From: Candidatus Siliceabacter maunaloa | Lineage (GTDB): Bacteria > Actinomycetota > Thermoleophilia > Solirubrobacterales > Solirubrobacteraceae | Reading direction: 5' to 3' | NCBI GenBank assembly: GCA_024330185.1 | Contig: JANDLV010000004.1 | Span: 1-64,000 of the forward strand | Length of the DNA: 64,000 nt | Part shown: positions 1 through 64,000 of the stretch, one piece after another | Position numbering within the stretch: the first letter of the stretch is position 1 | Layout: each line of letters starts with the position of its first letter | Notes under the pieces: generated by a model | What the model saw: the letters and a program-made list of their open reading frames with translations, nothing else | Database searches by the model: none | Told to the model about the DNA's origin: nothing | Made by a program: the position numbers and the translations under genes

Positions 1-1502
1 TTCACGAAGCCGCTCACCGTGACCGCCGCCGGCTCGCGCCAGCGCGCCGCGTCCACCGTGGCCGCATCCGGCGCGTAGACCCAGCCACGATTGACGATCA
101 CCGCCGTATCGGTGCCGGCCAGGCGCAGCGCGGCGAGCGGGAGCCGCGCGGCGGCGGGCGCGTCGCGGCGCTCGCGGGCGGGCGCGGAGGGGGCGTGGGC
201 TGACCCGTTCGCGGAGCGGGCGGGTGGCTCGGCGGCCGGTGGTGAAGAGGACGGGGAGGGGGACTCGTCCTGGGCGGCGGATGGGTCGTCGGGCGGCTCG
301 TCGCCGGATGCGGAGGAGGCCCCGGCGGACGCGCCGGCGCCGCGGGAGGAGGGCTGCGGGGCACGATCGTCGCCCGGACTCGGGTCGGACGGTGGCGGTG
401 CGCCGCCGTTCCCGCCGCCCTCCGGCGGTTCGGGCTCGCCGTCCAGCGCGCGCTCGAGCTCGCCGTCACCGTCGCCCTGGGCGTCGAGCGGGTCGCGCCG
501 GCGGCGGTGGGCGAGCGCGAGCGCCGCGGCGCGACGCACGTGGTCCTCGCCGACCTCCTCGCAGCCCTCCAGCGCCGCGAGCGCCCGCGCGGCGCGTGCC
601 GAGACGATGTCGCCGCGCACGCCGTCCACGCCCAGGCGCGCGCACGCGCCGGTGATGCGCGCCAGCTCGCGCTCGGTCAGCACGACCCGTGCCAACCGCT
701 CGCGCCCGGCGGCGATGCGCGCGGCGAGCTCACGCTCGGCGTCGGCGAAGCGCGCGGCGAAGGCGGCGGGGTCGGCCTCGAAGGCCAGCCGGCGGCGGAC
801 GATCTCGCCCCGCTGGGCGGGATCGGTCGGCGTGCGCACCTCGACGCCCAGCCCGAAGCGGTCCAGGAGCTGGGGACGCAGCTCGCCCTCCTCGGGGTTC
901 ATCGTGCCCACGAGCAGGAAGCGCGCGTCGTGCTGCGCGGAGACCGCCTCGCGCTCCACGCGCGCGATGCCGGAGGCCGCCGCGTCGAGGACCGCGTCGA
1001 CGAGGTGGTCGGGCAGCAGGTTGACCTCGTCGACGTAGAGGATCCCGCGGTGCGCGCGGGCCAGCAGGCCCGGCTCGAAGGCGTGCTCGCCGGCCAGTGC
1101 GCGGCCGAGGTCCAGCGCGCCCACGAGGCGGTCGAGCGTTGCGCCGAGGGGCAGCTCGACGAGCACGGCCGAGCGGTCCTGCGTCCCCGCGTCGGTGGGG
1201 ACCTGCCCGCCGGGCGCCTGCTCGCCGGGGGCGAAGGCGAACGCCTGGCCGGCCGCCGCCGCCACCGGCGGCAGCAGCGGCGCCAGCGCGCGTACGGCGG
1301 TCGACTTGGCCGTGCCGCGCTCGCCGCGCACGAGGACGCCGCCGACATCCGGTGCGACCGCGTTGACCAGCAGCGCCTCGATCAGCGCCTCCTGGCCGAC
1401 GATCGCCGAGAGGGGGTAGGCCGCCGCGACGCGCCCGGCCGGGGCGTCGGTGCCACGGGCGGCCGCGGCGGGGGCGCCGGAGCCTGAGGCGGGCCTGCTC
1501 AC
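1..1502 (-). CDS. Cobaltochelatase AAA+ subunit, ChlI/ChlD type (partial)
   Basis: ATPase partner of the CobN chelatase, expected to power insertion of cobalt into the corrin ring in the cytoplasm. About 500 residues are visible and the frame stays open at the left window edge. The AAA+ domain shows Walker [10 protein letters not shown] (residues 60-68), Walker B ILYVDEVN (about 154-161) and the sensor/arginine region [10 protein letters not shown]...LLDRFG (about 199-217). After the lid helices comes a Pro/Ser/Glu/Asp-rich linker (about 345-445), as in ChlD-type proteins; the integrin-I/VWA domain expected after it would lie outside the window. The GTG start at 1502 shares GTGA with the cobN stop, so translation is probably coupled. 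No CobS or CobT is present, so this protein is inferred to serve both roles. Confidence 0.88.
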
Positions 1503-4500
1503 GCCCCGGCCCCCTCGAGCTCGCCCTCCAGGGCCAGGAAGCGGTCGCGCAGGCCGCTGAGCGTCGCCTCCTCGGGCACCTCCCAGAGCCCCCGGTCGGC
1601 GGCCTCGAGCAGGCGCTCGGCGATGGCCCGGCCGGCCCACGGGTTGGAGGCGGCCATGAAGTCGGCGAGGTCGGGGTCGAGGACGTAGCGCTGGGCGACC
1701 TGCTCGTACATCCAGTCCTCGGCCACCCCGGTGGTCGCGTCGTAGCCGAACAGGTAGTCGACGGTCGCCGCCAGCTCGGCCGCGCCCTTGTAGCCGTGGC
1801 GCACCATCGAAGCGATCCAGCGTGGGTTGGCGACACGCGCGCGGAACACCCGGCGCGTCTCCTCGCCCAGCGTGCGCGTGCGCACCCGCGAGGGGTCCGC
1901 GCTGTCGCCCAGGTAGGCGGCCGGCGCGCGGCCCGTCTGCGCCTCCACGGCGGCGACCATCCCGCCGTGGAACTGGAAGTAGTCGTCGGAGTCCAGGATG
2001 TCGTGCTCGGCGGAGTCGACGTTCTTGACCGCCGCCTCGATGCGCCCGTGGCACTCGCGCATGGCGTCGCGCGCCGGCGCTCCGGCGAGGCTGCGCCCGT
2101 AGGCATAGCCGCCCCAGGCCTCGTAGACCGCGGCGATGTCGCCCCGGTCGCGCCAGTCGCGGGCGTCGACGAGCTGCAGCAGCCCGGCGCCGTAGGTCCC
2201 CGGCTTGGAGCCGAAGACGCGCATGGTCGCGCGCCGCCACGCGCCGTCGCCCAGCTCGGCGGCAAGGCGCTGCGCGTCGGCGCGTGCGTGCGCGGCGACG
2301 AAGTTGTCGGCGTCGGCCTCGTCCAGCGCGGCGACCGTGGCCACCGCGTCGTCGAGCAGCGCCACCAGATGGGGGAAGGCGTCACGGAAGAACCCGGAGA
2401 TGCGGACGGTCACGTCGATCCGCGGGCGGCCCAGCTCGGCCAGCGGGATGACCTCCGTACCCATCACCCGCCCGGACTCGGGGTGCCACGTGGGGCGCAC
2501 GCCCAGCAGCGCGAGGATCTCGGCGACGTCGTCACCCTGGGTGCGCATGGCCGACGTTCCCCACGCGACGAGGCCCACCATGCGCGGGAAGTCGCCGGTG
2601 TCGGTGCGGTGGCGCTCCAGCAGCGCGTCGGCCAGGCGCACGCCGACCTCCCACGACAGCCGCGAGGGCAGGGAACGGGGGTCGACGGAGTAGAAGTTGC
2701 GCCCGGTAGGCAGCACGTCGACGCGGCCGCGGGTCGGCGCCCCGGACGGGCCGGCCGGCACGTGGCGGCCGTGCAGCGCGGCGAGCACGTTGTCCAGCTC
2801 GGCGTGCGTGCCGCGGATGCGCGGCACGACCTCGTCGCAGGCGAAGCGCAGCGCGCGCTGGACACCGTCGTCGCGCCGGCCGAGCACCTCCTCGCACACC
2901 GCGCCGGCGGTGTCGGCGACCCAGTCGCGAACGGCGAGCCCGTCGAGCAGGGCCATCTGCGCGGCCTCGAGGCGGTCGACGAGGTCGCCGGCGCTGGCGG
3001 CGGGGCCGGGGAAGCGCTCGAGCAGTGCGCCGAGCGCGGCGGCGGTGAGAGCGGGTGCGGGCGGGACGACGGGGCTCGCCTCGAGCGCTGGCTCGAGCCC
3101 GCCGGCGCCGGTGGGCGCGCCGGGCGGAGCGGGCGCCGGCGCACCGGGCGCCGCCACCAGCCCCGGCTCGTCGAGCCCGAACGCGGCGCCGACCGCGCGG
3201 CGCAGACCGGGCACGCCGGCGGTGCCCAGGCGCAGCATCGCGGAGGTCAGGCCGCGGAGCTGGTCGCCCTCGGGCGCCCGGCCCAGGACGTGCAGCCCGT
3301 CCTTGATCTGGACGTCCTTGACCTCGCACAGGTAGCCGTCGATGTGCTCGACCAGCGCGCCGACGTCGTCGGGGCGCTCGTGCACGCCGATGTCGGCCTG
3401 CAGGTTGGCGGCCTCGACCGCCGTCCAGATCCGCGCCGCCAGGGCCGGGAGCTTGGGCGGGTCGAGCACCTCCAGGCGCGCGTACTCGTCCAGCAGCGTC
3501 TCGAGCTCGGCCATCTCGTCGTAGGTGTCCGCGCGCATCATCGGCGGCACGAGGTGGTCGACGATCACGGCGTGGGCGCGGCGCTTGGCCTGCACGCCCT
3601 CCCCCGGGTCGTTGACCACGAAGGGGTAGACGAGCGGCGTGTCGCCCAGCGCGGCGTCGGGCGTGCACGACGAACTCAGCGCGAGCATCTTGCCCGGGGT
3701 CCACTCCAGCGTGCCGTGCTTGCCCAGGTGCACGATCGCGTCGGCGCCCCAGTGGTGGGTGAGCCAGCGGTAGCACGCGAGGTAGTGGTGGGTGGCCGGC
3801 AGCTCGGGGTCGTGGTAGATGCCGACCGGGTCCTCGCCGTAGCCGCGCGGCGGCTGGATGGCGATCAGCACGTTGCCCAGCTCGAGGCCCGCGATCACGA
3901 AGGCGTCGCCGTCGACGTAGTGGTCGCCCGGCGGCGGGCCCCAGCGCGCCTCCATCTTCTCTTGCAGCTCGGCGGGCAGGGTGCGATACCAGTCCAGGTA
4001 GTCGCCGACGGGCAGGCGCAGCGGCGCAGCGGCGAGCTGCTCGTCGGTGAGGAACTCGGGGTCGTGGCCGCCGCTGGCGATCAGCTCGGCCATCAGCTCG
4101 TCGCCGTGGGCGAACGGGCGCTCGACGTCCATGCCGTCGTCGTGCAGCGCGTCGAGCAGCGTCAGCGCACTGGCCGGCGTGTCCAGGCCGACGGCCATCC
4201 CCACGCGCGCGTGCTTGGTCGGGAAGCTGGTCAGGAGGATCGCCACACGCCGCTGCGCGGGTGGAGTCGTGCGCAGCCGCGCGTGGCGCACCGCCAGCCC
4301 CGCCACCCGCGCGCAGCGCTCGGGATCGGGGACGTAGCGCGCGACGGGCGTGCCCACCGGCGAGCCGCCGCCGTCGCGCTCCTTGAAGGAGAACACCCCG
4401 CCGAGCAGGCGGCCGTCGAACTCGGGGATCGCGACCTGCGTGGCGGCGTCCAGGGGTGACAGCCCGGTGTCCGAGGCCTCCCACGCCGCGCGCGACTGGG

Positions 4501-5338
4501 TCGCCGCGACGGCCTGGAACACCGGGACGTCGAGCTGCGCGAGGGCCGAGGCGTCCCAGTCCTGCCACAGCTCGTCGTGCTCCGAACGCGCGTCGGCCGC
4601 GCCCGAGCCGCCCGTGGCCAGCATCGTGGTCAGCAGCGCGTCGACGTGGCCGTCGAGCAGCGCCAGCGCTGGCACCTCACCGTCGGGTCCGCGGCGCAGG
4701 GTGGGGCACCAGACCGCGAGCGCGTTGGCGCCCGCCGCCTCGATCGCCGCGCACAGCCCGTCGACGAACGCCGTGTTGCCGGTCAGGCGGTGGGAGCGGT
4801 AGAAGCAGATGCCGATCGTGGGACGTCCCGCATCGTGGAGCGCCAGCGCACGGTCGAGCGGCACGTCACCCTCGTCGGGCACGTAGACACCGAGGTCGGC
4901 CACCTCCCTGGGCGGCGCGAAGCCGTGGCCCTCCAGCAGGAACGTGTCGGCCAGGAAGCGCAGCATCTGCTCCACGTTGTCCACGTCGCCGTGGCGCAGG
5001 TACTCGCCGGCCTGGGCGACGGCGCCCGACGGGGCGAGCGACAGCGCCGTCATCTCGGCGTCGGGCTCGATCTCGCCGCCCAGCGCGAGCAGCGCGATGC
5101 CGCGCTGGGCGCACCGCGCGCGCAGCGCGTCGAAGCCCTCGGGCCAGCCCCTCCGGCCGCCCAGGATCCGACACAACACGACCCGCGCGTCGCCGTCCAG
5201 GACGTCGTCGACGAGCTCGACGCCCCCGCCCGGTCCCGGGTTGAAGCAGCGCACGTCGCCGAAGTCGTCGGGCAACTGCGCCACGGCGGCCGCCGTGGCG
5301 AGCATCTCGGTGTCGGCGGTGGTCACGAAGCGCAGCAC
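1499..5338 (-). CDS. cobN: Cobaltochelatase large subunit CobN
   Basis: Large catalytic subunit of cobaltochelatase, of about 1279 residues, which matches the CobN/BchH family length. The GTG start at 5338 (M-L-R-F-V-T-T-A-D) has a GGAGG 7 nt upstream and falls 16 nt inside the 3' end of the preceding phosphatase gene. The reading frame stays open upstream to 5968, but that extension is antisense-type composition and is not CobN-like. Family features seen include a His/Trp/Gly-rich core ([14 protein letters not shown]), [13 protein letters not shown], and the C-terminal GGYAYGR and [19 protein letters not shown] blocks. A Pro/Ala/Gly-rich insert (about residues 725-760) is probably a flexible linker. 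It lies between the phosphatase and the AAA+ subunit under a cobalamin riboswitch, so it should be repressed when B12 is plentiful. Confidence 0.95.
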
Positions 5339-5949
5339 GGATGGACCTCCGTCCGGGTGGCGGGAAGCGGGTCGGCGGCCTTGCCGCCACCGGCGCTGTT
5401 GACGCGCGTGACGGTCCAGCGCCCGTCGTGGGCGTGCAGCTCGGTGATGGCCAGCGGGCCGGCGTCGATGCGCCAGAAGGCGTCCAGCGGCGCGCCGAGC
5501 GCGTGCACGACCGCCGCCTTGACCACGCCGCCGTGGGTGATGGCGACGGTGCCCCCGTCGCCGTCGGCCTGGCCGTCCAGCCAGCCGGCGACCCGGCGTG
5601 CGAACGCCGCGAGGCTCTCCCCGCCGTGCGGGCAGGCGTCGGGGTCGGTCATCCACGCCCGGACGGCGTCGGGCTCGCGCTCGTGGACGTCGGCGAGCGT
5701 CCGCCCGGCCCACGCGCCGAAGTCGCACTCGGCCAGGCCCGGGTCCTCGGTCGCCTCCAGGCCCGCCGCGCTCGCCGTCTGGGCGCAGCGCAGTGCCGGG
5801 CTGCACAGCACGGTGGCGTGGCGCGGCAGGCGGGCGCCGAGCTGCGCGGCCTGCGCTCGGGCGGCCTCGTCGAGCGGTTCGTCGAGGGGGAAGGCCGCCT
5901 CGTGGGTGGCCTGGGTGGGGGCGTGGCGGATGAGGAGAAGCCGCCTCAT
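5323..5949 (-). CDS. Histidine phosphatase family protein (CobC/CbiZ-like context)
   Basis: Phosphoglycerate-mutase-like histidine phosphatase of 208 residues, with the catalytic RH motif LIRHAPT (residues 6-12), the second catalytic His in ITHGG (about 146-150) and a CSPALRCAQTA segment. It is the first gene of the riboswitch-controlled unit, directly before cobN and overlapping it by 16 nt. In B12 gene clusters such enzymes often act as alpha-ribazole phosphatase in lower-ligand assembly, so that role is inferred from position and not proven by the sequence. The ATG is preceded by GGGGAGG at good spacing. A general phosphoglycerate-mutase-like activity cannot be excluded. Confidence 0.85.
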   Translation of the reverse strand: MRRLLLIRHAPTQATHEAAFPLDEPLDEAARAQAAQLGARLPRHATVLCSPALRCAQTASAAGLEATEDPGLAECDFGAWAGRTLADVHEREPDAVRAWMTDPDACPHGGESLAAFARRVAGWLDGQADGDGGTVAITHGGVVKAAVVHALGAPLDAFWRIDAGPLAITELHAHDGRWTVTRVNSAGGGKAADPLPATRTEVHPCCAS

Positions 5950-5984
5950 GGAACCTCCCCGGGATCATGCGTCCCGGTCATCGG

Positions 5985-6105
5985 AAGGGCGCCGCGGCGG
6001 GGAGTTCCTGACTTCCGGAGCGGCGATCTCCGGTCACAGTGGCGCGACCGCGCCGGGCTTGCACCGGCTTCCTCGCACCGCCACGCTGACGCCGGCGATG
6101 CTATC
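5985..6105 (-). promoter_or_regulatory. Cobalamin riboswitch
   Basis: The leader of the phosphatase-cobN-chelatase unit contains the conserved core of an adenosylcobalamin riboswitch on the minus strand: GAAGCCGGTGCAAGCCCGGC (6072 down to 6053), then the hallmark GCCACTGTGACCG (6043-6031), then a B12-box-like AGTCAGGAACTC (about 6012-6001). Order and spacing match the family. It sits 36-150 nt before the ATG at 5949, with GGGGAGG between, so control at ribosome-binding-site access is plausible. Outer boundaries are approximate because the closing stem was judged by eye. Confidence 0.9.
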
Positions 6106-6144
6106 GGTCCGAGCGCCGGTCGAGCGGTCAGGCGGACCACTCGG

Positions 6145-6639
6145 TCACGAGTCCGCTTCGAGGCGCTCCAGATCCTCGCGGTCCTTGGGGCGCCCGGCGG
6201 CGCGCTTCATCTCGAGCAGCGCCGCCAGCGAGCACACGCTGATCGACAGGCCCAGCACCTCCGCGCTCAGGGCGTCCGCCGCGAGATCAGCGTACTCGAG
6301 CTCGCGGGTCCCTCCGTCGACCCACTGCATGAGATCGAGCACGCCGAGGTCGGTGAGCGTGCGGAAGTTGCTCCCGCCCGCGAGCCCGTCCGCCTCCCGG
6401 GGGTCGGCAGGAAGCTCCGCGGGGCTGAACTCCTCGAGCCCGAGCGCTCTGGCGTTGAGCCCACGGAGGAGTGCCGCCAGACGCTCGAGGTTCGCGCGCT
6501 CGGGATCGGGACAGATGTCGATGTCGCCCGTGTAGCGGTGATGGCCGTGCGCGTTGACCGCCCAGCCGCCGATGAGGACGTAGCGGACACCGGCCTCGTG
6601 GAGGGCTCGGAACAGCGCCTCCGGGTCGTAGCCGCTCAC
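6145..6639 (-). CDS. Nucleotidyltransferase (AbiEii/DUF6036-like)
   Basis: A 164-residue protein with a nucleotidyltransferase core: VLIGGWAVNAHGHHRYTGDIDI carries the GG turn and the D-x-D metal-binding pair (here GDIDI, about residue 38). This is the arrangement seen in AbiEii-type and DUF6036 proteins, which often act as the toxin half of two-gene modules by nucleotide transfer. GTG start at 6639 is chosen because it overlaps the upstream small gene by GTGA; the frame continues upstream without resemblance to the family. The C-terminus contains AALLEMKRAAGRPKDREDLERL, a conserved tail of this family. Enzyme target is unknown. Confidence 0.8.
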   Translation of the reverse strand: MSGYDPEALFRALHEAGVRYVLIGGWAVNAHGHHRYTGDIDICPDPERANLERLAALLRGLNARALGLEEFSPAELPADPREADGLAGGSNFRTLTDLGVLDLMQWVDGGTRELEYADLAADALSAEVLGLSISVCSLAALLEMKRAAGRPKDREDLERLEADS

Positions 6640-6821
6640 TGCCGGCGACGAACGGAGCCGTGCAGCGCGTCGGCGGCGCGATGGAGGCGCAGTGCGTCCT
6701 CGAGGTTCGCACCGACGCCACGCGCCCGGTTGAGCCGGACGATCTCGCGGCGGGCCGCGCGGTCGCGACGCTGCTCCGCGTCGACCGAGCGCTGCGCCTT
6801 GTGTGGCTGCGCGGACGCCAT
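6636..6821 (-). CDS. Small partner of nucleotidyltransferase, putative antitoxin
   Basis: A 61-residue, strongly charged (Arg/Ala-rich) protein starting with ATG at 6821 and ending in TGA that overlaps the GTG start of the nucleotidyltransferase by 4 nt. No named domain was recognised. A helical basic segment is followed by RGVGANLEDALRLHRAAD, a pattern seen in small proteins encoded next to nucleotidyltransferases. Size, order and translational coupling suggest a regulator or antitoxin of the downstream enzyme. That role is inference from arrangement only. Confidence 0.6.
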   Translation of the reverse strand: MASAQPHKAQRSVDAEQRRDRAARREIVRLNRARGVGANLEDALRLHRAADALHGSVRRRQ

Positions 6822-6867
6822 CGGTGCATCGTAGACCGGTGGCGGCCCGCTCCGAGCCGCGCACCAC

Positions 6868-7734
6868 TCAGGCCACCAGTCGGCGCACCTGCTCGGCGAT
6901 CTCCGCCGGCGCGTCCTCCTGGACGAAGTGCTTGCCGGGCAGCCGCACGATCTCGTCGAGGCCCAGCGCCTGCCGCGCGTGCTCGCCCTGGACGTCGACG
7001 CGCAGCCACGGGTCCTGCTCGCCCCACACCGCCTGGGCGGGGAACGCGCGGCGGGTCAGCGCGCCCAGGACGCGGGACTCGAAGGCCTCGGTGCGCTCGA
7101 AGCCGCGCATGATCCGAAGGAAGGCCCGCCCGCCGTCGCCGCGCTTGAGCAGCGGCACGTAGGCCTGCAGCTCGGCCGCCGGGACCGTCGTGGCCACGCC
7201 CTGCAGGCGTATGAGGCGCTCAAGGGCGACCGGGTGCAGCGTGCGCAGGTAAGCCTCGCCGATCCCGCGGCGGGCGAAGGGCTCCATCGCCCAGGGCCGC
7301 TTGAACGTCGCGGCGCGGACGATGGAGTTGAGGACGGTCAGCGACGCGACGCGGTCGGGCGCGCGGGAGACGACGTCGAAGCCCACGGGGCCGCCGATGT
7401 CGTGCACGACGAGGTGGAAGCGATCGAGCCCCAGGGCGTCGAGCGCGGCGAGCGTCCACGCTCCCAGGCCCGACCAGCGGTAGTCGAAGCGCTGCGGGCG
7501 TTGCGCCAGCCCCAGCCCCGGGAGGTCGAAGGCGATGCCGCGCAGGCCGCGTGTCGCCAGCTCGGGCAGGACCTTGCGGTACAGGAACGACGAGGTGGGG
7601 ACGCCGTGCAGGCACACGACCGGCGCGCCGTCGCCCTCCTCCCAGACCACCGTCGAGGCGCCGGGGACGGCGAGCGGTCGCCCCCGGGCGGCCCAACCGT
7701 CGATGATCGCCGCGACGTCTGCACCGGGAGACAT
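6868..7734 (-). CDS. Alpha/beta hydrolase, haloalkane-dehalogenase-like
   Basis: A 288-residue alpha/beta hydrolase. The oxyanion segment LHGVPTSSFLYRKVLPEL, nucleophile elbow VVHDIGGPVGFD (nucleophile Asp), acid-region WGEQDPWL and terminal GKHFVQED (catalytic His) match the dehalogenase/epoxide-hydrolase branch. The residues that usually bind halide are replaced: the position after HG is Val rather than Asn or Glu, and the residue after the nucleophile Asp is Ile rather than Trp. A true dehalogenase is therefore doubtful. ATG at 7734 has TAGG upstream at normal spacing; an in-frame GTG at 7743 is the alternative. It is divergent from the amidotransferase gene at 7778. Confidence 0.85.
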   Translation of the reverse strand: MSPGADVAAIIDGWAARGRPLAVPGASTVVWEEGDGAPVVCLHGVPTSSFLYRKVLPELATRGLRGIAFDLPGLGLAQRPQRFDYRWSGLGAWTLAALDALGLDRFHLVVHDIGGPVGFDVVSRAPDRVASLTVLNSIVRAATFKRPWAMEPFARRGIGEAYLRTLHPVALERLIRLQGVATTVPAAELQAYVPLLKRGDGGRAFLRIMRGFERTEAFESRVLGALTRRAFPAQAVWGEQDPWLRVDVQGEHARQALGLDEIVRLPGKHFVQEDAPAEIAEQVRRLVA

Positions 7735-7777
7735 TTCCGTCACCTACCCCTTCACGCGAGCCGCTAGCGTGGCCCCG

Positions 7778-8536
7778 ATGCCCCGCCCGCTGATCGCGCT
7801 GAGCACATCGGAGCTGCACGAGCCCCACCACACCCGTCAGGTGCAGCAGACGCTCACGCATCGGCGCGACCTGGCCCTGGGCATGGACTACCCGCACACG
7901 ATCGCACAGGCGGGCGGGGTGCCGGTGGTGGTGCCGCCGAGCGAAGCGGTCGACATCGACGCGCTGGCGGAGCGGGTGGACGGCCTGTGCCTCTCGGGCG
8001 GCCCCGACATCGACCCGTCGGTCTACGGCGCGCAGCCCCACCCGGCGCTCGGCCCGACCGACCCGGAGGTCGACCGCTTCGAAGTGGCGCTCCTCCGCGC
8101 GGCGCAGGCGCGCGACCTCCCGATCCTCTGTCTGTGTCGCGGCATGCAGACGCTGAACGTGGCACGCGGGGGGACGCTGATCCAGGACCTGCCCAGCCAA
8201 CGGCCCTCCTCCGTGTCCCACCGCCAGGAGGGATCGGGCACGCAGCCCACGCATCGGGTGCGCATCGAGGCCGGCTCGGTACTCGCGACCGCGCTGCAGG
8301 CCGTCGAGGTCGAGGTCAACACGTTCCACCATCAGGCCGTGGACCGCTTGGGCGAGGGCCTGCGTCCGGTCGCCTGGACGCCCGATGACCTGATCGAGGG
8401 CATCGAGGACCCCGACCAACGGTTCCTCGTGGGCGTGCAGTGGCACGCCGAGTCGCTGCGCGCGCTGGCCGAGCAGCGGGCGCTGTTCGCGGCCTTCACC
8501 GCCGCGGCGGTCCACCGTCCGTCCATGGTCTCGTAG
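7778..8536 (+). CDS. Class I glutamine amidotransferase-like hydrolase (peptidase C26, PuuD-like)
   Basis: A 252-residue gamma-glutamyl hydrolase of the class I amidotransferase fold. Visible are LSGGPDIDPSVYG (oxyanion region), the nucleophile Cys120 in LCLCRGMQTLNV, NTFHHQAV, and the catalytic His-Glu in GVQWHAES. Relatives include PuuD, which removes glutamate from gamma-glutamyl-GABA. The ATG at 7778 is chosen because the family N-terminus PLIALS follows it and a TAGCGT hexamer (7765-7770) lies 7 nt upstream, consistent with a leaderless mRNA. Downstream lie an ATP-grasp and a GCS2-type ligase, suggesting it hydrolyses or recycles a gamma-glutamyl-type product. The substrate is unknown. 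Confidence 0.88.
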   Translation: MPRPLIALSTSELHEPHHTRQVQQTLTHRRDLALGMDYPHTIAQAGGVPVVVPPSEAVDIDALAERVDGLCLSGGPDIDPSVYGAQPHPALGPTDPEVDRFEVALLRAAQARDLPILCLCRGMQTLNVARGGTLIQDLPSQRPSSVSHRQEGSGTQPTHRVRIEAGSVLATALQAVEVEVNTFHHQAVDRLGEGLRPVAWTPDDLIEGIEDPDQRFLVGVQWHAESLRALAEQRALFAAFTAAAVHRPSMVS

Positions 8537-8573
8537 CGTCGACACCTGAGCGGGTACCACGGGAGCCGTGCAC

Positions 8574-9941
8574 ATGACGATCGCCCACGACGAGGCCACC
8601 GTCCCCGGCGGACCCTCCGAGGCCTACACGGAGCTGCTCACGGAGCTGGGCGACGAGGATCTGTACATGCTGGGCGAGGCAGTCGCCGCCGGGCTGGCCG
8701 CCCAGGGCTGCGTGTTCGACGGCCACCCGTTCCGGGTCGACCCCGTGCCGCGCCTCCTGGGCAGCGCCGAATGGGAGGATCTGCACGCCGGCCTGGCCCA
8801 GCGTGTGCGTGCGCTGGACGCCTTCGTCGCCGACGCCCACGGCGAGCGTGCGGCGGTCCGCGAGGGCGTCGTGCCGGCACGGCTGCTCGAGGGCTCCGAG
8901 CACGTCGACCCCATCCCAGCGCAGCTACCTCCGGCGAGATTCTGCGTCGGGGTTGCCGGCGTGGACCTCGTGCGCGACGGGGACGGTCGCCTGCTCTGCC
9001 TCGAGGACAACGTGCGCACGCCGTCGGGGATGGCCTACGCCGTCGCCGCGCGGCGTGCCGTGGGCGAGCAGCGCGAGGGCGGACCGCCGCTCGGCGAGCT
9101 GGAGCGGGCGCTGGACGACCTCCTCTCCGGCGTGCTCTGTGCCGCGACGTCCCCGGGCGCGACGGCTGCGGGCCCGTCCATCGCCCTGCTGACCGACGGA
9201 CCGGCCAACACCGCGTACTGGGAGCACCAGGAGCTCGCGTGGCTCCTGGGCCTCCCCCTGGTCACCCTGGACGACCTGCGGGTGCGCGGCGAGCGCCTGG
9301 AGGCGAGCACCGCCGTGGGGTGGCGGCCGATCGACGTCCTCTACCGGCGCACCGAGGAGGAGCACCTGGGCGACGGCCGTGGTGGTCTCACCGCGATCGG
9401 CGAGGCGCTCGTCGGGCCGCTGCGCGCCGGCACCCTGGCCCTGGTCAACGCGCCGGGGGCAGGGGTGGCCGACGACAAGCTCACCCACGCCTACGTCGAC
9501 GACCTGATCCGCTTCTTCTGCGCGCAAGAGCCGCTGCTGCCCTCGGTGGCCACCTACGACCTCGGCGACGCCGGGGTGCTTGCCGAAGTGCTGGGCCGCC
9601 TCGACGAGCTGGTCGTCAAGCCGCGCGGGGCGGCGGGCGGCGCCGGTGTACTGGTCGGTCCCCGGGCGACGGCGCAGGAGCTGCGCCGAGCGCGCGAGGC
9701 CATCGAGGAGCGCCCGCACGGATGGGTGGCCCAGGAGACCGTCGCGCTCTCCACCCACCCGACCGTGATCGGCGATCGCCTCGCGCCCCGCCACGTCGAC
9801 CTGCGTCCCTTCACCTTCTTCGACGGCCGCGAGGCGCGCGTGCTCCCCGGCGCCCTGACGCGCGCGGCCTTCGGCGAGGGCGAGATGGTGGTCAACTCCT
9901 CGCGCGAAGGCGGCGCGAAGGACACCTGGATCGTCGTGTGA
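8574..9941 (+). CDS. Circularly permuted ATP-grasp protein (DUF404/DUF407 family)
   Basis: A 455-residue circularly permuted ATP-grasp enzyme, a class predicted to join a carboxylate and an amine using ATP. Family segments seen are FDGHPFRVDPVPRLL near the start, CLEDNVRTPSGMAYA, PIDVLYRRTEEE, NAPGAGVADDKLTHAYV, the ATP-binding VVKPRGAAGGAGVLVGP, and C-terminal RHVDLRPFTFFDG with VVNSSREGGAKDTWIV. ATG at 8574 has GGGAG 8 nt upstream; a GTG at 8568 would be too close. A TAGCGT hexamer lies at 8533-8538. Its stop overlaps the start of the next ligase gene, so the two are probably made together. The natural substrate is not known. Confidence 0.88.
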   Translation: MTIAHDEATVPGGPSEAYTELLTELGDEDLYMLGEAVAAGLAAQGCVFDGHPFRVDPVPRLLGSAEWEDLHAGLAQRVRALDAFVADAHGERAAVREGVVPARLLEGSEHVDPIPAQLPPARFCVGVAGVDLVRDGDGRLLCLEDNVRTPSGMAYAVAARRAVGEQREGGPPLGELERALDDLLSGVLCAATSPGATAAGPSIALLTDGPANTAYWEHQELAWLLGLPLVTLDDLRVRGERLEASTAVGWRPIDVLYRRTEEEHLGDGRGGLTAIGEALVGPLRAGTLALVNAPGAGVADDKLTHAYVDDLIRFFCAQEPLLPSVATYDLGDAGVLAEVLGRLDELVVKPRGAAGGAGVLVGPRATAQELRRAREAIEERPHGWVAQETVALSTHPTVIGDRLAPRHVDLRPFTFFDGREARVLPGALTRAAFGEGEMVVNSSREGGAKDTWIVV

Positions 9942-11083
9942 CCGTCCCGGCCTGGGCGCGGTGGCCCGACCCCGACCGTCCCGCCTGGACCCTCGGCGTG
10001 GAGGAGGAGGTCATGCTCCTGGACGCGGACACGCTCGCGCTGGCGCCCGCCATCGAGGAGGTGCTGGACGCGCTTCCCCAGCACCTGCGCGAGCGCGCCA
10101 CCTCTGAGACCCACGCCTCGGCCCTGGAGCTGGCCACGGGGGTGCACGCGACCGTGGACGGGGCGGCGACGGAGCTGACCCGCCTGCGCGGCGAGCTCGC
10201 GGCCGCCCTGGACGGCCTCGGGCTGCGCGCGGCGAGCGCCGGCACCCACCCGACCGCCATGTGGCAGGACGTCGCCGTCTCGCCCGCGCAGCGCCATCGC
10301 GAGGTCGAGGAGGCCATGCGCGCGCTGGCCCGCCGCGAGCCGACCTTCGCGCTGCACGTGCACGTCGGCGTGCCCACGCCCACCGCCGCGATCGGCGCGC
10401 TGAACCAGCTTCGCGCGCACCTGCCGCTCCTGCTCGCGCTGTCGGGCAACTCGCCGTTCTGGCAGGGCCGCGACACCGGCCTGGCCAGCGCCCGAACTCC
10501 GCTCTTCCAGGCCTTCCCCCGCGTGGGCATCCCCCGCGCCTTCGCCAGCTACGCCGACTGGGCCCACGCGGTCGACCTGCTCGTGCGCTGCGACGCTCTG
10601 CCCGATCACACCCACCTGTGGTGGGACGTGCGCCTCAACCCGGCACTGGGCACCGTGGAGGTGCGCGTGATGGACGCCCAGACCAGGATGGCCGACGCCG
10701 CGAGCCTCGTCGCGCTGGTGCAGTGCCTCGTGCGCCTGGAGGTCGTGGAGGGCTGGGCCTCGTGGCGCGTGCTGAGCGCCCGCGAGGTGCTGGAGGAGAA
10801 CCGCTTCCTGGCCGCCCGTGACGGGGTCCGCGCGGAGCTGCTCGACCTCGACCGCGACGGGCTGGTCCCCGTGCGGGAGCTGGCGGAGGAGCTGCTGGCC
10901 GCCTGCGCGCCCCACGCCCGGGCGCTGGGCTGCACCGACGAGCTCGAGCGCGTCCACGCCCTCCTCGACCTCCCGGGCGCGCAGCGCCAGCGCGACGCGG
11001 CCGGCCCGCAGGGCGACTTCGGCGGCCTCCTGGACTCCCTGGCCGACGCGTTCTGCGTGCGCGACGGCGCCGTCCGCGGTTAG
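9938..11083 (+). CDS. Carboxylate-amine ligase, GCS2/YbdK family
   Basis: A 381-residue member of the glutamate-cysteine ligase family 2 (YbdK type), a glutamine-synthetase-fold ATP-dependent carboxylate-amine ligase. Hallmarks are TLGVEEEVMLLD at the N-terminus, SETHASALELATGVH, SAGTHPTAMW, FALHVHVGVP, NSPFWQGRDTGLASAR, and WWDVRLNPALGTVEVRVMDAQT. The GTG start at 9938 overlaps the TGA of the ATP-grasp gene (GTGTGA), so the pair is coupled. Two different amide-forming folds next to a gamma-glutamyl-type hydrolase suggest a short pathway for a peptide-like metabolite. Weak dipeptide-forming activity is typical of the family, but the product cannot be read from sequence. Confidence 0.92.
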   Translation: MTVPAWARWPDPDRPAWTLGVEEEVMLLDADTLALAPAIEEVLDALPQHLRERATSETHASALELATGVHATVDGAATELTRLRGELAAALDGLGLRAASAGTHPTAMWQDVAVSPAQRHREVEEAMRALARREPTFALHVHVGVPTPTAAIGALNQLRAHLPLLLALSGNSPFWQGRDTGLASARTPLFQAFPRVGIPRAFASYADWAHAVDLLVRCDALPDHTHLWWDVRLNPALGTVEVRVMDAQTRMADAASLVALVQCLVRLEVVEGWASWRVLSAREVLEENRFLAARDGVRAELLDLDRDGLVPVRELAEELLAACAPHARALGCTDELERVHALLDLPGAQRQRDAAGPQGDFGGLLDSLADAFCVRDGAVRG

Positions 11084-11097
11084 GGTCCGCCGCCGCG

Positions 11098-11526
11098 ATG
11101 GCCCCGGCCGACTTCGTCCACCACGAGCGGGTGCGCTTCGGCGACCTGGACGCGATGCGTCACCTCAACAACGTGGTGTTCCTGCGCTACTTCGAGAGCG
11201 CCCGGATCGCCTTCATCCGCGAGCTCGTGCCCGAGCACGACCCGGCCGGGCCCGAGCGCGAGGGGGTCGGGTTCATCTTCGCCGAGTGCCACATCGTCTA
11301 CAGGTCGCCCGTGTACTTCGACGAGGAGATCGCCGTGCACTGCTCGATCGGGGAGGTGCGCCGCTCGGCCTTCCAGATCTGCTTCGCGATGCGCGTCCAG
11401 GGGCGGCTGGCCGCCGAGGGCCACGGCTGGCTGGTTGGCTACGACTACGCCGAGCAGCGCTCGGCGCGCCTGCCCGAGGCGCTGCGGGAGCGTCTGGAGG
11501 CGGCGGCGCCTTCGGGGGCTGAGTGA
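11098..11526 (+). CDS. Acyl-CoA thioesterase, 4-hydroxybenzoyl-CoA thioesterase family
   Basis: A 142-residue single hotdog-fold thioesterase. The family signature is clear in VRFGDLDAMRHLNNVVFLRYFESAR, with the catalytic Asp in DLDAMRHLNN, followed by YRSPVYFDEEIAVHC. It probably hydrolyses an acyl-CoA or acyl-carrier thioester in the cytoplasm. ATG at 11098 is 14 nt after the ligase stop; TAGGGT (11081-11086), which includes that stop codon, could serve as a -10 for a leaderless transcript. Whether it belongs to the amidoligase pathway or only follows it is open. Confidence 0.88.
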   Translation: MAPADFVHHERVRFGDLDAMRHLNNVVFLRYFESARIAFIRELVPEHDPAGPEREGVGFIFAECHIVYRSPVYFDEEIAVHCSIGEVRRSAFQICFAMRVQGRLAAEGHGWLVGYDYAEQRSARLPEALRERLEAAAPSGAE

Positions 11527-11825
11527 GGTCGATGCTCTGCGATGATCGACCTATGCAGTCGCATGCAGGGCGCCTGGAGGCCGTCGCCGTTCAAGCGCGC
11601 GCCGCCGAGGCGGGCGCGGCGATGACGCCGCCGTCAACGATGCGTGGCGACGCTACCGCCTCATCGGCGACGCTGCGCGTGACCCGGACGAACTGCTGGC
11701 CGAGGGGGATCGCCCTCAGTGCGTTCGCACTCGAGCTCGCGGGCGCCGCTGCACACGAGGAGTGACCGGCTTCGGCCGGATCCTCGAGGCGCTCGATGAC
11801 GCGGGGTCCGCATAGCGTCGACGCC
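11527..11825. other. Spacer without a convincing gene
   Basis: About 300 nt between the thioesterase stop and the convergent flavoprotein stop. An 80-codon plus-strand frame (11523-11765) has no family resemblance. Another frame around 11628-11715 reads like ordinary protein (DAWRRYRLIGDAARDPDELL) but has no start and quickly degenerates, so this may be the remnant of a small gene. Confidence 0.4.
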
Positions 11826-13181
11826 TCAACCGCCGATGCGCTTGGCCGTCTGGCGCGCTGCGATGAGCAGCGGGTCGTAGACGCCCGAGAACGGCGGCGC
11901 GTAGGAGAGGTCGACCAGCTCGAGGTCCTGGACGCGCATCCCCGTCCAGACCGCGACGGCGAGGACGTCGATGCGCTTGGCGGCGCCCTCCACGCCGACG
12001 ATCTGGCCGCCCAGCAGGCGCCCGTCCGCCGGGTCCGCCACAAGCTTGACGCTGATCGGCCCGGCCCCCGGGTAGTAGCCCGCGCGGGTCTTGGCGCTGA
12101 TGGACGCAGCCACGACCTCGATGCCCGCGCCGGCCGCCTCGGCCTCGGTCAGCCCCGTGCGCGCGACCTCGTAGCGGCAGATCTTGGACACCGCGGTGCC
12201 GATCACGCCGGGGAAGGCGTCGTCGCCGCCGGTGGCGTTGACGCCAGCGATGCGTCCCTGCTTGTTGGCGTGGGTCCCGAGCTGGATGTTGACCTGGCGG
12301 TCGAGCAGGCGGTGGTGGCTCTCCGCGCAGTCGCCGGCCGCGAAGACGCCGTCGGCGCCCCGGCAACGCTGGCGGTCGTCGACGGCCAGGGCGCCGCTCT
12401 CCCCCACCTCGAGCCCGGCCTCCTGCGCGACCCCGACCGCCGGGCGCACGCCCGTGGAGAGCACGACCTCGTCGGCGCGCAGCTCGCCCTCCGATGTGGC
12501 CACGGCGCGCACCGAGCCGTCGTCGTGGCGCAGCACCTCGTCGACCTGCGCCGACAGGAGCACCCGGATGCCCACTCCCTCCGCGGCGGTGCGCACGTGC
12601 TCGGCCATGTCGGGGTCCAGGGTCCCCATGACCTGCGGCGCCTGGTCGAGGAGGGTGACCTCGAGCCCGCGCTGCACGAGCGCCTCGGCCATCTCCAGCC
12701 CCAGGTAGCTCGCGCCCACGACCACCGCGCAACGCGCGTCCCCGTGGCGCAGGCGGGCGGCGAAGCGCTCGGCGGCGTCGACCGTGCGCACGGGCTCCAC
12801 GGCGTCGGCGCCGGGAACCGGCGGGGCGACGGCCTGCGCGCCGGTGGCCACCACGAGGCGGTCGAAGCCCTCGGTGCGCTGCGTCCGGGCCGCGAGGTCG
12901 CGCACGGTGACCGTGCGAGCGTCGAGGTCCAGGCCGACGGCCTCGGTGCGGATGGCCACGTCGATGCCCCGGGAGCGGAACTCCTCCGGAGTGCGGGCGA
13001 TCAGCCGGTCGCTGTCGTCGAACAGGCCGCCGAGGTAGTACGGGATGCCGCAGGCCGAGTACGAGGTGTAGGGCCCGCGCTCGAGCACGAGGACCTCGAG
13101 GTCGCGCTCGCGGCGGCGCGCCGCGGAGGCCGCGCTCATGCCCGCGGCGTCGCCCCCGATGACCAGCAGCCGCTCGCCCAT
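11826..13181 (-). CDS. FAD-dependent pyridine nucleotide-disulfide oxidoreductase, CoA-disulfide reductase/NADH oxidase family
   Basis: A 451-residue flavoprotein. The N-terminal FAD motif LLVIGGDAAGMSAA is followed by SYSACGIPYYLGG, in which the single redox Cys of the CoA-disulfide reductase/NADH oxidase/persulfide reductase branch is present. An NAD(P) motif VVVGASYLGLEMAEAL, a second FAD motif GVFAAGDC and a C-terminal dimerisation domain (YYPGAGPISVKL...LLGGQIVG) follow. ATG at 13181 is chosen because the FAD motif starts right after it and TACCGT lies 10 nt upstream; the frame runs open to 13325 without family similarity. It is divergent from fur across an inverted repeat, so metal or redox control is likely. 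Confidence 0.9.
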   Translation of the reverse strand: MGERLLVIGGDAAGMSAASAARRRERDLEVLVLERGPYTSYSACGIPYYLGGLFDDSDRLIARTPEEFRSRGIDVAIRTEAVGLDLDARTVTVRDLAARTQRTEGFDRLVVATGAQAVAPPVPGADAVEPVRTVDAAERFAARLRHGDARCAVVVGASYLGLEMAEALVQRGLEVTLLDQAPQVMGTLDPDMAEHVRTAAEGVGIRVLLSAQVDEVLRHDDGSVRAVATSEGELRADEVVLSTGVRPAVGVAQEAGLEVGESGALAVDDRQRCRGADGVFAAGDCAESHHRLLDRQVNIQLGTHANKQGRIAGVNATGGDDAFPGVIGTAVSKICRYEVARTGLTEAEAAGAGIEVVAASISAKTRAGYYPGAGPISVKLVADPADGRLLGGQIVGVEGAAKRIDVLAVAVWTGMRVQDLELVDLSYAPPFSGVYDPLLIAARQTAKRIGG

Positions 13182-13208
13182 GCGCCCTCGAACGGTAGCG
13201 GTGCGCCC

Positions 13209-13249
13209 AGTGTCGAGTTGTGAGTCACCAGGACGAACAAGTCGACACT
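13209..13249. promoter_or_regulatory. Inverted repeat in the divergent flavoprotein/fur promoter
   Basis: Two 13-nt arms, AGTGTCGAGTTGT (13209-13221) and ACAAGTCGACACT (13237-13249), are reverse complements with one mismatch and are 15 nt apart. They sit between the divergent starts at 13181 and 13285. The position fits an operator; the neighbouring Fur-family protein is the obvious candidate to bind it, but the sequence is not the classic A/T-rich Fur or Zur box. Confidence 0.6.
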
Positions 13250-13284
13250 CGATGGCGGCGCGCGGCTGGGCATAAGGTGTCGGC

Positions 13285-13722
13285 ATGGCCACGACCGCGA
13301 CCTGGACCGACCACGCCCTGCGCACGCTCGAGGACGCCGGCTACCGCTCCGGCGCGGCGCGCGCCCACGTGGTGCGCGCGCTGGGGCGTCAGGACTGCTG
13401 CCTCACCGCCCGCGAGCTGGCCGACCAGCTGCGCGACGGGGGCGACGAGGTGGGCATCGCGTCGATCTACCGGGCGCTGGAGGTCCTCGGGGAGCTGCGC
13501 TTGGTGCACCGCATGGACGCCGGCGAGGGCGTCGTGCGCTACGAGCCCGCCATGCCCTCGGGCGAGCACCACCACCACATCGTCTGCGACCACTGCGGTC
13601 AGGTCGCCGCCTACGAGGACGAGCGCCTCGAGCAGGCCATCGACGCCCTGGCCGACCGCCTCGCCTGGTCGGTCGACCGCCACGACGTGGTCTTGCGAGG
13701 AACCTGCCCCGCGTGCGCGTAA
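13285..13722 (+). CDS. Fur family transcriptional regulator
   Basis: A 145-residue ferric-uptake-family repressor. The winged-helix half contains LTARELADQLRDGGDEVGIASIYRALEVL, and the metal-binding half contains the His-rich GEHHHHIVCDHCGQVAAYED plus a second Cys pair in GTCPACA at the end, giving the structural zinc site CxxC...CxxC. Both features are diagnostic of Fur/Zur/PerR, but the metal cannot be assigned. The ATG at 13285 is preceded by TAAGGT (13273-13278), 6 nt upstream, suggesting a leaderless mRNA. It probably regulates itself and the divergent flavoprotein through the inverted repeat between them. Confidence 0.93.
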   Translation: MATTATWTDHALRTLEDAGYRSGAARAHVVRALGRQDCCLTARELADQLRDGGDEVGIASIYRALEVLGELRLVHRMDAGEGVVRYEPAMPSGEHHHHIVCDHCGQVAAYEDERLEQAIDALADRLAWSVDRHDVVLRGTCPACA

Positions 13723-13765
13723 GCGGCTGACGCCAAGGCGACACCGCGAGGTCGTGCCGGCCGAC

Positions 13766-14338
13766 CTACGAGTCTCCTGTGTGGCTCACCCGGGCAAGGC
13801 GAAGGTCGATCTCCCGTTCGACGTAGGTCCATTCCTCGGTAGCTCGCAGCCGCTGAACGAGTTCCTCGAAGACAACCGCGTGCTCGGGCACGAACTCGAA
13901 CCAGGTCAGGAAGTCGAAGGGCTCTCCAAGGTCGCGGCCGTGAAGCAGACGCCGCGCGACCGCCGGAAGGTACTCCAGGCCGATGGCGACGTGGTGCGAG
14001 GTCTCCTCGAAGATGCGTCGGCGTTCATCCTGGGCAAGATCCCACCACGCCTGCGACTTCCTGATCGGAATCAGCGCCGCACGCCTCGATCCTGCCCGTC
14101 CGGGTGGTTCCTGGCGGGAGGCCAGCTCGCTGTGCTCGACACGGTTGACATACCGCTCGTTGCTCGTGACCCCGCGCAAGACCCAGACCGCATCTCGCGG
14201 CGGGTGCACAGCCCCGGATCCGTCGAGAACCTCGAGGTGCGACACGGGAGCCAGTGGCTCGCCCAAGACCACCTCCAGGCGCTCGATGCTCCACGTGCCC
14301 GCCTCGGCGCCCACGAACGCAACGCTCAGCGGCCGCAT
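13766..14338 (-). CDS. Chlorite dismutase family protein
   Basis: A 190-residue protein whose C-terminal half follows the chlorite dismutase/HemQ superfamily pattern: PIRKSQAWWDLAQDERRRIFEE, then a His pair (ETSHHVAIGLEYLP), then FDFLTWFEFVPEHAVVFEELV and LRATEEWTYVEREI. The canonical HemQ is a heme-synthesis coproheme decarboxylase of about 230-250 residues; this copy is shorter and lacks heme-pathway neighbours. The distal Arg of true chlorite dismutases was not located. A heme or coproheme enzyme is possible, but a short divergent paralogue with unknown activity is the safest call. It converges on the fur gene. Confidence 0.7.
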   Translation of the reverse strand: MRPLSVAFVGAEAGTWSIERLEVVLGEPLAPVSHLEVLDGSGAVHPPRDAVWVLRGVTSNERYVNRVEHSELASRQEPPGRAGSRRAALIPIRKSQAWWDLAQDERRRIFEETSHHVAIGLEYLPAVARRLLHGRDLGEPFDFLTWFEFVPEHAVVFEELVQRLRATEEWTYVEREIDLRLARVSHTGDS

Positions 14339-14390
14339 CGAGCGACCTTAGCGATCATCGGTCAAACCCGGCAGCGGATGGGTAGGGGCG

Positions 14391-15083
14391 ATGGGTGTGA
14401 GCAGGACCGACAGGACTGAGCGTGAGGACATCGTCGAGGTAGGGAGCGACGCCGATGACGGCGGGCGCTTCGCGGTTCCGCGCGGGCTGCTGGACCGCCT
14501 GCGCGCCGATCCCGGGCGCGCGCCCGAGCACCTCGCGCTGGCCGCCGCCGATGTCCACGGGCCCGCGGCGCAGCGCTGGGCGAGCTCCCACTCCGGCGAG
14601 CAGCCCGACGAGCTGGCCGCCATGGCCAAGCGCCGCCATGCCGCCCTGAGCCGCTACGGCGGCGCGATCACCGGCCTGGGCGGGTGGATCACCATCCTCC
14701 CCGACCTCGCTGCCCTGGCCTGGGTGCAGTCGCGCATGGTCTTCTTCGTCGCCGCCGCCCACGGCCACGACCCCACCGACCCCATGCGCCCCGCCGAGCT
14801 GCTGGTGCTCCAGGAGCTCTACGACGACCCGCGCGACGCGCGGGAGGCACTGGACGGCACCGGGAGGAGGGTGGCCACCGCGCTGGTCACCCGTCGCCTG
14901 ACCGGCCGGCGCGGGAAGGACCGCGCCGCGATGCGTCGGATGACCCAGATGGCCGGCAAGCGCTTCGGCACGCGTCTGGGCGGGCGCATGATCCCGGGGT
15001 TCGCCGCGATCTTCAACGCCGTGGTCAACGAGCGCGACACCCGCGCCCTGGCCGACCGGGCGACCGACTTCTACCGTCCCTGA
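14391..15083 (+). CDS. EcsC family protein
   Basis: A 230-residue EcsC-family protein. The recognisable block is a hydrophobic, membrane-associating segment GGAITGLGGWITILPDLAALAWVQSRMVFF (about residues 90-120), followed by charged helices and a glycine-rich segment FGTRLGGRMIPGFAAIFNAVVNERDTRALADRA near the end. The Bacillus relative is linked to the Ecs transporter and protein secretion, but the molecular function of the family is poorly defined. The ATG at 14391 has TAGGGG closely upstream; an in-frame GTG lies at 14397. It stands alone between a convergently oriented gene pair boundary and the OB/HD gene. Confidence 0.82.
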   Translation: MGVSRTDRTEREDIVEVGSDADDGGRFAVPRGLLDRLRADPGRAPEHLALAAADVHGPAAQRWASSHSGEQPDELAAMAKRRHAALSRYGGAITGLGGWITILPDLAALAWVQSRMVFFVAAAHGHDPTDPMRPAELLVLQELYDDPRDAREALDGTGRRVATALVTRRLTGRRGKDRAAMRRMTQMAGKRFGTRLGGRMIPGFAAIFNAVVNERDTRALADRATDFYRP

Positions 15084-15153
15084 GCGGGGCCGCCGTAGCA
15101 GGTCGCGCGTCAGCACGGGGGAGCCGTCCGCGACCCCGCCTACTGTGTGCGCC

Positions 15154-16146
15154 GTGCTCCTGCGAGACCTCATCGACGGCAGCGACGTCGACCTCGTGCT
15201 CGTCGTGCGCGAGGCCGAGTGCCGCGCCCGGCGCGACGGCGCGGAGTACCTCAAGGTGGTCGTCGGCGACCGGACGGGGCAGGTCGCGGCCGTCGCCTGG
15301 GACGGGGTGCAGGCGGCGCGGGCGGTCTGCGCGCCCGGCGCGATCGTGCGTGTGGCCGGGCGCTACAGCGTCCACCAGCGCTACGGCGCGCAGATCGTCA
15401 TCCGTGCGATCGGGGGCCCCGAGCCGGGCTCCTACGAGGAGGCCGACCTGCGCGACGGCCCGCCGCGCAGCGCGGCGCAGATGGAGGCCGACCTGCGCGA
15501 GCTGGTGGCCACGGTGCGCCGTGCGCACCTGCGCGCGCTGCTGGACCGCCTGCTTGGTCCGGACACCGCGTGCTGGGAGCGCTACCGCGACCACCCCGCC
15601 GCCAAGCGCTTCCACCAGGCCTACCGCCACGGGCTGCTGGAGCACTCGCTCTCGGTGGCCCAGGGGGTCAACGCCGTCAGCGCCACGTTCCCGGGCATCG
15701 ATCGCGAGGTCGCGGTGACCGGAGCGCTGCTGCACGACATCGGCAAGCTCGAGGCCTACACGGGCGAGGCGCAGGGCATCGACCTCACCGACGCCGGGCG
15801 CCTGGAGGGTGAGATCCCACTCGGCTACGCGCGCGTACGCCGCGAGATCGAGGCCGTCGACGGCTTCCCGCCCGACCTGGCCCAGGCCGTCCTGCACATC
15901 ATCCTCAGCCACCACGGCACGCTGGAGCACGGCAGCCCTGTGGTGCCGTGCACGCGCGAGGCGACGCTCGTGCACTTCATGGACAACCTGGGCGGGCGCC
16001 TGGGCTCCTTCGATCGCCTCGAGAAGGCCCTGGGCCAGGGCGAGCGCTGGTCGGGCTTCGACCGCGCGCTCAACGGCACGGCGTTCTTCGGGGCGGTGGA
16101 CGCCGGGGCCGACCAGCCGGCCGAGGCACCAGCGCGGGCGGCCTAA
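15154..16146 (+). CDS. OB-fold/HD-domain 3'-5' exoribonuclease, YhaM-like
   Basis: A 330-residue protein with an N-terminal OB-fold (VVREAECRARRDGAEYLKVVVGDRTGQVAAVAWDG) and a C-terminal HD hydrolase domain (HGLLEHSLSVAQG; LLHDIGKLEAYTG with the HD pair; ILSHHGTLEHGSPVVP; VHFMDNLGG). This order is diagnostic of the YhaM 3'-5' exonuclease family, which trims RNA or single-stranded DNA using a divalent metal. The GTG at 15154 is preferred to the GTG at 15145 because the family begins L-L-R-D-L here and TACTGT (15141-15146) lies 7 nt before it. It is transcribed alone into the island that follows. Confidence 0.87.
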   Translation: MLLRDLIDGSDVDLVLVVREAECRARRDGAEYLKVVVGDRTGQVAAVAWDGVQAARAVCAPGAIVRVAGRYSVHQRYGAQIVIRAIGGPEPGSYEEADLRDGPPRSAAQMEADLRELVATVRRAHLRALLDRLLGPDTACWERYRDHPAAKRFHQAYRHGLLEHSLSVAQGVNAVSATFPGIDREVAVTGALLHDIGKLEAYTGEAQGIDLTDAGRLEGEIPLGYARVRREIEAVDGFPPDLAQAVLHIILSHHGTLEHGSPVVPCTREATLVHFMDNLGGRLGSFDRLEKALGQGERWSGFDRALNGTAFFGAVDAGADQPAEAPARAA

Positions 16147-16377
16147 AGGCCGCGGACGCCTCAGCCGCTCGCAGCTTGTCGCGCGCGCGAGGTTTCGGCG
16201 GGCAGCGTCGTAGGGGGCTCGGGGCCGAGGCACATCAGCACCCGCAACGACCGAGAAGAACCTGCTCAGACGCCCAAACACCAAACACGCCATCAGCACG
16301 CCGCCGACCTACATCGATGCCAGGAGCCCCGGTTTTCAATCGTTGCAGAGCTTCATCCTGGGACCGAGGATGAGGGT
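16147..16377. other. Left boundary of the accessory island, no gene seen
   Basis: The base composition drops after about 16230 and stays lower until about 17580. A 66-codon minus-strand frame (16235-16435) was judged not to be a gene. No attachment site or tRNA was recognised. Confidence 0.4.
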
Positions 16378-17481
16378 GTGACCCACTATCACCATTCATC
16401 GTTGAAGTGCAAACTGCCGGGAGCGGCTGAGCCACGTGGAGCTGAGCGCACTCCGACCGAACCAGATCCGGTGTTGCTCACAGCAGACGAGCTACACGTG
16501 ATCGCTTCGCCACGGCGCCGATGGATTCCCGTGACGCTGGCGTGTGTTGTGTTCTTGCCCTTTGCATGGGTGTTATTCGGGGGACTTTGCATCGTCTGGG
16601 GCATCTACGTCGCGTCAATTCGAGCACGGCGTTCATACACCGGGTTCGGCAAGTCGAGCGCACTGGGAGTGGAGGCGGTCGCGGCGGTCGTTGCCATTCC
16701 GCTCAGCGGCTTGGTCGCGACTGTGGGGACGAGCCTCGCCTTCTACGAGATGTCGCGGGCAGGTGCCGAGGGTTGGAACGATGGGTGGGACACGCTTGCC
16801 AATACGGTTGCTGTCGCCCTAGGCATCATCTTCGGGGTGGTCCGGCTTATCGCTCGACACCAGAGCGGCGCGGACCCTCTTCCCTTCGAGCCGAACGTCG
16901 ATCCGCACCTTGGGATCGATGCGCTCCGGCGGTCGCGAACCCGACGCTCTGGCAGCCTTCTGCATGGGCAGTGGCGCTTTGCGTCGGACCGGGTCAACGA
17001 GACGGTGCAGACGGGCGCATACGCAATCCAACCGACGCTTCGGGAGGCGGTCGCAAGCGTCGTGGGCGGCGTGCACGACCGTAAGCAGCTCTTGGCCCTC
17101 CTGGTGGCGGCGATTCTATGGGTGATTGTCACCGTAGCGCTCGGAGGCAACTGGTGGGTGGCGGTCGCCTACTGTTCGGCTTCGCTTGTGTCAGTCATCG
17201 TGGCTGGGGGAGTCGGCGGATTAGTCGCGTACTACGACCGCCTTCGTTGGGCCAGACGAGAGTCCGCACTACGAGAGAAGCTGCGTGTCCACGGGCGGGC
17301 AGATGACGAGCCGGTACTCGTCACTGACTTACAGCAGAAGGTCGACGTGCTAACTGACGAGGTACGCGCATTGCGCATTCTCGTGGAGAAGCAAGTAGGC
17401 CCGAGGTCCCCGCGAGGTTGGCTCCTAATCGCGTTGCGGAGGTCTGCAATGAGAGCACTTGGGAGGCACGGCCGGCCGTGA
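16378..17481 (+). CDS. Membrane protein of unknown function
   Basis: I do not recognise this 367-residue protein. It has about five hydrophobic segments (about residues 50-78, 95-122, 138-158, 240-258 and 263-287), cytoplasmic basic loops, and a C-terminal coiled-coil-like helix (DLQQKVDVLTDEVRALRILVEK). Codon use and local GC are visibly lower than in the genes on either side, which supports recent acquisition. GTG at 16378 is the first start in the open frame; a later start near residue 34 is possible. There is no obvious operon partner. Integrase and transposase remnants lie just downstream. Confidence 0.72.
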   Translation: MTHYHHSSLKCKLPGAAEPRGAERTPTEPDPVLLTADELHVIASPRRRWIPVTLACVVFLPFAWVLFGGLCIVWGIYVASIRARRSYTGFGKSSALGVEAVAAVVAIPLSGLVATVGTSLAFYEMSRAGAEGWNDGWDTLANTVAVALGIIFGVVRLIARHQSGADPLPFEPNVDPHLGIDALRRSRTRRSGSLLHGQWRFASDRVNETVQTGAYAIQPTLREAVASVVGGVHDRKQLLALLVAAILWVIVTVALGGNWWVAVAYCSASLVSVIVAGGVGGLVAYYDRLRWARRESALREKLRVHGRADDEPVLVTDLQQKVDVLTDEVRALRILVEKQVGPRSPRGWLLIALRRSAMRALGRHGRP

Positions 17482-17559
17482 CCACTGTGGACGGACCACG
17501 TTGGAGTGGCCCCCTGAGTTGGGCCCGACCCGTAGGAGAGTCCTACCCGCCTAGACGGC
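17482..17559. other. Spacer between membrane protein and integrase remnant
   Basis: No gene or clear terminator was seen in this short stretch. Confidence 0.35.
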
Positions 17560-17712
17560 TTGCCGGCTCCCGCGGGGGATCGTTCTCCGGCCACGGTGAG
17601 GTCCTACCGGCAAGTCGTCGAGCACTTCCTTCTGGCTGTAGGCGAGAGGGTGGGTCTGGAGGCGGTGTCGACTCTGATCGAGTACGTCGAGCACTGGGGA
17701 CGCCCGGGAGAC
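17560..17712 (+). pseudogene. Tyrosine recombinase/integrase fragment (core-binding domain only)
   Basis: About 50 codons resemble the N-terminal SAM-like core-binding domain of phage-type integrases: SPATVRSYRQVVEHFLLAVG, then ERVGLEAVSTLIEYVEHWG. The catalytic domain with the R...HxxR...Y residues is absent, and the frame degenerates into low-complexity sequence after about 17715. It fits a truncated integrase left in the island. The assignment rests on a short segment. Confidence 0.4.
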
Positions 17713-17886
17713 AAGGGCCGCGCCCAGCGCGACCCCGATACCCCCGTGCGTTCGCGCCGGGCGTCGCCTTGGTTGCCGCCGCTCCCTTCGAGCTCGAGCA
17801 CGAGCCAGGGGTCGGCGCGCTGCTCTGCCACGACGTAGGAAGGGGCTATCCCCGGCCCGCTTAGTGGCCCGCACGGTGCCTGATCG
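17713..17886. other. Gene-poor sequence after the integrase fragment
   Basis: Frames in both directions are open but have no recognisable family pattern. This is probably decayed mobile-element DNA. Confidence 0.35.
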
Positions 17887-18105
17887 TCAATCGGCTGGAG
17901 TCTGGCGCCCGCTCAAGTGTCCGGCGACCGCCGGACCGTCGTCGAGCGCGGATCTGTAAGCAGCGAAGGCGCTCGCGGCGACCGCGACGGCCGGTCCGAC
18001 CAGGTAGATGGCTGTCACGTCGAGCGCGGCAACACTACGGCGCACACTCCGAACCCGAACACAAAGGTCGCGACGGCGAGCAGCGTGGCCTTGCGGCTTC
18101 GTCAT
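17887..18105 (-). pseudogene. Small two-helix membrane protein, apparently frameshifted
   Basis: The minus-strand frame from ATG 18105 to TGA 17887 (72 codons) ends in a good membrane helix, VTAIYLVGPAVAVAASAFAAY. Its first half is basic and non-membrane in this frame, but the overlapping frame reads ATLLAVATFVFGFGVCAVVLP, a clear transmembrane helix that stops in a TGA. Joining the two by frameshifts near the start and near 18030 would give a normal protein with two membrane helices. It is therefore probably a decayed gene; a sequencing indel is possible. Confidence 0.45.
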
Positions 18106-18136
18106 CCGTGAATCCTGATGGGAAATGCGCCTGGGT

Positions 18137-18370
18137 TCAAGCGGCGGTCGGGGCGAGGGTGACGTGGTGTCCGAGCGCTTCGAGCTTGGTGGCGCGCTCA
18201 GGGTCGCGGCGCTGGAAGTAGTCGCCGCCGAGGTCGCGGTAGGTCTCGCCGGTGGTGAATATGTGCCAGTAGGCGATGAGCATGGAGTGCTTGACCGCCC
18301 CGAGGGCACGGCCGTCGCCAATGCGGGGCTTGAGGCGCTGGTACTGCGCTTGGAGGTAGGTGCCGCGAAT
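18137..18370 (-). pseudogene. IS110-family transposase C-terminal remnant
   Basis: About 75 codons match the C-terminal end of IS110/IS116/IS902 transposases: RGTYLQAQYQRLKPRIG, then VKHSMLIAYWHIFTTGETYRDLGGDYF, then RRDPERATKLEALGHHVTL before the stop. The usual stretch between DPER and LEALGH (a run of Arg/Leu-rich residues) is partly missing. The DEDD and serine catalytic regions that should lie upstream are gone; beyond 18370 the frame is unrelated. This is an inactive insertion-sequence fossil. Confidence 0.75.
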
Positions 18371-18586
18371 CGAGGTCGCCGGTCGTGCAGCCGAGACGCG
18401 CGACGCCGAGGCCCACGGCGCCCTCCCGACCCGCAGCGCTGTCCCGCGAGGGATCCGCGCTCCGCGACGGATACCCGCCGCGAAGCGAGGTCCTCGGCAC
18501 GACGAGATCGAGCTCGAGCGGCGCGGAGACAGACCGGCGGGAGAGGTGTGTCGTAAGCGATCCGCAAGCGGGCGCAGGTTCTGTAG
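18371..18586. other. Spacer between IS110 remnant and toxin-antitoxin genes
   Basis: No gene recognised. The end contains TACGAT (18587-18592), a likely -10 for the downstream pair. Confidence 0.4.
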
Positions 18587-18599
18587 TACGATTCCTGGC

Positions 18600-18842
18600 G
18601 TGGATGTGCTCCGGTCGGCGCTTCGCCACGGCGTCGGCACCGAGGACATCCAACACGCCTTGCGAAACGCCGTCGTCATCGAAGAGGTCGACGAGGATCC
18701 CACTCGCTACCTGGTTCTTGGCCCCGACCAAGCGGGGCAGTTCTTGGAGCTGGTCGTGATGGACCGACCCCGGGGTCCGGCGGTGATGCACGCGATGCCC
18801 ATGAGAGCGAAGTACCGAGGCCTGCTGGCGAAGGAACGCTGA
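18600..18842 (+). CDS. Putative toxin of a toxin-antitoxin pair
   Basis: An 80-residue protein with the pattern SALRHGVGTEDIQHALRN...RYLVLGPDQAGQFLELVVM...AVMHAMPMRAKYRGLL. This resembles small BrnT/DUF4258-like toxins, in which a short beta-sheet ends in HAMPLR-type and K-Y motifs. The GTG at 18600 follows TACGAT by 7 nt; GTG 18606 is an alternative start, and the open frame further upstream has no similarity. The next gene, 2 nt downstream, encodes a ribbon-helix-helix protein, the usual antitoxin partner. It probably acts on RNA, by family analogy only. Confidence 0.72.
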   Translation: MDVLRSALRHGVGTEDIQHALRNAVVIEEVDEDPTRYLVLGPDQAGQFLELVVMDRPRGPAVMHAMPMRAKYRGLLAKER

Positions 18843-18844
18843 CG

Positions 18845-19123
18845 ATGTCTGCACCGCATGGACACAAGGCAGACGGCACCCCGATCACCGACGAGATGGT
18901 CGAGGCGATGGCCGATGAGGCCGAACGCGGCTACGACGTAGACGAGATTCTCCGCCGCCGGAGTGGCGGTCGTCCTCCGATGGGATCGGCGCCATCCTCG
19001 GTGGAGTCGGTGCGCTTGGACCCAGAGCTCAAGCGCGATCTGCTGCTCCGCGCCGCAGAGGAGAACATCACCGTCTCCGAGGCCATCCGCCGCGCCATCG
19101 GCCAGTACCTGCGCGCAAGCTGA
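18845..19123 (+). CDS. Ribbon-helix-helix (CopG/Arc-type) antitoxin
   Basis: A 92-residue protein with an N-terminal, acidic, toxin-contact-like segment (TDEMVEAMADEAERGYDVDEILRRR) and a C-terminal ribbon-helix-helix domain (ESVRLDPELKRDLLLRAAEENITVSEAIRRAIGQYL). The beta-strand SVRLDPEL and the helix SEAIRRAI are typical of CopG-family repressors. It starts 2 nt after the toxin stop, so the two are co-translated. It should neutralise the toxin and repress the pair's promoter at about 18587. An IS110 remnant directly upstream suggests arrival on mobile DNA. Confidence 0.82.
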   Translation: MSAPHGHKADGTPITDEMVEAMADEAERGYDVDEILRRRSGGRPPMGSAPSSVESVRLDPELKRDLLLRAAEENITVSEAIRRAIGQYLRAS

Positions 19124-19567
19124 CAGCGCGCGAGGCGCGTTGAAGCCCTCCGTCTGCTGCATTCTGAGGTGCAGCAGACGCTGGTGCTGCTCGGCAGGCT
19201 GCGCGTCGTACTCGTCGACAATCGCTTCCAAGACCTCGGTGAGCCGAGAATCCAGTGTCGAAGTTGTGCATGAGCAGACGCTTTAGCCCGGTCGACTTCC
19301 CGTCCCAGCGCAACGCCCGGACGCTCTCGGTCGTCCAGTCAGACCGGATCGCCGGAAGGATCATCGGCCAGGTGGCGTCCACAGCGAAGCTTCCGGGCGT
19401 GATAAAGGACGGTTGCCTCGGCCCCCTGGCAGGTCGGCCCCGGCGACAACGCCCGACCGACTGGCAGTGGTGGAAGGTCCCCACCACACGCGAAAGCGCG
19501 CAAAGAGCGCGGAGGAAGGCCCCCGATCGGGGCCGGGCCGGCTGGCCCGGTCTATGGTGTCGCGCCG
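19124..19567. other. Right part of the island; possible decayed minus-strand gene
   Basis: Minus-strand frames read like protein in two pieces: WDGKSTGLKRLLMHNFDT around 19255-19310 and, one frame over, DSRLTEVLEAIVDEYDAQPA around 19170-19260. They would join with one frameshift near 19255. I do not recognise the family and there is no intact start or stop. A TATGGT (19553-19558) at the right end probably serves pafBC. Confidence 0.35.
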
Positions 19568-21673
19568 ATGGCCAAGGACACCGAGAAGCTCATCCGCCAG
19601 CTCTCGCTGATCAGCTACCTCATGGCCGAGCGGCGGCCGGTCACGGCGCTGGAGATCAGCCGCGACGTGGAGGGCTACAGCGGCATGAACGAGGACGCCT
19701 TCGCCCGGCGCTTCTACGCCGACCGCTCCGAGCTGGACGCGCTGGGCATCCATCTCACGGTCAACGGGCCCTCCGACGCGGCCGAGCAGGAGAACTACTC
19801 GCTGCGCCCCGAGGCCTTCCACCTTCCGGCCATCGCGTTCACCGACACCGAGCTGGCCGCCCTGCAGACCTCGCTGACCCTGCTGGACGGCGAGTTCGCC
19901 TACGCCGAGCCGCTGCGTCTGGCCCTCCAGCAGATCTCCTGGGGGCGACCCAGCCCGCTGGAGGCCCCCGACCAGCGCTCCGTCGCCCTGGGCATCACCG
20001 CGTCGGCCGGCGACCACGACCACTCCCAGCGCCTGACCAAGGTCGAGACGGCGGTCTTCCGCGCCAAGACGATCACCTTCGACTACTACACGATGGCCCG
20101 CGACGAGACCGGGCCGCGCAAGGTCGACCCCTACTGCCTGCTCTTCCGCGGCGGCCAGTTCTATCTGCTGGGCCACAGCCACGAGCGCGGCGCGCTGCGC
20201 GTCTTCCGCCTGTCGCGCATCCGCGGCAAGGTCGCCTACGCGAGCAAGGCCGAGCACGACTTCCGCCGCCCGGCCGACCTCGACCCGCGCTCCTACGCCA
20301 ACCGTGCGGAGTGGCAGTTCGGCGCCCCCGTGGGCACTGCGCGCATCCGCGTGTCGGGACGCATCGCGTGGCAGGTCCAACGTCACTTCGAGGCCTTCGG
20401 CTCGATCACGCCTGCCGAGGACCCAGCCGATACCAATGCGGCTGACGCCGCTGGCACAGGCGAGGAGGCGATCGTATTCGAGACCCCCTACGCCGACGCC
20501 CGGCTGCTCGCAGCGTGGCTCCTACGCTTCGGGGAGCACGCGCGCGTGCTCGGGCCGCCCGAGCTCGAGCGCGAGGTGGCGCAGCGCGTCGAGCTGCTGC
20601 ACGCCCGCCACGCCGGGGAACTGGCCGTGGCCGACGAGGCGCCGGTCGCCGAGGGGGCCGGCGAGGAAGGCGAGCCCACTGCGCGCGTGCGGCGCGGCAC
20701 CCCCGCCGACTCCGTGATCCGCCCGGAGCGCTTCGCGCGCCTGGTCACGCTGGCCTCCATCCTCATCGAGGCCGGCCGGCGCGGCGAGGCGCTGGAAGCC
20801 ACTGACGTGTGCAAGCGCCTGCAGTTCTGCGAGAGCGAGCTGCGCGAGGACATCGCGGTGCTCAACGTCGTCTCCTTCGGCGGGGGCACCTACGTGCTCT
20901 ACGCCGAGCTGACCGACGACGGGCGCATCGAGGTCGACCCCGAGCCCTACGCCGACAACTTCGCCCGGCCCGCACGGCTGCTGCCCGTGGAGGCCAAGGC
21001 GCTGGTCTTCGCCATCGACCTGCTGGGTGTGCATCTGCACCCTGGCCTGCTGTCGGCGCGCGAGAGGCTCGTCGAGGCGCTGGGCCACGATCCCACCGAC
21101 CACGGCCTCGTGGTCGCCGCCGCGGGCGCCGACGACTCCGAGATGGCCGCCCTGGTCTCGCGCGCCATCGGCGAGCGCCGCGTGCTCGAGCTGAACTACT
21201 ACAAGGCCAACGAGGACGAGTTCTCCCCGCGGACGATCGAGCCCTACGCGCTGACCAACGGCCGCGAGGGCTGGTATGTGGCGGGCTTCGACCTCGAGCG
21301 CGAGGCCGTGCGCCACTTCCGCCTGGACCGCATCCGCCGCGCCGAGGCGCTCGAGCGCACCTTCGAGCCGCGTCCCGAGGTCGACCCGGCCGCCGGTGTG
21401 GACGGCTGGCTGCGCACCGGGGAGGTCGAGGCCTCGCGCATCGCCCGCGTGTGGGTCTCCCCGCAGCGCGCCCGCTGGGCCCGGGAGGAGCGCCGCGTGC
21501 ACCGCGAGCTCGTCGACGGGGCCGTGGTCGTCGAAGTCGCCTACGCGGGCACCGACTGGCTCGTGCGTGAGGTGCTGGCCGAGGCCGGCGACGCCGCCGT
21601 CCTCGAACCCGCCGAGGCCCGCGAGGCGGTCCTCGGCGCGGTCGAGCGCCTGCGGCCGGTCGCCTCGCGCTGA
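19568..21673 (+). CDS. pafBC: Fused PafB-PafC WYL-domain transcriptional regulator
   Basis: A 701-residue fusion of two WYL regulators. The N-terminal half has a helix-turn-helix (LIRQLSLISYLMAERRPVTALEISRDV) and a first WYL core (ITFDYYTMARDETGPRKVDPYCLLFRGGQFYLLGHS). The C-terminal half repeats this: HTH near residues 395-440, then VLELNYYKANEDEFSPRTIEPYALTNGREGWYVAGF. PafBC activates the LexA-independent DNA-damage response in mycobacteria, and fused forms occur in other actinobacteria. An extra segment D-T-N-A-A-D-A-A-G-T-G-E (residues 288-299) sits in a loop of the first half and matches insertions in lhr. ATG at 19568 follows TATGGT by 9 nt. No proteasome genes are nearby. Confidence 0.9.
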   Translation: MAKDTEKLIRQLSLISYLMAERRPVTALEISRDVEGYSGMNEDAFARRFYADRSELDALGIHLTVNGPSDAAEQENYSLRPEAFHLPAIAFTDTELAALQTSLTLLDGEFAYAEPLRLALQQISWGRPSPLEAPDQRSVALGITASAGDHDHSQRLTKVETAVFRAKTITFDYYTMARDETGPRKVDPYCLLFRGGQFYLLGHSHERGALRVFRLSRIRGKVAYASKAEHDFRRPADLDPRSYANRAEWQFGAPVGTARIRVSGRIAWQVQRHFEAFGSITPAEDPADTNAADAAGTGEEAIVFETPYADARLLAAWLLRFGEHARVLGPPELEREVAQRVELLHARHAGELAVADEAPVAEGAGEEGEPTARVRRGTPADSVIRPERFARLVTLASILIEAGRRGEALEATDVCKRLQFCESELREDIAVLNVVSFGGGTYVLYAELTDDGRIEVDPEPYADNFARPARLLPVEAKALVFAIDLLGVHLHPGLLSARERLVEALGHDPTDHGLVVAAAGADDSEMAALVSRAIGERRVLELNYYKANEDEFSPRTIEPYALTNGREGWYVAGFDLEREAVRHFRLDRIRRAEALERTFEPRPEVDPAAGVDGWLRTGEVEASRIARVWVSPQRARWAREERRVHRELVDGAVVVEVAYAGTDWLVREVLAEAGDAAVLEPAEAREAVLGAVERLRPVASR
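20429..20464 (+). repeat. In-frame palindromic microelement, copy 1 (in pafBC)
   Basis: 36 nt that encode DTNAADAAGTGE in the pafBC frame. The core GCGGC-TGAC-GCCGC can fold as a hairpin. The same nucleotide sequence, allowing for a few changes, recurs at 35783 and 36614. It uses GAT, AAT, GCT and ACA codons that are rare in the surrounding genes. Confidence 0.8.
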
Positions 21674-21674
21674 G

Positions 21675-21698
21675 GGGTCGGCCGGTCCCGGCCGGCCC
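21675..21698. terminator. Bidirectional terminator hairpin between pafBC and the transglycosylase gene
   Basis: GGGTCGGCCGG (21675-21685) and CCGGCCGGCCC (21688-21698) can pair over 11 positions with one G-T. It lies exactly between two convergent stop codons. There is no T-run, which is common in high-GC actinobacteria. Confidence 0.6.
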
Positions 21699-22684
21699 TA
21701 CAGCCCCGGGCCGGTGATGCGCCTCGTGCCGTCGGGGCCCGCCACGTAGACCTGCCAGGCGTACAGGGCGTAGAAGTGGCGCGGGTCGCGGTCGATGGCC
21801 TCGGCGTGGCGGCTGACCGCCTCGCCGTAGGAGGTGGAGCGGTTGTAGGCGAACAGGGCGCCCTCCTGATCCTCGGGCGCACCGGAGGCGCTGAGGTAGT
21901 TGGCCGCGCCCAGGACGGCGTCGCCCGGGTCGTCGATGTCGCCGCCCATGCCGTAGGCCCCCCACGTGGTCGGGATGAACTGCATCGGACCCTGGGCCCC
22001 GGCCACGCTGCTGTTGCGCAGGCGCCCGAAGCCGGACTCGACGAAGTTGACGGCGGCCAGCAGCTCCCAGCGCACCCCGAAGCGCTCCGCCGCTGCGTCG
22101 TAGTGCTCGCGCAGGAGGTCGGGCGGCTCGGGTGGGCCCGTGCGGATGGGCGGCGGCGCGGGCTCGTCCTCGTCGCCGTCGTCGTCGGGGTCGCCCTTGG
22201 GGATGTCGGCCAAGGCGCGGCGTGCGGCCACGGTGTCAGTGGCCTCCTCGCGTACGTCGGCGGGCAGGAGCGCGAGCGTCGCGTCGCCCAGGCGCTCCGC
22301 GCCAGCCATGGCGAACGCCAGACGTTGCTGGTGCATGGCCAGCAGCACGAGATCCTCCGGTGGGCGCTCGCGCAGGGGGTCGCCCTCCGGCCTCCACGCA
22401 TCGATCGCACGGCGCAGCGCACGCGTCGTCTCGGTCACCTCGTCGGCGACGAGTTGAGGGGTGACGGGCAGGACCGCGTCGGGCGGCGGCCCTTCGGGCG
22501 CCGCGCGCGTGGGGGCTGCGGTCTCTTCGACGGGCCGGGCAGCAGGTCCCTCGGGCTGCCCCGGGCCGCGCGAGCCCTCTTCCCCGCTGCCGGCGAGGAG
22601 CAGCAGCGCGAGCACCAAGGTCGCGGCCATCGCGAGAGCCGCGAGGATCAGCACGGGCGGTCGCAGGCCGGACCGGCGGGGCAC
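21698..22684 (-). CDS. Lytic transglycosylase with N-terminal membrane anchor
   Basis: A 328-residue secreted or membrane-anchored murein hydrolase. An N-terminal helix (VLILAALAMAATLVLALLLLAG, residues 10-31) is followed by a Pro/Glu-rich linker, a helical region and an acidic stretch (PKGDPDDDGDEDEPAPPP). The C-terminal domain has the lytic transglycosylase pattern LLAAVNFVESGFGRLRNSSVAGAQGPMQFIPTTW with the catalytic Glu in FVESGFG, then AVLGAANYL and LFAYNRS. It should cleave peptidoglycan glycan strands outside the membrane. It is divergent from rmlA. Confidence 0.88.
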   Translation of the reverse strand: MPRRSGLRPPVLILAALAMAATLVLALLLLAGSGEEGSRGPGQPEGPAARPVEETAAPTRAAPEGPPPDAVLPVTPQLVADEVTETTRALRRAIDAWRPEGDPLRERPPEDLVLLAMHQQRLAFAMAGAERLGDATLALLPADVREEATDTVAARRALADIPKGDPDDDGDEDEPAPPPIRTGPPEPPDLLREHYDAAAERFGVRWELLAAVNFVESGFGRLRNSSVAGAQGPMQFIPTTWGAYGMGGDIDDPGDAVLGAANYLSASGAPEDQEGALFAYNRSTSYGEAVSRHAEAIDRDPRHFYALYAWQVYVAGPDGTRRITGPGL

Positions 22685-22719
22685 GTCTCGAGGCTAGCCC
22701 TGGAGGTAGCCTGCGGCTG

Positions 22720-23784
22720 ATGAAGGGACTCATCCTCTCCGGTGGCAAGGGGACGCGTCTGCGCCCGATCACCCATACGAGCGCGAAGCAGTTGGTGCCG
22801 GTGGCCAACAAGCCGGTGCTCTTCTACGGGCTGGAGGCGATGGCGGCGGCGGGCATCGTGGAGGTGGGGATCATCATCGCGCCCGAGACGGGCGGCGAGA
22901 TCCGTGAGACCACGGGCGATGGCTCGCTCTTTGGGCTGCGCATCACCTACATCGAGCAGGCCCGTCCGTTGGGGCTGGCTCACGCGGTGTTGACGGCCGA
23001 GGCGTTCTTGGGTGAGGACTCCTTCGTGATGTATCTGGGTGACAACCTGCTGCAGGGCGGGATCGTGGAGCTGGTGGCGGCCTTTTGTGAGCATCGCCCC
23101 GAGGCCCTCATCCTGCTGACCGCGGTGCCTGATCCCGAGAACTACGGTGTGGCCGAGTTGAAGGACGGCCGGGTGGTGCGCCTGGCCGAGAAGCCGGCCC
23201 GGCCGGCGACCGATCTGGCGCTGGTGGGCGTGTACATGTTCACGCCGGCCATCCACGACGCGGCGCGGGCGATCACGCCCAGCGCGCGGGGCGAGTTGGA
23301 GATCACCGACGCGATCCAGCATCTCGTCGACAGCGATCGTCGGGTGGAGCCCCATGTCGTGGTGGGGTGGTGGAAGGACACCGGGCGTCTGGACGACATG
23401 CTGGAGGCCAACCGCCTCGTGCTCGACCGCGTCGACGGGCGGGTGCAGGGCGAGCTGGTCGACTCCTCCTGCCACGGCCGCGTGGTCGTCGAGCCCGGTG
23501 CGCGCCTGGAGCGCTGCACGGTGCGTGGCCCGGCGATCATCGGCGCGGGCGCGCGGCTGGTGGACTGCTACGTGGGCCCTTACACCGCGATCGGCGAGGA
23601 CTGCACGATCGAGCGCGCCGAGGTGGAGCACTCGATCCTGCTGGCCGGCTCGTCGGTCACCGGGCTGGAGGGCCGCATGGAGAGCTCCCTGCTGGGACGC
23701 AACGTGCGGATCGGCCGCGGCACCGGCCAGCCACGCGCGTACCGCTTCATGGTCGGCGACAACTCGGAGATCGGGATCCTGTGA
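22720..23784 (+). CDS. rmlA: Glucose-1-phosphate thymidylyltransferase
   Basis: A 354-residue nucleotidyltransferase making dTDP-glucose from dTTP and glucose-1-phosphate. The signature GGKGTRLRPITH (residues 8-19), EQARPLGLAHAVLTAE, the metal Asp in MYLGDNLL and AEKPARP are present. The length and the C-terminal hexapeptide-like part (HGRVVVEPGARLERCTVRGPAIIGAGARLVDC...) identify the long form with a left-handed beta-helix, not the 290-residue enterobacterial form. TAGCCT (22707-22712) lies 7 nt before the ATG. It is the first gene of rmlA-rmlD-rmlB, joined by GTGA overlaps, for dTDP-rhamnose used in the cell envelope. Confidence 0.95.
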   Translation: MKGLILSGGKGTRLRPITHTSAKQLVPVANKPVLFYGLEAMAAAGIVEVGIIIAPETGGEIRETTGDGSLFGLRITYIEQARPLGLAHAVLTAEAFLGEDSFVMYLGDNLLQGGIVELVAAFCEHRPEALILLTAVPDPENYGVAELKDGRVVRLAEKPARPATDLALVGVYMFTPAIHDAARAITPSARGELEITDAIQHLVDSDRRVEPHVVVGWWKDTGRLDDMLEANRLVLDRVDGRVQGELVDSSCHGRVVVEPGARLERCTVRGPAIIGAGARLVDCYVGPYTAIGEDCTIERAEVEHSILLAGSSVTGLEGRMESSLLGRNVRIGRGTGQPRAYRFMVGDNSEIGIL

Positions 23785-24674
23785 GGCTCCTTGTCCTTGG
23801 AGCGGGCGGCATGCTCGGCCGCCGGGTGGTGGACGCCGCGCGCGCCGCGGGCCACGATGTCGTGGCCCTCGACCGGGCCGCGCTGGACGTCACCGACGAG
23901 GAGGCCGTGCGGGCGCGGATGGCCGACGAGCGGCCGGACGCGGTGGTCAACTGCGCGGCGTGGACCGATGTCGACGGCGCACAGGAGCACATGCGTGAGG
24001 CGCTGGAGGTCAACGCCAACGCGGCCGGCCACGTCGCGCGGGCCGCGGCGCAGCAGGGCGCGCGCGTCGTGCACGTCTCCACCGACTACGTCTTCGACGG
24101 CTCCAAGGACGCGCCGTGGCTGGAGAGCGACCCGGTCGGGCCGCTCCAGTCCTACGGCGCGACCAAGCTGGGCGGCGAGTACGCCGTCGCGGTGGGCAAC
24201 CCCGACCACGCCGTGGTGCGCAGCGCCTGGCTGTTCGGGGCGGGCGGGCGCAACTTCGTAGACACGATGCTGCACTTGGGCGCGCAGCGCGACGAGGTCG
24301 CGGTGGTCAGCGACCAGGTCGGCTCGCCCACGTGGACCGGCCATCTGGCCACCGCGTTGGTGACCCTCGCGGCAGCGCCCGCGGGTGCCGGCGGCCGTCA
24401 CGTGTCTGCCGGCGGCGGGTCCCGCGCCGTTCTCCCGACCGGGACCTTCCACGTCGCCGCAGGCGGGGCGTGCTCCTGGCACGAGCTGTGCGTGGAGGCC
24501 TTCCGCCTGGCCGGTGTCGGCTGTACCGTCACCGAGACGACCAGCGCCGCCTTCCCCCGTCCCGCCCCGCGCCCGGCCTACAGCGTGCTGGGCACGCAGC
24601 GCGCCGACGCGCCGCGCCTGCCGCCCTGGCAGGAGGGGCTAGCGGCACACCTCGCAGAGCGGGTGCCCGCGTGA
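23781..24674 (+). CDS. rmlD: dTDP-4-dehydrorhamnose reductase
   Basis: A 297-residue NAD(P)H-dependent reductase, the last step of dTDP-L-rhamnose synthesis. The Rossmann motif LVLGAGGMLGRRV (residues 4-16), VVNCAAWTDVDGAQE, VHVSTDYVFDG, the catalytic YGATKLGGE and RSAWLFGAGGRNFVDTM are classic RmlD features. The GTG start at 23781 overlaps the rmlA stop (GTGA). A Gly-rich insertion (about 203-225) before FHVAAGGACSWHELC is longer than usual and is probably a surface loop. Confidence 0.94.
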   Translation: MRLLVLGAGGMLGRRVVDAARAAGHDVVALDRAALDVTDEEAVRARMADERPDAVVNCAAWTDVDGAQEHMREALEVNANAAGHVARAAAQQGARVVHVSTDYVFDGSKDAPWLESDPVGPLQSYGATKLGGEYAVAVGNPDHAVVRSAWLFGAGGRNFVDTMLHLGAQRDEVAVVSDQVGSPTWTGHLATALVTLAAAPAGAGGRHVSAGGGSRAVLPTGTFHVAAGGACSWHELCVEAFRLAGVGCTVTETTSAAFPRPAPRPAYSVLGTQRADAPRLPPWQEGLAAHLAERVPA

Positions 24675-25660
24675 AGCTGCTGGTCTGCGGCGGCGCGGGG
24701 TTCATCGGCTCGGCGTTCGTGCGCGTGCGCCTGGTCGAGCACGGTGACGAGGTCGTGGTGCTGGACAAGCTGACCTACGCGGGGCGCCGCGAGAACCTCG
24801 ACGGCCTCGACGTCGCGCTGATCGAGGCCGGGATCGAGGACGCCGCCGCGGTGGCACGCGCGATGGAGGGCGTCGACGCGGTGGTCAACTTCGCCGCCGA
24901 GACCCACGTGGACCGCTCGATCGCGCAGCCCGACGCGTTCGTGACCACCCACGCCGTGGGCACCTGGGTGTTGCTGGAGGAGGCCCGCCGGCGCGCCGTG
25001 CGCTTCGTGCAGATCTCGACCGACGAGGTCTATGGCTCCATCGCGCAGGGCTCCTTCACCGAGCACAGCCCGCTGGCGCCCTCCTCCCCCTACAGCGCGA
25101 CCAAGGCCGGCGCCGACCTCCTGGTCGCCTCCTACTTCCACACCTACGCCCTGGAGACCGTGATCTGCCGGGGCTCCAACAACTACGGCCCGCGCCAGTA
25201 CCCCGAGAAGCTCATCCCGCTCATGGTCCTAAACGCCCTGGCCGCCGACCGCCTGCCCGTCTACGGCGACGGGATGCAGGTGCGCAACTGGCTGCACGTC
25301 GATGACTTCGCGCGCGCGATCGGCGTCGCGCTGGCCCACGGACGACCCGGGGAGGCCTACAACGTCGGGGGCCCCGACGAATGCCCCAACCTCCAGGTCG
25401 TACAGCGCATCCTCGAGCTGACCGGCCGCGACGAGTCGCTGATCGAGTACGTCACCGATCGCCCCGGCCACGACCGCCGCTACTCGCTGGGCTCCCAGAA
25501 GATCGCTGCCCTGGGCTGGGAGGCCCAGGTGCGCTTCGCCGACGGTCTCGCCCAGACCGTCGCCTGGTATGTGGACAACGCGTGGTGGTGGGAACCCATC
25601 CGCACAGGCGACTACCGCGCCTACTACCAGCAACAATACGGGCGGACGCTGGGGGGCTGA
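24671..25660 (+). CDS. rmlB: dTDP-glucose 4,6-dehydratase
   Basis: A 329-residue extended SDR. It has GGAGFIGSAFV (NAD-binding), NFAAETHVDRSI, the catalytic STDEVYG (Asp-Glu pair) and YSATKAGAD (Tyr and Lys), NNYGPRQYPEKLIPLM and the RNWLHVDDFARAI block typical of RmlB. It converts dTDP-glucose to dTDP-4-keto-6-deoxyglucose. GTG at 24671 overlaps the rmlD stop by GTGA, so all three genes form one coupled unit. The epimerase rmlC is not in the window, so the step between RmlB and RmlD must be encoded elsewhere. Confidence 0.95.
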   Translation: MKLLVCGGAGFIGSAFVRVRLVEHGDEVVVLDKLTYAGRRENLDGLDVALIEAGIEDAAAVARAMEGVDAVVNFAAETHVDRSIAQPDAFVTTHAVGTWVLLEEARRRAVRFVQISTDEVYGSIAQGSFTEHSPLAPSSPYSATKAGADLLVASYFHTYALETVICRGSNNYGPRQYPEKLIPLMVLNALAADRLPVYGDGMQVRNWLHVDDFARAIGVALAHGRPGEAYNVGGPDECPNLQVVQRILELTGRDESLIEYVTDRPGHDRRYSLGSQKIAALGWEAQVRFADGLAQTVAWYVDNAWWWEPIRTGDYRAYYQQQYGRTLGG

Positions 25661-25676
25661 TACGTACGCCCGGTCC

Positions 25677-26132
25677 TCAGCCCTGCGGCCCGCCGCCGGG
25701 CGGCGCGGCGCCCTCGATCCCGGCGAGCTTCCAGTTGCTCCCCTCGCGCACCATCGCGAAGGTCACCGTGTCGATGGCGCCCTCGCGGGCGCCCACCTCG
25801 ACACGCACCCGCGCTTGCGCCCCCTGGATTCGCACACCGTCGCGAGGCACCTCCAGCTCGACCACGTCGGTGGCCGTCAGCGCATCCTCCACGGCCTCGG
25901 CGCACGGGGTCCGCGTCGCGCGCAGGTCGTCCTGAACCGAGGCGGCCAACAGGTTGGAGCACACGGACTGGGCGTCGCGGGCGCTCGCGGCCTCCTGCAG
26001 GGCCTCCACCGTGGCCACGACCTCGCGCGGCGGGCCGGTGAAGTCCTCCGCGGAGTCCTGGCCGGCGGCGGGACCGCAGCCGGCAAGCGCCGCCGCGGCG
26101 AGGAGGGTGATGAGGGGCGCACGCCTGAGCAT
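25677..26132 (-). CDS. Secreted lipoprotein of unknown function
   Basis: A 151-residue lipoprotein. The N-terminus ([20 protein letters not shown]) has a basic start, a hydrophobic core and the lipobox LAGC, so the mature protein should be anchored outside the membrane at that Cys. The mature part has two further Cys (VCSNLL and TPCAEAV), which could form a disulfide, and a C-terminal [19 protein letters not shown] strand pattern seen in small cystatin- or NTF2-like lipoproteins. Function is unknown. ATG at 26132 has TAGATT 13 nt upstream, interleaved with the -10 of the divergent tetR-type gene. Confidence 0.75.
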
Positions 26133-26145
26133 CGTCGGTCGGCCC

Positions 26146-26155
26146 AATCTACACT
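26146..26155. promoter_or_regulatory. Interleaved divergent -10 elements
   Basis: AATCTACACT contains TACACT on the plus strand (26150-26155, for the TetR gene, start 26166) and TAGATT on the minus strand (26151-26146, for the lipoprotein gene, start 26132). The two hexamers overlap by 2 nt, so the promoters should compete for polymerase. Confidence 0.5.
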
Positions 26156-26165
26156 CGCACCTCTG

Positions 26166-26795
26166 GTGACCGACCCCCTCCCCGTCCCTCGCGGGCGCCA
26201 CGCCCCCCCGCTGGAGGTCCGCCTGGAGGTGCAGCGCCAGCGACTGTTCGACGCCGCCACGGCCGTCTTCGTGCGCCTTGGGTACGCCGAGGCCTCCGCG
26301 GAGGCCATCAGCCGCGAGGCCGGCATGTCGAAGGCCACGTTCTACGAGCACTTCGCGAACAAGGAGGAGTGCGTGATGGCCCTGGTCGATCACGCGATGG
26401 ACCAGACGCTCATACGGATGCTCGACGCCGCCCGCCGCGCCGGCGACGACTGGAGCGTCCGCCACCGTGCCGGGGTGAGGGCCTTCCTGGAGCTGGTCGA
26501 GTCCGCGCCGGACACGGCACGCGTCGCCCTGATCGAGGTGGTCGGGGCCGGCCCGCGCGCACTGGAGCGCCGCGACCGTGCCCTCGAGATCATGGCGCAG
26601 AGCATGTACGAGGACGCGCGGCGCGGCGCGCGCGACTCCGGCTTCGCCACGGTCGACGATGCCTACGCGTGCGTTGGCGCGATCTTCGAGCTGACCTCGC
26701 GGCAGCTACGGCGGGGCCACCCTCCACGCATGGGCGACCTCGAGCCCATCGTGGAACGCCTCGTGCTCGGAATCGTCGCCCAGTCCGGGACCTAG
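26166..26795 (+). CDS. TetR family transcriptional regulator
   Basis: A 209-residue TetR-family repressor. The HTH region is [52 protein letters not shown], matching the tripartite helix pattern of the family. The variable C-terminal domain, which binds the ligand, is not identifiable. GTG at 26166 is 10 nt after TACACT. Its stop overlaps the start of the uracil-DNA glycosylase gene (TAGTG), so the two are co-transcribed. The divergent lipoprotein gene is the most likely target, by position. Confidence 0.88.
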
Positions 26796-27523
26796 TGGCC
26801 CAGGGCGATGTCCGCGGCGCGCAGGCGCTGCGCGCCGTGGAGCGCGAGGTGGTCGCCTGCCGGCGCTGCCCACGCCTGGTGGCCTGGCGCGAGGAGGTGG
26901 CCCGGGTCAAGCGCGCCGCGTACGCCGACCAGGAGTACTGGGGCCGGCCCATACCCGGCTTCGGCGACCCGGCGGCGCGGATCCTGCTCCTGGGACTGGC
27001 ACCCGCGGCCCACGGCGCCAACCGCACCGGGCGCATCTTCACCGGCGACCGCTCGGGTGATTTCCTCTTCGCCGCCCTGTACCGCGCGGGCCTGGCCGAC
27101 CGGCCGGTGTCGCGGGGGCCCGACGACGGCCTGACCCTGCACGACTGCTTCGTCACGGCGGCCGTGCGCTGCGCGCCTCCGGCCAACCGGCCGACGCCGA
27201 CCGAGCGCGACACGTGCCTGCCCTACGCGACGCGTGAGCTCGCCGCGCTCACCCAGGCGCGGGTCATCGTCTGCCTGGGCGGCTTCGCCTGGGCCGCGGG
27301 GCTTCGGTTGCTCGAGCAGGCGGGCCGTGCCGTGCCGCCCCCGCGGCCGCGCTTCGGGCACGGCGCGGAGCTGCGCGGCAGCCCGATGCTGCTGGGCTGC
27401 TTCCACCCCAGCCAGCAGAACACCTTCACCGGCCGCCTCACCCCGTCGATGCTCGACGCGGTGCTCGGGCGGGCCGCTCAGGCGGCGTCGTCGGGGCCGC
27501 CGGCGGGGTCATCCGGCGCCTGA
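26795..27523 (+). CDS. Uracil-DNA glycosylase, type 5 (UdgB)
   Basis: A 242-residue Fe-S uracil-DNA glycosylase. N-terminal CRRCPRL supplies two cluster Cys, [25 protein letters not shown] is the family-5 active-site block, and [15 protein letters not shown] is the second catalytic motif. Further Cys (VRCAPP, TCLPYA) complete the cluster ligands. The enzyme removes uracil and deaminated bases from DNA, an important task in a GC-rich genome. The polar Asp/Asn of motif 1 in other UDG families is replaced by Ala here, as expected for type 5. GTG at 26795 overlaps the TetR stop codon. Confidence 0.9.
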
Positions 27524-27613
27524 GGGCCCAGGGGCTCATCGGTCGGCGGCACTGCCGCGTCACCCTCGACCTGCCCGCCGCCGCACTAGGCACCCCCGCC
27601 CAGGGTTAGAGCC

Positions 27614-27655
27614 GAGCCACCCTTCCGGGGGTCCGCACCCGCGATAGGGTGGCTC
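27614..27655. promoter_or_regulatory. Inverted repeat at the first LuxR promoter
   Basis: GAGCCACCCT (27614-27623) and AGGGTGGCTC (27646-27655) are perfect reverse complements 22 nt apart. The right arm overlaps the likely -10 (TAGGGT, 27645-27650), so binding there would block transcription of the LuxR gene. A terminator for the upstream gene is the alternative. Confidence 0.55.
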
Positions 27656-27660
27656 ATGCC

Positions 27661-30600
27661 ATGACCACCACACGAGCTGGGGATCTCGCGACGGTCCCGC
27701 CGGCCGGGCAGCTCCCGTACACACTGCTCGAGCGCGAGCAGGAGCTCGACGCTCTGACGCGAGCCCTTGAGCGCTCACGGGCCGGCGACGGGGCGCTGGT
27801 CGTGGTGCGCGGGGAGGGCGGCCTGGGCAAGTCCGACCTCCTGGCCACCGTGGACGAGCAGGCCGGCCAGGCGGGCCTGACCGTCCTCGTGGCGCGCGGG
27901 GACGAACTGGAGCATGGCTTCCCGTTCGGCGTCGCGTTGCAGCTATTCGAAGCGCTCCTGCGCGACGCGGCGCCCGAGCAGCGCGCCGCCCTCCTGGACG
28001 GGGGCGCCGCCATGGCCGGCGCGCTGGTCGATCACATCGCGCCCGCGCCGGCGGTCTGGACGCCGGGCGATCCGGGAACGACCGGCGCAGCGCCGGCCGC
28101 GGAGCACGGGCTGGTCCACGGGCTCTACTGGCTGACGGCCAACCTCGCCGCGGGTGGCCCCGTGGCGCTGCTCGTCGACGACGCACACTGGGCCGATGCC
28201 CAATCGCTGCACTTCCTGGCCTACCTCGGCCAGCGCCTGCAAGGGCTGGGGACCCTGGTCGTGGTTGCCGGGCGGGTCTCGGAGCCGGGCGGCGAGAGCG
28301 GCCTGATCGACCGCCTGGCCGCGGTGCCGGGCGCGGTCACTGTCGCGCCACGGGCCCTCAGCCTCGGGGCCGCTGCGCAGCTGCTCACACGGCCGGGGCA
28401 CGGCGGGCCTCTGCCCGAAGCCCCTTTCGTGACCGCCTGCCACGAGGTCACCGGCGGCAACCCGCTGCTGCTGCGCGAGCTGGCCAAGGCGTTGCGCGAG
28501 GAAGGCGTGGCGCCCACCGCGCAGGGCGCACGGCGCGCGCGTGAGATCGGCCCGGCGCCCGTCTCGCGCTCGCTCACCCTGACGCTCACCCGCCTGGGCG
28601 AGGAGGCCACCCGTGTCGCCCGCTCGGTCGCCGTGCTGGGCGACGACGCCCGGGCCACCCACGTGGCGCGACTGGCCCGCCTGAGCCTGGCCTCGGCGGT
28701 CGAGGCCGCCGACGCGCTGGCGCGCGCCGGGGTCTTCGCCCGCGGGGACCGTGCGGCCTTCGCCCACCCGATCCAGCGTGCCGCCGTCTACGAGGAGCTC
28801 GAGCCGGGCGAGCGCAGCCTGGCCCACCACGCCGCCGCCCGCGTGACGGCCGAGTACGGCGCCGCGCCAGAACGCGTCGCCGCCCACTTGGCGGCCGCCC
28901 AGCCTGCGGGCGACGCCTGGGCGGTCGAGTCACTGGCCACCGCGGCGCGCACCGCCCTGGCCCGGGGGGCCCCGGCGGTCGCGGCCGGCTTCCTGCGTCG
29001 GGCGCTGGGCGAGCCCCCGCCGCCGGAGTCGCGCGCCGGCCTGCTGGTGGAGCTCGGGCAGGCGGAGGCGGCCGGCGGCGATCCAGCCGCCCCCGCTCGA
29101 CTGGAGGAGGCCCTCGTACTGGTGGAGGACCCGGTCGGCCGCGCCCACGTGCGCCGCACCCTGGGTCGTGCGCTGTTCTACCTGGGCCGCGAGCAGGAGG
29201 CCGCGCGCGCCTTCGAGCAGGGTCTCGACGAGGCACCCCCCGGCAGCGACCTGGCCCTGGAGCTCGCGGCCGACTACGCCCAGGCGGGCATGTGGAGCCC
29301 CCCGGTGCGGGCCCGGGCCTTCGCCCGCCTCACGCCTCTGCTGCCCGCCAGCAGCGCCAGCGCCACCACCGCCGCCGGGCGACTCGCGCTGGTCAACGTG
29401 GCCGGGGAGCGCCTGATCTCCGGCGCCGACCGCGACCACGTGGTCGCCCTCGCGCTGCGCGCCTGGGACGGGGGGGCGCTGTTGAGCGGCGGCGTCAACG
29501 CCGACATCACCGTCTTCGCCCTGGCCGGGGTACTCACGTTCGCCGACGCCTTCGAGGCGGCCGGCGAGGTCATCGAGGCCGGGCTGGTCGACACCCAGCG
29601 GCGTGGTGCCGCCCACGCCATGGCCACCATGAGCCTGTGCCGCGCGCGGCTGCGCCGCGCTCTGGGCCGACTCGACGACGCGGCGGTCGACCTCGAGTCG
29701 GTCTTGGAGGCTCACCGCGACGGCTGGGACGTGCAGGCCCCCGGCGCGCTCGGCCTGCTGTCGTTCTGCCACCTGCAGCGCGGCGACCGCGACGCGGCCG
29801 CCCAGGCCCTCGCGGTATCCGCACAGGTCGAGGACGGCTGGCGGCGCGACGTCTCCTACGCCACGTTCCTCGAGCACCGCGGCTGGCTGGCCCTGACCGA
29901 CGGCGACCCGCGCCGCGCGCTGGAGGCGTTTCGCGGCGCCGGACGTCTGTTCGACGCCGCGCAGGCACCCAATCCGTCGCTTTGCGCCTGGCGCGGTGGC
30001 GAGGCGCTCGCCCTGCACGCGCTCGGGGAGGCCGAGCAGGCCTCCGCGCGCGCCCGCGAGGAGGTGGAGCTGGCCCGGCGCTTCGGCGCGCCGCGCCCCC
30101 TGGGCAGCGCCCTTCGCGCCGCCGGCCTGGTGCGCGGCGGCGAGGAGGGCATTGTCCTGCTACACGAGGCCGTCGCGGTGCTGGAGGGCTCGGCCGCAGA
30201 GTTCGACCGCGCCCACGCGCTCGTCGAGCTGGGCGCCGCCCAGCGCCGGGCGGGCCGGCGCACCGACGCCCGCGAGCCGCTGCGCGAGGGCCTCGACCTC
30301 GCCGACCGCTGCTCGGCGAGCCTGCTGGCCGGCCGCGCGCGCGAGGAACTGGCCTCCGCCGGGGCGCGCCCACGACGGGCACGCCTGGCGGGCCCGGACG
30401 CGCTGACCCCCACCGAGCTGCGCGTGGCCGGGATGGCCGTCTCGGGCATGACCAACCGCGAGATCGCCCGTGAGCTGTTCGTGACCATCAAGGCGGTGCA
30501 GTGGCACCTGGGAAACGCGTACCGCAAGCTCGGGGTCAAGGGCCGCGAGGGGCTGGCCGGGGCCCTCGGCGACGGGATGTCGTCAGCGGACGACGAGTGA
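27661..30600 (+). CDS. LAL-type LuxR family ATP-binding regulator
   Basis: A 979-residue large ATP-binding LuxR regulator. N-terminal STAND/AAA-type NTPase: Walker A GEGGLGKS (residues 51-58) and Walker B region VALLVDDAHWAD (about 166-177), then a long TPR-like alpha-helical middle (about 350-900). The C-terminal LuxR HTH (about 912-975) reads LTPTELRVAGMAVSGMTNREIARELFVTIKAVQWHLGNAYRKLGV. Such proteins act as ligand-triggered activators. ATG at 27661 is preferred because TAGGGT lies 10 nt upstream; an in-frame GTG at 27649 lies inside the inverted repeat. The linked SDR fragment downstream is convergent. Target genes are unknown. Confidence 0.9.
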   Translation: MTTTRAGDLATVPPAGQLPYTLLEREQELDALTRALERSRAGDGALVVVRGEGGLGKSDLLATVDEQAGQAGLTVLVARGDELEHGFPFGVALQLFEALLRDAAPEQRAALLDGGAAMAGALVDHIAPAPAVWTPGDPGTTGAAPAAEHGLVHGLYWLTANLAAGGPVALLVDDAHWADAQSLHFLAYLGQRLQGLGTLVVVAGRVSEPGGESGLIDRLAAVPGAVTVAPRALSLGAAAQLLTRPGHGGPLPEAPFVTACHEVTGGNPLLLRELAKALREEGVAPTAQGARRAREIGPAPVSRSLTLTLTRLGEEATRVARSVAVLGDDARATHVARLARLSLASAVEAADALARAGVFARGDRAAFAHPIQRAAVYEELEPGERSLAHHAAARVTAEYGAAPERVAAHLAAAQPAGDAWAVESLATAARTALARGAPAVAAGFLRRALGEPPPPESRAGLLVELGQAEAAGGDPAAPARLEEALVLVEDPVGRAHVRRTLGRALFYLGREQEAARAFEQGLDEAPPGSDLALELAADYAQAGMWSPPVRARAFARLTPLLPASSASATTAAGRLALVNVAGERLISGADRDHVVALALRAWDGGALLSGGVNADITVFALAGVLTFADAFEAAGEVIEAGLVDTQRRGAAHAMATMSLCRARLRRALGRLDDAAVDLESVLEAHRDGWDVQAPGALGLLSFCHLQRGDRDAAAQALAVSAQVEDGWRRDVSYATFLEHRGWLALTDGDPRRALEAFRGAGRLFDAAQAPNPSLCAWRGGEALALHALGEAEQASARAREEVELARRFGAPRPLGSALRAAGLVRGGEEGIVLLHEAVAVLEGSAAEFDRAHALVELGAAQRRAGRRTDAREPLREGLDLADRCSASLLAGRAREELASAGARPRRARLAGPDALTPTELRVAGMAVSGMTNREIARELFVTIKAVQWHLGNAYRKLGVKGREGLAGALGDGMSSADDE

Positions 30601-30921
30601 GCGCGCGCTGAGATCCCAGGCGACCTCGCGCCGGTCGTCGCGCATCGCGCTCGTGACGGCGTCCACGAGCCCCGCCGGATCGATCGGATCGGGCAGCTCG
30701 GGCGCGGACCCGGCCAGCGGGCGATCGGAGAACCCCGTCGCCGTGTGCGGGGGACGCACGTCGATCACGTTGATGCCCGTCCGGCGTCGCTCGTGTCGCA
30801 GGCCAGCGAGGTAGGCCGAGAGAGCGGCCTTCGCTGCTGAGTAGTGCGCCAGGCCCGCAGTGGGAAGCTCGCGACGATTCGCCGAGAAGCCCACGACCAC
30901 CCCGTTAGGGGATGTCCGACC
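30583..30921 (-). pseudogene. Short-chain dehydrogenase C-terminal fragment
   Basis: About 110 codons match the C-terminal half of an SDR: GVVVGFSANRRELPTAG, the active-site Y-x-x-x-K in AHYSAAKAALSAYLAGLR, then GINVIDVRPPHTATGF. The N-terminal Rossmann half, including the G-x-x-x-G-x-G motif and the NAG segment, is absent; upstream of about 30921 the frame is Arg/Pro-rich and unrelated. It therefore appears to be a truncated gene. It overlaps the 3' end of the LuxR gene by 18 nt on the other strand. Confidence 0.7.
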
Positions 30922-31130
30922 GCAGCCGCCAGGGCGGCGGCACGGACGCCGCGGCTCATCCGGGGCCGCGGCGGCGCGTGCTTCACATGGGTCGCGGCCG
31001 AATCCAACGACGTTGCCCCCGTCCGTGCGGACACGGCACCGGCCGTGCCGTCAGCATGCAGGATCCGAGGCCCAGAACCATCGGTCAGGTGACGTATCTT
31101 GGGTAGCGGCCCGTAGCCCCGGCGCCGGCC
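30922..31130. other. Spacer holding one LuxR-flanking direct repeat
   Basis: No gene seen. The right part contains a 36-nt sequence (31065-31100) that recurs at 34310, beyond the next LuxR gene. Confidence 0.5.
31065..31100 (+). repeat. Direct repeat flanking the second LuxR gene, copy A
   Basis: Shares about 35 nt with 34310-34344, with one gap and three mismatches. The common part includes CCATCGGTCA and TGACGTATCTT. The centre GTCAGGTGAC is a near-palindrome. Confidence 0.7.
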
Positions 31131-34025
31131 TCAGGTCGCGCCGCGCGCGACCTGGGCCACCAGCTCCAGCCGCGAGCGTAGCTCGAGCTTGGCCAGGATG
31201 TGCGACACGTGGGTGGACACCGTGCGCCGCGAGATCACCAGGCGGTCGGCGACCTGCGGGTTGGACAGGCCCTCGGCCACGAGCGCGGCCACGCGCGCCT
31301 CGCTGGGGGTCAACGCCTCCCAGCCCGTCTGCCCCCGCGCCCGCGGGCCGCGCCGGCCACGGCGGACCCCGGCGGCCCGCAGCGCCGCGTGCGCGCGCGC
31401 CGCGTCGCGGACGGCCCCGAGGCGCTCGAAGCCGGCCAGCGCCGCATCAGCCCACGCCACGCTCTCGGCGCGCCGGCCAGCCCGAGCCAGCGCGACTGCG
31501 GCCTCCTCCCGGGCCACCGCCGCGTCGTAGGGGCGCGCCGCCGCCCGGTAGGCCTCCGCGGCGGCCACGAGCTCGTCGACCTCCCCGCCGGCCAGGGCAC
31601 GACAGCGCGCGGCCAGCGCCGGCAGGCTGGCGACCTGCGGGTTGAGGTCGGCAAGCTCACGCACACCGTCGGCGACCTGGGCGCCGCGCTCGCGTTCGCC
31701 GGTCGTCGCCAGCAGCCGGGCCAGGTCGACGGCGAAGGTGCCGCGCTCCTGGACGATGCCCGCCGCCTCGCAGCGCTCCCACGCCTCCCAGAGCAGCTCG
31801 ACCGCCTCCTGGTGCCGGCCCGCGCCCTCGACCAGGAGGGCACGAGCCCACTCCAGCCAGCCGATCCGCCACTCCACCGCCCCCGCCGCGCGCTGGCGCT
31901 GGGCCTCGGCGACGAGCGCCTCGGCCGCCGTGAGCTCGTCGCGACGGGTGAGGATGACGGCCCGGGCGGCGAACCCCTCGAGCTGCCAGCCCATGCCGGC
32001 GTCCTGCGCCGCCAACGCGGCCGTCTCCCACTCGGCCAGGGCGTCGTCCCACGCCCCAGACCCGAGCAGCGCGTAGGCGCCGAAGTAGTGGACGTACACG
32101 AGCGCGATCTGCATGCCCAGCCGCTGGTAGGCCCGTCGACCGCGTTCGACGGCGTCGCGCGCGGCATCGAAGCGATCGAGGTCGGCGAGCGCCAGGGAGT
32201 GGTGCAGATCGGGCTCGGGCGCGTGGTTGGCCCGCGTGCCGTCGCACTGCGCGAGGTGCGCCGCCACGGCGATCTGGCGCTCCTGCTCCGTGAAGTCCCC
32301 GCGGATGCCCGCGACAAGCCCGAGATGCGTGCGGGCCATGATCTCGGCGACGGCCTGGCCGCTGCGCTCGCCGGCCGCCCTCGCCTGCTCGGCCGTCGCC
32401 ACAGCCTCATCCAGGTCGCGGGCGTGCAGCGGCCCGAGCGACAGCCACGCCAACGCATGGGCGCGCTCGCCCTCCGACACGCCCGGGGACTGCACCGCGC
32501 GCTGAGCCTCGCCGAGGGCCTCCGGCAGACGGCCCTGGACCATCAGCGAGTGGGTCAGGGCCAGGCGCAGCGCGCCCTCGCCCTCCGGGTAGAGCACCTC
32601 CTCGAGCGCCCGGCGGCACAGCTCCACGCCCTCCTCCCGCCGGCCGGCGGCCATAAGGTCGAAGGCCAGCTCGGCGACCAACCACCCCCGGGCGGGATCG
32701 GCCGGATCGGCCAGCGCGAGCGCCGCCTGCAGCAGCTCGACCGCAACCTCCGGGCCGCGCAGCGCCGCCTCGCGGGCCGCCCGCGCCAGCCACGCCACCG
32801 CCTCGCGGTCCCCGGGCTGCGCACCTCGCACGAGGTGCTCGGCGACGCGCCCGGCGGCCGCCCCCGCCGCGGCCAGGGCGCGGCCCAGGTCGAGATGCAG
32901 GCCGGCCCGGGTGGCCGCCGGCAGCTCCTGGTAGAGCGCCTGGCGCACGAGGTCGTGACGGAAGGTGAGCCGATCGCCGCGCTCAGCGACGACTCCCTCC
33001 GCCACCGCCGGGCGCAGCGAGCGCCACAGCGCCGCCGCCGGGCGCCCGGACAGCAGTGAGAGGTCCGTCACCGAGAACGACACGCCGAGCACGGAGGCCA
33101 GCTCCAACGCCTCCACGGTCTCACCGTCCAGGAAGCGCAGCCGGGAGAGCACGGCCCCGGCGAGCGAGGGGGGCGTCGCGAGGTGGGGCACCTCTGCGCC
33201 GCCTTCGCGGCTCACCTCCAGAGCACCGTCGGCCGCCAAGGCCCGGACCAGCTCGGAGATGAACAGGGGATTGCCGCCGCAGCCGGCGACCTGCGCCCAT
33301 AGGTTGGGTCCCGGGGGGCCGCCGGCCAGGCGACCGGCCAGCGCCTGGGCGGCCGCATCGTCCAGGGGGTCGAGCGCGATGCGCCGCGCCCCGCGCCCGG
33401 TGGTGACGGCGATGAGGCGGTTCAGCGCGGGGCCACGCTGTGAGAGGCGGACGGTGGCCACCACGGCGAGCGGGAGGCCGGGCGCCTCGCGCGCCAGGCG
33501 ACCGAGGAAGCCCAGCGACGGCGGGTCGGCCCACTGCACGTCCTCCAGCGCGATGAGCACCGGCGCCCCCGCGCAGGCGTCCTCCGCCACGGCGACGAGC
33601 TGGTCGGCCAGCCACAGCTCACGTTCCGCGCCGCCCATCTCGGGGAGCCCGTTGCCCTCCGCCTCCGGCTCGGCCCGGAGGGCGCGCGCGACCGCGACCC
33701 GGCGCTCGTCGGTCGCATGGCGGGTGATGCCCAGGCAGTCGGCCACCACACCGAAGGACCGGCGGGCCTCGAGCTCGTCGGCCACCGCGACAAGCACCCT
33801 GAAACCCTGCTCCCGGGCCCGCTGCGCGGTCGCCTCGACCAGGCGGGACTTGCCGATCCCGGGCTCTCCCTCGACCCACGCGACGCCGCCGCGACCTGCG
33901 GCGGCGGCCTCGTCGAGTAGCGCGCCCAGGGCCGCCAGCTCCTTTACACGTTCGAACCGGTCGTCGGCCGTCGACGGGAGGTCTACGGGCTGCTCGTCGC
34001 TGCGACGCACGGCGTCGCAGTACAC
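31131..34025 (-). CDS. LAL-type LuxR family ATP-binding regulator
   Basis: A 964-residue large ATP-binding LuxR regulator. Walker A is GEPGIGKS (residues 53-60), Walker B region ALEDVQWADPPSL (about 159-171), followed by a helical, TPR-like middle. The LuxR HTH at the C-terminus (about 897-960) reads LTPSEARVAALVAEGLSNPQVADRLVISRRTVSTHVSHILAKLEL. GTG start at 34025 begins the open frame. It is divergent from lhr. A 30-plus-nt direct repeat lies just past its stop (31065) and before its start (34310), so the gene may have been inserted or duplicated as a cassette. Its ligand and targets are unknown. Confidence 0.9.
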   Translation of the reverse strand: MYCDAVRRSDEQPVDLPSTADDRFERVKELAALGALLDEAAAAGRGGVAWVEGEPGIGKSRLVEATAQRAREQGFRVLVAVADELEARRSFGVVADCLGITRHATDERRVAVARALRAEPEAEGNGLPEMGGAERELWLADQLVAVAEDACAGAPVLIALEDVQWADPPSLGFLGRLAREAPGLPLAVVATVRLSQRGPALNRLIAVTTGRGARRIALDPLDDAAAQALAGRLAGGPPGPNLWAQVAGCGGNPLFISELVRALAADGALEVSREGGAEVPHLATPPSLAGAVLSRLRFLDGETVEALELASVLGVSFSVTDLSLLSGRPAAALWRSLRPAVAEGVVAERGDRLTFRHDLVRQALYQELPAATRAGLHLDLGRALAAAGAAAGRVAEHLVRGAQPGDREAVAWLARAAREAALRGPEVAVELLQAALALADPADPARGWLVAELAFDLMAAGRREEGVELCRRALEEVLYPEGEGALRLALTHSLMVQGRLPEALGEAQRAVQSPGVSEGERAHALAWLSLGPLHARDLDEAVATAEQARAAGERSGQAVAEIMARTHLGLVAGIRGDFTEQERQIAVAAHLAQCDGTRANHAPEPDLHHSLALADLDRFDAARDAVERGRRAYQRLGMQIALVYVHYFGAYALLGSGAWDDALAEWETAALAAQDAGMGWQLEGFAARAVILTRRDELTAAEALVAEAQRQRAAGAVEWRIGWLEWARALLVEGAGRHQEAVELLWEAWERCEAAGIVQERGTFAVDLARLLATTGERERGAQVADGVRELADLNPQVASLPALAARCRALAGGEVDELVAAAEAYRAAARPYDAAVAREEAAVALARAGRRAESVAWADAALAGFERLGAVRDAARAHAALRAAGVRRGRRGPRARGQTGWEALTPSEARVAALVAEGLSNPQVADRLVISRRTVSTHVSHILAKLELRSRLELVAQVARGAT

Positions 34026-34399
34026 CAGAGTCCGGCTATTAGGGCTCCGTCGAGCAGAGGGGGCGGCCTCCCGGCCGCCCGGCCCTGAGCCCGCCGCCCT
34101 CGCCCGACTGGGCGAGCGCCAGCGGCGTCACCAGCAACGCCAGCGCGCAGGCCGACACCACCGGCCATCTCCAGGGCCGCCCACCTCCCCAACCCCCGGA
34201 CCCATCGAACGGATGTTGCACCTGCGACCGGACGACCTCAGTGCCCCAGCGACCTCGATCGGACATCCGGTTTCAATGGCTGGGCACCAACGCGGCAGCG
34301 TGTCGCTCGCCGAGCCCAGAGCCATCGGTCAATTGACGTATCTTTCTCTCCCGCCGCTGCCGCGCCTGGGGCCAGCCTGCGCGCAGGTACCCTGGGAGG
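34026..34399. other. Divergent promoter region of LuxR gene and lhr; possible small secreted-protein remnant
   Basis: A minus-strand frame (34039-34266) contains a signal-peptide-like stretch (VVSACALALLVTPLALAQS) but no recognisable mature protein, so it may be a decayed small secreted gene. The right part carries the direct repeat copy B and TACCCT (34388-34393), the likely -10 of lhr. Confidence 0.4.
34310..34344 (+). repeat. Direct repeat flanking the second LuxR gene, copy B
   Basis: Near-identical to 31065-31100. Its centre GTCAATTGAC is a perfect 10-nt palindrome, and it lies between the LuxR start (34025, minus) and the lhr start (34400, plus), so it may also be an operator. Confidence 0.7.
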
Positions 34400-37300
34400 G
34401 TGAACCGCTCCGATCCGCTGGCCGCCTTCACCCCGACGGTGCGGGAGTGGTTCGGCCGGGCCTTCGCGGGGCCGACGCCCGCCCAGGCCCTTGCGTGGCC
34501 GGCCATCGCCACGGGCGAGCACGTGCTCATCTCCGCGCCCACCGGCTCGGGCAAGACGCTGGCGGCCTTCCTGTGGGGGTTGGATCGCCTCGCGGGTGAC
34601 GTCGACCGCAGGTCGACGCTTGCGGCGACCGAAGGGCGAAACCGGTCTCCGCGCCTCGTCTACGTCTCCCCCCTCAAGGCGCTGGCCTACGACGTGGACC
34701 GCAACCTGCGCGCGCCGCTGCGGGGCATCGGCGCGGACCTGCGCGTGGGCATCCGCACGGGCGACACGCCGCCACGCGAGCGCGAGGCGATGCGCCGCAC
34801 GCCGCCCGACATCCTCATCACCACGCCCGAGTCGCTGTACCTGATGCTGACCTCGCGTGCGCAGAGCATCCTCACGGGGGTCGAGGCGGTGATCATAGAC
34901 GAGGTCCACGCGGTGGCCGCCACCAAGCGTGGCGCCCACCTCGCGCTCACGCTGGAGCGCCTGGCCGACAACGCCGAGGACGACCCGCAGCGCATCGGGC
35001 TCAGCGCCACGCAGAACCCGCTCGAGGAGGTCGGACGCTACCTCGTCGGCCCGCGGCGGCGGTGCCGGATCGTCGACGCCGGGGTGACCAAGGAGCTGGA
35101 CCTGCGCATCCACGTGCCGGTCGAGTCGATGGTCGAGCCCGAGCAGCCCGACGCTGCCGCCGACCCGTTGGACCCCTCCGTGGGCAGGGAGGCCACGCGG
35201 CGCTCCATCTGGCCGGCCATCTATCCCGAGCTGCTGGCCCAGGTCCGCGAGCACCGCTCGACGATCATCTTCGTCAACAACCGCCGGATGGCCGAGCGCC
35301 TCGCCCTGCGCCTCAACGAGCTGGCGGAAACGACCCCGGGGCCCGGCTCCGGCGGCCAGGGAGCGACGGTCTCGTCCTCGGGGCCCCCCGCCTCCGCCAC
35401 TGGCGACATCGCCCGCGCCCACCACGGCTCTCTGGCCCGCGAGGAGCGCACGATCATCGAGGAGCAGCTCAAGGCCGGTGAGCTGCCGTGCCTGGTGGCC
35501 ACGAGCTCACTGGAGCTGGGCATCGACATGGGCGCCGTGGACCTCGTGCTGCAGGTCGAGTCGCCGAAGTCCGTGGCGCGCGGGATCCAGCGCATCGGCC
35601 GCGCGGGCCACAACGTCGGCGACGTCTCCAAGGGGCGGATCTTCCCCAAGTTCCGCGCCGACCTCCTGGAGTGCGCGGTGGTGGTCAAGCTCATGCGCGA
35701 GGGGCGCATCGAGCCGACGGTCGTGCCGCGCAACCCGCTCGACGTGCTCGCCCAGCAGGTCGTGGCCATGGCCGCGGCGCGCGATACCGATGCGGCTCAC
35801 GCCGCTGGCACAGGGGAGGGAGAGCCGCTCGCCGTGGACGACCTCCACGCGCTGGTCACGCGTACGCACTCCTACGCTGAGCTCCCCCGGCCCCTGCTGG
35901 AGAACGTGCTGGACATGCTCGACGGGCGCTATCCCTCGTCCGAGTTCGGCGACCTGCGCCCGCGCATCGTGTGGGACCGCGTCGGGGGCACGATCCGTCC
36001 GCGCAAGGGCGCCCGCCAGCTCGCGGTGACCAACGCCGGCACCATCCCCGACCGCGGGCTGTTCTCCGTCGTGCTGCCCGACGGCCGTCGCGTCGGCGAG
36101 CTGGACGAGGAGATGATCTACGAGGCACGCGCCGGCCAGACGTTCCTGCTGGGGACCTCGTCGTGGCGCATCGAGGAGATCGGCCGCGACCGCGTGGTGG
36201 TCACCCCCGCGCCCGGGGTGCCAGGCGCGGTGCCCTTCTGGCGCGGCGACTCCGTCGGGCGACCCAAGGAGCTGGGCGAGGCCATCGGCGCGTTCAGTCG
36301 CTGGGCGGTGGACGAGACGCCCGAGGCCCTGGCCGAGTCGCACGACCTCGACGAGCGCGCTGCGCGCAACCTCGTGGACTTCCTGCGCGAGCAGCAGGCG
36401 GCCACCGGCGTGGTGCCGTCCGACCGCGCGATCGTGGTGGAGCGCTTCCGCGACGAGATCGGCGACTGGCGCCTGTGCATCCTCAGCCCGTTCGGCGGGC
36501 GCGTGCACGCCGCGTGGTCGCTGGCCCTCAGCGCGCGCATCCGTGACCAGCATGGGCTGGAGAGCGACGCGATCTACAGCGACGACGGGATCATCGTCCA
36601 CCTCCCCGACGCCGACACCAATGCGGCGTTCGCCGCTGGCACAGGTGAGGCTCCCGGCGCGGATCTCGTGCTCGTCGAGCCCGACGAGCTGGAGGATCTC
36701 GTCGTCGCCGAGCTGGGCTCCAGCGCGCTGTTCGGGGCGCGCTTCCGCGAGAACGCGGCCCGCTCGCTGCTCATCCCCCGCGCGTACCCCGGCAGGCGCA
36801 CGCCGCTGTGGCAGCAGCGGCTGAAGGCCCAGAACCTGCTGGAGGTGGCCAAGCGCTACGGCGACTTCCCGGTGATCCTCGAGACCTACCGCGAGTGCCT
36901 GCGCGACGTGCTCGACCTGCCCGGTCTGCACGACTTGCTGACCAAGCTGCACCGCCGCGAGCTGTCGCTGGTCGAGGTCGAGACGCCCACGGCGTCGCCG
37001 TTCGCCTCCTCGCTGCTGTTCGACTACGTCGCGACCTACATGTACGAGGGCGACACGCCCAACGCCGAGCGCCGCGCCGCCGCGCTGTCGCTGGACCGTG
37101 ACCTGCTGCGCGAGCTGCTGGGCCAGGAGGAGCTGCGCGACCTGATCGACCAGGGCGCGCTGGAGCAGGTGGAGGCCGACCTCCAGCACCGCTCCGACCG
37201 CACGCGGGCGGAGACCGCCGACGCGCTGGGCGACGTCCTGCGCCGGGTGGGGGACCTCACGGAGGCCGAGGTGGCCGACCGCGTGATCGACGGCGTCGAC

Positions 37301-38995
37301 CCCGGCGCGCTCATGGCCGCCCTGGAGCGCGAGCGCCGCGCGATCCGCCTGCGAGTGGGCGGCGAGGAGCGCTGGGTGGCCGCCGACGACGCCGGCCTCT
37401 ACCGCGACGCCCTGGGCGCCGTCCCGTCCGGTGGGCTTCCCGAGGCCTTCACCGCCGACGTGCCCGACGCGCTTGCCAGGCTCGCGAGCCGCTACGCGCG
37501 CACGCACGGCCCCTTCACCACCGGCGAGCTGCGCGAGCGCTACGGGGTCGATCCGAGCGCCGCTTTGGCCGCCCTGGAGACGGCCGGTGACCTCGTGCGG
37601 GGCGAGCTGCGCCCCGGCGGGACCACCCGCGAGTGGTGCGACGCCGAGGTGCTGCGCCGCCTGCGCCGCGCCTCGCTGGCGGTGCTGCGCAAGGAGATCG
37701 AGCCCGCCGACCAGCGCGCCTTCGCCGCGTTCCTGCCCGGCTGGCAGGGCGTGGATCGTCACGCCGCCGCGGGCGCCGGCGTGGAGCGCCTGCGCGAAGC
37801 GCTCGTGCCCCTGCAGGGGCTCGCGCTCCCCGTGGAGGTGTGGGAGCGCGACGTGCTGCCGCGGCGCACGGGCGCCTACTCGAGCACCTGGCTGGACGGC
37901 CTGTGCTCCAGCGGCGAGCTGGTATGGGTCGGCGCGGGCGCGCTGGGGCGCAACGGCGGGCGCGTCGCGCTGTACTTCCGCGAGGACGCCGGCGCGATCG
38001 GCCCGCCGGCACTGCCGCGGGGCTTCGAGGCGCCGGCCGAGGCCGAGCACGGGGCCCTGCGGGCGCGCCTCGGGCAGTCGCCGTGCTTCTTCACCGACCT
38101 GCTGGCCGAGCTGGACCTGGCGCCCGAGGCCATTCAGGAGGCGTTGTGGGACCTCGTGTGGGCGGGCGAGGTCACCAACGATGCGTGGGCGCCGCTGCGT
38201 GCGCCGCGGCTCACGCTGGCCCGCGCCCAGCGCCAGCGCCAGGCGCCCGCGCGCGGCGGGCGGGCACGGCGCTTCGGCGCACGACGCTCCGCCGCGCAGC
38301 CGACCCTCCAGGGCCGGTGGTCGCTGACGACCTCGCTCTTCGCGGCCGCCGGTACCGGTGCGGCCGAAGGCCGCCCCGGCGAGCCGACGCCCGCCGAGCG
38401 TCGGCGCACACTGGCCGAACTATTGCTGGAGCGCTACGGAATCGTGACCCGCGAGCAGGTCCTGGCCGAGGGCATCCCCGGCGGCTTCTCGGGCCTCTAC
38501 GACGCCCTCTCCCAGCTCGAGACGCTCGGCGTCTGCCGCCGCGGCTACTTCGTCGAGGGCCTGGGCGGCGCGCAGTTCGCGCTGCCCGGCGCCGTCGAGC
38601 GCCTGCGCGCGCAGCGCAACCCCGAGGAGGGCGAGCCGGTCGTCCTGGGCGCTGCCGACCCCGCCCAGGCCTATGGCGCCGCGCTGCGCTGGCCGCGCAG
38701 CGAAGCGGGCCGCCGGCCCGGGCGTACGGGCGGCGCCCACGTCGTGCTGGCCGGCGCACAGCCCGTGCTCTTCGTCGAGCGCGGCGGCAAGGGCCTGCTC
38801 ACGCTCGTCGAGGCCGACGACCCCCGCCTGCGCCGCGCCCTCGAGGCGCTGGCCACCTTCGTCACCGGCGCCGCCGGCCGGCGCCTGGCGCTCGAGCGCG
38901 TCGACGGCGAGCCCGTCCTCGGCTCCGGACTGGAGCCCCTTCTGGTCGAGCTGGGCTTCCGTGCCGGCCCCAGGCGGCTCACGCTCTCAGCATGA
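34400..38995 (+). CDS. lhr: Lhr-family ATP-dependent helicase
   Basis: A 1531-residue superfamily 2 helicase of the Lhr group, involved in DNA repair in mycobacteria and close in size to those (about 1500). Walker A APTGSGKT (residues 46-53), YVSPLKALAYDV, ITTPESLYLML, DEVH box IIDEVHAVAATKRGAHLAL, LSATQNPLEEV, ATSSLELGIDMG and QRIGRAGHNVG complete the helicase motifs. A DUF4915/WH-type C-terminal region follows. Two inserted segments encode D-T-[DN]-A-A-x-A-A-G-T-G-E (residues 462-473 and 739-750), and another variable insert lies at about 69-84. GTG at 34400 follows TACCCT by 6 nt. Its stop is ATGA-coupled to a 21-codon frame and then to a Nudix gene. Confidence 0.93.
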   Translation: MNRSDPLAAFTPTVREWFGRAFAGPTPAQALAWPAIATGEHVLISAPTGSGKTLAAFLWGLDRLAGDVDRRSTLAATEGRNRSPRLVYVSPLKALAYDVDRNLRAPLRGIGADLRVGIRTGDTPPREREAMRRTPPDILITTPESLYLMLTSRAQSILTGVEAVIIDEVHAVAATKRGAHLALTLERLADNAEDDPQRIGLSATQNPLEEVGRYLVGPRRRCRIVDAGVTKELDLRIHVPVESMVEPEQPDAAADPLDPSVGREATRRSIWPAIYPELLAQVREHRSTIIFVNNRRMAERLALRLNELAETTPGPGSGGQGATVSSSGPPASATGDIARAHHGSLAREERTIIEEQLKAGELPCLVATSSLELGIDMGAVDLVLQVESPKSVARGIQRIGRAGHNVGDVSKGRIFPKFRADLLECAVVVKLMREGRIEPTVVPRNPLDVLAQQVVAMAAARDTDAAHAAGTGEGEPLAVDDLHALVTRTHSYAELPRPLLENVLDMLDGRYPSSEFGDLRPRIVWDRVGGTIRPRKGARQLAVTNAGTIPDRGLFSVVLPDGRRVGELDEEMIYEARAGQTFLLGTSSWRIEEIGRDRVVVTPAPGVPGAVPFWRGDSVGRPKELGEAIGAFSRWAVDETPEALAESHDLDERAARNLVDFLREQQAATGVVPSDRAIVVERFRDEIGDWRLCILSPFGGRVHAAWSLALSARIRDQHGLESDAIYSDDGIIVHLPDADTNAAFAAGTGEAPGADLVLVEPDELEDLVVAELGSSALFGARFRENAARSLLIPRAYPGRRTPLWQQRLKAQNLLEVAKRYGDFPVILETYRECLRDVLDLPGLHDLLTKLHRRELSLVEVETPTASPFASSLLFDYVATYMYEGDTPNAERRAAALSLDRDLLRELLGQEELRDLIDQGALEQVEADLQHRSDRTRAETADALGDVLRRVGDLTEAEVADRVIDGVDPGALMAALERERRAIRLRVGGEERWVAADDAGLYRDALGAVPSGGLPEAFTADVPDALARLASRYARTHGPFTTGELRERYGVDPSAALAALETAGDLVRGELRPGGTTREWCDAEVLRRLRRASLAVLRKEIEPADQRAFAAFLPGWQGVDRHAAAGAGVERLREALVPLQGLALPVEVWERDVLPRRTGAYSSTWLDGLCSSGELVWVGAGALGRNGGRVALYFREDAGAIGPPALPRGFEAPAEAEHGALRARLGQSPCFFTDLLAELDLAPEAIQEALWDLVWAGEVTNDAWAPLRAPRLTLARAQRQRQAPARGGRARRFGARRSAAQPTLQGRWSLTTSLFAAAGTGAAEGRPGEPTPAERRRTLAELLLERYGIVTREQVLAEGIPGGFSGLYDALSQLETLGVCRRGYFVEGLGGAQFALPGAVERLRAQRNPEEGEPVVLGAADPAQAYGAALRWPRSEAGRRPGRTGGAHVVLAGAQPVLFVERGGKGLLTLVEADDPRLRRALEALATFVTGAAGRRLALERVDGEPVLGSGLEPLLVELGFRAGPRRLTLSA
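35783..35818 (+). repeat. In-frame palindromic microelement, copy 2 (in lhr)
   Basis: Encodes DTDAAHAAGTGE in the lhr frame; hairpin core GCGGC-TCAC-GCCGC. Differs from copy 1 at only four of 36 positions. Confidence 0.8.
36614..36649 (+). repeat. In-frame palindromic microelement, copy 3 (in lhr)
   Basis: Encodes DTNAAFAAGTGE in the lhr frame. The stem is extended to GCGGCG-TT-CGCCGC, a 6-bp hairpin. The flanking ACCAATGCGGC and GCCGCTGGCACAGG are shared with copy 1. Confidence 0.8.
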
Positions 38996-39057
38996 CCGTC
39001 ACCGAGCTGGGCAACCCGCTCGTCGTGCGCGGCCGCGCCGGCACGGCACGGGCATGA
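38992..39057 (+). CDS. 21-codon leader-type ORF between lhr and nudix
   Basis: ATG at 38992 shares ATGA with the lhr stop. The frame runs 21 codons (starting MTVTELGNPL, ending Arg-Ala) and its TGA again shares ATGA with the Nudix start at 39054. The double coupling suggests that ribosomes pass from lhr through this frame to the Nudix gene. No family recognised; it may be a coupling leader or the stub of a lost gene. Confidence 0.4.
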   Translation: MTVTELGNPLVVRGRAGTARA

Positions 39058-39452
39058 CCTCTGGGCCGTGCGGGATCCGCGCCGCCGGCGGTGCTGTCGT
39101 GCGCGACGGCCTGGTCGCCGTGGTCCACCGCCCCAAGTACGACGACTGGTCGCTGCCCAAGGGCAAGCTCGACCCCGGCGAGACCTGGGAGCAGGCCGCC
39201 CTGCGCGAGGTCGAGGAGGAGACCGGCCTGCGCTGCATCCTGGCCGAGCCCCTGGATCCCACCCGCTACACCGATCGCAAGGGACGGCCCAAGGAGGTGC
39301 GCTACTGGCGCATGGAGGTCACCGCCGACACCGGCTTCGAGGTCAGCGACGAGGTCGACAAGCTGCGCTGGGTACCGCTCGACGAGGCGCAGGAGCTGCT
39401 CACCCATCCCCACGACCGCGCGCTCGTGCGCGCCGTACGCCGAGTCGGCTGA
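39054..39452 (+). CDS. Nudix hydrolase, MutT1-like without phosphatase domain
   Basis: A 132-residue Nudix hydrolase. The Nudix box is GKLDPGETWEQAALREVEEETGL, preceded by AAGGAVVRDGLVAVVHRPKYDDWSLPKGKL, a pattern typical of actinobacterial MutT1, which cleans 8-oxo-dGTP or hydrolyses nucleoside polyphosphates. Mycobacterial MutT1 carries a C-terminal histidine phosphatase domain; here the protein stops after the Nudix domain. The ATG at 39054 is overlapped by the stop of the 21-codon frame. It probably acts in nucleotide-pool sanitation next to the Lhr repair helicase. Confidence 0.88.
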   Translation: MTSGPCGIRAAGGAVVRDGLVAVVHRPKYDDWSLPKGKLDPGETWEQAALREVEEETGLRCILAEPLDPTRYTDRKGRPKEVRYWRMEVTADTGFEVSDEVDKLRWVPLDEAQELLTHPHDRALVRAVRRVG

Positions 39453-39495
39453 ACGCGCGGTTAGGCGCCTCGCGACACTGGTACCCGGCGTTCCC

Positions 39496-39515
39496 GCGCA
39501 GGGCCGGGCCTGCGC
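39496..39515. terminator. Hairpin between convergent nudix and ABC permease genes
   Basis: GCGCAGG and CCTGCGC form a 7-bp stem around a 6-nt loop, between convergent stops at 39452 and 39532. There is no T-run. Confidence 0.45.
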
Positions 39516-39531
39516 CGAAGCGTCGCTCGGC

Positions 39532-40662
39532 TCAGCCCTTCCAGGCGTCGCCGAGCGACACGCGCCCGCCGAAGCGCAGCACCGAGCCGGCGTACAAGCG
39601 TCCGGCGGCCCCGGCGAGCGCGACGATGGCCGTCAGCGTGAGCACCACGCCGAGTGCGATCTCCAAGCCTCCTGCTTCGCCGGAGGCGACCTGCACCGGC
39701 AGCATGAACGGGGCCGTGGGGGGCAGCAGCCCGAGCACCTGGGCAAGGCTCGAGTCCGCAGTCGGCGCCTGCGACTGGGCGACGAAGAAGGCGACGAAGA
39801 GGACCGCGGTGGGAGCCAGCACGGAGTACTGGAGGTCCTCCTGACGCGAGACCACCGCTCCCGCGACGGCGAACAGAAAGCCGTAGAACAGGAAGCCCAG
39901 CACGAATGCGCCGAGGACCGACACCACCAGCGCGGCCAGCTCGGGGCTCACGATGACGATGCCGCTGCCCGCCCCGACCAGAACCCCGAGCGCCAGGAGG
40001 ACGACGACCTGCGCGAGCCCGAGCAGGCCGAGCCCCAGGACCTTGCCGGCCAGAAGCTCGCGCGGGCGCACGCTGGAGAGGATCACCTCGACCACCCGCG
40101 ACGCCTTCTCCTCCACCACCCCCGCGGCGACGAAGTAGCTGGGCAGGTAGACGACCAGGAACAGCAGCAGCGTGGCGAGCGCTGCCAGTCCGGCGACCTG
40201 CGACCGGGTCTCGGAGACCAACGGCACGACCTCGAAGGACGGCGGCTCGGGTGGCGCGTCGCCGCCCGCCGCCTCCTCCAGCACGGCACTGGAGCGCAGA
40301 AGCGACCCCAGTCCCTCTTGGAGGTCGTCCTCCACGATGAGCTCGCGGTCCGGCGCCACCACCACGTCGAGCTCGCCCTCCACCACCAGCAGCTCTGCCT
40401 GCTCGCGGTCCTCCACGTCCGTGATCTCGAGCTGAGCGCCGAACAGCGGGGCCTGGACATCCGCGGCCTCGACCAGCGCGGCGGAGTCCTCGCCCAGCGA
40501 CCCGACGGCGTAGCGCTCGGTCCCGCCCGACCCTCCGAAGACGAGGCCGGGCAGCACGATGAGCACCAACAGCAGCACGGTGGTCAGCAGGAACCCTCGG
40601 TCACGCAAGCGCTGACGAATCTCACGCACCGCGACGACGCGTACGGACCCCCAGCTCATCAT
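39532..40662 (-). CDS. ABC-2 type transporter permease, NatB-like
   Basis: A 376-residue permease. An N-terminal cytoplasmic segment and helix (EIRQRLRDRGFLLTTVLLLVLIVLPGLVFG) precede a large extracytoplasmic region (about residues 48-170), then five to six helices packed at 175-365 (including LAALATLLLFLVVYLPSYFVAAG and VVLLALGVLVGAGSGIVIV). The topology fits the NatB/YhaP-type ABC-2 permease, which exports Na+ or drugs with a NatA ATPase. The matching ATPase gene is divergent, starting at 40723. ATG at 40662 (MM start) begins the open frame. The substrate is unknown. Confidence 0.88.
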   Translation of the reverse strand: MMSWGSVRVVAVREIRQRLRDRGFLLTTVLLLVLIVLPGLVFGGSGGTERYAVGSLGEDSAALVEAADVQAPLFGAQLEITDVEDREQAELLVVEGELDVVVAPDRELIVEDDLQEGLGSLLRSSAVLEEAAGGDAPPEPPSFEVVPLVSETRSQVAGLAALATLLLFLVVYLPSYFVAAGVVEEKASRVVEVILSSVRPRELLAGKVLGLGLLGLAQVVVLLALGVLVGAGSGIVIVSPELAALVVSVLGAFVLGFLFYGFLFAVAGAVVSRQEDLQYSVLAPTAVLFVAFFVAQSQAPTADSSLAQVLGLLPPTAPFMLPVQVASGEAGGLEIALGVVLTLTAIVALAGAAGRLYAGSVLRFGGRVSLGDAWKG

Positions 40663-40722
40663 CGAACACCGTACCCGTTTCGGACGTTGCCCGGACCCTG
40701 GCGGTCAGATACGTTGAACGAC

Positions 40723-41640
40723 ATGCTCGAGCTCTCTCACCTGTCTCACCACTTCGGGAGTCGCCAGGTGCTGGACGATGTCACCTTCTCCGTCGCCCCC
40801 GGCGAGCTCGTCGGCTTCGTGGGCCCCAACGGGGCGGGCAAGACCACCACCATGCGCTCGGCGCTGGGCGTGCTGCGGCCCGATCGGGGTGAGGTGCGCT
40901 GGCAGGGCGAGCCGGTCGACCACACCGTGCGCCGGCGCTTCGGCTACATGCCCGAGGAGCGCGGTCTGTATCCGAAGATGAGAATCGGCGAGCATCTGCA
41001 ATTCCTGGGTGAGCTGCGGGGGATGAGCGGGGGCCAGGCCAAGGAAGCGTCCACCCGCTGGATGGAGCGACTGGGCGTGCGTGAACGTGCGGATGATGCG
41101 ATCGAGAAGCTGTCACTGGGCAACCAGCAGCGCGTGCAGTTGGCCGCGGCGCTGGTGCATCAGCCCGCCGCCCTGGTGCTCGACGAGCCGTTCTCCGGGC
41201 TGGATCCTTCGGCGGTCGACGACCTGGCCGGGGTGCTGGAGGAGGAGACCGCCCGCGGCGCCGCCGTCGTCTTCTCCTCCCACCAGCTCGACCTGGTCGA
41301 ACGGCTGTGCGAGAAGGTCGCGATCATCGCCGAGGGACGCCTGCTGGCCTTCGGGGAGGTCGACGCCCTGCGCGACGAGCACGGCGGGCGCCGCGTGCGC
41401 GTGGAGCTGGAGAACGCTGGATGCGACTGGGCGCAGGAGCTGGAGGGTGTGGGCGTGGTGGCCACCGACGAGCGCGGCTGCCTGCTCGAGCTCGCCGGCG
41501 ACGTCGATCCCCAGCAGGTCCTCCACGCGGCGCAGATTGCGGGCCGCCTGCGCCATTTCGGCTACGAGCGCCCGACGCTCACCGAGCTGTTCCGCGAGGC
41601 GCTGGCTGAAACCACGAGACCGGTACCAGCGCCGCCATGA
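40723..41640 (+). CDS. ABC transporter ATP-binding protein, NatA-like
   Basis: A 305-residue ABC ATPase. Walker A GPNGAGKTT (residues about 38-46), Q-loop region GYMPEERGLYPKM, signature LSLGNQQRVQLAAAL (the LSxGNQQ variant common in NatA), Walker B ALVLDEPFSGLDP and H-loop SSHQLD are all intact. A C-terminal extension of about 90 residues (DEHGGRRVRVELE...) is typical of this subgroup. It pairs with the divergent permease at 39532-40662 as an export pump. ATG at 40723 follows TACGTT (40710-40715) by 7 nt. Confidence 0.92.
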   Translation: MLELSHLSHHFGSRQVLDDVTFSVAPGELVGFVGPNGAGKTTTMRSALGVLRPDRGEVRWQGEPVDHTVRRRFGYMPEERGLYPKMRIGEHLQFLGELRGMSGGQAKEASTRWMERLGVRERADDAIEKLSLGNQQRVQLAAALVHQPAALVLDEPFSGLDPSAVDDLAGVLEEETARGAAVVFSSHQLDLVERLCEKVAIIAEGRLLAFGEVDALRDEHGGRRVRVELENAGCDWAQELEGVGVVATDERGCLLELAGDVDPQQVLHAAQIAGRLRHFGYERPTLTELFREALAETTRPVPAPP

Positions 41641-41823
41641 GCACCACTCCGCCGCTCTCGGGTGACCAAGCGGAGCAGCAGACCTCAGCACGCGACACTG
41701 AAGTCCGATGGAGCACGCGAGGCGCCGCGCTGGCCGGCGTGGACCGCTCCCGTGGCCTTTCTGTCGGGGATGGTGGTGGCCATCGTCCTGGCAGTGCGCC
41801 CCCGGGGCGCCGCCGCCTTCGCC
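41641..41823 (+). pseudogene. Truncated start of a membrane protein (CPBP-protease-like)
   Basis: In frame with 41662, the sequence APRWPAWTAPVAFLSGMVVAIVLA resembles the N-terminus of CPBP intramembrane proteases, with the conserved PRWPAW and the first helix. The frame then runs antisense into the oxidase gene and has no more membrane helices. Another frame from an ATG at 41637, overlapping the ABC stop (ATGA), carries a plausible hydrophilic N-terminus and would join by one frameshift. It looks like a truncated, frameshifted remnant. Confidence 0.4.
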
Positions 41824-43191
41824 TCAGGCCCGCTTCTTGCCCGGGTTGAGCAGGTCCTTCGGGTCCAGGGCGGCCTTGATCGCCTGGTGGGCGGCGACGG
41901 CCGCGGGTGCCCACTGGCGGCGAAGCTGGCCCGCCTTGAGGACGCCGATGCCGTGCTCGCCGGTGACCGTGCCGCCGAGCTCGAGGGCCAGCGTGAAGAG
42001 ACTTTGGGCGGCGGCGTCGGCGCGCGCGCGCTCGTCGGGCGCGTCGGGGTCGAGCATGAAGGTCGAGTGCAGGTTGCCGTCGCCCGCGTGGCCCCACGAG
42101 CAGGCGGGCAGGCCGTGGCGCGCGCCGATCTCCAGCGTTCCCTCGATCGCCTCGCGCAGGCGGTCCAGCGGGACGGCGACATCCTCGGAGAGCTTGGCGC
42201 CGCGGTGGGCCGTGACGGCGTGGGACACCCCGGCACGCCAGCGCCACAGCGCCCGCACTTCGGCGGTCGCCTCGGGCGCGGCGACGCCGAGCAGGCCCTC
42301 ACCCTCGTGGAGGGCCTCCACGAGCGCGTCGCGCACGCGGCGGGCCTCCCCGGCCGCGCCGTCGGCCTCGAGGAGGAGCACGAAGGGGGTGGCTTCGCGC
42401 GCCAGCCCCAGGGCACCGGACAGCTCGCCCGGCAGCGATCCGCCTGCCGCCTGCATCGTCGCCGCGTCGAGGAACTCGATCGCGGCCGGCACCTCGCCGC
42501 CGGCCAGCACACGCTCGACCGCGTCGCAGCCGGCGACCGTCCCGGCGAACGCAGCGGCCACCACAAGCTGCGTCTCCGGCGCGGGCACGAGGCGCAGCCA
42601 GGCCGCGGTGATGATGCCCAGCGTTCCCTCGCTTCCGACCAGCAGCCCCCGAAGGTCGTAGCCGGCGACGTCCTTGCGCACCGGCCCGCCGACGCGCACC
42701 AGCTCGCCGGGGGCGAGCACCGCCTCCAACCCGGTCACCCAGTCGCCGGTAACGCCGTACTTGAAGGCGTGGGGGCCGCCCGCGTTGGTGGCGATGGTGC
42801 CACCGAGCTGGGACTGCTCGGCGGCGCCGGGGTCGGGCGGGAACAGCAGCCCGCTCTCCCGCGCGCGCCGCGCGACGGTCTCGGTCGTCACCCCGGCCTG
42901 CGCCTCCATCCGCCACAGGCCGGGATCGAACGAGCGGACCGCCGTGAGGCGCTCGAGCGACACGACGACGACATCAGGATCCAGCGGGGCGGCACCTCCC
43001 GCGTAGCCGCTGCCCCCGCCCAGGGGCACCATGGCCACGTCGTGGTCGTAGCACCAGGCCACGACCGCAGCGACCTCAGCGGCGTCGCCGGGGCGCACGA
43101 GCGCCCGCGCGTCGCCCACCTGCGCGGTGTCGCCCACGCGCACCGCCTCCTCCACGTGCTCGCTCCCGACGATGGCCGCCAGCTCGCGCAT
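41824..43191 (-). CDS. FAD-binding oxidase, GlcD-like
   Basis: A 455-residue FAD-linked oxidase of the glycolate oxidase GlcD/D-lactate dehydrogenase family. The PCMH-type FAD domain contains LGGGSGYAGG, GGTIATNAGGPHAFKYG and LLVGSEGTLGIITAAWLRL. The C-terminal FAD-oxidase domain has SWGHAGDGNLHSTFM and GTVTGEHGIGVLK, which carry the conserved His residues of the family. It should oxidise a 2-hydroxyacid. GlcE and GlcF partners are absent. ATG at 43191 is supported by the family start; an overlapping ATG at 43195 is out of frame. Confidence 0.92.
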   Translation of the reverse strand: MRELAAIVGSEHVEEAVRVGDTAQVGDARALVRPGDAAEVAAVVAWCYDHDVAMVPLGGGSGYAGGAAPLDPDVVVVSLERLTAVRSFDPGLWRMEAQAGVTTETVARRARESGLLFPPDPGAAEQSQLGGTIATNAGGPHAFKYGVTGDWVTGLEAVLAPGELVRVGGPVRKDVAGYDLRGLLVGSEGTLGIITAAWLRLVPAPETQLVVAAAFAGTVAGCDAVERVLAGGEVPAAIEFLDAATMQAAGGSLPGELSGALGLAREATPFVLLLEADGAAGEARRVRDALVEALHEGEGLLGVAAPEATAEVRALWRWRAGVSHAVTAHRGAKLSEDVAVPLDRLREAIEGTLEIGARHGLPACSWGHAGDGNLHSTFMLDPDAPDERARADAAAQSLFTLALELGGTVTGEHGIGVLKAGQLRRQWAPAAVAAHQAIKAALDPKDLLNPGKKRA

Positions 43192-43284
43192 GCATCGAGT
43201 CTGACACGGCCCGGGTCGCTTCCAGGCTCCATCCGGACCCCGGATCCAGCCCCGACGGCGCCCGGCGCGGCCTACCCTTGCCCC

Positions 43285-44058
43285 GTGCCCGAGGGAGACA
43301 CGATCCACTACGCGGCCAACCGGATCCGGCCGCTCGTCGTGGGGGAGGTGCCCCACCTCGAGACCCCGCACCGTCGCTTCGCGCGCGGCCGCTGGGCGCA
43401 GCGGCTGGAGGGGCAGGCGGTGACCGGTGTCGACGCTCACGGCAAGCACCTGTTCATCCGCTTCGATGGTGGCTGGGTGCTCCACTCCCACCTGCGCATG
43501 ACCGGCCACTGGGGCACCTACCCAGCCGACGCACGCTGGGGGCGCTCGCCCCGGCGCGCGTGGCTCGTCCTGCGCGCCCGCGAGCACGAGGTCGTGCAGT
43601 TCGACGGCCCGGTGCTCGAGCTGCTCACGCCGGGGCGCGCGCGGGGCGATCGGCGCATCGCGGCCCTGGGGCCCGACATCCTGGCACCCGAGCTCGACGA
43701 GGCGGGCTTCCTGCGCCGCCTGCGCGAGGACGACCCGACGCGGCCCATCGGCGACGCGCTGCTGGACCAGCGCACGCTCGCGGGGATCGGGAACCTGTGG
43801 AAGTGCGAGGCGTGCTTCGAGACGGCCATCGACCCGTGGCGGGCCACCGGCGAGGTCACCGACGAAGAGGCGCTCGCGCTGGTGCGCGCCGCGCGGCCGC
43901 GTATGGCGCAATCGGCCCGTGACGGCAACCAGACGCGCCACAAGCAGATCTACGGGAAGGCCGGGCGGCCGTGCCCGCGCTGCGGTACCCGCGTGCGCCA
44001 GCGCGGCCAGTGGGACGAGAACCGCCCGACCTACTGGTGCGCGGGGTGTCAGCGGTGA
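43285..44058 (+). CDS. Fpg/Nei family DNA glycosylase (endonuclease VIII-like)
   Basis: A 257-residue Nei-type DNA glycosylase/AP lyase. After removal of fMet, Pro2 and Glu3 (P-E-G-D-T-I) are the catalytic residues; PEGDT is the actinobacterial Nei2 signature. The beta-strand Lys is in DAHGKHLFIRF, and the helix-two-turn-helix has LLDQRTLAGIGNLWKCEACF. The C-terminal zinc finger CPRCGTRVRQRGQ...YWCAGCQR has four Cys. It removes oxidised pyrimidines. GTG at 43285 follows TACCCT (43273-43278) by 6 nt. It is followed by GDPD 32 nt downstream. Confidence 0.93.
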   Translation: MPEGDTIHYAANRIRPLVVGEVPHLETPHRRFARGRWAQRLEGQAVTGVDAHGKHLFIRFDGGWVLHSHLRMTGHWGTYPADARWGRSPRRAWLVLRAREHEVVQFDGPVLELLTPGRARGDRRIAALGPDILAPELDEAGFLRRLREDDPTRPIGDALLDQRTLAGIGNLWKCEACFETAIDPWRATGEVTDEEALALVRAARPRMAQSARDGNQTRHKQIYGKAGRPCPRCGTRVRQRGQWDENRPTYWCAGCQR

Positions 44059-44089
44059 GGCCGGCGGTGCGGATGCGAGGGCCCCGCCC

Positions 44090-44788
44090 ATGAGGCGCAT
44101 CGGCCACAAGGGGGCCGACCTCATCGCCCCCGGCAACACCTTCGCCTCCTTCGAGGCGGCGCTGGTGGCCGGTGTGGACATGATCGAGTTCGACGTGCTA
44201 CCCGAGCACCAGGACGGCACCGGCGAGCTGCTGCTGGCCCACGACTACCGCGACGCGCGCAGCCGCACCCCCCACACCCTCGACGAGGTTCTCGAGCATT
44301 TCCGCGGCGAGGCCTACGGCGGGATCGACCTCGACGTCGACCTCAAGCTGCCCGGCTACGAGGAGCGCGTCGTCGCGGCCCTCCAGCGCCACGGGCTGGC
44401 CACCCGCGCGCTGCTGTCGACCATGGAGCGCTCGTCGCTGCGCCTCCTGCGCGCCCGCCACCCCGAGGTGCGCCTGGGCTGGTCGGTGCCCCGGGTGCGT
44501 CGCGACCCCTTCAAGAGCATCAAGACCGCCTTCCCCGCCTACGTGGGCCTGCAGGTGTTGCGCCGGACGCTTCCCGCCATGGCGCGCCGCGCGATCGCCG
44601 GCGGCGAGGTCGAAGCGATCATGGCCAACCACCACCTGGTCACCCCGCGGCTCGCCGACGCCGTGCGCGCTGCCGGTGGCGAGCTGTACGCCTGGACGGT
44701 GGACGACGCGCAGCGCATCGCCTGGCTCGAGCGCCTCGGCGTCACCGGCGTGATCACCAACGACCCGCGGCTGTTCGCCCCCGCGTGA
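44090..44788 (+). CDS. Glycerophosphodiester phosphodiesterase
   Basis: A 232-residue GDPD-family protein. The N-terminus RRIGHKGADLIAPGNTFASFEAALVAGVDMIEFDV has the catalytic HKG, NT and E-D pairs, and LAHDY carries the second His. Further conserved parts are GIDLDVDLKLPGYEERV and YAWTVDD. It lacks a signal peptide, so it is probably cytoplasmic, cleaving glycerophosphodiesters to glycerol-3-phosphate. Canonical HRG at the start is HKG here, a common change in short bacterial forms. The ATG at 44090 is close to the Nei stop, so they may be co-transcribed. Confidence 0.88.
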   Translation: MRRIGHKGADLIAPGNTFASFEAALVAGVDMIEFDVLPEHQDGTGELLLAHDYRDARSRTPHTLDEVLEHFRGEAYGGIDLDVDLKLPGYEERVVAALQRHGLATRALLSTMERSSLRLLRARHPEVRLGWSVPRVRRDPFKSIKTAFPAYVGLQVLRRTLPAMARRAIAGGEVEAIMANHHLVTPRLADAVRAAGGELYAWTVDDAQRIAWLERLGVTGVITNDPRLFAPA

Positions 44789-44817
44789 CGCATTGCCGGG
44801 AGTGACGTAGTAGGGAT

Positions 44818-45312
44818 GTGAGCAGCACGCTCGAGCTCGAGGCCCTGTTCCGCGACGCGGCCGGCGACGTGTACGCCTACGCCCGCACGCTGCTGCGCGA
44901 CGACGGGGCCGCCGAGGACGTCACCGCCCAGGCCTTCGAACGCGCCCACCGCCGACGGGAGCGCTACGACCCGCGCAAGGGAACCCCCCGCGCGTGGCTG
45001 TTCTCCATCGCGCGCAACGCCGCGCTGGACGAGCTGCGCCGCCGCTCGCGGACCGCGGCGCTGACCACCGACCTGCCAGACGATGCTCCCGGCCTCGAGG
45101 ACGACGCCGACGACGTGGTGCGCCGCGCTGCCGTGCGCGCCGCGCTCGCCGGGCTCGAGCCGCGTGAGCGCGAGCTCATCGCGCTGAAGTTCCACGGCGG
45201 GTTGACCAACGCCGAACTGGCCCGCGCACTGAAGCTGAGCGAGAGCAACGCGGGCACGCGGGTGCATCGTGCCGTCACCAAGCTGAGGGAGGCCTGCCAT
45301 GCGCCAGCATGA
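44818..45312 (+). CDS. ECF-type RNA polymerase sigma factor
   Basis: A 164-residue extracytoplasmic-function sigma factor. Region 2 is ELEALFRDAAGDVYAYARTLLRDDGAAEDVTAQAFERAHRRRERYD and region 4 is ALAGLEPRERELIALKFHGGLTNAELARALKLSESNAGTRVHRAVTKLREA. It lacks a SnoaL-like or other C-terminal extension. GTG at 44818 has TAGTAG/TAGGGA within 10 nt upstream, so transcription may be leaderless. It overlaps the next gene by 14 nt, the standard arrangement of an ECF sigma factor and its anti-sigma partner. Confidence 0.92.
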   Translation: MSSTLELEALFRDAAGDVYAYARTLLRDDGAAEDVTAQAFERAHRRRERYDPRKGTPRAWLFSIARNAALDELRRRSRTAALTTDLPDDAPGLEDDADDVVRRAAVRAALAGLEPRERELIALKFHGGLTNAELARALKLSESNAGTRVHRAVTKLREACHAPA

Positions 45313-46444
45313 GCCCGACCCCGCCGTCGAGGCGGCGCTGGACGCCGCGTTGCGCGGCGACGCCGTGGAGCCCGACCACGCGGACCTCGCGGCGCTGGTG
45401 GCGCACGTGCGCGCGCAGCGGCCCGCCATGGACCCCGCCTTCGCCGCTGCGCTGGAGGAGCGCGTCGCGAGCGGCTTCGCGGCGGATGAGCCGGCCCCAC
45501 AGCTCCCGGCGCGACGGTGGCGGGCATGGCGTCCCGCGGTCGCGGTCGCGGTCGCGGCCTCGCTTGCCGCGGTCGTCGTCCTGCCGACCGTGCTGGGCGA
45601 GGACGACGAGCTGACCGTGAGCGAGGCGCCGAGCGCCATGGAGGAGGGCGGCGGGCAGGCGGGCGGCGGAGGGGAGGAGCCGAGCCGGGCCGAGAACCAG
45701 GCGGATGTCCAGTCGTCCTCCGACGACGCCCTCCCGGCGCCCGACGCCCCCGGCCGCGCCGTGGAGCGCATCACCGGCCTCACGCTGACCGGTCCCGACG
45801 CCACGGTGCAGTCCATCGCCAACGAAGCCATCGCCGTGGCCGACCGCGTCGAGGGCTTCGTGGAGACCTCGACCGTCGACGTCGGGGAAGGCCGCGCCAC
45901 CGCGGATCTGACGCTGCGGGTCCCCACCGACCGCGCCGACGACGCCCTGGCCGCGCTCTCGCGCCTGGCCGACGTCCGCGAGCGCACCCAGCAGACCACC
46001 GACCTCACCGAGTCGCTGGACTCGACGCAGGAGCGCCTCGAGGACGCCCGCGCCACCCGCGACGGGCTGCGCAACGCCCTCGAGGAGGCCAGCAGCGCCG
46101 AGGAGGTCACCGACCTGCGCGAGCGCCTCGAAGAGGCCCGCGCCCGGGTGCGGACCCTGGGCGGCGAGCGGGCGGGCCTCCGGGAGCGCACGAGCCTGGC
46201 GACCATCGACGTCGAGGTGCGGGGCACCGGTGGCCCGCCGGCCACGCAGGACGACGAGGGCGGCGCGTGGACCCCCGGCGACGCGCTGGACGACGCCCTC
46301 GATGTGCTGCGCGTGGCCGCCGGCGTGGCCATCGTCGCGCTGGCCGCAGCCGTCCCGCTCGCGGTCGTGCTCGGACTGGCCGTCCTGACCGTCGGCCTCT
46401 TTCGCCGCCGCGTCCGCGAGCGCGCCCTCGACGCAGCGGCCTGA
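45299..46444 (+). CDS. Membrane protein with anti-sigma-like N-terminus and DUF4349 sensor domain
   Basis: A 381-residue protein. The cytoplasmic N-terminus (about 1-70, VEPDHADLAALVAHVRAQRPAMDPAFAAALEERVASGF) resembles the sigma-binding region of anti-sigma factors. A first helix (about 78-98, AVAVAVAASLAAVVVLPTVL) and a second one near the end (about 337-367) flank an extracellular DUF4349 domain with long coiled-coil helices (ESLDSTQERLEDARATRDGLRNALEE). It starts inside the sigma gene. It is inferred to hold the sigma factor and release it on an envelope signal. There is no zinc-binding ZAS motif (HxxxCxxC). Confidence 0.82.
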   Translation: MRQHEPDPAVEAALDAALRGDAVEPDHADLAALVAHVRAQRPAMDPAFAAALEERVASGFAADEPAPQLPARRWRAWRPAVAVAVAASLAAVVVLPTVLGEDDELTVSEAPSAMEEGGGQAGGGGEEPSRAENQADVQSSSDDALPAPDAPGRAVERITGLTLTGPDATVQSIANEAIAVADRVEGFVETSTVDVGEGRATADLTLRVPTDRADDALAALSRLADVRERTQQTTDLTESLDSTQERLEDARATRDGLRNALEEASSAEEVTDLRERLEEARARVRTLGGERAGLRERTSLATIDVEVRGTGGPPATQDDEGGAWTPGDALDDALDVLRVAAGVAIVALAAAVPLAVVLGLAVLTVGLFRRRVRERALDAAA

Positions 46445-46531
46445 GCCGACCGCGCGGCGGTCTCGCGGCACGAGCGCAATCGCCCGGGCGAGTGCGGCCT
46501 CGCGCCTCAGGGCGCGGATATCATCCATGCC

Positions 46532-47260
46532 GTGAAGGTCTCGCACGAGTCGGAGGAGACGACGCTCGAGCTGCTGGCCGGGGTGCCGGTGTTCGAGACG
46601 CTGGGGCGGGCCGAGCTGGCCTACGTGGCCGAGGTCGCCGTCGCCCGCCACTTCGAGGCCGGACAGGTCATCTTCCGCGAGGGCGACACGAGTAGCACGT
46701 GCTACATGGTGCGCCACGGCCACGCCCGCGCCCTGCGTGAGCATCCCGACGGGCGCTCCATCGCGCTGGCCCACTTCGGACCGGGCGACATCTTCGGCGA
46801 GCTGGCCATGTTCGACGACGAGCGCCGCTCGGCAACCGTGCAGACCCTCGACGCGCTCGATGCGCTGGCCGTGGCGATGGCCGACATGCGCCGCCTCCTG
46901 GTCCGCCATCCCGACATCGCCGTGAAGCTGGTGACGAGCATGGGGCGCCGCCTACGTGCCGCCAACGAGCGCATCGCGCGCCAGTCCTTCCAGACCGTGC
47001 AGAGCCGGGTCGCCACGGTGCTGGGCACGCTGGTGGAGCAGGCACGCAAGGAGAGCGCCGCGGCAGGCAGCGGTACCGATGCGGCGGCCGGCGAGGTGCT
47101 GGTCCGCATCACCCAGGCCGACATCGCGCAGCTCGCGGGCTCCAGCCGCGAGTCGGCCAGCCGGTTCCTGGCCGTGCTGGAGCGCGCCGGGGTGCTGACC
47201 CAGGGCCGCGGGCGCCTGGTGGTGCACGACAGCGACGCCCTGGGGCGCTACGTGTACTGA
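46532..47260 (+). CDS. Crp/Fnr family transcriptional regulator
   Basis: A 242-residue Crp/Fnr regulator. The cyclic-nucleotide-binding domain has GQVIFREGDTSSTCYMVRHGHARAL and FGPGDIFGELAMFDDERRSATVQTL, including the phosphate-binding GE-x-A-x-x-x-x-x-R-x-A cassette. The C-terminal HTH is ITQADIAQLAGSSRESASRFLAVLERAGVLTQGRGRLVV. A short Ala/Gly-rich segment before the HTH (GSGTDAAAGE, about residues 180-189) resembles the pafBC/lhr microelement. GTG at 46532 follows TATCAT (46519-46524) by 7 nt. It is overlapped by the Nudix gene and may be co-transcribed with it. Confidence 0.9.
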   Translation: MKVSHESEETTLELLAGVPVFETLGRAELAYVAEVAVARHFEAGQVIFREGDTSSTCYMVRHGHARALREHPDGRSIALAHFGPGDIFGELAMFDDERRSATVQTLDALDALAVAMADMRRLLVRHPDIAVKLVTSMGRRLRAANERIARQSFQTVQSRVATVLGTLVEQARKESAAAGSGTDAAAGEVLVRITQADIAQLAGSSRESASRFLAVLERAGVLTQGRGRLVVHDSDALGRYVY

Positions 47261-47688
47261 TGGTGGCGATGGTGGAGTTCTCGGCGGGCGGCGTGGTGGT
47301 CGACGGCGCAGGACGCACCGTGGTCATCGTGCCGACGCGCCGCGGGGCCGACGGGTCGAAGGTCCTCGCACTGCCCAAGGGCCACCCGGACGAGGGGGAG
47401 AGCACGCCCGATGCGGCGGCCCGCGAGCTGCGCGAGGAGGCGGGCGTGGAGGCCGAGCTGGTCGAGAAGCTCGGGGAGGTGCGCTACTGGTACCAGCGCG
47501 ACGGGCGCCGCGTGGCCAAGGTCGTGGCCTTCTTCCTGTTCCGCTACATCGCCGGCAGCACCGCCGATCACGACCACGAGGTCGAGGAGGCCCGCTGGGT
47601 GGACCTGGCCGGGGCCGCCGCCACGCTCACCTACCGCGGCGAGCGCGAGATGGCACGGCGGGCGCTGGACCGCACGGCGGTCGTCTAG
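47260..47688 (+). CDS. Nudix hydrolase
   Basis: A 142-residue Nudix hydrolase. The box runs GHPDEGESTPDAAARELREEAGV, with the catalytic REL-R-E-E; the N-terminal FSAGGVVVDGAGRTVVIVPTRRG strand pattern and LPKGH are typical of MutT-like enzymes for NADH, ADP-ribose or dinucleoside polyphosphates. Specificity cannot be inferred. ATG 47260 overlaps the Crp stop (TGATG). Confidence 0.87.
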   Translation: MVAMVEFSAGGVVVDGAGRTVVIVPTRRGADGSKVLALPKGHPDEGESTPDAAARELREEAGVEAELVEKLGEVRYWYQRDGRRVAKVVAFFLFRYIAGSTADHDHEVEEARWVDLAGAAATLTYRGEREMARRALDRTAVV

Positions 47689-47699
47689 TCTCCCCCTCC

Positions 47700-48098
47700 G
47701 TGCAGGTTCTCAACTTCTACTCGACGATCTTCGCCGACCAGCTCAAGCGCGGCCGCAAGACGGCCACGATCCGGCTGGGCGACAAGTCCCACAAGTACGC
47801 CAAGAACCAGGCTGTGCTCGTGACGGTCGGCTACCAGCACTCCCCCAGGGAGAAGATCTTCGACGCCGTGATCGACCAGGTCGAGGTCAAGCGGGTGAGA
47901 GAGCTCTCCCCGCGCGACATCGAGCACGACAACCCCGAGTTCCGCCGCGTCGAGGAGATGGTGCACTTCCTCGAGCAGATCTACGGCCGCTCCGTGGACC
48001 TCGAGGCCACCGTCACCGTCGTGCGCTTCAGCCAGATCATCGACCGCGCAGGGTCGATGACCGAGCGCATGCGTGGCTTCGGCGGCGCCCAGAACTAG
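47700..48098 (+). CDS. ASCH-domain protein
   Basis: A 132-residue ASCH-domain protein, a PUA-like beta-barrel predicted to bind RNA. It shows LNFYSTIFADQLKRGRKTATIRLGDKSHKY, the G-x-K-x-x-T-x-R motif of the family, and FDAVIDQVEVKRVRELSPRDI later. Its substrate is unknown; some relatives degrade modified nucleosides. GTG at 47700 follows TAGTCT (47686-47691) by 8 nt, so it may be transcribed alone. It precedes the groES promoter. Confidence 0.82.
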   Translation: MQVLNFYSTIFADQLKRGRKTATIRLGDKSHKYAKNQAVLVTVGYQHSPREKIFDAVIDQVEVKRVRELSPRDIEHDNPEFRRVEEMVHFLEQIYGRSVDLEATVTVVRFSQIIDRAGSMTERMRGFGGAQN

Positions 48099-48125
48099 GG
48101 GCGGCCACTAGCGGCCCGCCGGTCT

Positions 48126-48155
48126 TTACCTCGTGCCGAGGTAGCGCGCTACGCT
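48126..48155 (+). promoter_or_regulatory. Probable vegetative promoter of groESL
   Basis: TTACCT (48126-48131) and TACGCT (48150-48155) are 18 nt apart and lie directly before the CIRCE element. Confidence 0.4.
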
Positions 48156-48161
48156 CCGTTC

Positions 48162-48186
48162 TGGCACTCTCCCGATGAGAGTGCCA
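48162..48186 (+). promoter_or_regulatory. CIRCE element (HrcA operator)
   Basis: TGGCACTC (48162-48169), a 9-nt spacer, and GAGTGCCA (48179-48186) form a perfect inverted repeat that matches the CIRCE consensus. It lies between the groES promoter and start, so HrcA should repress groES-groEL until heat shock. HrcA is not in the window. Confidence 0.95.
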
Positions 48187-48212
48187 ATGCCAGACGACCG
48201 GAGGTCACACAT

Positions 48213-48506
48213 ATGAAGCTCAAGCCCCTGGGAGATCGGCTGATCGTGCGGGCGATCGAGGAGGAGGAGACCACTGCGAGTGGCATCCTGCTCCCCGATA
48301 CGGCCAAGGAGAAGCCGCAGAAGGGCAAGGTCCTCGCCGTGGGCGAGGGTCGCTACGACGACGACGGGGAGAAGCGCATCCCGCTCGACGTCGCCGAGGG
48401 CGACGAGGTCCTCTACTCGAAGTACGGCGGGACCGAGATCAAGGTCGACGGCGAGGATCTGCTGGTCATGCGCGAGTCCGACATCCTCGCCAAGGTCCAG
48501 TCCTAA
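48213..48506 (+). CDS. groES: Co-chaperonin GroES
   Basis: A 97-residue co-chaperonin forming the heptameric lid of the GroEL cage. [45 protein letters not shown] contains the N-terminal PLGDR motif and mobile loop [10 protein letters not shown]. It ends with [29 protein letters not shown] precedes the ATG. CIRCE lies 27 nt upstream, so it is HrcA-controlled with groEL. Confidence 0.97.
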
Positions 48507-48530
48507 GAGACCCGGAGAGAACAGGAATTT

Positions 48531-50159
48531 ATGCCTCATAAGGAACTGAAGTACGACGTCGACGCCCGCAATGCCCTCCAGCAGGGTGTCGACGCGGTCG
48601 CCAACGCGGTCAAGGTCACACTCGGCCCCAGGGGCCGCTACGTGGTGCTCGACAAGAAGTTCGGCGCACCGACCATCACCAACGACGGCGTCACCATCGC
48701 TCGTGAGATCGATGTGGAGGACGTCTTCGCCAACCAGGGCGCCCAGCTCGTGCGCGAGGTCGCCACGGCGACCAACGACGTCGCGGGCGACGGCACCACC
48801 ACCGCCACGGTGCTCGCGCAGCAGATCGTGCGCGACGGCCTGAAGAACGTCACGGCGGGCGCGAACCCGCTCGCGCTCAAGCGTGGCATCGAGGTGGCCG
48901 TCGACGCGGTCGTCGAGAGCATCGCCAAGCAGAGCAAGGACGTCGCGGGCAAGGATCAGATCGCCCGTGTCGCCACCATCTCGGCCGGCGACGACGACAT
49001 CGGCGACGTGATCGCCGACGCCATCGAGAAGGTCGGCAAGGACGGCGTGGTCAACGTCGAGGAGGGCCAGACCTTCGGCATGGACCTCGAGTTCACCGAG
49101 GGCATGCAGTTCGACAAGGGCTACATCTCGCCCTACATGGTCACCGACCAGGACCGCATGGAGGCCGTGCTCGAGGATCCCTACATCCTCATCGCGAACT
49201 CCAAGATCGGCTCTGTGCGCGACGTGCTGCCCGTCCTCGAGGCGGTCATCCAGTCGGGCAAGCCGCTGCTGATCATCGCCGAGGACGTCGAGGGCGAGTC
49301 CCTGGCGACCCTGGTGGTCAACAAGCTGCGCGGCACCTTCACCGGCGTGGCCGTCAAGGCGCCGGGCTTCGGCGATCGCCGCAAGCGCATGCTGGAGGAC
49401 ATCGCGATCCTCACGGGCGCCGAGGTCATCACCGAGGACCTGGGCCTCAAGCTGGAGAACACCCAGCTCTCGCAGCTCGGCCGCGCCCGGCGCGTGGTCG
49501 TGGGCAAGGACGAGACCACGGTCATCGACGGCTCGGGCGACACCGACGCCATCAAGGGTCGCATCACCCAGATCAAGAACGAGGTCGAGAACACCGACTC
49601 TGACTTCGATCGCGAGAAGCTCCAGGAGCGCCTGGCCAAGCTGTCGGGCGGCGTGGCCGTCGTGAAGGTCGGCGCGGCCACCGAGACGGAGATGAAGGAG
49701 AAGAAGCACCGCGTCGAGGACGCCCTCCAGGCGACCCGTGCGGCGCTCGAGGAGGGCATCGTCCCCGGCGGCGGCGTCGCGCTGATGCGCGCCACCGACG
49801 CCGTCAAGCTCGACTCCTTCGACGGCGACGAGAAGACGGGCGCGAAGATCGTGCTCCGTGCGCTGGAGGAGCCGCTGCGCCAGATCGCCCACAACTCGGG
49901 CCTGGAGGGCTCCGTGGTGGTCAACGACGTGCGCAAGGCCAAGAAGGGCTTCGGCCTGGACGCCGCGACCGGCGAGATCGTCGATCTCGTCGACGCCGGG
50001 GTCATCGACCCGGCGATGGTGACGCGCTCGGCGCTGCAGAACGCGGCCTCGATCGCCAAGAACATCCTCACCACCGAGGCCATCGTGGCCGAGATGCCCG
50101 ACAAGGACGGCGGCGGCAACGGCGGCGGCGGCATGCCCGACATGGGCGGCATGATGTAG
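48531..50159 (+). CDS. groEL: Chaperonin GroEL
   Basis: A 542-residue group I chaperonin subunit. [31 protein letters not shown], the ATP-binding [24 protein letters not shown] and the closing Gly/Met-rich tail ([16 protein letters not shown]) are typical. It folds proteins in an ATP-driven double ring with GroES. It lies 24 nt after groES with an AGGA ribosome site. The Gly/Met tail indicates the main housekeeping copy, not the His-rich GroEL1 of mycobacteria. Confidence 0.97.
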
Positions 50160-50220
50160 GTGTGACATCGCGCGAAGGCCGCCCGCTTGCGGCGGCCGGA
50201 GCGCGAAACACGTTCTCCCG

Positions 50221-50244
50221 AGGGCCCGGCACACGCCGGGCCCT
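50221..50244 (+). terminator. Terminator hairpin after groEL
   Basis: AGGGCCCGGC and GCCGGGCCCT pair perfectly over 10 bp with an ACAC loop, 61 nt after the groEL stop. It also faces the minus-strand gene ending at 50261, so it may work in both directions. Confidence 0.85.
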
Positions 50245-50260
50245 CGTGCGTTCGCGAGCC

Positions 50261-50413
50261 CTACTCCTCGCCCGGCCAGCGCCCCGTGCGCGTGAAGTGA
50301 TCGCGGGCGGCGTCCTCGGCGTCACGGTCGCCGTGGCCACGGCCGGCGACGACCGCGATCGAGGCGACGGCGGCCAGCGCGACGATGCAGACGACGATCG
50401 CGTAGATGTCCAC
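50261..50413 (-). CDS. Small single-helix membrane protein
   Basis: A 50-residue protein starting at GTG 50413 and ending at TAG 50261. It begins VDIYAIVVCIVALAAVASIAV, a clear transmembrane helix starting at residue 4, and then has a charged cytoplasmic tail (GHGDRDAEDAARDH) ending RWPGEE. It starts 8 nt after the citrate synthase stop on the same strand, so it is the last gene of that operon. No family recognised. It is too short for many gene finders. Confidence 0.6.
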   Translation of the reverse strand: MDIYAIVVCIVALAAVASIAVVAGRGHGDRDAEDAARDHFTRTGRWPGEE

Positions 50414-50421
50414 GGCAGCGG

Positions 50422-51516
50422 TTACCCCTCCACGCTGTCGGCCGCCCGCGGGCCCGGGCCGACGTACTTGGCGGAAGGGCGGATCAGGCGCCCCTCACGC
50501 TTCTGCTCGAGGATGTGGGCCGACCACCCGGCGACGCGCGCGCAGGTGAACATCGGCGTGAACAGCGGGGGCGGGATGTCGGCGTGGTCGAGCACCACGG
50601 CCGACCAGAACTCGACGTTGGTGGCCAGCACGCGGTCGGGCCACCGGGCGCGCAGCTCGGCCAGGGCGGCCTCCTCCAGCGCCTCGGCGATCTCGGCGCG
50701 CCGCGAACCCAGCTCCCGGGCGGTGCGTCGCAGAACGCGGGCGCGCGGATCCTCCGCGCGGTACACGCGGTGGCCGAAGCCCATGATCCGCTTGCCTGAG
50801 TCCAACGCGTTGCGCACCCACGCCGGCGCGTCGCCGGAGGCCTCGACCTCCTCGAGCATCTTGAGCACGCGCGAGGGCGCCCCGCCGTGCAGCGGACCGC
50901 TCAGCGCCCCGACCGCGGCACTCAGCGCGGCGGCGCAGTCGGCACCGGTGGAGGCGACCACGCGGGCGGCGAACGTCGAGGCGTTCATCCCGTGCTCGGC
51001 GGCCGAGATCCAGTACGCGTTGATCGCCCTGACGTGGTCCGGGTCCGCCTCGCCGCGCCAGCGGGTGAGGAAGCGCTCGGGGATGGAGGTGGCCTTGTCG
51101 ACCTCCGTCTGGGGCACCGGCGGGTGCCCCGAGCCGCGCGCCGACTGGGCCACGAAGGACAGCGCCATGACCGAGGCGCGGGCGAGGTCGTCGCGAGCCT
51201 GCTCGTCGGAGATGTCGATGAGCTGGCCGAAGCCCCATTCCGGTGCCAGCATGGCCAGCGCGGACTGCACGTCCACGCGCGGGTCGCCACTGCGCAGGGA
51301 GAGCGCGTGGGGCCCGGCGGGTGGCAGGCCGGGCCGGTAGGTGCCGTCGACGAGCAGGCCCCAGACCTTCTCGAAGGGCACGTGGTCCACCAGCTCCTCG
51401 ATGTCCACGCCGCGGTAGCGCAGCGCGCCGCCGTCCCTGTCGGGCTCGGCGATCTCGCTGGCGAAGGCGACGACGCCCTCGAGGCCTGACTGGACTTCCG
51501 CGGTGTCCGTGCTCAA
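50422..51516 (-). CDS. Citrate synthase (short type)
   Basis: A 364-residue citrate/2-methylcitrate synthase of the short form. Conserved parts are GGALRYRGVDIEELV, NAYWISAAEHGMNASTFAARV (catalytic His), SGPLHGGAPSRVLKML (catalytic His), GKRIMGFGHRVYRAEDPRA and the Asp in NVEFWSAVVLD. TTG at 51516 is the preferred start: it shares TTGA with the upstream SDR stop and has AGGAG at good spacing. The in-frame ATG at 51573 would extend into the SDR gene by 19 residues with no family similarity. Main citrate synthase and methylcitrate synthase cannot be told apart here. Confidence 0.9.
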   Translation of the reverse strand: MSTDTAEVQSGLEGVVAFASEIAEPDRDGGALRYRGVDIEELVDHVPFEKVWGLLVDGTYRPGLPPAGPHALSLRSGDPRVDVQSALAMLAPEWGFGQLIDISDEQARDDLARASVMALSFVAQSARGSGHPPVPQTEVDKATSIPERFLTRWRGEADPDHVRAINAYWISAAEHGMNASTFAARVVASTGADCAAALSAAVGALSGPLHGGAPSRVLKMLEEVEASGDAPAWVRNALDSGKRIMGFGHRVYRAEDPRARVLRRTARELGSRRAEIAEALEEAALAELRARWPDRVLATNVEFWSAVVLDHADIPPPLFTPMFTCARVAGWSAHILEQKREGRLIRPSAKYVGPGPRAADSVEG

Positions 51517-52568
51517 TCCTCGCTCCTGTGGGCCGGTACTGATGGTCCCGTAAGCCTTGCAGATGGCGACCATGGGGCCGCGCCGCGTATAGCGATGGCG
51601 CCCGAGGCCGGCGAGCAGTTCCTCGTGGCGGACGGTGTGCTCACCCGCACGGTGGCCGAGACCGCGGCGCTGCTGGACCCCAGGACGGCGGCCATGCGGT
51701 GCGGGGTGACGCCGAGCGCGTGCGCGTCAGCGGTGCCGCCAGCGGCGATCATGGGGACCTCGAGGAGCTCGGCCTCGTCCCAGGTGGCTGGTGTGCGGCC
51801 CTTGAGGATCCACTCGATGGCGCGCAGGGAACGGCCGGCGATCGCCTCGGGCACCTGGACGAGGGGACGCGGCCGGCCGGCCGCGCGGAGGACGAGCTCG
51901 ACGAAAGCCTGGTGGGTGAGGGTGTCGGGACCGGCCAGCTCGTAGCGGGCGCGGCCATCGCCGCGGCCGTCCAGGACGGCCATGATGCAGTCGGCGACGT
52001 CCCGGGCCCAGATGGGCTGCACGGTGGCGCGGCCGCGGCCGGGCACCGGCACCGCGGGTGCGAGGGCCAGGCGCTGGAGGAGTGTCAGGTAGGGGTCGCC
52101 GGGCGTGTAGACCACCGAGGGGGCGAGGATGGTGTGGGGCACGGCGGAGGCCGTCACCGCCTCCTCCGCCAGCGCCTTGGCGCGCATGAAGCGGGCGCGA
52201 TTGGACGTCGTCGCGCCGATGGCCGAGGCGAAGACGAAGTGCCCGACCCCCGCGCGCTGGGCGGCGCGCACCATCCGCCAGGTGGCGATGCCGTTGAGCT
52301 CCTCGATGGAGCCCGAGGGCTGGTCGCGGATCGAGGCCGCCAGGTGGACGACGGTGTCCACGCCGCGCAGGGCGTTGCGAAAGGAGGGCGGGTCGGCGAG
52401 GTCGCCCAGCGCGATGTGCACGCGCACGCGCTCGGCGCCCAGCCCGCGCGGATCGCGCACCAGGCAGCGCACGTCGCGTCCCGCAGCGGTGAGCCGATGC
52501 AGGAGCGCGGCCCCGACCGTCCCGGTGGCGCCGGTGAGCAGCAGCACGCGGGCAGCGTAGTCGCGCAC
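51513..52568 (-). CDS. Atypical SDR NAD(P)-binding protein (NDUFA9/NmrA-like)
   Basis: A 351-residue atypical short-chain dehydrogenase. The glycine motif LLLTGATGTVGAALLHRL starts 9 residues in, with VHLAASIRD and FVFASAIGAT following; the usual Tyr-x-x-x-Lys is replaced by RFMRAKALAEE, as in NmrA/NDUFA9-type sensors. It is therefore more likely a regulator or binding protein than an active dehydrogenase. GTG at 52568 is the preferred start. The last about 55 residues (SSSAAVSATVRVSTPS...) are unlike the family, yet the TGA overlap with the citrate synthase start argues that the end is real. Confidence 0.78.
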   Translation of the reverse strand: MRDYAARVLLLTGATGTVGAALLHRLTAAGRDVRCLVRDPRGLGAERVRVHIALGDLADPPSFRNALRGVDTVVHLAASIRDQPSGSIEELNGIATWRMVRAAQRAGVGHFVFASAIGATTSNRARFMRAKALAEEAVTASAVPHTILAPSVVYTPGDPYLTLLQRLALAPAVPVPGRGRATVQPIWARDVADCIMAVLDGRGDGRARYELAGPDTLTHQAFVELVLRAAGRPRPLVQVPEAIAGRSLRAIEWILKGRTPATWDEAELLEVPMIAAGGTADAHALGVTPHRMAAVLGSSSAAVSATVRVSTPSATRNCSPASGAIAIRGAAPWSPSARLTGPSVPAHRSED

Positions 52569-52609
52569 GGGGTCGCCGAGGTCGCCGGCCCGCCGCGGGG
52601 GCGGCGGAG

Positions 52610-53626
52610 CTACCGAGCGAGCAGCTCGGCGAGGGCCGCGGCGAGGCGGGCGTGCTCGGGCGGGCGGCGGACCGCGATGCGCAGGTGATCGGCCGTCAGG
52701 CCGGGGAAGGTGTGGCACGGGCGCACGGCGATACCGCGGTCGCGCAGACCGGCCACCACGGCCTCACCGCGCCCCGGGACCTCGATCAGGACGAAGTTGG
52801 CCGCCGACGTCCAGGTCCGGACGCCGGTCAGCACGGCGATGCGGCCGAGCAGGTCGGTCTGGCAGGCCGCGACCTCGGCGGCCACCCGGGCCGGGGTCCC
52901 GTGGTCGGTCGCGCAGTGCTCCAGCGCCGCACAGGCCAGCGCGTTGACGCTCCAGGGCTGGCGGGCGGCGGCCAGGCGCTCGACCAGGTCGGCGGAGGCG
53001 AGCAGGTAGCCCGCGCGCACGCCGGGCAGCGTCCAGGCCTTGGTGAGGCTGCGCACGACGACCATGCCGGGGAGGTCGCTGCGCGCCGCCACGCTCCCGG
53101 GCTCGCCCGGCACGAACTCCATGAACGACTCGTCGACCACGGTCACGCGGGCCTCGTGAGTGAGCGCTGCCACATCCTCGGCGGAGTCGAGCGCTCCCGT
53201 CGGGTTGTTCGGGTTGCCCAAGACCACCAGCTCAGCCGTGGCCGGCACGTCGGCGGGGGCCAGCGCCCAGGCCTCGGGGCGGCGCTGCACCCTGTGGATC
53301 TCCGCGCCGACCGCGCGCAGCGCGGCCTCGGGCTCGGTGAAGGAGGGATGGACGCATGCCGCCGCGCGCGGGCGCAGCGCGTGGGCCAGCAGCCAGAAGC
53401 CCTCGCAGGCCCCGTTGAGCAGCAGCACCTCCTCGGGCGGGCGTCCGTGGCGCGCGGCGATGGCCGCCACGGCGGGGCGCTCGTCGGGGTAGCGCTCCTC
53501 GTCCAGGGCGGCCACCAGCACCTCGCGCAGCCAGCCCGGCCGCGGGCCGGGCCAGATGTTGACCGCGAAGTCGAGCAGCCCCGCGCCGGCGTGGCGGTCG
53601 CCGTGGACGCGCAGCGGGTCGCTCAT
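52610..53626 (-). CDS. cobC: Threonine-phosphate decarboxylase-like aminotransferase (CobC)
   Basis: A 338-residue class I/II PLP aminotransferase-fold enzyme. It has LLNGACEGFWLLAHAL, VLGNPNNPTGALDSA, VVDESFMEFVPG and the PLP-binding Lys in VRSLTKAWTLPGVRAGYLL. Together with cobD and cobU it makes the aminopropanol arm of cobalamin by decarboxylating threonine phosphate. ATG at 53626 overlaps the cobD stop (ATGA). Histidinol-phosphate aminotransferase is the nearest alternative; the cobU-cobD neighbours favour CobC. Confidence 0.9.
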   Translation of the reverse strand: MSDPLRVHGDRHAGAGLLDFAVNIWPGPRPGWLREVLVAALDEERYPDERPAVAAIAARHGRPPEEVLLLNGACEGFWLLAHALRPRAAACVHPSFTEPEAALRAVGAEIHRVQRRPEAWALAPADVPATAELVVLGNPNNPTGALDSAEDVAALTHEARVTVVDESFMEFVPGEPGSVAARSDLPGMVVVRSLTKAWTLPGVRAGYLLASADLVERLAAARQPWSVNALACAALEHCATDHGTPARVAAEVAACQTDLLGRIAVLTGVRTWTSAANFVLIEVPGRGEAVVAGLRDRGIAVRPCHTFPGLTADHLRIAVRRPPEHARLAAALAELLAR

Positions 53627-54717
53627 GGGCGGCCTCGAGTGGCGCTTGGCGCCTTATCCGCACATAGTGCGGATAAAGCGCCAAGCGGCGGATGACCGAG
53701 CGGCTGCGCGCCAGCGCGGGAGAGCGCGGCGGCCCTGCGGTGTGGCCGCACGGACCCGGCGAGCGCGAGCGCGGCGCTCGCCGCGCCCACCGCCCGGGAC
53801 AGGCGAGCGGCGCGCCGGACGTCATCCGGCGTGGGCACGCGGCCTCCGCCCAGGAACGGGCGGTGCTCGACGTGGGAGGGGTAGCGGTTCGTGCCGCCCA
53901 GGCGCACGCCCAGCGCCCCGGCGAACGCGGCCTCGAGGCGACCCGCGTTGGGACTGGGGTGCGCGGCGCCGTCGCGACGCAGCGTGCGCCAGGCGGTGAG
54001 CGCGTCGCCGCCGACCAGCGGCGCGAGCGCCGCGGCGAGCACGGCGCCCAGCCGCGCCGGCGGCCAGCCCAGCGCGTCGTCAAGCCGTGCGGCCGCCCAG
54101 CCGAAGCGCTCGTACCGTGGGCTGTGGTGGCCCACCATCGCGTCCAGGGTGTTGGCCGCGCGATGGACGACGACGCCGGCCGGCCCGGCGACCGCGCCCC
54201 ACAGCAGCGGGGCGACGACCGCATCGGCGGTGTTCTCGGCCACCGACTCGACCGCGGCGCGGCACAGCTCGTCGGCGGGGAGCCCCGTGGGGTCGCGACC
54301 GACCAGCGCGGGGAGCCGCCCCCGGGCGCCATCGAGGTCGCCGGCCTCGAGGAGCCGCGCGAGCGCCGCGGCCTCGCGCTCCAGCGACCGGCCACCCAGC
54401 GCGGCCCAGGTGACCGCCGCCGTCACCAGCAGACGAGGGGCCACGCGCTCGATGTGACGCACAGTTACAGCGCCACCGCCGACGAGCAGGGTCACGTGGC
54501 CGACACCCGCCAGACGCGAGGGATGGTGGGTGATTCGCTCCAGCGCCGCCGCGACGGCCCCGAAGAGGGCGACGGGATGGCCACGAGCCGGGTCTCGCAC
54601 GAGGCGGTCGGCGAGCGCACCGACCGCAAGGCCCGTCGCGACGTCCCGGCGGGCGCTCCCGGCACACGCCACAGTCCGGGCGCCGGTGAGCCAGGGGCCG
54701 CCGCGCCCACCCCTCAC
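53623..54717 (-). CDS. cobD: Adenosylcobinamide-phosphate synthase CobD/CbiB
   Basis: A 364-residue polytopic membrane protein (CobD/CbiB), which attaches the aminopropanol phosphate to adenosylcobyric acid. It has LADRLVRDPARGHPVALFG, AAVESVAENTADAVVAPLLWGAVAGPAGVVVHRAANTLDAMVGHHSPRYERFGWAAARLDD and NAGRLEAAFAGALGVRLGG, the standard family blocks. GTG 54717 overlaps the cobU stop by GTGA; GTG 54672 is an alternative nearer the family start. The last about 15 codons run through a long palindrome (53643-53687), so the C-terminus is unusual. It should lie in the inner membrane. Confidence 0.93.
   Translation of the reverse strand: MRGGRGGPWLTGARTVACAGSARRDVATGLAVGALADRLVRDPARGHPVALFGAVAAALERITHHPSRLAGVGHVTLLVGGGAVTVRHIERVAPRLLVTAAVTWAALGGRSLEREAAALARLLEAGDLDGARGRLPALVGRDPTGLPADELCRAAVESVAENTADAVVAPLLWGAVAGPAGVVVHRAANTLDAMVGHHSPRYERFGWAAARLDDALGWPPARLGAVLAAALAPLVGGDALTAWRTLRRDGAAHPSPNAGRLEAAFAGALGVRLGGTNRYPSHVEHRPFLGGGRVPTPDDVRRAARLSRAVGAASAALALAGSVRPHRRAAALSRAGAQPLGHPPLGALSALCADKAPSATRGRP
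53643..53687. repeat. Long palindrome within the 3' end of cobD
   Basis: Two 21-nt arms (53643-53663 and 53667-53687) are reverse complements except for one position that would form a G-U pair, separated by ATA. It is partly A/T-rich (TTATCC / GGATAA) in a GC-rich area. It lies 20-64 nt inside cobD, just before the cobC start (minus strand). Confidence 0.8.
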
Positions 54718-55238
54718 CCCCCGTCCTCCTCCAGGCGCAGCCCCCGCCCGGCGACCACGAGGAGCGCCTCGGTCGCAGCGGCGGCCCACAGCGCGTTGAC
54801 GCGGCCGAGCACGTCGCGGTAGCGCCGCCCCAGCGGGTGGTCGGGCACGACGCCCATGCCCACCTCGTTGCTCACGGCGATCGTCAGAGCGCCACGGCCC
54901 GCGGCCAGCCCGGCGGTCTCCTCCGCCAGGCGCTCGATCTCGCCGTCGTCGAAGCCACGGCCCATCGCGTTGGAAGCCCACAGCGAGAGGCAGTCCACGA
55001 CCACGCAGGCCTCCGCCGGACAGGCCGCCAGCGCGCCGGCGAGGTCGACGGGCTCCTCCACCGTCGTCCATCGCGCCGGGCGCTCCGCGCGGTGGCGCGC
55101 GATCCGCGCGGCCATCTCGTCGTCGCCCGCCTCCCCGGTGGCCAGGAACACCACCGGGGCGCCGCTGCACGACGCCCGGCGCACGGCCAGCGTCGACTTG
55201 CCGCTGCGCGCCCCGCCCAGCAGCAGCGTCAGGGGCAT
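54714..55238 (-). CDS. cobU: Adenosylcobinamide kinase / phosphate guanylyltransferase
   Basis: A 174-residue bifunctional CobU/CobP enzyme. Walker A is GGARSGKS (residues 8-15), followed by FLATGEAGDDEMAARIARHRAERPARWTTVEEP (guanylyltransferase His in the RIARHRAER motif) and VVVDCLSLWASN. It phosphorylates adenosylcobinamide and adds GMP, leading to cobalamin. It begins the minus-strand run cobU-cobD-cobC. A TATCCT at 55284-55279 may be its -10, with a leader of about 35 nt. Confidence 0.94.
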   Translation of the reverse strand: MPLTLLLGGARSGKSTLAVRRASCSGAPVVFLATGEAGDDEMAARIARHRAERPARWTTVEEPVDLAGALAACPAEACVVVDCLSLWASNAMGRGFDDGEIERLAEETAGLAAGRGALTIAVSNEVGMGVVPDHPLGRRYRDVLGRVNALWAAAATEALLVVAGRGLRLEEDGG

Positions 55239-55594
55239 GCGCTGGGAGTCCGGTCCATGGTCCTCGCGGCCACGCGCCAGGATAGGCCACCGGCGGAAGG
55301 GGGGCCGCCGCCGACGCCCGTGGCAGGGGGACTGTGGGCGCCGGCGGCAGCGATGCCTGCGACGGCTGGGTTGGCGGGGAGGCGCCGTCGCGGCGTTTCA
55401 TCATTTGAGCAGCGCTACCTCAAGCGGCGATAAGGCCCGCGGGCCACTGTCCGACGCCCGACGCCGCCGCCCGTCTACCATGCGCCGACCGCGCCCGCAG
55501 AGGACGCTGGTAGCCCGCCTAGAGGGTGTCGCCGGCCGTCACATGGCTGCCCGGCGCCCGTTCTACACCGACTGACGAACCGAGGAACACCGAC
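55239..55594. other. Divergent spacer between cobU and fdxA
   Basis: 355 nt without a gene. It contains the likely cobU -10 (TATCCT on minus, 55284-55279). I looked for a second cobalamin riboswitch here on the minus strand and did not find the GCCACTG core. Confidence 0.5.
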
Positions 55595-55861
55595 ATGGCC
55601 TACGTCATCGCGGAGCCCTGCATCGGCACGAAGGACAACTCGTGCGTTGAGGTCTGTCCCGTCGACTGCATCCACCCCACGCCCGACGAGCCCGACTACG
55701 ACAAGGTCGAGATGCTCTACATCGACCCGGACGAGTGCATCGATTGCGACGCGTGCGTCGAGGCCTGCCCGGTCGACGCCTGCTTCGCCGAGGATCAGCT
55801 TCCCCAGGAGTGGGAGCGCTACTCGGAGGTCAACGCCGAGTACTTCCGCAACTCGGCGTAG
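55595..55861 (+). CDS. fdxA: 7Fe ferredoxin (3Fe-4S/4Fe-4S)
   Basis: An 88-residue 7Fe ferredoxin, an electron carrier. Cys pattern C9-x7-C17-x3-C21-P and C48-x2-C51-x2-C54-x3-C58-P: C9, C17 and C58 bind the 3Fe-4S cluster; C21, C48, C51 and C54 bind the 4Fe-4S cluster. Asp (D13/D14 area, GTKDNS) between C9 and C17 instead of extra Cys is typical. ATG at 55595 follows the site GAGGAACACCG. It is divergent from cobU. Confidence 0.95.
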   Translation: MAYVIAEPCIGTKDNSCVEVCPVDCIHPTPDEPDYDKVEMLYIDPDECIDCDACVEACPVDACFAEDQLPQEWERYSEVNAEYFRNSA

Positions 55862-55924
55862 AACATAAACCATGTATTCTTGACCTAGTTTTCTGATTGT
55901 CGCGACGCAGGAGGGAGCCCCCCG
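55862..55924 (+). promoter_or_regulatory. A/T-rich promoter region of the carbonic anhydrase gene
   Basis: The stretch 55864-55903 is far richer in A/T than almost all other intergenic sequence here and contains TTGACC (55880-55885). A strong GGAGG lies before the ATG at 55925. Confidence 0.4.
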
Positions 55925-56413
55925 ATGAGCACCACCGACGAGCTGCTGGCCAACGCACAGGGCTACGAGCAGGGCTTCGCCAATGGCGATCTGCCCATGC
56001 CGCCCGGTCGCAAGGTCGCCGTCGTGGCCTGCATGGACGCTCGCCTGAACCCCTACGGTCTGCTCGGCCTCAGCGAGGGCGATGCTCACATCATCCGCAA
56101 CGCCGGCGGCGTGGTCACCGAGGACACGATCCGCTCGCTGGCGATCTCCCAGCGGCTGCTGGGCACCGAGGAGATCGTGCTCATCCACCACACCGACTGC
56201 GGCATGCTCACGTTCTCCGACGACGCGTTTCGCAGCCAGCTCGCCCAGGACACCGGCGTCAAGCCGCCCTGGGCCGCCGAGAGCTTCAGCGACCTCGACG
56301 AGGACGTGCGCCAGTCGCTGGCCCGCCTCAAGACCAGCCCGTTCATCGCGCACAAGAACGCGCGCGGCTTCGTCTACGACGTGAAGTCGGGTGGCCTGCG
56401 CGAGGTGAGCTGA
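55925..56413 (+). CDS. Beta-carbonic anhydrase
   Basis: A 162-residue beta-class carbonic anhydrase, interconverting CO2 and bicarbonate. Zn ligands and the Asp-Arg dyad are in CMDARLNPYGLLGL (Cys36, Asp38, Arg40) and IHHTDCGM (His89 and Cys92). It is of the short, type II-like form. A GGAGG and 8-nt spacing support the ATG at 55925. It stands as its own unit after fdxA. Confidence 0.93.
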   Translation: MSTTDELLANAQGYEQGFANGDLPMPPGRKVAVVACMDARLNPYGLLGLSEGDAHIIRNAGGVVTEDTIRSLAISQRLLGTEEIVLIHHTDCGMLTFSDDAFRSQLAQDTGVKPPWAAESFSDLDEDVRQSLARLKTSPFIAHKNARGFVYDVKSGGLREVS

Positions 56414-56422
56414 GCCGGCGCC

Positions 56423-57562
56423 TCAGCCGGCCATCGGCAGGCTCATGCCCGTGGCCGCCTCGGCGGCCGGCGGCTCGACGTGCAGGACCGGGAGGTCCAT
56501 GGGCATGAGGGCGATGAGGCCGCGGGCGGCCTGGCGCACGGCCTGGGCGGCGGGGTCGTCGGGGTCGACGGCCACCAGCGGGGTGCCGGCGTCGGCCTGC
56601 TCGCGCAGCGGCATGGTCAGGGGGACCCGGGCCAGCAGCGGCACGTCGAGCTCGTCGGCCAGCGCTTGGCCACCGCCCTCGCCGAAGATGGGGTAGCGCT
56701 CACCGTCGGGGGCGGTGAAGCCACTCATGTTCTCGACCACCGCGGCGACCTCCAGCGAGACCTTGTGGGCCATCTCGGCCGCGCGGCGCGCGACCTTCTG
56801 CGCGGCGGGCTGCGGCGTGGTGACGATCAGGAACCTCGCCTGGGGCAGGAGCTGGGCCAGGGTCATCGACACGTCGCCGGTGCCCGGGGGCAGGTCGATG
56901 AGCAGGTAGTCCAGTGCGCCCCAGTCGACGTCCTGGAGGAACTGGGTCAGCGCCTTGTGCAGCATGGGTCCGCGCCAGACCACGGCCGAGTCCTCCGCCA
57001 CGAAGAAGCCGATCGACATGACCTTCACGCCTCCGGCCTCCAGGGGGAGGATCTTCTTCTGGGGGGAGACCGGCGGGCGATCGCTGCCCAGGCCGAACAT
57101 GCGGGGGATGGAGTAGCCCCAGACGTCGGCGTCGAGCACGCCGACGCGCTTGCCCTCGGCGGACAGGGCCGCGGCGAGGTTGGCGGTCAGGGTGGACTTG
57201 CCCACGCCGCCCTTCCCCGAGCCGACGCAGATGACGTTGTCCACCCGGGCCAGCGCGCCGGTGGGCAGCCCGCCGGAGCGCCCCAGCTTCTGCTGCAGTG
57301 AACCCTTCTCCTGGTCGGAGAGGACGTCGAAGGAGACGTTGACGTGGGTGATGCCCTCGACCTTGCGGGCCTCGCCGGCCACGGAGGTCTGGAAGTGGTT
57401 GCGGACCGGGCAGCCCGCGGTGGTCAGCGACACCATGATGTCCGCCACGCCGTTGGCGTGGATCTCGATCGAGCGGACCATGCCGAGCTCGACGATGCTC
57501 TGACGGAGCTCGGGGTCGATGACGGCCTCCAGGGCCTTCATCACGTCGTCTCTGGTGGGCAT
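56423..57562 (-). CDS. mrp: Mrp/ApbC-type iron-sulfur carrier ATPase with DUF59
   Basis: A protein of about 379 residues in the Mrp/NBP35 group, a scaffold for Fe-S cluster delivery. The N-terminal DUF59 domain (about 1-85) has VIDPELRQSIVELGMV and TTAGCPVRNHFQ (with the DUF59 Cys); the P-loop domain has the deviant Walker A CVGSGKGGVGKSTLTANLAAAL (about 115-125), YLLIDLPPGTGD and VVENMSGF. The CxxC of many Mrp proteins is not seen. ATG 57562 is preferred because TAGGAT (57575-57570) covers the ATG at 57571 and lies 7 nt before it; using 57571 would add M-V-R. Confidence 0.92.
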   Translation of the reverse strand: MPTRDDVMKALEAVIDPELRQSIVELGMVRSIEIHANGVADIMVSLTTAGCPVRNHFQTSVAGEARKVEGITHVNVSFDVLSDQEKGSLQQKLGRSGGLPTGALARVDNVICVGSGKGGVGKSTLTANLAAALSAEGKRVGVLDADVWGYSIPRMFGLGSDRPPVSPQKKILPLEAGGVKVMSIGFFVAEDSAVVWRGPMLHKALTQFLQDVDWGALDYLLIDLPPGTGDVSMTLAQLLPQARFLIVTTPQPAAQKVARRAAEMAHKVSLEVAAVVENMSGFTAPDGERYPIFGEGGGQALADELDVPLLARVPLTMPLREQADAGTPLVAVDPDDPAAQAVRQAARGLIALMPMDLPVLHVEPPAAEAATGMSLPMAG

Positions 57563-57587
57563 ACGGACCATCCTAGGAAAGGCCGGA

Positions 57588-57610
57588 GGGGCGCCCTTGC
57601 GGGGCGCCCC
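57588..57610 (-). terminator. GC-rich hairpin between the hendecad-repeat gene and mrp
   Basis: GGGGCGCCC (57588-57596) pairs with GGGCGCCCC (57602-57610) over 9 bp around a 5-nt loop. Reading on the minus strand it is followed by TCCGGCCTTTCC. It may end the upstream gene, or control mrp. Confidence 0.6.
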
Positions 57611-57694
57611 TATTGGCTCTCGCCTCCAGTCCTCTCAAGTTCGGACCTCCGGGAGACCGGCTTTCGCCTTCGGTCCTCTCAAGTTCGGACCTCC
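57607..57694 (-). repeat. Two tandem 44-nt structured repeats
   Basis: Minus-strand units 57694-57651 and 57650-57607 share their first 20 nt exactly (GGAGGTCCGAACTTGAGAGG) and differ at three of the next 16. Each can form GGTCC...GGACC (second unit GGACT, a G-U pair) and a second hairpin closed by a GNRA loop: GGC-GAAA-GCC in unit 1, GGC-GAGA-GCC in unit 2. The changes keep both structures. It starts 8 nt after the stop of the hendecad-repeat gene. Confidence 0.75.
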
Positions 57695-57701
57695 AGCGAC
57701 G

Positions 57702-58436
57702 CTACACGCGCTGGGACGCCTTCGTGGCGACCTGCGTGCCGGCGGTCAGCCCGCTCTGCACGGCGTTCTCGACGCGGCGGCCGGCCAGCTCGGCGGTCTT
57801 GGCCACCGTGGTGCCCTCGCGCTCGACGTCGCGGCGGAACGAGCGCACCTCGCGCTCGACGTCGCGGCGCAGCGAGCGGACCTCGCGCTCCACGCGGGTG
57901 CGGTTGCGCTTGATCTCGCGCTGGACGCGGTTGCGGCGCTGGCGCAGATCGCGCTCCAGGCGGGTGCGGGTCTTCTTGACCTCGCGCTCGACGCGGTTGC
58001 GAGCGGTGGTGCCGCGACGCTCGAAGCGGCGCAGCTCGGTGCGGACCTTGGCGCGCGACGTGTAGGTCGTGCGCAGACCGTCGACCGTGGAGACGACGCT
58101 CTCACGAGCGACCAGCGCGGCGCCAACAGGGATCAGGACGCCCTTCTCTGCGACCTCGGCGACCTGGTGCAGCGGCCCGCGGGCCTCGGCCTTGGCGGTA
58201 CGCGCCGTCGAGCGGGTGCTCTGGCTGGCCGAGGTGGTCTTGCGCTGGGTCGTGCGCTTGGTCTTGGTCGCGGCACGGCTGCGCGCCTGGCTGCCCTCAC
58301 GGGCGGCACGGGTCTGCGCGCCCTTCTTGGCCGTGGTGCTGCGCTTCGTGGCAGCGGCCTCGCGCTGCGCGGAACGCGCCGCGGGGGTCGTGGTGCTGCG
58401 GGTGGTGGCGGTCTTGGTGTCGGTGTTCTCGGCCAT
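57702..58436 (-). CDS. Basic coiled-coil protein with six 11-residue repeats
   Basis: A 244-residue protein, not a named family. Residues 1-90 are an Ala/Thr/Lys/Arg-rich, disordered, histone-H1-like tail (ATKRSTTAKKGAQTRAAREG). After a short hydrophobic segment (KGVLIPVGAALVARESVVS) comes a run of six 11-residue repeats (about 146-211), such as RNRVEREVKKT, RTRLERDLRQR, RNRVQREIKRN, RTRVEREVRSL, RRDVEREVRSF. Hendecads form right-handed coiled coils or amphipathic helices that bind membranes or DNA. The ATG at 58436 has AAGGAG upstream. It could bind nucleoid DNA or be surface-associated like heparin-binding haemagglutinin. Confidence 0.75.
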   Translation of the reverse strand: MAENTDTKTATTRSTTTPAARSAQREAAATKRSTTAKKGAQTRAAREGSQARSRAATKTKRTTQRKTTSASQSTRSTARTAKAEARGPLHQVAEVAEKGVLIPVGAALVARESVVSTVDGLRTTYTSRAKVRTELRRFERRGTTARNRVEREVKKTRTRLERDLRQRRNRVQREIKRNRTRVEREVRSLRRDVEREVRSFRRDVEREGTTVAKTAELAGRRVENAVQSGLTAGTQVATKASQRV

Positions 58437-58488
58437 CCTGACTCCTTCTACCCTTGATCTAAGGTCGTTAGCTCTAATGATGTTCTGC

Positions 58489-58523
58489 GGGAAGTGTACC
58501 GCGAACACACGTTTGTAAACCCC
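58489..58523 (-). promoter_or_regulatory. Promoter of the hendecad-repeat gene
   Basis: On the minus strand, GTTTAC and TACACT lie 16 nt apart, in an A/T-richer patch (58480-58520) upstream of the ATG at 58436. The transcript would have a leader of about 50 nt with AAGGAG. Confidence 0.5.
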
Positions 58524-58542
58524 ACTGGGCCGGGGTTGCGCT

Positions 58543-58570
58543 GGCCTGCACCCTTGTGGATGCAGATAGC
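58543..58570 (-). terminator. Terminator-like hairpin after the DUF2342 gene
   Basis: CTGCACCC and GGATGCAG pair over 8 positions with one G-U around a 4-nt loop, 22-48 nt after the stop of the zincin gene on the minus strand. Confidence 0.5.
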
Positions 58571-58591
58571 CGTTCGGGCGGCCAGATGGCG

Positions 58592-59632
58592 CTAGGCGGT
58601 GCGCAGCGCCAACCGTGGCGCACCGGTGCGCCGCAGCCAGGCGGCCGGGTCGGCCAGCTCTGCGGCCGTGGGCACGAGGTCGGGGCCCGCGAAGGCGTGG
58701 CGCAGGGCGGCCTGGCCGCCGGCGCGCGCGACGGTGTCGCAGAAGACCCGGCCCTGCTCGTACTGGCGCAGCTTGAGGTCGAGGCCCAGCAGGCGCTCGA
58801 GCAGCGCGACCAGTGGCGGGCGCTGGCGGGCGCGGCGGCGATCGAGCGCCGCACGCAGCTTCGGGAGGTCGGGCAGCGCCTGCTCGCCGACCAGGTCCAT
58901 CACATGCTCCGCGTGGCCCTCGATCAGCGCCATCGTGGCCTGGATGCGGTCGAGCAACTCGCGGCGCTGCGGCCCCGCGAAGGCGAGCACCAGTCCGCCC
59001 TCGCGCAGGCGGGCCATCAGCGCGGCGACGTCGGACAGCCGCGGCGCGCTCGGGCGACCGCCGACCTCCATGCCGTCGATCAGCTCCCCCATCAGTCCCG
59101 CGAGGTGCTCTCGCAGCCAGCCGGTGGCGCCGAACTGCACCGCGTGGGTGACCTCGTGGATACAGACCCAGCGCAGGAGGCTGGCCGGGTCGACGCCCAG
59201 CCGCGCGGCCACGTCGAGCACGTTGGGGCGCACGAGCAGCAGCCGCGGTCGGCTGCGCGCGTCCAGGAGCACGAGCTCGTACTGGCCCAGCACGCGCTGA
59301 GCCAGCAGCCCCGTCAGCGCGCCGGCCTCCCCCGCCATGACCATGCCGCCGGCCGCGCGGGCCGGGCCCTCAAGCGGGCCCAGGCCGTGGCCCACGCGCG
59401 CGGTAAGCGGCGCGAGCATCGCGTCCAGCGAGCGCAGGTTGGCCGCGATCCAGGCGCGGCGCTCGATGGCCTCGCCCTCGGGCAGCGGCGCCGACGGGAC
59501 CATGCCCGTGGCCTCGACGACCCGCTGGGCGGCATCGGCGCACAGCGCGACCACGTCGCCGGGCGGCTCACCCGCCGGGCCGTCGCCGGCCACCGCCGCG
59601 CCGAGCTGCTCGGCCAGCGCCCAGGGGATCAT
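58592..59632 (-). CDS. Zinc-dependent metalloprotease-like protein, DUF2342
   Basis: A 346-residue DUF2342 zincin found mainly in actinobacteria. The HExxH motif is CIHEVTHAVQF (His159, Glu160, His163). Other family blocks are PLLARVGHGLG-like near residue 75-85 and MALIEGHAEHVMD (a possible third ligand region). Some relatives are annotated as coenzyme F420-associated proteins, but no F420 genes are here. ATG at 59632 overlaps the inositol phosphatase stop (ATGA), so they are coupled. The substrate is unknown. Confidence 0.87.
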   Translation of the reverse strand: MIPWALAEQLGAAVAGDGPAGEPPGDVVALCADAAQRVVEATGMVPSAPLPEGEAIERRAWIAANLRSLDAMLAPLTARVGHGLGPLEGPARAAGGMVMAGEAGALTGLLAQRVLGQYELVLLDARSRPRLLLVRPNVLDVAARLGVDPASLLRWVCIHEVTHAVQFGATGWLREHLAGLMGELIDGMEVGGRPSAPRLSDVAALMARLREGGLVLAFAGPQRRELLDRIQATMALIEGHAEHVMDLVGEQALPDLPKLRAALDRRRARQRPPLVALLERLLGLDLKLRQYEQGRVFCDTVARAGGQAALRHAFAGPDLVPTAAELADPAAWLRRTGAPRLALRTA

Positions 59633-60498
59633 GCGCCGTTGGCGCTCGCGACAGCGCGCATGCGCTCCAGTGCCTCTTCGCTGCGCGCCGCGATGACCGG
59701 GTGGTGGGGCGCGAGGTCCAGCGGTGCATCGAGCGGTCCGCCGCCCCCGGGGAACTCCACCAGGCCGCCGCTCTCACGCACGACGAGCTGTGCGGCGGCG
59801 GCGTCCACGGAGCGACAGCGCCACAGCGTGGCCATGCCGTCGACACGGGTCAGCGCGACCTGGCACAGCGAGACGGCGATCGCACCCAAGGCGCGGACGC
59901 GGCCGGTGTGCTCGCAGAGCTCCCGGGCGGCGCCGGCCACCCAGCGCGGGTCGGCTGACTCCAGGGCCACGAGCTCCAAGCGGCCGTCGGGCAGGCGACG
60001 CTCGGGCGGGGGCTCGGGCAGCGGCGCGCCGTTGAGCCACACGCCCTCGCCGCGGCGGGCGACCCACTCCTCCCCGACGCCCAGGTCGAGCACGTAGCCG
60101 AAGGCGACGTCGGCCATGGTGTGCCCGTCGGCCACGGCGATGGACAGCGCGTGGGCCGCCAGGCCGCGCTTGGTGTTCATGGAGCCGTCGATGGGATCGA
60201 TGACGACCAGCACGTCGGGGTCGCCGAAGTCCACGACGCCGCGCTCCTCGCTGACCGCGGTGAAGCGCACGCCCTCGTCGTGCAGACTTCCCAGCTCGGA
60301 GAACACCGCGTCCTCGGCGAGCTGGTCGATGACCAGCGTCTGGTCGCCGCCCTTCCCCCGCTCCCCGGTCTCCACGACCCGCTCGCGGCTGGTCGGCGCG
60401 TCGCGCAGCACGGCGCGCAGCCCGTCGGCCGCCCGGCGGCAGGCGGCCGCCCAGTCGACGGCTAGCACGGGAGCGGCGGCGGGCGGTCGGGCGGGCAT
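59629..60498 (-). CDS. Inositol monophosphatase family protein
   Basis: A 289-residue Li-sensitive phosphatase-fold protein (IMPase/FBPase/CysQ). GGDQTLVIDQLAEDAVF, the SEERG motif (VSEERGVVDFG), the metal motif DPIDGSMNT and the C-terminal RSVDAAAAQLVVRESGG (usually WD-x-A-A-G) are present. It removes a phosphate from inositol-1-phosphate or a similar sugar phosphate. The W-D-x-x-x-G motif is changed to R-S-V-D, so the substrate may differ. It is divergent from the UvrD-like gene at 60519. Confidence 0.88.
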   Translation of the reverse strand: MPARPPAAAPVLAVDWAAACRRAADGLRAVLRDAPTSRERVVETGERGKGGDQTLVIDQLAEDAVFSELGSLHDEGVRFTAVSEERGVVDFGDPDVLVVIDPIDGSMNTKRGLAAHALSIAVADGHTMADVAFGYVLDLGVGEEWVARRGEGVWLNGAPLPEPPPERRLPDGRLELVALESADPRWVAGAARELCEHTGRVRALGAIAVSLCQVALTRVDGMATLWRCRSVDAAAAQLVVRESGGLVEFPGGGGPLDAPLDLAPHHPVIAARSEEALERMRAVASANGA

Positions 60499-60518
60499 CC
60501 GGCGCCTATCCTAGGCGG

Positions 60519-63500
60519 GTGCCTCCATCCCCCGACGGTCCCAGCCCCGGGCTGACCGCGGAGCAGGCGCGGGCCGTCTCGCACACCGCCGGCCCGCTGC
60601 TCGTGCTGGGCGGCCCGGGCACCGGGAAGACCACGGCGCTGGTCGAGCGCTTCATCGCGCTGGCCGATGACGGGGTGGCGCCGGAGGCCATCGTCGCGCT
60701 GGCGCCCGGCCCCGCCACGGCCGACGACCTGCGCCGGCGCGTCGAGGAGCGCCTCGAGCGCCCGTACGAGCGCCTGTCGGTGTGCGCGCCCGCGCAACTG
60801 GGCGGCCGGCTGCTGCGCGACGAGGCCCTCGAGGCGGGCCTGGACCCGTTCTCGGTGCCGGTGAGCCGCGCCGAGCGCCTGGTGATGCTGCTCGAGCGCG
60901 TCGACGATCTCAGCCTGCGCCGCCACGACGTGGCCGCCGACCCCGCTGCGCTGCTGGCCGGCGTGGTGCAGCGCATCGACCGGCTCAAGGCCGAGGGCAT
61001 CACGGCGGCGCGGGTGGAGCGCTGGGCGGCCTCCCTTCCCACCGGTGACGAGGACGAGCGCGCCCGGGCCGGCCGTGAGCGTGAGCTGGCCGCCCTGTAC
61101 ACCGCGCACGAGCGGCTCCTGGCGCAGCAGGGCCTGCTGGACGGCGGCGACCTCGTGCTGCGCGCCATCGCGCTGCTGGAGTGGCGACCTCACGTGCGCG
61201 CGCGGGTGGGCGCGCGCGTGCGTCACGTGCTCGTCGACGGCCTGGCCGACCTGCCCTTCGCGGCGATGCGCCTGATGACGCTGCTGGCCGCCGGGACCGC
61301 GGGCGGCGCCGGCGCGGGGAACCTCTGGGTGACCGCGTGCGACGATACCGCCATCACCCGCGTGCGCGGCGCCGTCACGCGCAACGTGACCGACCTGCGC
61401 GCCGCCCACCCCGACCTTGCCGAAGTGGTCCTCGAGCGCTCCCACCGCTGCCCCGAGGCGGTGCTGCGCGCCGCGGACGCGATCGTGGGGCCGGCCCGTC
61501 CACGCCTGGGGCTGACGACGCAGGGCCGCCCCGCCGGGGCCCGGGGCGGATCCTGTGCCCCAGAGCGCCCGGATGCGCCCCGGCCCTCCGGGAGCGCGGG
61601 GCCCGACGTGCGCTTCTGGCGCTGCGCCAGCGAGCGGGCGCAGGCCCAGGCGGTGGCCGGCGAGGTCGAGGGGCTGTTGCGCGGGGGCACGCCGCCCGCG
61701 CGCGTCGGGGTGCTGGTGGGCGACGTGCGCCTGGAGGGCCAGGCCGTGGCCCTCGCGCTGGAGGAGCGCGCCGTGCCCCACCGCCTGGTCGGGGCCGGCG
61801 CCCTCTTCCAGCGCGCCGAGGTGCGCGACGTGCTGGCCTGGCTGCGCATCCTGGTCGACCCCACCGACGCGGGCGCCGCGGTGCGCGCGCTGGCCCGACC
61901 CCCGATCGAGCTGCGCTCCGTCGACCTCGCGCGTTGCGTGCAGATCGCCCGGCGGCGCAAGCTGGACATGGTCTCCGCGCTGGCCGCCGCCCTGGAGTCC
62001 CCCCAGCTCCCCCCGGAGGCGCGCGAGCGCGTGCACGCCTTCCTGACCCTGCACCGCTCCGCCGCCGCGGCGCTGGACACGGCGCGCCCCGACCTCTTCG
62101 TGCACCGCCTGATCGAGCGCCTCGGCCTGCGCCGCCAGCAGCTTTTCGCCGCCCAGGCCGACGTCGTGGAAAGCCTGGTCAACCTGGCCCGCTTGGCGGA
62201 GCTTGCTGCCGCCCACGTTCGCCGCGCACCGCAGGCCGGCGCACGCGACTTCGCCCGCCACCTGGCCATGGTCAGCGACGCGGGGGTGGGCGAGGACGAG
62301 GCCGAGGCCGACCACGCCCCGCAGGGGGTGCGCGTCGTCGGCATGGAGGCCGCCGGCGGCCTCGAGCTCGACCACGTGTTCGTCCTCGGGCTGCACGCGG
62401 CGCTCATGCCCGGAGCCAGCGGTGCGCCCGCGAACGCCATCCCCGACGCGCTGCTGCCCGCGGGCCTGCCTGCCGACGTGGAGGACACGCAGGTCGCGCG
62501 GATGCGCCGGGTGGCGTACGTCGGGCTGACGCGGGCGCGGGAGGGGGCCGTGCTGGCCTACGTCTCGTCCTCCGAGCAGGGGGCCGTGCAGCTGCCGTCG
62601 CCCTTCGCCGAGGAGGCGCGCGGCGCGCTGGGCCTGGGGTGGGAGGCCCACGCGGAAGGGCTCTTCGGGCCCGCCGAGACGCTGCACGCCACCTACACGC
62701 AGCTTCGCGACGAGTTGCTGGGCGACGTGGGGCGCGTGGGCAAGGCTTTGGGCGAGCTGCGCCTGGACACCGACCTGGATCTGGGCCACGCGGTTGTGCG
62801 CTTCCTCGAGCTGGTGAAGGTCGGCGCTCTGCTCGAGCGCCCCGCCGACCAGCCGCTGGGCGACGCGCTGGCCGCGGTCAACGCACGGCTGGGCAGCGAG
62901 GTGACCGCCCAGCAGCGTGAGGTGCTGCTCAGCTCCGAGCTCGACGAGGTGCTGCTGGGCGCCGAGGCCGACGGCCGCGCGCGGGCGGCCGGCGCCGCCG
63001 CGCGCAGCGAGCCGTCACTGGAGGCCTTCCTCCCGCGCCGGGGGGAGGGGCTCGCGCTCTCGGCCTCCGATATCGAGACCTACCGCACGTGCCCGCTGAA
63101 GTACAAGTTCGCGCGGGTCTTTCGCATCCCCCGGGAGCCCACGCTCAACCAGCGCTTCGGGATCGTGGTCCACCAGGTGCTGGAGCGCTACCACCAGATG
63201 TCGTCCCCACCCACCCCGGGCACGCTCGACGAGTTGCTCGGGCTGCTGGCCGGGGGCTGGCGGCGTGGCGGCTTCGGCGACAGCGAGCAGGAGCGCCAGC
63301 TACGGGGGAAGGCCGAGGCGGCGCTGGGCCGCTACCACGCACGCCTGGCGACCGAGCCCGTCGAGCCGGTCTGGTTCGAGCGCTCCTTCTCCTTTCGCAT
63401 GGGCCCCCACACCCTACGCGGCCGGGTGGACCGCGTCGACCGCCTGCCCGACGGCGACCACGAGCTCATCGACTACAAGACCGGCCGGCCACGGACCGCC

Positions 63501-63770
63501 GCCGCGCTGCGCGACGACGTCCAGCTCTCGCTCTACGCCGTCGCCGCCCGCGAGGCCTGGGGCCTGGAGGCCGCGCAGCAGGCCTACCTCTACGTCCTGG
63601 ACGACGAGAAGGTCCGCGTCCCCCGCGAGGAGATCGACCCCGCCGCGATCACCGAGACCGTCATGTCGGTCGCCGAGGGCATCCAGGCCCAGGGCTTCGA
63701 GCCCACGCCCTCCCGGGCCGCCTGCTCCATGTGCGACTACGCCATCGCGTGCCCGGCGGCGGAGCGGTAG
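60519..63770 (+). CDS. UvrD/AdnB-like protein with PD-(D/E)XK nuclease and Fe-S cluster
   Basis: A 1083-residue RecB/AdnB-like protein. Walker A GGPGTGKTT (about residues 31-39) is intact, but motif II is VLVDGLADL (usually VDE-x-QD), the QxxR-region is VTACDDTAITRVRGA and motif V is EAAGGLELDHVFVLGL. Motif VI YVGLTRAREGAVLAY is kept. The C-terminal domain has LSASDIETYRTCPLKYKFARVFRIP, the nuclease motif HELIDYKTG and Cys in AACSMCDYAIACPA, giving the Fe-S-bound RecB-type nuclease. It may be a nuclease-competent, motor-weak AdnA-like partner in end processing. GTG at 60519 follows TATCCT by 6 nt. Confidence 0.88.
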   Translation: MPPSPDGPSPGLTAEQARAVSHTAGPLLVLGGPGTGKTTALVERFIALADDGVAPEAIVALAPGPATADDLRRRVEERLERPYERLSVCAPAQLGGRLLRDEALEAGLDPFSVPVSRAERLVMLLERVDDLSLRRHDVAADPAALLAGVVQRIDRLKAEGITAARVERWAASLPTGDEDERARAGRERELAALYTAHERLLAQQGLLDGGDLVLRAIALLEWRPHVRARVGARVRHVLVDGLADLPFAAMRLMTLLAAGTAGGAGAGNLWVTACDDTAITRVRGAVTRNVTDLRAAHPDLAEVVLERSHRCPEAVLRAADAIVGPARPRLGLTTQGRPAGARGGSCAPERPDAPRPSGSAGPDVRFWRCASERAQAQAVAGEVEGLLRGGTPPARVGVLVGDVRLEGQAVALALEERAVPHRLVGAGALFQRAEVRDVLAWLRILVDPTDAGAAVRALARPPIELRSVDLARCVQIARRRKLDMVSALAAALESPQLPPEARERVHAFLTLHRSAAAALDTARPDLFVHRLIERLGLRRQQLFAAQADVVESLVNLARLAELAAAHVRRAPQAGARDFARHLAMVSDAGVGEDEAEADHAPQGVRVVGMEAAGGLELDHVFVLGLHAALMPGASGAPANAIPDALLPAGLPADVEDTQVARMRRVAYVGLTRAREGAVLAYVSSSEQGAVQLPSPFAEEARGALGLGWEAHAEGLFGPAETLHATYTQLRDELLGDVGRVGKALGELRLDTDLDLGHAVVRFLELVKVGALLERPADQPLGDALAAVNARLGSEVTAQQREVLLSSELDEVLLGAEADGRARAAGAAARSEPSLEAFLPRRGEGLALSASDIETYRTCPLKYKFARVFRIPREPTLNQRFGIVVHQVLERYHQMSSPPTPGTLDELLGLLAGGWRRGGFGDSEQERQLRGKAEAALGRYHARLATEPVEPVWFERSFSFRMGPHTLRGRVDRVDRLPDGDHELIDYKTGRPRTAAALRDDVQLSLYAVAAREAWGLEAAQQAYLYVLDDEKVRVPREEIDPAAITETVMSVAEGIQAQGFEPTPSRAACSMCDYAIACPAAER

Positions 63771-63798
63771 GGCTCGCCGTCCGGGGTACGCTTCTCGC

Positions 63799-64000
63799 AT
63801 GTCGCTCGAGACTGCGGCGGGGCGTCACATGACCGCGGAGCAACTGCTCGGTCTTCGTATCGAGGGCAAGAAGCACGAGCTGATCGATGGCATCGTGGTC
63901 GAGATGGAGCCACCGGGCACCGAACACGGGATCGTTCAGCTCGAGATCGCGGCCTCGCTGCGCGAGTACGTTCGCGGCGCAAGCCTCGGTATCACCCTCG
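63799..64000 (+). CDS. Uma2 family endonuclease (partial)
   Basis: The first 67 codons of a DUF820/Uma2 restriction-endonuclease-like protein. MTAEQLLGLRIEGKKHELIDGIVVEMEPPGTEHGIVQLEI shows the family pattern of the ELIDG and P-x-x-x-H-G blocks; the PD-(D/E)XK catalytic residues would lie further on. ATG at 63799 follows TACGCT (63787-63792) by 6 nt. The right edge cuts the gene. Uma2 proteins occur in many copies in some actinobacteria and cyanobacteria with unclear roles. Confidence 0.8.
   Translation, partial: MSLETAAGRHMTAEQLLGLRIEGKKHELIDGIVVEMEPPGTEHGIVQLEIAASLREYVRGASLGITL

Follow-up and report, generated by a model that had tools for sequence, protein, structure and literature searches.

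Reading along the locus from left to right within the window (the whole 64,000-nt stretch of DNA that was analysed), we see two large regulator genes of the same architecture, LAL1 (27649–30600, plus strand) and LAL2 (31131–34025, minus strand), each encoding an N-terminal AAA_16 and a C-terminal GerE domain. LAL2, a LuxR-family regulator of 964 amino acids by Pfam and NCBIfam, fits the definition of a LAL-type LuxR regulator (N-terminal AAA_16 ATPase, C-terminal GerE domain, about 900–1000 aa); against the NCBIfam NarL model its GerE domain gives 8e-11, a match that is far below the cut-off of that model. Between the two lies the C-terminal remnant of a short-chain dehydrogenase gene (30583–30900, minus strand; Pfam profile positions 137–187 of 195), which is convergent with LAL1, overlaps its 3′ end by 18 nt and has lost the N-terminal two thirds; among the fetched loci it has no homologue except copies of the same place. 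Beyond LAL2, and divergent from it, the gene for the Lhr helicase starts at 34400 with a GTG codon. The sequence TACCCTGGGAGGGTG is found at 34388–34402 ahead of Lhr, with TATCCTCGGAGGGTG as its counterpart in a same-genus genome (G001), which suggests that the Lhr transcript may be leaderless. The intergenic parts have a GC content of 73% and 72%, compared to 77% for LAL2 and 74–75% on either side.

A direct repeat on both sides of LAL2

Two copies of a direct repeat, CCGAG(G)CCCAGA(A/G)CCATCGGTCA(GG/AT)TGACGTATCTT, are located on the same (plus) strand, both falling outside the called genes: copy 1 (31065–31100, 36 nt) lies 30 nt beyond the stop of LAL2, and copy 2 (34310–34344, 35 nt) lies 284 nt ahead of the LAL2 start and 55 nt ahead of that of Lhr; were the Lhr transcript leaderless, copy 2 would be centred near −67.5. 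The copies are separated by three substitutions and one indel (an extra G), with an ungapped core identical at 28 of 31 positions (31070–31100 versus 34314–34344). Our alignment agrees with a sequence-only reading of this DNA, which had described a direct repeat of about 35 nt with three mismatches and one gap, its first copy lying just past the stop of the LuxR gene; that reading also placed the second copy just before the start of the gene, which is correct as to the upstream side, but not as to closeness, the Lhr start being the nearer.

Searching with the 20-nt core CATCGGTCANNTGACGTATC at up to 3 mismatches, we obtained two matches in the window, where shuffled sequence predicts 0.01, and on this count we reject a chance origin of the pair. 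Across the genome (3,790,892 bases in 120 contigs) the same search adds one match, with 3 mismatches and on another contig, and there is no third close copy in the bases searched. The many scattered copies by which the earlier reading would have recognised an ordinary dispersed repeat were not found, and a count of two close copies rules that explanation out. An Rfam search of 30500–34500 gave one hit with an E-value of 0.55, far under the gathering score, on which result we reject a structured RNA at the repeats; a scan found no intrinsic terminators at either copy, and the exact repeat pattern has no match in IMG/VR. An inverted repeat of 77% (30910–30935 / 34243–34268) is also present, but other inverted repeats in the same GC-rich sequence are at least as strong.

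Two of three substitutions between the copies fall at the centre of a dyad

Each copy contains an imperfect dyad of 18 bp, ATCGGTCA-NN-TGACGTAT, the spacer being GG in copy 1 (31080–31097) and AT in copy 2 (34324–34341). The innermost part, GTCA-NN-TGAC, is exact in both, and where NN is AT, in copy 2 only, it becomes a perfect 10-bp palindrome, bearing out the earlier description of a near or perfect palindrome at the centre of each repeat. Read in a 7-2-7 arrangement, the arms TCGGTCA and TGACGTA agree at five of seven positions.

Of the three substitutions that distinguish the copies over their 31 aligned positions, two are exactly the two central bases of the dyad. Random placement puts differences on both central bases in 0.6% of cases, and a dyad at least as good together with such a placement arises in 0.035% of shuffles; the dyad score by itself is equalled in 26% of shuffles and is hence not unusual alone. 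The arms are kept whilst the spacer varies, as in the operator of a dimer, albeit in a set of two copies and with arms that are imperfect (6/8).

Since the substitutions concentrate on the dyad centre, as expected of a dimer operator, we favour an operator reading of the repeats. Both own-genome sites at up to 1 mismatch (2 of 2) flank LAL2, which makes LAL2 the likeliest binder. We infer from these features that the repeats bind protein, and propose that they form an operator pair recognised by a dimeric helix-turn-helix protein, for which LAL2 itself is the most probable candidate; we put the chances of this at about even. Counted against LAL2 operators are the distance of copy 2 from the LAL2 start and the position of copy 1, 3′ of the gene. 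The sequence-only reading had offered two explanations, either a cassette with duplicated ends or a pair of operators bound by the same regulator, and it is the second that better fits two close copies outside genes that differ at the dyad centre.

A segment missing in a same-genus genome

A query of 33400–35400 matched 33 of 41 genomes (our own included) via Lhr, and the DNA upstream of Lhr was compared in 12 relatives, among them G001, the one same-genus genome in the comparison set. There, the counterpart of LAL1 (62% identity) is followed by 22 nt and then by Lhr; the 3.8-kb segment corresponding to 30601–34399, which contains LAL2, the dehydrogenase remnant and both repeats, is missing. 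Judging from the absence of these features in G001, the segment was either gained in our own lineage or lost in G001. In the 12 upstream-of-Lhr stretches we found neither a counterpart of LAL2 (simple gene caller plus BLAST) nor the dyad at up to 2 mismatches, and the best matches to the 31-mer have 10–12 mismatches of 28.

Such a comparison bears on whether the repeats are instead a scar of recombination or insertion, LAL2 having come with or between short direct repeats by way of target duplication, attachment sites or exchange between older copies. As in known insertions of this type, direct repeats bracket a gene within a segment that is absent from a close relative; the match extends past the dyad to 35 nt, and the truncation of the adjacent dehydrogenase gene points to rearrangement. 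However, the repeats sit away from the ends of the segment, by 464 nt and 55 nt, the empty junction in G001 carries no repeat copy (the best match in the stretch has 11 mismatches of 28), the central dinucleotide differs between the copies, and the two called genes of the segment, LAL2 and the dehydrogenase remnant, are not recombinases. In this comparison with one same-genus genome, then, neither repeats at the segment ends nor a copy in the empty site is seen. What stands of the ‘cassette with duplicated ends’ is that LAL2 lies in a segment that G001 lacks; the duplicated ends themselves are unsupported, because the repeats are interior, the empty junction is copy-less and the central bases differ. 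A scar of any of these kinds we regard as unlikely.

Relatives of LAL2 within the class

Among 299 genomes of the class, a close match to the LAL2 GerE domain is found in five besides our own. Full-length relatives of LAL2, at 45–55% identity, are encoded in G209, G223 and G173, and the dyad at up to 2 mismatches is absent from the 13 kb fetched for each, despite a helix in G223 that is nearly identical to that of LAL2; G221 and G176, where the match is confined to the GerE domain, have no such dyad either. The absence beside the three full-length relatives counts against LAL2 as the binder of our repeats. At 3 mismatches, G209 has one dyad directly ahead of its LAL gene, but a TetR gene starts on the opposite side and the dyad may belong to it. 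The best 24-mer match between the 400 nt upstream and the 400 nt downstream of each gene was also compared with the largest value from 10 shuffles. For LAL2 it is 21 against a shuffle maximum of 18. We reject an equivalent repeat pair around the relatives, where the values are 20 against 19 for the G223 gene, a GC-rich, low-complexity match, and 18 against 18 for that of G209, 18 against 20 for G173 and 17 against 17 for G762 (see below).

This G209 dyad, TCGGTC-N4-GACCGA (L147, 4982–4999), between the TetR gene and the divergent LAL2 relative, is probably the TetR operator. Dyads of 18 bp with even spacing suit TetR-type proteins as well, and the repeats could be operators through which another dimeric regulator, of TetR type for example, controls LAL2, Lhr or the lost dehydrogenase. 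Both the G209 dyad and the lack of a dyad at up to 2 mismatches beside the LAL2 relatives speak for this, yet a regulator of other genes would be expected to have further sites elsewhere, whereas LAL2 is flanked by both of the sites found at up to 1 mismatch, and the segment holds no TetR gene; we judge it unlikely. That the repeats are two rightward promoters, copy 2 driving Lhr and copy 1 running antisense to LAL2, is very unlikely: their conserved edges (CCGAG...CCCAGA and TATCTT) do lie about a promoter length apart, ending in TATCTT, and copy 2 does lie just ahead of Lhr, but a scan of either stretch found no sigma-70-type promoter, Lhr has a TACCCT of its own at 34388, immediately ahead of the GTG, in the position where G001 has TATCCT, and the spacer of a promoter need not be conserved.

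Similar sites in distant genomes

Scanned for exact matches to CATCGGTCANNTGACGTATCTT, the GTDB contigs returned four stretches, where about 0.5 would be expected by chance on our arithmetic: two in a Nocardiopsis-titled soil MAG (G762), one in an Anaerolineae MAG (G763) and one in Rhizobium, the last of which (L021, within a long reading frame) is probably a chance match. Counting sites for ATMSGTCANNTGACSKAT at up to 1 mismatch against those for a control, we find 8 versus 0 in G762, 12 versus 1 in G763, and 2 versus 0 in both our own genome and G260.

Six of the eight G762 sites were fetched, and all six have GTCAGCTGACCGATGT followed by TGCAA(C/G/T)TTGCA. Four of them precede genes read as HATPases, of which Pfam confirms three, and one of the remaining two precedes the gene of an NMT1-like protein. 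The recurring element as a whole, GTCAGCTGACCGATGT...TGCAANTTGCA (L055–L059), stands ahead of HATPase_c_2 and other genes at 6/6 fetched sites. The best of 47 matches in G762 to the GerE domain of LAL2 (59%) is itself a LAL protein, co-linear with LAL2 (35% over 954 aa) and with a similar helix (RRTVATHVSHIL, compared to RRTVSTHVSHIL in LAL2). Here, in contrast to G209, G223 and G173, a site is present beside the regulator: a perfect one, 0.66 kb past the stop of the LAL gene, a proximity with a chance of 0.2–0.3% by post-hoc arithmetic. Such proximity favours LAL2 as the binder in our own genome; against this, the DNA in question is the upstream region of a convergent HATPase gene, not that of the LAL gene.

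The G763 MAG has sites within 1 kb of two NarL-type genes, at L130 (1 mismatch) and at L115, the latter having 1 mismatch to TACGTCANNTGACGTA and leaving the symmetric pattern unmatched at up to 2 mismatches. Of 199 Anaerolineae genomes, 5 contain the exact symmetric pattern (G763 is one of them), against 1 for the control, a count that does not show a general Anaerolineae regulon. Two Anaerolineae genomes have a similar palindrome near genes for LysW-like zinc-ribbon and response-regulator proteins (L154, 1501–1518; L115, 2251–2266).

Nearer to home, the 41 near genomes yield, at up to 2 mismatches, four further matches in three other genomes and none for the control. At up to 3 mismatches, 399 class genomes yield eight further matches in seven other genomes against three control matches; these are mostly noise, a possible exception being L010, which lies close to where a GerE-domain gene starts. 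A tighter pattern finds a match in our own genome only across 396 genomes of the phylum.

Discussion

If the repeats are operators of LAL2, the protein would autoregulate its gene by binding the upstream copy 2, and may also touch the divergent Lhr gene from there; it would bind copy 1 ahead of the next minus-strand gene, the short-chain dehydrogenase that is now a remnant and possibly a former target of that copy. Both the dehydrogenase as a target and the direction of control are inferences. A single lineage-specific segment would then carry LAL2 along with both operators. Such an arrangement, in which a LuxR-family gene comes with cis elements of its own, is ordinary in kind. To our knowledge, few LAL proteins have known operators, chiefly in Streptomyces antibiotic clusters, and among the titles of one literature listing none concerned a TACGTCA/TGACGTA operator of a LuxR protein.

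Two known systems invite comparison. The GerE domain of LAL2 resembles that of NarL, and the right half of our dyad, TGACGTA, ends in GTA as does the NarL consensus, from which the inner bases depart. An excerpt of PMC7419079 describes the NarL sites of E. coli as 7-2-7 inverted repeats, that is, inverted 7-base elements with a 2-bp spacer, a layout that our arms and two-base spacer suit. The left half, TCGGTCA, nonetheless departs from the dyad at 2/7 positions, and LAL2 is a LAL, not a response regulator. The Streptomyces LAL/LuxR regulators MilO and PimR use direct repeats, as given in an excerpt of PMC11784345, a point against reading our dyads as LAL2 operators. Their sites, too, are local and few in a genome, next to the LuxR-family gene and to its target, but they consist of short elements repeated directly inside a single promoter, whereas LAL2 has a single dyad on either flank.

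A bolder reading would make LAL2 and its two operators a self-contained module that moves between lineages, and ATCGGTCA-NN-TGACGTATCTT with the helix RRTVxTHVSHIL a conserved protein–DNA pair shared with the Nocardiopsis-titled and Anaerolineae MAGs. We think this rather improbable; were it true, the DNA code of a LAL/NarL subgroup would be readable from genomes alone. Should the repeats prove not to be LAL2 operators, they would amount to an ordinary local duplication. If they are, they would show what DNA a LAL protein of this lineage targets, and would suggest that the regulator brought its switches along.

What the first reader, a model, noticed from the sequence alone, without database searches (positions are those of the whole stretch)
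57607..57694. Tandem structured RNA-like repeats with GNRA hairpins upstream of mrp
Two adjacent 44-nt units on the minus strand share a 20-nt identical head. Each can form a GGTCC/GGAC(C,U) stem and a GGC-GNRA-GCC hairpin; the substitutions (GAAA to GAGA; C to U pairing with G) preserve structure. Tandem similar domains followed by a strong GC hairpin and a gene start look like a tandem aptamer plus expression platform. Against this, a TAGGAT -10-like hexamer sits between the repeats and the mrp start, so the array could instead be a 3' UTR element of the hendecad-repeat gene. In plus orientation CTCAAGT could also be read as a promoter element, but no plus-strand gene follows.
Basis: partly seen in the sequence, partly recalled or inferred. 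Interest (0 to 1): 0.75.

Follow-up and report, generated by a model that had tools for sequence, protein, structure and literature searches.

The report
Stop-codon-tagged mobile hairpin repeat family
The two repeats are copies of a roughly 53-letter hairpin element that has spread through the genomes of one soil-bacterium family, usually sitting exactly at the end of genes and often supplying their stop signal, so they are not a riboswitch for the next gene.

Summary
The two units are one full (57652-57704, minus strand) and one headless tandem copy of a dispersed palindromic element, (G)TRACGTCG-N-CCGNAGG-[hairpin]-CCGNAGG-N-CGAAAC. A covariance model finds 108 matches in this 3.79-Mb genome and matches in 39 of 146 genomes of its family (Solirubrobacteraceae); in a 296-genome phylum sample only members of that family matched. 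The hairpin covaries (7 of 13 pairs with two-sided changes; 0 of 500 shuffles). Of 106 copies examined, 40 have the element's TRA/TAG as the in-frame stop codon of the upstream gene and 22 more start within 10 nt after a stop. Some copies sit in frame inside genes: Lhr-type helicase (this window), RNase R, HisF. At this locus the element lies between the stop codon of an uncharacterised gene and a separate GC hairpin; mrp lies beyond. Best reading: a REP/RPE-like mobile or formerly mobile hairpin, transcribed as a 3'-UTR/intercistronic structure. It matches no Rfam family, and most element-rich genomes checked lack the Y1 (RAYT-type) transposase. An atpG-atpD copy in 13 of 21 genomes suggests retention, possibly a function.

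The parts
57652..57704 (-). Full-length copy of the dispersed element (unit 1); its first three bases TAG (57704-57702) are the stop codon of the upstream gene
   Evidence: model R1 74.2 bits, E 4.9e-24; in frame with the upstream gene
57615..57651 (-). Unit 2: headless tandem duplicate of the element (no TRACGTCG)
   Evidence: 92% identity over 36 nt; model match 57624-57651, E 1.4e-7
57587..57611 (-). Separate strong GC hairpin AGGGGCGCCC-CGCAA-GGGCGCCCCU, probable terminator of the upstream gene
   Evidence: -23.1 kcal/mol, z -4.6; a matching GGGGCGCCC-GAAA-GGGCGCCCC hairpin stands in the same spacer of G001
57702..58436 (-). Upstream host gene, 244-aa hendecad-repeat (phasin-like) protein, no Pfam or NCBIfam match
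56423..57562 (-). Downstream gene, Mrp/ApbC-type iron-sulfur carrier P-loop NTPase; not linked to the element
50163..50218 (+). Another copy, 6 nt after the groEL stop (groEL 48531-50159), before a GC terminator
34597..34651 (+). Another copy, in frame inside an Lhr-type helicase gene (34400-38995), encoding GDVDRRSTLAATEGRNRSP between motifs I and Ia

Best explanation
The repeats are one full and one partial copy of a dispersed, non-coding palindromic element (53-55 nt) that has multiplied as a mobile or formerly mobile sequence within Solirubrobacteraceae. It is like REP/RPE repeats but is a separate family. Shown: many near-identical copies, covarying hairpin, family restriction, lineage-specific presence, strong orientation and stop-codon bias, in-frame intragenic copies, tandem duplication. 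Inferred: insertion at or just before gene ends is favoured or best tolerated because the element's 5' edge, GTRA, can serve as an in-phase stop codon, while its other two frames are mostly open and so tolerated inside protein loops. Inferred: in the RNA it forms a hairpin a few nt after the stop codon, between gene and terminator or between genes of an operon, where it can affect mRNA decay, processing or ribosome release, mildly in most places. Unknown: the mobilising enzyme.
For: Copies: 61 blastn alignments and 108 model matches in the genome. Distribution: 39 of 146 family genomes, 16 of 25 genera, with uneven copy number inside genera, e.g. 32, 1 and 0 in genus g22; only family members matched in a 296-genome phylum sample; named hits are Solirubrobacteraceae. 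Structure: 7 of 13 pairs change on both sides, 29 cells against 8.0 shuffled, 0 of 500. Position: 40 of 106 copies have their TRA/TAG as the host stop and 22 more lie 1-10 nt after a stop; 81 same-strand against 14 opposite, where random spacer placement predicts 43% same-strand (p 1e-17); in-phase copies have G before the stop in 34 of 40 against 39% of other genes (p 1e-8) and TAA stops in 16 of 40 against 26 of 454 (p 6e-9). Lineage-specific insertion: the G001 orthologues of nadA, pntB, a polyprenyl synthetase, a quinone reductase, a sugar transferase, an S13 peptidase and others lack it at the stop, and at murA G001 carries an inverted pair of another subfamily. In-frame insertions in Lhr helicase, HisF and RNase R absent from relatives.
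Against: No mobilising gene found: Y1 transposases are absent from G000, G001, G010, G018, G030 and G035, though G027 has two, and reverse-transcriptase and IS110 presence do not visibly track copy number. No target-site duplication could be defined. The atpG-atpD spacer holds a copy in 13 of 21 genomes, more than neutral mobile DNA would predict, which argues for a function or an insertion hotspot. Gene calls rest on a simple codon-usage caller.
Confidence: 0.8

Rival explanations
1. A selected cis-acting RNA: a 3'-UTR or intercistronic hairpin, bound by a protein or RNase, kept after specific genes to stabilise or process mRNA (for example to separate atpG from atpD).
For: atpG-atpD site occupied in 13 of 21 genomes of seven genera, and the only match of G022 is there; groEL site shared by G000, G001 and G072; stems kept by compensatory change; placement between stop codon and ribosome-binding site or terminator.
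Against: Most copies tested are lineage-specific and follow unrelated genes; in-frame copies inside proteins cannot act as UTR elements; 107 of 146 family genomes have no detected copy.
Confidence: 0.25
2. A family of intrinsic transcription terminators that have been copied around the genome.
For: Hairpin right after stop codons, pyrimidine-rich tail, same strand as the upstream gene.
Against: T-rich positions lie 7 or more nt after the stem; copies sit inside the atp operon; at this locus and at groEL a separate GC hairpin with terminator look follows the element.
Confidence: 0.1
3. Tandem aptamer riboswitch controlling mrp.
For: Tandem similar domains followed by a hairpin and a gene start.
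Against: Host genes unrelated to each other; no Rfam match; no such element before mrp in G001; the element begins at the stop codon of the upstream gene.
Confidence: 0.02
4. Member of the described CGTC-tagged REP superfamily.
For: The letters CGTC follow the TRA in nearly every copy; mostly downstream of genes, with intragenic copies, as in PMC3733652.
Against: In described CGTC REPs the CGTC is unpaired, the stem is 8-9 bp starting with A/T pairs and the tail is CCA; here the TC of CGTC is paired (32 of 32), stems have internal loops and the tail is AAACC (features from PMC3733652).
Confidence: 0.05

Closest known systems
Rickettsia palindromic elements (RPE)
   Same: Short palindromic repeats in unrelated genes, with in-frame insertions into protein-coding genes (PMC10969869; here).
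   Different: RPEs are ~150 bp in the review's account and encode a conserved peptide; here 53-55 nt, mostly extragenic at stop codons, frame not conserved, different host phylum.
CGTC-tagged REPs
   Same: Small palindromic repeats, downstream of genes, some intragenic, no associated transposase, carry CGTC at one end (PMC3733652).
   Different: CGTC partly paired here, GNA/GNA internal loop, different tail, head-to-tail tandem arrays; inverted head-head dimers prevail in CGTC REPs; Actinobacteria are not mentioned in that paper.
GTAG-tagged REPs / REPINs with RAYT transposases
   Same: Dispersed hairpins with uneven copy number, often after genes.
   Different: No constant GTAG tag at one end and no Y1 transposase in six element-rich genomes.
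Enterobacterial small mobile sequences RU-1/RU-2/RU-3
   Same: Small repeats that can fuse to gene 3' ends and replace the stop codon (PMC2759123).
   Different: Those are 103-168 bp MITE-like sequences; this element is a third to a half of that size and carries the stop codon at its own 5' edge.

Membership tests
CGTC-tagged REP | Unpaired terminal CGTC motif | tested here: not met
   CGTC present, but T6 and C7 pair with A43 and G42 in all 32 sequences
CGTC-tagged REP | Stem of 8-9 bp opening with A/T pairs, loop 4-5 nt, CCA tail | tested here: not met
   5+8 bp with internal loops, G/C-rich, AAACC tail; the 4-nt loop alone fits
CGTC-tagged REP | Mostly inverted (head-head) dimers; head-to-tail rare | tested here: not met
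   Arrays are head-to-tail in G000
GTAG REP / RAYT system | GTAG tag and RAYT (Y1) transposase in the genome | tested here: not met
   PF01797 absent from G000, G001, G010, G018, G030, G035; no constant GTAG end
Rickettsia palindromic element-like repeats | Palindromic repeat inserted in frame in unrelated protein-coding genes | tested here: met
   Lhr helicase, HisF and RNase R insertions absent from orthologues
Rickettsia palindromic element | Sequence relationship to a known RPE family | not tested
   No RPE consensus was aligned; only structure and behaviour compared
Known Rfam RNA family | Match above gathering score | tested here: not met
   none at this locus
Riboswitch (tandem aptamer) | Conserved association with metabolically related downstream genes | tested here: not met
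   Unrelated host genes; absent before mrp in G001
Intrinsic terminator | GC hairpin directly followed by a U tract | tested here: not met
   Stem ends at position 43; T reaches 50% only at positions 51 and 53
REP-like mobile element | Demonstrated transposition or presence/absence between close strains | tested here: inconclusive
   Sites differ between G000 and G001, but these are different species and no clean target duplication was found

The most novel reading that the evidence does not exclude
A new class of mobile hairpin that targets or carries stop codons: it inserts at gene ends, replacing the native stop with its own GTRA, moves by a mechanism without a Y1 transposase, and has been domesticated between atpG and atpD of the ATP synthase operon, where the hairpin helps set relative expression of the two subunits.
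Probability: 0.2. Interest if true: 0.75.

Novelty: new variant of a known kind. Interest (0 to 1): 0.52.

Why it matters
No paper or Rfam family describing this element was found in the held sources. It is abundant in part of a poorly studied soil family, and it couples three things usually seen apart: dispersed REP-like spread, supply of stop codons to dozens of genes, and in-frame insertion into conserved enzymes. Presence/absence near single-copy genes makes it a usable lineage marker, and the recurrent atpG-atpD site gives a directly testable case of a selfish hairpin possibly turned into an mRNA control element. For annotation, proteins of this family may carry small element-derived tails or loops.

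Tried and rejected
Rfam, both thresholds: no RNA family. RAYT/Y1 transposase: absent from six element-rich genomes. Reverse transcriptases and IS110 transposases: presence does not visibly follow element number (judged by eye, no statistic computed); one IS110 copy in G030 begins 15 nt after an element, but its two other near-identical copies have none, so the element is not part of that IS. Viral, plasmid and phage collections: no copies. A conserved peptide in one frame was considered and dropped: the reading frame shifts between the 53-nt and 55-nt forms. Integron attC-like site and selenocysteine SECIS element were considered from general knowledge and dropped: no RYYYAAC/GTTRRRY ends, and TAA/TAG are used as well as TGA. 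Literature searches found no description of this repeat.

Full report
What is there. On the minus strand, 57704-57652 reads TAGCGTCGCTGGAGGTCCGAACTTGAGAGGACCGAAGGCGAAAGCCGGTCTCC, followed by a second copy without the head (57651-57615) and a strong GC hairpin (57611-57587) before mrp.

It is a dispersed repeat. blastn with the locus gives 61 alignments in the 3.79-Mb assembly; a covariance model built from 36 copies gives 108 matches at E<=0.1 in the genome, including tandem units and possibly a few chance hits at the weak end. Several copies lie at contig ends, so the true number may be higher. Arrays of two to five units are head to tail with period 36-63 nt, and the unit boundaries differ from array to array, as expected from independent local duplication.

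Distribution. Model R2, built from 32 gap-free 55-nt copies of several genera, matches 39 of 146 genomes of the same family (16 of 25 genera) and only genomes of this family in a 296-genome phylum sample. An exact-pattern scan with organism names returns Solirubrobacteraceae only, including the complete genome of Svornostia abyssi J379 (its assignment to this family is my own knowledge). Copy number is uneven inside genera (32, 1 and 0 in g22; 27 and 1 in g12). None in the viral, plasmid or phage collections.

Structure. Consensus: T R A C G UCG N CC - GNA - GGNCN..GCUUGC..NGNCC - GNA - GG N CGA AAC. The outer stem pairs in 99.4% of cells; the inner stem in 82%, the rest being mostly G-A/A-G juxtapositions next to the CUUG loop. 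Seven of 13 pairs have two-sided changes, 29 such cells against a shuffled mean of 8.0, and every measure but one exceeds all 500 shuffles (further pair types: 1 of 500); sliding the partner destroys the signal. At single-sequence level the fold of one unit is unremarkable (z about -1): the evidence for structure is comparative. Structure conservation alone does not tell RNA from single-stranded DNA function.

Position. For 106 copies (65 from this genome, 41 from five relatives) I called genes with a simple codon-usage model. In 40 the element's first three bases are exactly the in-frame stop of the upstream gene; in 22 the stop is 1-10 nt upstream, about half of them TAG followed by the element's own TRA; 4 overlap out of phase, 15 are further away, 14 have an opposite-strand upstream gene, 10 were called intragenic, 1 has no upstream gene. 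Random placement in spacers predicts 43% same-strand; observed 81 of 95 (p 1e-17). In-phase copies have G before the stop in 34 of 40 against 39% in other genes, and TAA stops in 16 of 40 against 26 of 454. So GTRA belongs to the element, or is its target, rather than being whatever stop the gene had.

Insertion history. At G001 orthologues of nadA, pntB, a polyprenyl synthetase, a quinone reductase, a sugar transferase, an S13 peptidase, a nitrilase-like gene and the gene before ppa, no element stands at the stop. At murA G001 has an inverted pair of a different subfamily. In G001 the hendecad-mrp spacer has a different hairpin with GGA/GGA loops and a GC hairpin matching the one at 57587-57611. 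Clearest are insertions inside genes: RNase R between its catalytic and S1 parts (three tandem copies in this genome, one in G001, none in eight other genomes), HisF (G001, antisense), and the Lhr-type helicase of this window (34597-34651) between motifs I and Ia, in a loop of variable length. Protein names here are from sequence recognition, not a family scan. These are in frame and resemble RPE and intragenic REP insertions (PMC10969869, PMC3733652). Some of the ten called intragenic cases (L125, L131, L028, L168) are weak or depend on the start call; I rely only on the three checked against orthologues.

Possible function. The atpG-atpD spacer carries the element, sometimes doubled, diverged or collapsed, in 13 of 21 genomes, between the atpG stop and the atpD ribosome-binding site; in G022 it is the only match. 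groEL carries it in G000, G001 and G072, between stop and terminator. This recurrence means ancient retention or a strong insertion preference, and is the main evidence for a role. A terminator role is unlikely inside the atp operon and where a separate GC hairpin follows.

Mobilisation. Y1 transposases are absent from six element-rich genomes; reverse transcriptase and IS110 do not visibly track copy number. The mechanism is open.

Verdict. A new REP/RPE-like family with unusual stop-codon linkage, here in the 3' UTR of the upstream gene; not a riboswitch and not tied to mrp. Mobility is inferred from distribution, not observed.

Noticed in passing
34597-34651: In-frame copy of the element inside an Lhr-type helicase gene (34400-38995), adding or replacing a loop between motifs I and Ia.
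   Followed up: yes
50163-50218: Copy of the element 6 nt after groEL, followed by a GAGGGCCCGGC..GCCGGGCCCTC terminator-like hairpin of a kind seen after groEL in most relatives.
   Followed up: partly
6002-6074: Cobalamin riboswitch (RF00174, 37.3 bits, minus strand), the only Rfam match of the window.
   Followed up: no
L247, L250, L262, L258 (atpG-atpD spacers): Nested or collapsed copies: truncated units followed by a new TRACGTCG head in G007, G151 and G004, and in G069 a copy that has lost its inner hairpin.
   Followed up: partly
L181 and L188 (G001): The motif GGGTCCCCAGGTCG follows the stop codons of two unrelated G001 genes, perhaps a second repeat family.
   Followed up: no
L208 (G030): An IS110-type element begins about 15 nt after a copy; two near-identical IS copies elsewhere have no copy next to them.
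   Followed up: partly
57702-58436: Basic hendecad-repeat protein with no Pfam or NCBIfam match, conserved next to mrp in G001 (73% identity over the matched part).
   Followed up: no
57570-57575: TAGGAT 8 nt before the mrp ATG (57562) would fit a leaderless mrp transcript starting after the repeats.
   Followed up: no
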